A DNA stretch of 12,423 nucleotides from positions 1 through 12,423 of the forward strand of contig JAJRVC010000102.1 of NCBI GenBank assembly GCA_024277475.1. The letters run 5' to 3'. How positions within the stretch are numbered: the stretch's first letter is position 1; each line of letters begins with the position of its first letter. The DNA comes from Deltaproteobacteria bacterium (GTDB taxonomy: Bacteria; Desulfobacterota; Desulfobacteria; Desulfobacterales; JAFDCJ01). Made by a program: the position numbers and the translations under genes. This document shows, one piece after another, positions 1-12,423 of this stretch. Under the pieces are notes generated by a model that saw only the letters and a program-made list of their open reading frames with translations, was not told the origin of the DNA and did no database searches.

Positions 1-13
1 AGATCATAATTTA

Positions 14-48
14 GGTAAAAGGTTAAAGGCATAAGGCGCAAGGTTCGA
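14..48. repeat. Degenerate 7-bp tandem repeat, five units
   Basis: Five consecutive 7-mers in strict phase: GGTAAAA, GGTTAAA, GGCATAA, GGCGCAA, GGTTCGA. They share a leading GG and, mostly, a trailing AA. A second 7-bp periodic tract lies on the other side of the next gene (956-997). I see no coding potential in it. Function is unknown; low-complexity 7-mer intergenic tracts of this kind are, from memory, common in Desulfobacterota genomes. Confidence 0.6.
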
Positions 49-138
49 AATTTAAAATAAACCATCATTGACCGTGCGATCTGAGGCTTAGGCCCGTACG
101 CTCCGCCTTTTTCTTTGAGCCATGACGGTGAGGTTCCT

Positions 139-948
139 ATGACAGAAAATTATTTAGCGGGCGAAAAAAAAGGCAGCATTTACACCATTACCTTAAACCG
201 TCCTGAAAAAAGAAATGCGATTACGGTTGAAATGTTAACTGGCATCTGCGAGATGGCCGAAGACCAGGCGGCCGATCCTGAAATCCGGGCAATTATACTG
301 CGAGGACGGGGGACTGTTTTTTCTGCCGGCGTCGATTTTAATTCCCTTGGGGGAGCCGTTTTGCCGTATATCGGGGACGCCGGAGCCGGCGGTGCGCCAT
401 TGCGGGCGCTGATCTATAAATTCCAGCAGTATTTAAATCGCCTGGAAGCCGTTGAAATTCCCATCATCTGTACTATGCACGGCCGGGCGTTAGGCCTGGG
501 CGTCGAGATCGCCCTGGCCTGTGATATTTTGTTGATGGCCGACGATTGCCTTTGGGGACTGCCGGAGCTGAAGCTGGGTGCCATTGCCGATCTGGGCGGC
601 ACCTCAAGGCTGTCACGGGTTTTGGGATCTTATCGGGCCATGGAAGTTTTCATGACCGCACGCAACTACAGCGCCCGGCAAGCACTCGACTGGGGGCTGG
701 TCAATTACCTGTACCCGGAAGCAGAGCTTGCAGCCCAAGCTGAAGCTCTGGCCCACGACATTTGCAGCACAGCACCGCTGGCCGTGGGAGCGGCTAAAAA
801 AATTATCAAACGCGGTGAAAGCGTTGACCTGATGACCCAGCTGGACATGGAGGCCAACCTGAACAGTATCCTGCTGCGGACCCAGGATTTTCATGAAGGC
901 ATCACCGCCATGATGGAAAAGCGTGCCGCGCAATGGAAGAAGAAATAG
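139..948 (+). CDS. Enoyl-CoA hydratase/isomerase (crotonase) family protein
   Basis: A 269-residue crotonase, the usual family length, predicted to add water across (or otherwise transform) a 2-enoyl-CoA in beta-oxidation-type metabolism in the cytoplasm. Visible landmarks are the N-terminal LNRPEKRNAIT segment (19-29), the oxyanion-hole strand FSAGVDF (61-67) and the second oxyanion loop HGRALGLGVE (114-123). Both acidic residues of true hydratases are present: E123 in GVEIALACD corresponds to Glu144 of rat mitochondrial enoyl-CoA hydratase, and E143 in GLPELKLG corresponds to Glu164, with the same 20-residue spacing. A hydratase is therefore more likely than an isomerase. The frame is open back to a TTG at 115, but the ATG at 139 follows a plausible GTGAGG ribosome site and begins the family-like sequence, so I chose it. 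The acyl-CoA dehydrogenase gene follows on the same strand after 170 nt. The exact acyl substrate cannot be read from the sequence. Confidence 0.9.
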   Translation: MTENYLAGEKKGSIYTITLNRPEKRNAITVEMLTGICEMAEDQAADPEIRAIILRGRGTVFSAGVDFNSLGGAVLPYIGDAGAGGAPLRALIYKFQQYLNRLEAVEIPIICTMHGRALGLGVEIALACDILLMADDCLWGLPELKLGAIADLGGTSRLSRVLGSYRAMEVFMTARNYSARQALDWGLVNYLYPEAELAAQAEALAHDICSTAPLAVGAAKKIIKRGESVDLMTQLDMEANLNSILLRTQDFHEGITAMMEKRAAQWKKK

Positions 949-955
949 GCTGACC

Positions 956-997
956 GTTCAGGGGTTTGGGGTTCAGAGGTTCAGGGTTGAGGCCTAA
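956..997. repeat. Degenerate 7-bp tandem repeat, six units
   Basis: Six in-phase 7-mers immediately after the crotonase stop: GTTCAGG, GGTTTGG, GGTTCAG, AGGTTCA, GGGTTGA, GGCCTAA. The same 7-bp period is seen upstream of the gene at 14-48. The right part of the tract also forms one arm of the hairpin at 978-1005. Confidence 0.55.
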
Positions 998-1005
998 CCC
1001 GAACC
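978..1005 (+). terminator. Possible hairpin terminator after the crotonase gene
   Basis: GGTTC (978-982) pairs with GAACC (1001-1005) and GGGTT (984-988) pairs with AACCC (996-1000), with a single bulged A at 983 and a 7-nt loop. This gives ten base pairs, followed by TTTAT. The T-run is short, so it may only attenuate transcription into the acyl-CoA dehydrogenase gene, or it may be a chance product of the repeat tract. Confidence 0.4.
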
Positions 1006-1118
1006 TTTATCGGCAGAAAAACAAATATAGATAACCCGCAACCTGTAAACGGGTGCAAATTCTTTTGAAATAAAGGGCCGACGGGCTCAAACTTTTTCTG
1101 TAAAAAGAGGAAAAGATC

Positions 1119-2933
1119 ATGGTCCAGGTAATTTCAGATCGAAGAGATATTGATTTTGTTCTTTATGAGCAATTTAAAGTCGATGAATTCACCAGCCATG
1201 AGAAGTATGCGGATTTTAATCGCAAAACCTTTGACCTGATTATTAATGAAGCGCGTAACCTGGCCGTCAAAGAGATATTGCCGACCCTCGCTGAAGGGGA
1301 CCGCAACGGGGCGACTTTTGAAAACGGGGAGGTGAAGGTCCCACAATGTTTTCACCGACCCTACCAACTGATGCGCGAAGGCGAGTGGACGGCAATGATT
1401 GCCGATCCCGAACTCGGTGGACAGGGATTGCCGCGCAGTATTGCCCAGGCTGCTTCCGAGTATTTAAGCGGTGCTAATTACGCCTGCACCCTGTATGCCT
1501 TTGTGGGGCATGCCGCCGGAGAGCTGATTGAATATTTCGGTACTGAAAAGCAGAAACAGATATTTTTGAAGAAGATGTACACCGGCCAATGGAGCGGCAC
1601 CATGCAGTTGACCGAGCCCCAGGCAGGATCAGACGTGGGGGCGTTAACCACCACCGCCGTGAAAAATCCGGATGGGACCTACAGCCTGACGGGAAACAAA
1701 ATTTTTATCACCGGTGGTGACCATGACCTGGCTGAAAACATCATTCACCCGGTGCTGGCCCGCATTGAAGGGGCTCCCAAGGGAACCCGCGGGATCTCGC
1801 TGTTTATCGTCCCAAAGATCTGGGTCAACGACGACGGCAGTCTGGCAGAACCCAACGACATTGTCTGCACCGGTATCGAGGAAAAAATGGGTATTCACGG
1901 TAGTGCGACGTGTGCCATGGCCTTGGGCAGCAAGGGCCAATGTCGCGGGCTTTTGCTGGGAGAAGAAAACAAGGGCATGCGGGTGATGTTTTATATGATG
2001 AACGCCGCACGCCTGGCGGTGGGGATTATCGGGATGATGTGCGGATCTGCGGCCTACATGTATGCGCTGAGCTATGCCCGGGAACGGTTACAGGGAAAAG
2101 ATCTGACCCAAATCGCCGACGCGAATGCCCCCCAGGTTCCGATTATCCGGCACCCGGATGTGCGCCGCATGCTGATGTGGATGAAAAGCCATGTGGAGGG
2201 TATGCGCAGCCTGGCATACTATATTGCCTGGATGTTCGACAAACAGGTCTGTTCGGATAGTGAAGAAGAAAAGGCGCATTACCAGGGCCTGATCGATCTT
2301 CTCACGCCCGTATTCAAATCCTACTGTTCGGACCGTGGATTTGACGTCTGCGTGGAAGCTATCCAGGTTTACGGCGGATACGGGTATACCCGGGAGTATC
2401 CCGTTGAACAGCTGTTGCGGGACTGCAAGATTGCTTCCATCTACGAGGGAACCAACGGCATCCAGGCTATGGATCTTCTGGGACGTAAGCTGGGCATGAA
2501 GGGCGGCGCAGTGTTTCTGAATTTTTCCCATGAAATTCATAAGGTCACCGCTGAGGCCGCCGGAATCAAGACACTTAAAGCCCCGGCTGCAAAACTGGAT
2601 GAAGCTGTAAAACGCCTGGGAGAGGTCGCCATGCACCTGGGCAACACCGCCCTGTCGCCGGACGTCAAAGTGGCCTTTGCATTCGCCAAACCGTTTCTGG
2701 ATGTCGTCGGTGATATGTGCATGGGCTGGATGCTCCTGTGGCGGGCGACCATCGCAGCCCCGCAGCTCCAGCAAGCGGCCAAAAGCAAAGACGCCGCTTT
2801 TTATGAAGGCCAGCTGCATACCGCAAAATATTTCATAAACTCCATTCTACCGATTACCCTGGGAAAAATGGATGCCATCAAAGCCAGTGACCCGGCGTCC
2901 ATAGAAATTTCAGTGGCTGCGTTCGGCGGCTGA
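1119..2933 (+). CDS. Acyl-CoA dehydrogenase, long DmdC-like type
   Basis: A 604-residue FAD-dependent acyl-CoA dehydrogenase that would introduce the alpha-beta double bond in an acyl-CoA and pass electrons to electron-transferring flavoprotein. The length is well above the usual ~380-400 residues and fits the DmdC-like branch, which has an N-terminal extension and an extra C-terminal domain of about 130 residues. Landmarks: the FAD/substrate motif MQLTEPQAGSDVG (162-174), the helix with YGGYGYTREYPVEQLLRD, and the catalytic-base segment IYEGTNGIQ with E443 at the position of Glu376 of medium-chain acyl-CoA dehydrogenase. The residues after about 475 form the extra C-terminal domain. The ATG follows AAAGAGG at a good distance. 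Its neighbour upstream is the crotonase, so the pair would do successive beta-oxidation steps. Chain-length preference is unknown; 3-methylmercaptopropionyl-CoA, the DmdC substrate, is possible but nothing nearby supports DMSP metabolism. Confidence 0.92.
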   Translation: MVQVISDRRDIDFVLYEQFKVDEFTSHEKYADFNRKTFDLIINEARNLAVKEILPTLAEGDRNGATFENGEVKVPQCFHRPYQLMREGEWTAMIADPELGGQGLPRSIAQAASEYLSGANYACTLYAFVGHAAGELIEYFGTEKQKQIFLKKMYTGQWSGTMQLTEPQAGSDVGALTTTAVKNPDGTYSLTGNKIFITGGDHDLAENIIHPVLARIEGAPKGTRGISLFIVPKIWVNDDGSLAEPNDIVCTGIEEKMGIHGSATCAMALGSKGQCRGLLLGEENKGMRVMFYMMNAARLAVGIIGMMCGSAAYMYALSYARERLQGKDLTQIADANAPQVPIIRHPDVRRMLMWMKSHVEGMRSLAYYIAWMFDKQVCSDSEEEKAHYQGLIDLLTPVFKSYCSDRGFDVCVEAIQVYGGYGYTREYPVEQLLRDCKIASIYEGTNGIQAMDLLGRKLGMKGGAVFLNFSHEIHKVTAEAAGIKTLKAPAAKLDEAVKRLGEVAMHLGNTALSPDVKVAFAFAKPFLDVVGDMCMGWMLLWRATIAAPQLQQAAKSKDAAFYEGQLHTAKYFINSILPITLGKMDAIKASDPASIEISVAAFGG

Positions 2934-2978
2934 ATCCGAAAAAAGATAATTCAAGACCCCAAATGTGAAAGATTGTAA

Positions 2979-3185
2979 ATGAATAATACCTCGATTTTAA
3001 TATGGGGAGTGATATTTGGATCAATAGGTTTGGGATTTTTTGTTTATGGCAAAAAACAAAAAACTATGATCCCACTTTTTAGCGGTATTGGGTTAATGGT
3101 ATTGCCATATTTCATTTCGAATATATATATTCTGATCCTTTCAGGTATTGTTTTGATAGCATTACCTTTTTTTATTAGACTTTAA
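2979..3185 (+). CDS. Small conserved-type membrane protein, unknown function
   Basis: A 68-residue, almost wholly hydrophobic protein with three likely membrane segments (about 5-23, 30-47 and 49-66). A short basic stretch, KKQK (25-28), follows the first and marks a probable cytoplasmic loop. From memory it resembles a family of small membrane proteins of Proteobacteria, sometimes labelled as amino acid transport proteins without experimental support; I would not transfer that function. The gene is visibly richer in A+T than its neighbours, uses many ATA/ATT/TTT codons and has only a weak ribosome site (AAAGATTG). It starts 45 nt after the acyl-CoA dehydrogenase stop, so it could be co-transcribed, but the composition suggests a separate origin. 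It is the last gene on the + strand before the convergent - strand block. Confidence 0.75.
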   Translation: MNNTSILIWGVIFGSIGLGFFVYGKKQKTMIPLFSGIGLMVLPYFISNIYILILSGIVLIALPFFIRL

Positions 3186-3208
3186 GGAACATATAAATTT
3201 TGTATTAC

Positions 3209-3268
3209 ATATGAGCCGTGGCACTGGGCATTTAATTAGGGGTACCGCGTTAGTGCTGTTACTCATAT
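3209..3268. repeat. Imperfect inverted repeat between convergent gene blocks
   Basis: ATATGAG (3209-3215) pairs with CTCATAT (3262-3268), and GCACT (3221-3225) pairs with AGTGC (3252-3256). The arms are separated by a 5-nt internal loop on each side, with a 26-nt apical loop. The element lies where the + strand and - strand genes converge, so it may stop transcription from one or both directions, but there is no clear T-tract on either strand. It might equally be a remnant of a mobile element; I see no transposase. Confidence 0.35.
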
Positions 3269-3320
3269 CGTTAAATACATAGAAATTCACAAAACCAATC
3301 GCTGAACCTGACCGGAAAAA

Positions 3321-3482
3321 TTAATAATAGAGATCCGAAGGCCCTTTGTATTCATAGATCGTAAGGGCTACCCTGGCACCGCCTTTAGCAAAGGTGCGTA
3401 CCGCGGCAAAACCGATGCCGGTTTCACTGCCGGCACCGGTGATGAGTGCGACTAGGTTTGCAAACTGGGTTTTGTCTGTCAT
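3321..3482 (-). pseudogene. Truncated short-chain dehydrogenase/reductase, N-terminal remnant
   Basis: Reading the - strand from the ATG at 3482 gives 53 codons ending in TAA at 3321. Residues 11-41 are a typical SDR first beta-alpha-beta unit: VALITGAG followed by a GIG glycine motif (TGAGSETGIG, residues 15-24) and AKGGARVALT (32-41), the NAD(P)-binding Rossmann start. After ALT the sequence changes to an unrelated tail ending GPSDLYY. Intact SDRs are about 250 residues, so roughly 200 residues, including the catalytic Tyr-x-x-x-Lys, are missing. I find no continuation downstream in any - strand frame. A weak ribosome site (AGGG) precedes the ATG. It sits 134 nt after the MoaD-like gene on the same strand, suggesting that a dehydrogenase once ended the operon and was cut by a deletion. 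A translated short product cannot be excluded. Confidence 0.7.
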
Positions 3483-3616
3483 GATTCGGCCCTAAATAAT
3501 TTGTTCTTTTGGACACTGATTTGCATGGATTAACTCGAGGTAAAAATCCAGAACGGTCTACCTCCGCTGGAAATCCTGGAAGTCGTGTTCGGGGTCTAAA
3601 CTAATTATAAAAGGCG
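3483..3616. other. Spacer between the MoaD-like gene and the SDR remnant
   Basis: 134 nt without a recognisable gene. On the - strand a short open stretch ends at a TAG near 3550 and codes for residues such as DPEHDFQDFQRR. This could be the end of a deleted gene, but it is too short to assign. With 3186-3320 and the SDR remnant it forms a 431-nt region lacking any intact gene. Confidence 0.4.
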
Positions 3617-3895
3617 CTATCCTCCGGCCAGCATGAGAAAAAATGTCAGCACGTCTCCATCGGTCAATGGCTGCTCGTCGGATTGAATCGTTTTATCTGC
3701 TTTAACCCCCAAAACTTTGCGGTCAAACGTATTCTTCTGCCGGTCCCACAGTTGATTGGGCATGTTTTCTCGGAACCGCCGTCCGATTTCTTTGATGAGA
3801 TCTTCATAAATCGCACCCTGGGGCAGTTCAAATTCGGCCGACCGGGCCCCGACCCAGTCGGCCAGTATGCCATGGAAGTGCGCGCTGATTTTCAT
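3617..3895 (-). CDS. MoaD/ThiS-family ubiquitin-like protein linked to the AOR
   Basis: A 92-residue beta-grasp protein ending in the Gly-Gly tail (LAGG) that MoaD and ThiS proteins use as a thiocarboxylate sulfur carrier. In molybdopterin synthesis MoaD supplies the dithiolene sulfur of pyranopterin. Other visible features are the MKISAHFHGILADWVG beta-hairpin start and the C-terminal strand LTDGDVLTFFLMLAGG. The ATG overlaps the stop of the aldehyde oxidoreductase gene by 4 nt (ATGA), which indicates translational coupling. A dedicated MoaD-like gene directly behind a tungsten aldehyde oxidoreductase is a common arrangement and suggests a role in making or inserting the tungstopterin of that enzyme. 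The protein is slightly longer than classical MoaD (about 80 residues) because of a central insertion around NQLWDRQKN. It could also be a non-cofactor sulfur carrier, but the context argues for cofactor supply. Confidence 0.85.
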   Translation of the reverse strand: MKISAHFHGILADWVGARSAEFELPQGAIYEDLIKEIGRRFRENMPNQLWDRQKNTFDRKVLGVKADKTIQSDEQPLTDGDVLTFFLMLAGG

Positions 3896-5724
3896 GACCC
3901 GTGTAGGTCTTCTGCGGCCCGGGTCAGTTCAAGCTCAATGAGTTTTTCCTTCGAGGGCTTGCCGGTCTCCCAGCCCCAGCCGCGGTAGCTGTAATATTCC
4001 TTGAGCATCGCTTCCATATCGGGCCGGCTGCCGGCAGTGGCACCCTCCTGCAAAGGATCCAGGCAGATTCCGGGCAGTCCATCGTGTTGCCGGGTAACTC
4101 CCAGCCGGTTGCTGATGGCCCGTTTGAGGTTCACCGACCGTTCGCCGGCCGCCAGCAATTTTTCCGGGTCATAGTCCCAGCCCGTGAGCGCATTCAACAT
4201 CTCACACAGCTGTGTCACCTGGATTGGAGAAAACTTGCATAGTGTCAAGGCATCGTACATATCCTTGAGGCTCTGAAACTTGGCCGCAGGCTCTCCTTTG
4301 CTTTCGGAGGCCATACGTTCGGAGGGCAGGATCATATATTCCAGCACCATGTTGCCCAGATCGATATTGTAATAATCCCCCTTGAGGTGACAGGCACCCC
4401 GGGGTCCGGTAGCATAGGAAAGTGCCTGGCCGTGAAACGCCCTTCCGTCATGCATGGGCATTTCCAGCCCCTTGACCTGGGCGGCCTCACCTTCATCCCG
4501 ACCGAGTTCCCGGGCCATGGCCAAAGTCCCCCTGGACAACAGAACGCCGATACCTTCCTGGTTCACGATTTTTTTCACCAGATCCACAACCGCCCGTCCG
4601 TCCCCCCAGTTAAGCTCCATCCCCGCTTGCTCCGTGCTCAGTACCCCCTGATCGTAAAGATAGAAGGCATAGGCGATGGAAACCCCTGCAGAGATGGTAT
4701 CAAGGCCGTTGACGTTGCAAAGGTGATTGGCCTCGACAATCGAGTCCAGATCCGTATTCATACACAAGGGACCGAAAGCCATGGTGGTCTCATATTCCGG
4801 CCCGTCCACGTTGAGGCCCGGTTTGAAATCCCTCAGCTCCCGGCCGCATCCGATCGGACAGCCCCGGCAAGCGTAATTTGCCACCGAGTATTTCTGACGC
4901 AGGGTTTGCCCGGTAACCTTATCGACCGCAAACACGCTTTTGGTGAAATATTTTGCCGGTGCGTCGCCCAGAACCATGGCCATGTCGGTATACATCAGGG
5001 TTCCGTATTCCCGAAACGCCACCGAGACCAGGTTGCCGTTGATATCCTTGACCGCCTGTTTGGCAAGCTGTGCGACCTTGCCGCTGTCAGCCGATTTTGG
5101 TCGCAGATTGCCGCCGGCCGCCACGGCCTTCAGGTTTTTGGAGCCCATGAGCGCTCCCAGGCCGCACCGGCCGGCGGCTCGGCCCTTGTCATTGACGATA
5201 CAAGCATATTTGATAAGTTGTTCTCCTGCCGCGCCGATGCAGGCCACACTGAGCTTGTCGTCTTTGGTTTCTTCTTTGATCATTTGCTGGGTGGCATAGG
5301 TGTCCTGGCCCCACAAAGCGGCGGCATCCCGAATTTCAGCTTTTCCACCCGCAAGGTAGAGATAAACGGTCTCGGAGGCCTTGCCGGTGATGATGATGCC
5401 GTCCCAGCCTGCACCTTTCAGCCGAAATGGAAAAACTCCACCGCTGGTGGCTTCTCCCCAGAAACCGGTCAGCGGAGAAATTCCGGCCACCGCGTATCGG
5501 CTGACCATTGGCAACGGTGAAGTAGTGAATGGTCCGGTGGCCATGACCATTGGATTTTCCGGCGCCAGCGGATCGGTGCCTGGAGCCAGCCGTTCATAAA
5601 TCAATGCGGCTGCCATGGTGGCGCCGCCAATGTATTTTTTGCAGAAATCCTCGGAAAGCGGTAGATCCTGAGTGGTCCGGTTGGTGAGATCTACTTCTAA
5701 AAACCTGCCGTGATAACCTTTCAT
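3892..5724 (-). CDS. aor: Tungsten-type aldehyde:ferredoxin oxidoreductase
   Basis: A 610-residue enzyme of the AOR family (about 605 residues in Pyrococcus furiosus), predicted to oxidise aldehydes to carboxylates with ferredoxin as acceptor, using a tungsten bis-pyranopterin and one [4Fe-4S] cluster in the cytoplasm. The N-terminal cofactor domain spans about 1-205 and the helical domains follow. Cluster ligands are complete: C286, C289 and C293 in CRGCPIGC, with C495 in LTLCKF as the fourth. The candidate active-site acids in GPEYETT (308-314) and the histidine in PRGACHLKGD (H446) are also present, at places similar to the Glu/His pair proposed for P. furiosus AOR. The frame is open upstream to 5898, but the ATG at 5724 has a strong AGGAGGG site and begins the family-typical MKGYHGRFLEVDL, so the upstream part is rejected. 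It lies 16 nt after the alcohol dehydrogenase and overlaps the MoaD-like gene, so it probably removes the aldehyde that the dehydrogenase makes. No separate electron-transfer subunit is seen. Confidence 0.93.
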   Translation of the reverse strand: MKGYHGRFLEVDLTNRTTQDLPLSEDFCKKYIGGATMAAALIYERLAPGTDPLAPENPMVMATGPFTTSPLPMVSRYAVAGISPLTGFWGEATSGGVFPFRLKGAGWDGIIITGKASETVYLYLAGGKAEIRDAAALWGQDTYATQQMIKEETKDDKLSVACIGAAGEQLIKYACIVNDKGRAAGRCGLGALMGSKNLKAVAAGGNLRPKSADSGKVAQLAKQAVKDINGNLVSVAFREYGTLMYTDMAMVLGDAPAKYFTKSVFAVDKVTGQTLRQKYSVANYACRGCPIGCGRELRDFKPGLNVDGPEYETTMAFGPLCMNTDLDSIVEANHLCNVNGLDTISAGVSIAYAFYLYDQGVLSTEQAGMELNWGDGRAVVDLVKKIVNQEGIGVLLSRGTLAMARELGRDEGEAAQVKGLEMPMHDGRAFHGQALSYATGPRGACHLKGDYYNIDLGNMVLEYMILPSERMASESKGEPAAKFQSLKDMYDALTLCKFSPIQVTQLCEMLNALTGWDYDPEKLLAAGERSVNLKRAISNRLGVTRQHDGLPGICLDPLQEGATAGSRPDMEAMLKEYYSYRGWGWETGKPSKEKLIELELTRAAEDLHGS

Positions 5725-5731
5725 GGCTTTA

Positions 5732-5738
5732 CCCTCCT
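5732..5738 (-). promoter_or_regulatory. Strong ribosome binding site of the AOR gene
   Basis: On the - strand the sequence AGGAGGG lies 7 nt before the ATG at 5724. It falls in the 16-nt gap after the alcohol dehydrogenase stop. It decides the start of the aldehyde oxidoreductase against the longer frame reaching back to 5898. Confidence 0.8.
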
Positions 5739-5740
5739 GA

Positions 5741-7009
5741 TTAGAAATCGATGTCCTTGCCATCGTATGCGTAGCGCATGATTTGTTCACATTGTGCCAC
5801 TGTGATGGGGCGCGGGCTGAGATAGCAGCTGATATCGCCGTAAGCCAGCTCGGCCAGCTTCGGCAGCCTGGCTTCAAAATCTTTGCGGGTGATCCCAAAA
5901 TCCTTGAGCGCCAGCGGAATATTTAGCTCTGTTAAAAATTGCCGGGTTTTTGTCACCAGGTTGTCCAGCCCCTGCTGAGCATCGGTCGCCGGAATATCCA
6001 ACGCCTTGCAAAGGGTCAGATGCTTGTCCGTTACTTTAGCGCAAAACTGCATGGAGTGGGGAATAAAAAAGCCGACACATAGCCCGTGATGCATATGAAA
6101 CACCGCTCCCAGGGAATGGCCCAGGCTGTGCGTAATATGACAGCCACTCATGCCAAAAGCAATGCCGGCGATATTGGCGGCCATCATCATCCGAAAGCGA
6201 GCCTCGCGGTCCTGGCCATTTTTATAAGCCTTGGGCAGCCACTTGAAAACCATTTCAGTGGCTCTCAATGCCAGCGGATCGGTGTAATCATTGCCCGAGG
6301 GCGCGATGGCGGCATCCATGGCATGGGCCAGGACATCCACCCCGGTGCCGGCCGTCAGCTCCAGAGGCATGGACAGGGTAAACTCCGGTGACAGGATGGC
6401 CACATCCGGCACCAACTCGCCATGGGCAATGGGGATCTTGCGATCGGCGGTGGTATCGTGGAAGACAGCGGCCCCGGTGCATTCGGACCCCGTGCCTGCG
6501 GTGGTGGGAACCGCAGCCAGTATTGCTTTTTGGCGCAAATTGAGCTTGTCAAGCGGAGACACCATCCCCAGATCCGTCAAATCAGGCCGTTCATACAGAA
6601 TCCAGGCCCCTTTGGACAGATCCATCACCGAACCACCGCCCACGGCCGTGATCAGGTCCGGTTCAAATTGCTTGAGTACCTCTGCACACTGCGTGACGTT
6701 TTCCATAGGTGCTTCCGGAAGGGTTTTGGCCCAAATTTGAGTTTCGAATCCGCCGGATTTCAAAAAATCCGCCACTTGCTTTGCATTTGATTCGTTGAAT
6801 GCGTCGGTGACAATAAAAGCGCGGTTTTTTGCGCAGCGGTTAGCCAGCGCATCCATGGTCGACGCCCCGATAACCGGACCCTGCGGAATAACGTTGAATC
6901 CGGCATAAATTTTGGGGGTTCCAAAGATGGTGGTCAGGCCCCGTATGGATGACGAAAGGGCCAGTGGAACCAGCGCCTTTAGAGTAGGATCTTCAAACCA
7001 GTAACTCAT
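5741..7009 (-). CDS. Iron-containing (group III) alcohol dehydrogenase
   Basis: A 422-residue NAD(P)-dependent dehydrogenase expected to interconvert a primary alcohol and its aldehyde. The N-terminal nucleotide-binding half carries GGGSVMD (124-130) and PTTAGTGSE (168-176). The helical C-terminal half holds the metal site: D225 and H229 in GVDVLAHAMD, H294 in HSLGH and H308 in HHG, the same Asp/His/His/His set as FucO, so the enzyme should bind Fe2+ (or Zn2+). The length is slightly above the usual 380-400 residues because of an N-terminal extension of about 25-30 residues. The start is fixed by AAAGGAGG, which overlaps the stop of the acyl-CoA synthetase gene 15 nt upstream. The aldehyde oxidoreductase follows after 16 nt, giving a tight alcohol-to-aldehyde-to-acid pair. 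Alcohol chain length cannot be inferred. Family members also act as lactaldehyde, butanol or 4-hydroxybutyrate dehydrogenases. Confidence 0.92.
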   Translation of the reverse strand: MSYWFEDPTLKALVPLALSSSIRGLTTIFGTPKIYAGFNVIPQGPVIGASTMDALANRCAKNRAFIVTDAFNESNAKQVADFLKSGGFETQIWAKTLPEAPMENVTQCAEVLKQFEPDLITAVGGGSVMDLSKGAWILYERPDLTDLGMVSPLDKLNLRQKAILAAVPTTAGTGSECTGAAVFHDTTADRKIPIAHGELVPDVAILSPEFTLSMPLELTAGTGVDVLAHAMDAAIAPSGNDYTDPLALRATEMVFKWLPKAYKNGQDREARFRMMMAANIAGIAFGMSGCHITHSLGHSLGAVFHMHHGLCVGFFIPHSMQFCAKVTDKHLTLCKALDIPATDAQQGLDNLVTKTRQFLTELNIPLALKDFGITRKDFEARLPKLAELAYGDISCYLSPRPITVAQCEQIMRYAYDGKDIDF

Positions 7010-7024
7010 GAGCCGTTCCTCCTT

Positions 7025-8536
7025 TCAGGTGTGCTTGCGCAACTCTTTGCGCAAAATTTTTCCAATGTGGCTTTTGGGTAGACAATCTAGAAATTCTACA
7101 AATTTAGGACACTTGTTTTTTGAAAGATATTGCCGGCAGAAATCGATTATTTCTTGCTGCCCGATGGTAGCACCTTTTTTTAAGACGATAAACGCCTTTA
7201 CTGCCTCTCCCATAATGGAATCCGGGCTCCCGATAACCGCCGCTTCAGTGACCGACGGGTGTTGATAGAGCACTTCTTCCACATCATGAGGGTAAATGTT
7301 GAATCCTCCGCGGATGATGAGATCTTTTTTTCTTTCGACGATATACAGATATCCGTCTGCGTCCACCCGGGCCATATCCCCGGTATACAGCCACCCATTG
7401 CGGATGGTCGTGGCGGTTTCTTCGGCCATCCGGTAATACCCGGCAAAAACGCCGGGGCCGCTGATAATCAACTCGCCGACTTCCCCCGCAGGGACTTCCC
7501 GATGCTTGTCATCAACAATGCGAACGCTGGTTTCGGGGATGGCCTGCCCCACCGAGCCCGGTTTCACCTCCCGATCGAAATAGTGCATGCTCACCACCGG
7601 GGAGGCTTCAGACAATCCATACCCTTCCCGGATAACACAATCGAATTCACTTTGAAAGGCTTTAAAAATCTTGGCCGGCAAGGGGGCGGAACCGCTGGTT
7701 ACCCCCTTGAGGCAGGATAGATCGTATTTTCGCTTCACCGCATCATCCGCCTGCAGCATAAGGGCGAACATGGCCGGTACGCCAGGAAAATGCGTCACCC
7801 TGTATTTGTCAATCAGGCGAAATGCTTCTTCCACGTTAAAGCGTGGCATCATGATTGTCAGGGTTCCATAGATCAACAGGATATTCATGGTGGTAAAGCC
7901 AAAGGAATGAGACAGCGGCAGTGCCGCCAGCCTTATATCGGATCTTTTGGGATTGCCGGTAGAAGCGCTGTTGACAGCGTTTGTGTACAGGTTCTTGTGG
8001 GTCAGCATGACCCCCTTGGGGGTGCCCGTGGTGCCGGATGTATATAAGATAACCGCCACGTTATCATCCTGGATGGGGATTATCGGGGGGCTGTCCGAAG
8101 CAGTCTTGATGAGATCCCAGAAATTTAAAATCCCTTCCCCCGGGTTTTGATCCACGGCAATGATGTGTTCTAATTGCTTTGCGCCCTTTGCCGCCGCAGC
8201 CACCTTGGGTAGCAGTTTCTCACCCGTTATTACTGCCTGCGCCCCGGAGTTTATCAGGATATGGTTCAGTTCTCTATCGTTTAACAGGGGCACAGCCGGC
8301 ACGATAATGCCTCCCGCTCTTAATATGCCCTGATAACTGATGAGAACCTCAGGGCAATTGGGCAGCATAACGACGATTTTGTCATCCGGTTTCATTCCCA
8401 TATTATTGAGGGCGGATGCCATTTTTTTTGAATCCTGGAGCAATTCCCGGTTGGTGGTTGGCCTTTCATTGAAAATCAGGCATTCATATTCACCGAAATT
8501 CTGGAAATTTTTTTCTGCTAACTGGATCAAATTCAT
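7025..8536 (-). CDS. AMP-forming acyl-CoA synthetase (fatty-acid CoA ligase)
   Basis: A 503-residue member of the ANL adenylating superfamily, predicted to activate a carboxylic acid to acyl-CoA with ATP, via an acyl-AMP. Motifs in order: the phosphate-binding loop YTSGTTGTPKG (165-175), EGYGLSE (304-310), TGD (385-387), the hinge ERKKDLIIRGGFNIYP (401-416) and the catalytic lysine K493 in IGKILRKEL near the C-terminus. The length fits medium/long-chain or aromatic acid CoA ligases without extra domains. The start ATG at 8536 follows GGAG at 5 nt; a second ATG 4 nt upstream is out of frame. It lies 38 nt after an MBL hydrolase and 15 nt before the alcohol dehydrogenase. In this setting it most likely activates the acid released by the aldehyde oxidoreductase. 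Substrate size and class are not determined. Confidence 0.92.
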   Translation of the reverse strand: MNLIQLAEKNFQNFGEYECLIFNERPTTNRELLQDSKKMASALNNMGMKPDDKIVVMLPNCPEVLISYQGILRAGGIIVPAVPLLNDRELNHILINSGAQAVITGEKLLPKVAAAAKGAKQLEHIIAVDQNPGEGILNFWDLIKTASDSPPIIPIQDDNVAVILYTSGTTGTPKGVMLTHKNLYTNAVNSASTGNPKRSDIRLAALPLSHSFGFTTMNILLIYGTLTIMMPRFNVEEAFRLIDKYRVTHFPGVPAMFALMLQADDAVKRKYDLSCLKGVTSGSAPLPAKIFKAFQSEFDCVIREGYGLSEASPVVSMHYFDREVKPGSVGQAIPETSVRIVDDKHREVPAGEVGELIISGPGVFAGYYRMAEETATTIRNGWLYTGDMARVDADGYLYIVERKKDLIIRGGFNIYPHDVEEVLYQHPSVTEAAVIGSPDSIMGEAVKAFIVLKKGATIGQQEIIDFCRQYLSKNKCPKFVEFLDCLPKSHIGKILRKELRKHT

Positions 8537-8574
8537 GCATACTCCGAAGATGTTATAGCAGAGACCAGATCGAA

Positions 8575-9810
8575 TCAGGTGGCTTCGGCCGCCTGTTTTT
8601 CAAAGTCCCGGCCCCGGTAGAAAATACTTTTGGCGATAAAACTATCCGCTTTGTGTCCCATGATTCCCAGCAACTTGGCCTTTAGCAGGCGCATCTGACG
8701 TTCTTTATCATTGTCGAGCTCGGCAGACAGCGCCATATCCACAAACTGCAAGGCCATGGCTTCCTGCTTTTTTTTCGCAAGCCGGCGGGCATGTTCCATC
8801 ACCCGGTCTTTTCCAATCAGTTGGACCACCTCCCGGGCAATGGCAGTTCTTTTTGGTGGAAACAGGTTTGAGGGATTGCCATCGTACCAGCCCGTATACT
8901 GGCGCAAAATTCCATGCACCACAAAGGTCGGGCACCCGTATCGGGGAGACAGGAATTCATTGTCAAGCATGTGACCCGGCAGTTTGACATCTTGCAGAAT
9001 ATCTTCGTAGCCCATACCGGCGTTGAGCCGTTCGATCACTTCCCGGTGCAGGTAACGCAGGGCTTTTGAAATTTTGAGACACACCGTGCGGACATTTTCC
9101 TGGCCCTCGATGACCGGGCCATGTCCGGGTACCAGCACCCGGGGGGCTCTGGCAACAATGGCCTCCAGCGCTTCGGCCCATTCCAGGGTGTAGCGCTGGA
9201 CCTTGAAGGGGTTGCCGACATTGGGAAACGAATAAACAACAAAGTCCCCGGCAAAGACCGTCTCTTTTTCCGGTACCCACACCCATAGATGGTCATCGGT
9301 TTCTCCCAACCCGTGGAAGGCATGAAAATCGATGCCGCCGACAGTGGTGCTGAGGCTCTGGTCAAAAATAACATCCGGATTGTGTTCCGGCAGGGGAAAT
9401 GCCTGTTGCTGTTGTGCAACATTGAACTGGATGCGGTTGATTTGCTCATGATAGTCGGCCAGCAGACGGTATTTTTCAAAGCGCTTCAGAACATTACGGT
9501 GGGCAATGACCCGTGGCGCTGGGCTTGTGTTGTGTTCGGCCTCCGTGAAAAGGTGTTTCAGGTGCACGGCATGGTCCAGGTGCCCATGGGTGACAAATAC
9601 GGTATGGACTGGATCTGTTGAGACCTGCCGCAGCAGGGCCATCGTTTTTTTCAGAAACGAGCCCACCGGCATATCAATGATAACTAGGCCGGCGTCGGTT
9701 TGAACGATCCCCGTGTTACCAAAACCGGGGATCATCCACACCCCCGGTGCCGGATTGACCGGGCCTTCGTCGTTGAGGGCGAGCTTTCCGAATTGTTTTT
9801 TTTCCGCCAT
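8575..9810 (-). CDS. MBL-fold hydrolase with alkyl-sulfatase-type dimerisation region
   Basis: A 411-residue protein with an N-terminal metallo-beta-lactamase domain (about 20-240) and a helical C-terminal part resembling the dimerisation domain of alkyl sulfatases. The dinuclear-metal motif is intact: H75-G-H77-L-D79-H80, D189 in FAGDF and H230 in VPGHG. GETDDH (169-174) precedes the metal-binding Asp. The C-terminal region has the GWYDGNP segment (307-313), close to the GWFDGNP hallmark of the Bds1/SdsA alkyl sulfatases. It lacks the SCP2-like end that the neighbouring hydrolase has, and no signal peptide is visible, so it should be cytoplasmic. The product is a hydrolase of unknown substrate; sulfate esters, thioesters or carboxylic esters are all possible. 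It is a paralogue of the partial gene at the right edge, sharing NP-KVQRY after the metal-binding Asp. It lies 82 nt after the alkyl-sulfatase-like gene and 38 nt before the acyl-CoA synthetase. Confidence 0.85.
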   Translation of the reverse strand: MAEKKQFGKLALNDEGPVNPAPGVWMIPGFGNTGIVQTDAGLVIIDMPVGSFLKKTMALLRQVSTDPVHTVFVTHGHLDHAVHLKHLFTEAEHNTSPAPRVIAHRNVLKRFEKYRLLADYHEQINRIQFNVAQQQQAFPLPEHNPDVIFDQSLSTTVGGIDFHAFHGLGETDDHLWVWVPEKETVFAGDFVVYSFPNVGNPFKVQRYTLEWAEALEAIVARAPRVLVPGHGPVIEGQENVRTVCLKISKALRYLHREVIERLNAGMGYEDILQDVKLPGHMLDNEFLSPRYGCPTFVVHGILRQYTGWYDGNPSNLFPPKRTAIAREVVQLIGKDRVMEHARRLAKKKQEAMALQFVDMALSAELDNDKERQMRLLKAKLLGIMGHKADSFIAKSIFYRGRDFEKQAAEAT

Positions 9811-9892
9811 TTTAAGAATTCCCTTTTGCAGGTGGTGCGGATATCCATCGCACGTTTGCGGGTTGGTATAAGAAACTTTGCGCCTGTGCTGT

Positions 9893-11602
9893 TTACCGGA
9901 GTGTCAGCAGGATATTTTTTGGCGGTCTGGGTTTTTCGAAACAGCTGAAAAATTTGATAAGGTTGTCCATATCACCGTCCACCTGAATTTTCCCTGTCTT
10001 AAAGCCCTGTTCCCAGGTGGCCAATCCCAGCAAAATGTCGGCCAGATAGCTATTGTCAAGGGTGACGGCAATATCTACCTTGTCAGGAAGCCGGGGATGA
10101 AACTGCGCAATTCCCCTGCGGATTTCAAGGGCATGGGCGGCATCGACATCCGGGAAATGAAATCCCATGGTCATGTGGACATCCAGGGCTTTTTCGGCTG
10201 CCAGGCGCAATCCCATGGCCTCCACTTTTACATCCGCAGGCAGCGCCCGCGCAACGCCGATTCCGCTGATTTTACCGGAAAGATCGAATTGACCGCCTTC
10301 CAGCTCAATGGCTGAAGACAGGTACCAGCATCTCCAGTTGGAGTTAAGGGTTTTAAATCCGAGCTGACGCAAGGCTTGCGCCTTGATTCGCCGTGATTGC
10401 ATATCATTCTTGTCCACGCGGATGGTATAGGTGGTCAGCTCCGCCGCCCACTGGTAATCCCCGGCGTCAAGCGCCTTCTGTGCTTCTGCCACCACCCGGT
10501 CTTTTCCTCCCATGAGCTGAACATGGCGGGCGGCAGATTCGGTCGGTGCGATGGGATCCAGCGTGGTCGGATCGCCTTCGAACCATCCGATTTCTCCTGT
10601 ATAAATTTCGCGCACACAGTGTTTCACCGTGCCGTAAAATTCTCCCAGCCAGGGATGAACGGCCAGGTGCTCCGGCAGTTTTACCAGATCCACCAGCTCA
10701 TCGGGCGTATAGCCCTGGTTCATATAGCGGATTGTCTGGTTGTGAACAAACTGGATGGCATCCCGGTAAGCGGTCAGCACATCGGCAACATTTTTACGGC
10801 CGGACACCGGACGGCCATGGGAAGGGGCCATGAAGCGGGCATCAAATGTGCGCAGAACATCGATGCTCTTGTACCACTGTTTGGGGTCCCGGTAGCGCGT
10901 GCCGCGAATGGTGTGCAGGTTAGGGAAGGTTTCTCCCTGGATGACCTCGGCGCTGCAAAGTACGTCCAAATCCGGGAACCACACGGCAATTTCATCATCG
11001 CATTCACTGGGCACCCAGAAAATATACATTTTTACGCCTGCGATTTCCAGATCCAGGGTTTCTTTAATGGTAATGGTTGGCAGAATCAGTGAGGCTTCCT
11101 GCATCAATACGTCCGGTCCGATGCCGTTATTGACACGTCCTTCAGGGCCTAATTTCAGATAATTTCCAAAGGTATAGGCGCTTCTGACTCCCAGAATGGC
11201 ACCGATACCGCCGGTGGCACTGACAATAAAATTGGCCAGCATGGTTTCATGGGCGATGATGTCACACTGGCCGGACTGGACCTGTTCATCGGAGACAAAG
11301 CCTTTGACGCCCCAGACATGGTCTGCATGGTTGTGGGTATGAATAACAGCCTTTATCGGCTCGTCGGTAATTTTGCAAAAGTCTTCATTGATCCGGCGGC
11401 ATTTTCCCACATCCTCAACAGGGTCAATGATGATGATCCCGTCGGTTCCCACGATCATGTGGGTATTGGCGAGGCCATAGCCAACGGCCAGAAAATAATT
11501 GTCCGCGACTTTGTATATTTTCTCCTCCATCTTGCGGGAATGTTCAGTCAGCTTTGGATGAATTGTTTCCGCAGGTTTATCATACGCACGATTAATGGTC
11601 AT
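9893..11602 (-). CDS. Alkyl-sulfatase-family MBL hydrolase with SCP2-like C-terminus
   Basis: A 569-residue protein with the three-part build of type III alkyl sulfatases such as SdsA1 and BDS1: an MBL catalytic domain (about 25-285), a helical dimerisation domain (about 290-430) and an SCP2-like lipid-binding domain (about 435-558). Those enzymes cleave the ester of long-chain alkyl sulfates to alcohol plus sulfate. Metal motif: H90-N-H92-A-D94-H95. Likely further ligands are E200 or E204 in PSECDDE, E219 in CSAEV and H262 in SHGRP. The segments RGTRYRDPKQW (233-243), YGTVKHCVREIY (323-334) and GWFEGDP (339-345) match the family pattern. Departures: the classic AEN-TH-LHN block reads AEVIQGETFPNLH, and the usual SHHWPxWG reads SHGRPVSG, so the substrate may differ from dodecyl sulfate. 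Secreted sulfatases carry a signal peptide; this one does not. The start at 11602 has an AAGGAG site; the frame runs open to 11938 but that part overlaps the upstream gene. Confidence 0.88.
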   Translation of the reverse strand: MTINRAYDKPAETIHPKLTEHSRKMEEKIYKVADNYFLAVGYGLANTHMIVGTDGIIIIDPVEDVGKCRRINEDFCKITDEPIKAVIHTHNHADHVWGVKGFVSDEQVQSGQCDIIAHETMLANFIVSATGGIGAILGVRSAYTFGNYLKLGPEGRVNNGIGPDVLMQEASLILPTITIKETLDLEIAGVKMYIFWVPSECDDEIAVWFPDLDVLCSAEVIQGETFPNLHTIRGTRYRDPKQWYKSIDVLRTFDARFMAPSHGRPVSGRKNVADVLTAYRDAIQFVHNQTIRYMNQGYTPDELVDLVKLPEHLAVHPWLGEFYGTVKHCVREIYTGEIGWFEGDPTTLDPIAPTESAARHVQLMGGKDRVVAEAQKALDAGDYQWAAELTTYTIRVDKNDMQSRRIKAQALRQLGFKTLNSNWRCWYLSSAIELEGGQFDLSGKISGIGVARALPADVKVEAMGLRLAAEKALDVHMTMGFHFPDVDAAHALEIRRGIAQFHPRLPDKVDIAVTLDNSYLADILLGLATWEQGFKTGKIQVDGDMDNLIKFFSCFEKPRPPKNILLTLR

Positions 11603-11611
11603 AAACGATTG

Positions 11612-11617
11612 CTCCTT
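11612..11617 (-). promoter_or_regulatory. Ribosome binding site of the alkyl-sulfatase-family gene
   Basis: AAGGAG on the - strand lies 9 nt before the ATG at 11602. It fixes this start over the longer open frame reaching to 11938. Confidence 0.7.
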
Positions 11618-11639
11618 ATGCTGGCGTGCTTTTTCGTTT

Positions 11640-11816
11640 TTATTCGCTGTGCGAATTTTTACCGCGTTTATCCTGGGACTCCAGCACGCCGGGGATGCCG
11701 GATATTTCTTGCTGCGGCACTTTGCCTTGCATTTCCCGGGAAGCCGCCATAAAAATGCCCATGGCCATCGTGGATGTTTCCGCTGCCGCCCGGCCAGTAT
11801 AAACCGATGCGGTTGC
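11640..11816 (-). other. In-frame coding continuation beyond a TAG codon
   Basis: Directly after the TAG at 11817-11819 the same frame runs on for 58 sense codons to a TAA at 11640. The deduced residues include SVYTGRAAAETSTMAMGIF and AASREMQGK. These read like the ordinary C-terminus of this MBL family, and they line up with KAKLLGIMGHKADSFIAKSIF near the end of the paralogue at 8575-9810. With this extension the gap to the next gene is 37 nt, typical of this operon; without it the gap is 214 nt. So this stretch is, or very recently was, part of the upstream protein. The last 25 or so residues are less clearly family-like. Confidence 0.7.
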
Positions 11817-12423
11817 CTAGCCCACGGCGGGGTTTTTGCCGGAACCGAGAAAGGCCCAGTCGGCCAGATGACAGGCCAGGCGAAAATCTCCTGTCCGGGC
11901 GAGTTCCCGGGCGCGGCGTACCAGGTTATCGACACCACCGGCCAGTTCGATGATTTCTGCGGCTAATTTATTTTCAGATGCGGGTTTGAGATGCGACGGC
12001 ATGCCGTCGTACCATCCGCCGTTGAGCCGCCAGATGTTGCGGACGATAAATTCCGGCTCGTCATAGACGGCATGCAGGTACGGCTTGTCAAGCAGTTTGC
12101 CCGGTGCTTTAACGGTATGCACAATGGTGTCCAGGGAGGCTCCCCGGTTCATCAGGGCAATGGTCTGCGCATGCAGGGACTCCAGCAAAACCGCGGTGTC
12201 TTCGAGCGCCTGCCCGATGCGATCCGCCCCGATGATGGGCCATCCGTGGCCGGGCAGCAGAATTTCCGGCTCCATTGCCTGCATTTCCCGCAGAGCGCAG
12301 GCCCAGCCTTCGCAATAGCGCTGGACCTTTTGCGGATTGCCGGCATTCGGCACGCACCAGAAAACGAGATCTCCCGTGCACAGCACCCGCGTGTCGGGGA
12401 AAAAAATCCAGGTATGGTCATCG
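11817..12423 (-). CDS. MBL-fold hydrolase, 5' end outside window, in-frame TAG
   Basis: The C-terminal half of an MBL hydrolase that enters from the right edge (first complete codons spell DDHTWIFFPD) and meets a TAG at 11817-11819. What remains of the catalytic domain shows the metal-binding Asp in CTGDLVF and a histidine in LLPGHGWPIIG. The helical C-terminal part has GGWYDGMPSHL and a helix ending CHLADWAFLGSGKNPAVG. It is a paralogue of the 411-residue MBL gene at 8575-9810: NAGNPQKVQRYCEGWA here corresponds to NVGNPFKVQRYTLEWA there. The HxHxDH motif must lie upstream of the window. The TAG falls inside the conserved C-terminal region rather than at its end, so the annotated protein is probably short by about 58 residues unless the codon is read through. 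The substrate is unknown. It is the most promoter-proximal visible member of the - strand block. Confidence 0.82.
   Translation of the reverse strand, partial: DDHTWIFFPDTRVLCTGDLVFWCVPNAGNPQKVQRYCEGWACALREMQAMEPEILLPGHGWPIIGADRIGQALEDTAVLLESLHAQTIALMNRGASLDTIVHTVKAPGKLLDKPYLHAVYDEPEFIVRNIWRLNGGWYDGMPSHLKPASENKLAAEIIELAGGVDNLVRRARELARTGDFRLACHLADWAFLGSGKNPAVG

What the first reader, a model, noticed from the sequence alone, without database searches (positions are those of the whole stretch)
11640..11822. In-frame TAG inside an MBL/alkyl-sulfatase-like gene, with the conserved C-terminus continuing after it
On the - strand the frame reads NPAVG-TAG-ATASVYTGRAAAETS and stays open for 58 codons to TAA. 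The residues after TAG look like family sequence (pattern VY-xx-RA-AETS-MA-GIF) and align with the intact paralogue in this window, where a Leu stands at the TAG position; as I recall the family, Glu is usual there. The distance to the next gene also becomes normal only with the extension. Explanations are a fresh nonsense mutation (GAG or CAG to TAG), a sequencing error, or recoding. Pyrrolysine is a candidate: some Desulfobacterota, including a gutless-worm symbiont, are known to place it in many proteins outside the methylamine methyltransferases. The other two TAG-terminated genes here both meet another stop soon after (3 and 14 codons), which fits a genome where UAG is leaky, though TAG clearly also ends genes.
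Basis: partly seen in the sequence, partly recalled or inferred. Interest (0 to 1): 0.75.

Follow-up and report, generated by a model that had tools for sequence, protein, structure and literature searches.

The report
Amber stop inside intact-looking alkyl sulfatase gene
A bacterial gene is interrupted by one stop codon (TAG) but looks intact on both sides of it; its closest relatives have the genes to read TAG as the rare amino acid pyrrolysine, so this may be a harmless extra pyrrolysine site, though that is not proven.

Summary
TAG lies at 11817-11819 (- strand) in an alkyl-sulfatase-like metallo-beta-lactamase gene. The frame stays open for 58 codons to TAA (11640-11642), and the Pfam Alkyl_sulf_dimr domain runs across the TAG. 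None of 83 homologous alignments has a stop there. The closest relative, Desulfobacterales bin G001, is collinear at about 83-86% DNA identity and has CGG (Arg).

No genome is held for the window, so its own pyl genes could not be searched. The two nearest genomes found, G001 and G012, both carry PylSc and tRNA-Pyl(CTA). G001 also has PylC, PylD and two TAG-containing methylamine methyltransferases.

Since the split from G001 the extension changed as much as the intact copy (7 versus 8 residues), and no other damage is visible. Against a dedicated role: the site is variable, TAG is not conserved, TAG ends 175 of 710 called G001 genes, back-up stops are not enriched, and G001 has other stray TAGs, one upstream of a frameshift.

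Best reading: a sense-to-TAG change tolerated through pyrrolysine suppression, a known kind of event. A recent plain nonsense mutation remains a serious rival.

The parts
11640..12422 (-). alkyl-sulfatase-like MBL-fold gene, 5' end outside the window, read through TAG to TAA (stop 11640-11642)
   Evidence: Alkyl_sulf_dimr across the TAG; 83% identical to intact L001
11817..11819 (-). in-frame TAG; CGG (Arg) in the closest relative
11643..11816 (-). 58-codon conserved extension after the TAG
9893..11602 (-). second alkyl-sulfatase-like gene, next in the same direction, 37 bases after the TAA
   Evidence: collinear in L001
8575..9810 (-). third alkyl-sulfatase-like gene (the intact paralogue)

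Best explanation
The window comes from a Desulfobacterales bacterium of a lineage that encodes pyrrolysine. A sense codon (Arg in the nearest homologues) at a variable position of an alkyl-sulfatase-like gene changed to TAG. Charged tRNA-Pyl competes with release factor 1 at this UAG, so at least part of the protein is made full length with pyrrolysine at a position that accepts many residues. The change is close to neutral and persists; it gives the enzyme no new chemistry. Shown: the TAG, the conserved extension, no other damage in the visible part, pyl genes in the nearest genomes. Inferred: pyl genes in this genome, decoding at this codon, near-neutrality.
For: Single lesion; domain and conserved residues continue beyond it. 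Beyond the site the window branch has 7 changes and the intact L001 branch 8, with P0003 as outgroup; dN/dS 0.295, bootstrap 0.13-0.64. The window is collinear with two G001 contigs. PylSc over cut-off in G001, G012, G013 and G014, which hold the best acyl-CoA dehydrogenase matches to the window together with G010, with tRNA-Pyl beside it in all six loci scanned. G001 has PylC and PylD over cut-off and trimethylamine and dimethylamine methyltransferases with one TAG each. Site variable in the family, Lys included.
Against: The window's own pyl genes are unseen. No homologue seen has TAG here. TAG is an ordinary stop in G001: 175 of 710 called stops. No back-up-stop enrichment. G010, 77% identical in the same dehydrogenase, has no PylSc, and PylB was not found in G001, G013 or G010. 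Other stray TAGs in G001 sit at a Leu conserved in five relatives (PilT) or upstream of a frameshift (sigma factor), which looks more like damage than use. None of the listed rows of 174 AMP-binding matches in six PylSc-bearing genomes has an internal stop. CGG to TAG needs two changes.
Confidence: 0.55

Rival explanations
1. Plain nonsense mutation, recent or segregating, not decoded to a useful level: the protein ends at residue 201 of the visible part and loses two predicted helices, and the gene is failing or expressed at a reduced level.
For: TAG unique to the window among the homologues seen; TAG common as a stop in G001. In-frame stops are reported as widespread and mostly short-lived in bacteria in general, with dN/dS below 1 (PMC7918605, abstract and section 2.1). 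Stray TAGs in G001 include a sigma factor that also has a frameshift and an IS66 piece.
Against: No other stop or frameshift in the visible part; no excess of changes beyond the site; the lineage has a UAG-reading tRNA, so even a nonsense TAG would probably be suppressed to some extent when it is charged. A very young mutation would leave no traces, so this cannot be excluded.
Confidence: 0.3
2. Sequencing or assembly error at the site.
For: Single contig, reads not available; the local difference from L001 can also be aligned as one substitution plus a one-base insertion and a one-base deletion, read by eye.
Against: The other genes of the window are open, and the frame is kept on both sides; two compensating errors within a few bases would be needed for the indel version.
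Confidence: 0.06
3. Pyrrolysine selected for a function in this enzyme.
For: Pyl genes in the relatives.
Against: The position is variable and in a predicted helix of the dimerisation domain, and TAG is not conserved in any homologue seen.
Confidence: 0.06

Closest known systems
Pyrrolysine in tRNA-His guanylyltransferase (Thg1) of Methanosarcina acetivorans by neutral evolution (Heinemann 2009: title seen in reference lists of PMC2933860 and PMC3639795, and cited for neutral evolution in passages of PMC3639795; paper itself not read)
   Same: A sense codon turned to TAG in an ordinary gene of an organism with tRNA-Pyl, apparently without need
   Different: That case concerns an archaeon (experimental detail recalled, not read); here neither the decoding nor the organism's own pyl genes are shown
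Pyl-using marine Deltaproteobacteria (Kivenson 2021, PMC8318568; abstract and sections 9 and 19 read)
   Same: Same broad group; tRNA-Pyl, PylS and a TAG-containing trimethylamine methyltransferase, with selenocysteine as well
   Different: The sections read treat pyrrolysine in methylamine methyltransferases only; no alkyl sulfatase is named there
High pyrrolysine content in an Olavius algarvensis deltaproteobacterial symbiont (Zhang and Gladyshev 2007; title seen in reference lists; not held)
   Same: Deltaproteobacterium with pyrrolysine in many proteins (from the title)
   Different: Whether its list holds an alkyl sulfatase could not be checked
In-frame stops in bacterial genes (Belinky 2021, PMC7918605; abstract and section 2.1)
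   Same: One stop in a gene otherwise under purifying selection
   Different: General bacterial set; here a dedicated UAG-reading tRNA exists in the nearest relatives
Sec-alkylsulfatase and SdsA1 type alkyl sulfatases (4av7, 2yhe, 2cfu)
   Same: Same MBL and dimerisation-domain architecture by sequence (best E 2.3e-18)
   Different: Distant; the window's homologues are about 444 residues, without the extra C-terminal domain seen in the second paralogue

Membership tests
Alkyl-sulfatase-like MBL-fold proteins | Alkyl_sulf_dimr domain over the curated cut-off | tested here: met
   101.1 bits against 26, read through the TAG
Alkyl-sulfatase-like MBL-fold proteins | N-terminal metal-binding motif | not testable with these tools
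   that part of the gene lies outside the window; present in L001 and in the two paralogues by eye
Pyrrolysine-containing proteins | in-frame TAG with homologous sequence continuing after it | tested here: met
Pyrrolysine-containing proteins | tRNA-Pyl, PylS and PylBCD in the same genome | tested here: inconclusive
   own genome not held; present in the nearest relatives, PylB only in G012 and G014 of five genomes searched
Pyrrolysine-containing proteins | TAG conserved at the site in homologues (as in the methylamine methyltransferases) | tested here: not met
   0 of 83 alignments; none of the 120 listed homologues is truncated there
Pyrrolysine-containing proteins | downstream RNA structure (present in only some known cases) | tested here: not met
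   z-scores -0.58 and -0.54 against shuffles
Pyrrolysine-containing proteins | pyrrolysine found in the protein | not testable with these tools
   needs proteomics
Pseudogene | further lesions beyond the stop | tested here: not met
   no other stop or frameshift in the 260 codons seen
Pseudogene | relaxed selection beyond the stop | tested here: inconclusive
   7 versus 8 branch changes, dN/dS 0.295 (0.13-0.64); a young mutation would look the same

The most novel reading that the evidence does not exclude
In this Desulfobacterales lineage pyrrolysine is a routine residue outside methylamine metabolism: UAG suppression is efficient enough that sense codons drift to TAG in catabolic and housekeeping genes (this enzyme; PilT in the relative G001), so part of the proteome depends on pyrrolysine supply.
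Probability: 0.12. Interest if true: 0.65.

Novelty: new member of a known kind. Interest (0 to 1): 0.4.

Why it matters
If confirmed, it adds a candidate bacterial pyrrolysine protein outside the methylamine methyltransferases. It also gives a clear pair (Arg in G001, TAG in the window, same gene cluster) to test whether a lineage with tRNA-Pyl lets amber codons drift into ordinary genes. Standard annotation would call this enzyme truncated.

Tried and rejected
Back-up stops after TAG as a sign of leaky UAG: rejected, no difference between the three stops. An RNA structure after the TAG: no better than shuffles. Codon-usage scans of 957,150 bases of G001 (121 pieces) for interrupted genes: one search gave mostly what looked like antisense noise and was dropped. 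In one search I judged by eye 74 extensions with score above 5 (TAG 21, TGA 23, TAA 30). I took 3 TAG cases as clean interruptions (two methylamine methyltransferases, PilT; confirmed by Pfam or NCBIfam) and one as a transposase piece. I read 3 TGA cases as selenocysteine-type sites (two formate dehydrogenases, one DsrE-like; names recalled, not searched). I recognised no TAA case. This eye count is not a statistical test. AMP-binding family in six PylSc-bearing genomes: 174 matches, no internal stop in the rows listed, list cut short. A TGA inside an AOR match of G001 turned out to be its ordinary end. Searches of 58 relatives with the enzyme gave 14 with a match at E up to 0.001, none with an internal stop, and none but G001 closer than 35% identity. 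Two papers on wider pyrrolysine use are not held. Paper searches; no title or abstract start listed names a pyrrolysine-containing alkyl sulfatase, but only open-licence papers were searched.

Full report
What is there. On the - strand, TAG at 11817-11819 interrupts an open frame that runs from the window's end (12422) to TAA at 11640-11642. The 5' part of the gene lies outside the window. Read through, the product is an alkyl-sulfatase-like metallo-beta-lactamase-fold protein: Alkyl_sulf_dimr covers residues 98-232 of 260, and the TAG is residue 202. Two further alkyl-sulfatase-like genes follow on the same strand (9893-11602, 8575-9810), then an AMP-binding ligase, an iron alcohol dehydrogenase and an AOR-type oxidoreductase; an acyl-CoA dehydrogenase and an enoyl-CoA hydratase lie on the + strand.

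The site in relatives. One scan of GTDB genome contigs kept 80 loci, the best of 129 that encode a relative. All 83 alignments crossing the site have a sense codon: E 25, A 24, R 11, M 5, Q 4, D 3, K 3, L 3, S 3, T 1, G 1. The closest is L001 (83% identity, CGG). A protein search listed the best 120 of 7649 homologues; each listed row covers at least 88% of the query, so none of them is truncated at this site. P0002 and P0003 have Arg too; among 31 close homologues the column holds E 10, R 7, K 5, Q 3, N 2, T 2, M 1, D 1. CGG to TAG needs two changes, and four of six bases differ from L001 at the TAG and the next codon.

Is the extension under constraint? Beyond the site the window and L001 are less alike (39 of 58) than before it (176 of 201), but so are L001 and P0003 (35 of 58 and 164 of 201): a property of the family. 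With P0003 as outgroup the window branch has 7 changes beyond the site and the L001 branch 8; before it 8 and 7 (columns where all three differ are left out, 10 before and 4 beyond). dN/dS between window and L001 is 0.118 (bootstrap 0.07-0.19) before and 0.295 (0.13-0.64) beyond. R395, E399, S401 and T402 (L001 numbering), invariant in a 34-row alignment that includes the window, lie beyond the TAG. A predicted model of L001 (mean pLDDT 83.6) has helices 382-398 and 402-415; the site, residue 386 by my count, is in the first, so truncation would remove most of both. Nothing shows decay, but a mutation too young to leave traces would look the same.

Where the window comes from. No genome is held for it. 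It is collinear with two G001 contigs: 505-7013 with L151 (82.6-86.4% DNA identity, with 2936-3877 missing there) and 9605-12422 with L001 (85.8%). The AOR is 91% identical to G001 and 76% to G014. The acyl-CoA dehydrogenase is 89% identical to G012, 86% to G001, 79% to G014 and 77% to G013 and G010. L001's record calls its organism a Desulfobacterales bacterium.

Pyrrolysine in that lineage. PylSc over the curated cut-off occurs in 11 of 58 relatives of G001, among them G001, G012, G013 and G014, but not G010. Of seven genomes chosen by the enzyme gene alone, only G001 has it. tRNA-Pyl(CTA) was found in all six PylSc-bearing pieces scanned (G001, G008, G011-G014), of the twelve genomes with a PylSc match. 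The G001 contig holds tRNA-Pyl, PylSc (319.4 bits), PylC (395.6) and PylD (241.9), the proteins all over cut-off. PylB was found in G012 and G014 but not in G001, G013 or G010; the G001 bin is in small contigs, so absence there is weak evidence. One of six MTTB matches in G001 has an internal TAG; read through, the trimethylamine and dimethylamine methyltransferases score 732.3 and 517.1 bits, over cut-off. Decoding of UAG in this lineage is inferred from these classical cases.

Is TAG used more widely? Against: 175 of 710 called stops in 957,150 bases of G001 are TAG; second stops are no commoner after TAG; none of the listed rows of 174 AMP-binding matches in six PylSc-bearing genomes has an internal stop. 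For, weakly: G001 has one TAG in an otherwise whole PilT, while the 51 other listed PilT matches have none; the residue is Leu in the five relatives aligned, not an obviously tolerant place. A sigma-factor gene of G001 has TAG where G012 has Gln, but also a one-base insertion further on. An IS66 piece has TAG as well. These may be damage as easily as use.

Judgement. Two facts matter: an intact-looking gene with one TAG, and a lineage with the machinery to read it. The most economical account is a near-neutral sense-to-TAG change tolerated because UAG is partly read as pyrrolysine. PMC3639795 argues this for a Thermincola gene and cites it for Methanosarcina genes (passages). A plain recent nonsense mutation is the main rival, since in-frame stops are reported as widespread and mostly short-lived in bacteria in general (PMC7918605, section 2.1). 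A selected role for pyrrolysine here is unlikely, since the position is variable and no homologue seen shares the TAG.

Noticed in passing
window 115-12422: Three alkyl-sulfatase-like genes lie with an AMP-binding ligase, iron alcohol dehydrogenase, AOR, acyl-CoA dehydrogenase and enoyl-CoA hydratase: together a plausible route from an alkyl sulfate through alcohol, aldehyde and acid to acyl-CoA and beta-oxidation.
   Followed up: no
window 2936-3877: About 940 bases, with a small MoaD/ThiS-like reading frame at 3617-3895 (named by eye), are absent from the collinear G001 contig L151, where the two flanks are about 30 bases apart.
   Followed up: partly
L216:3995-5158 (G001): PilT gene with one in-frame TAG in place of a Leu found in the five relatives aligned; 51 other listed PilT matches have no stop.
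   Followed up: partly
L168:1961-2536 (G001): ECF-type sigma factor with TAG where G012 has Gln, plus a one-base insertion further on.
   Followed up: partly
L169, L196, L214 (G001): In-frame TGA in what look like two formate dehydrogenases and a DsrE-like protein, probably selenocysteine (read by eye).
   Followed up: no
L191:1-3019 (G001): In G001 the order is tRNA-Pyl, PylSc, PylC, PylD with no PylB between them, and PylB was not found in G001 or G013, though G012 and G014 have it right after PylSc.
   Followed up: partly
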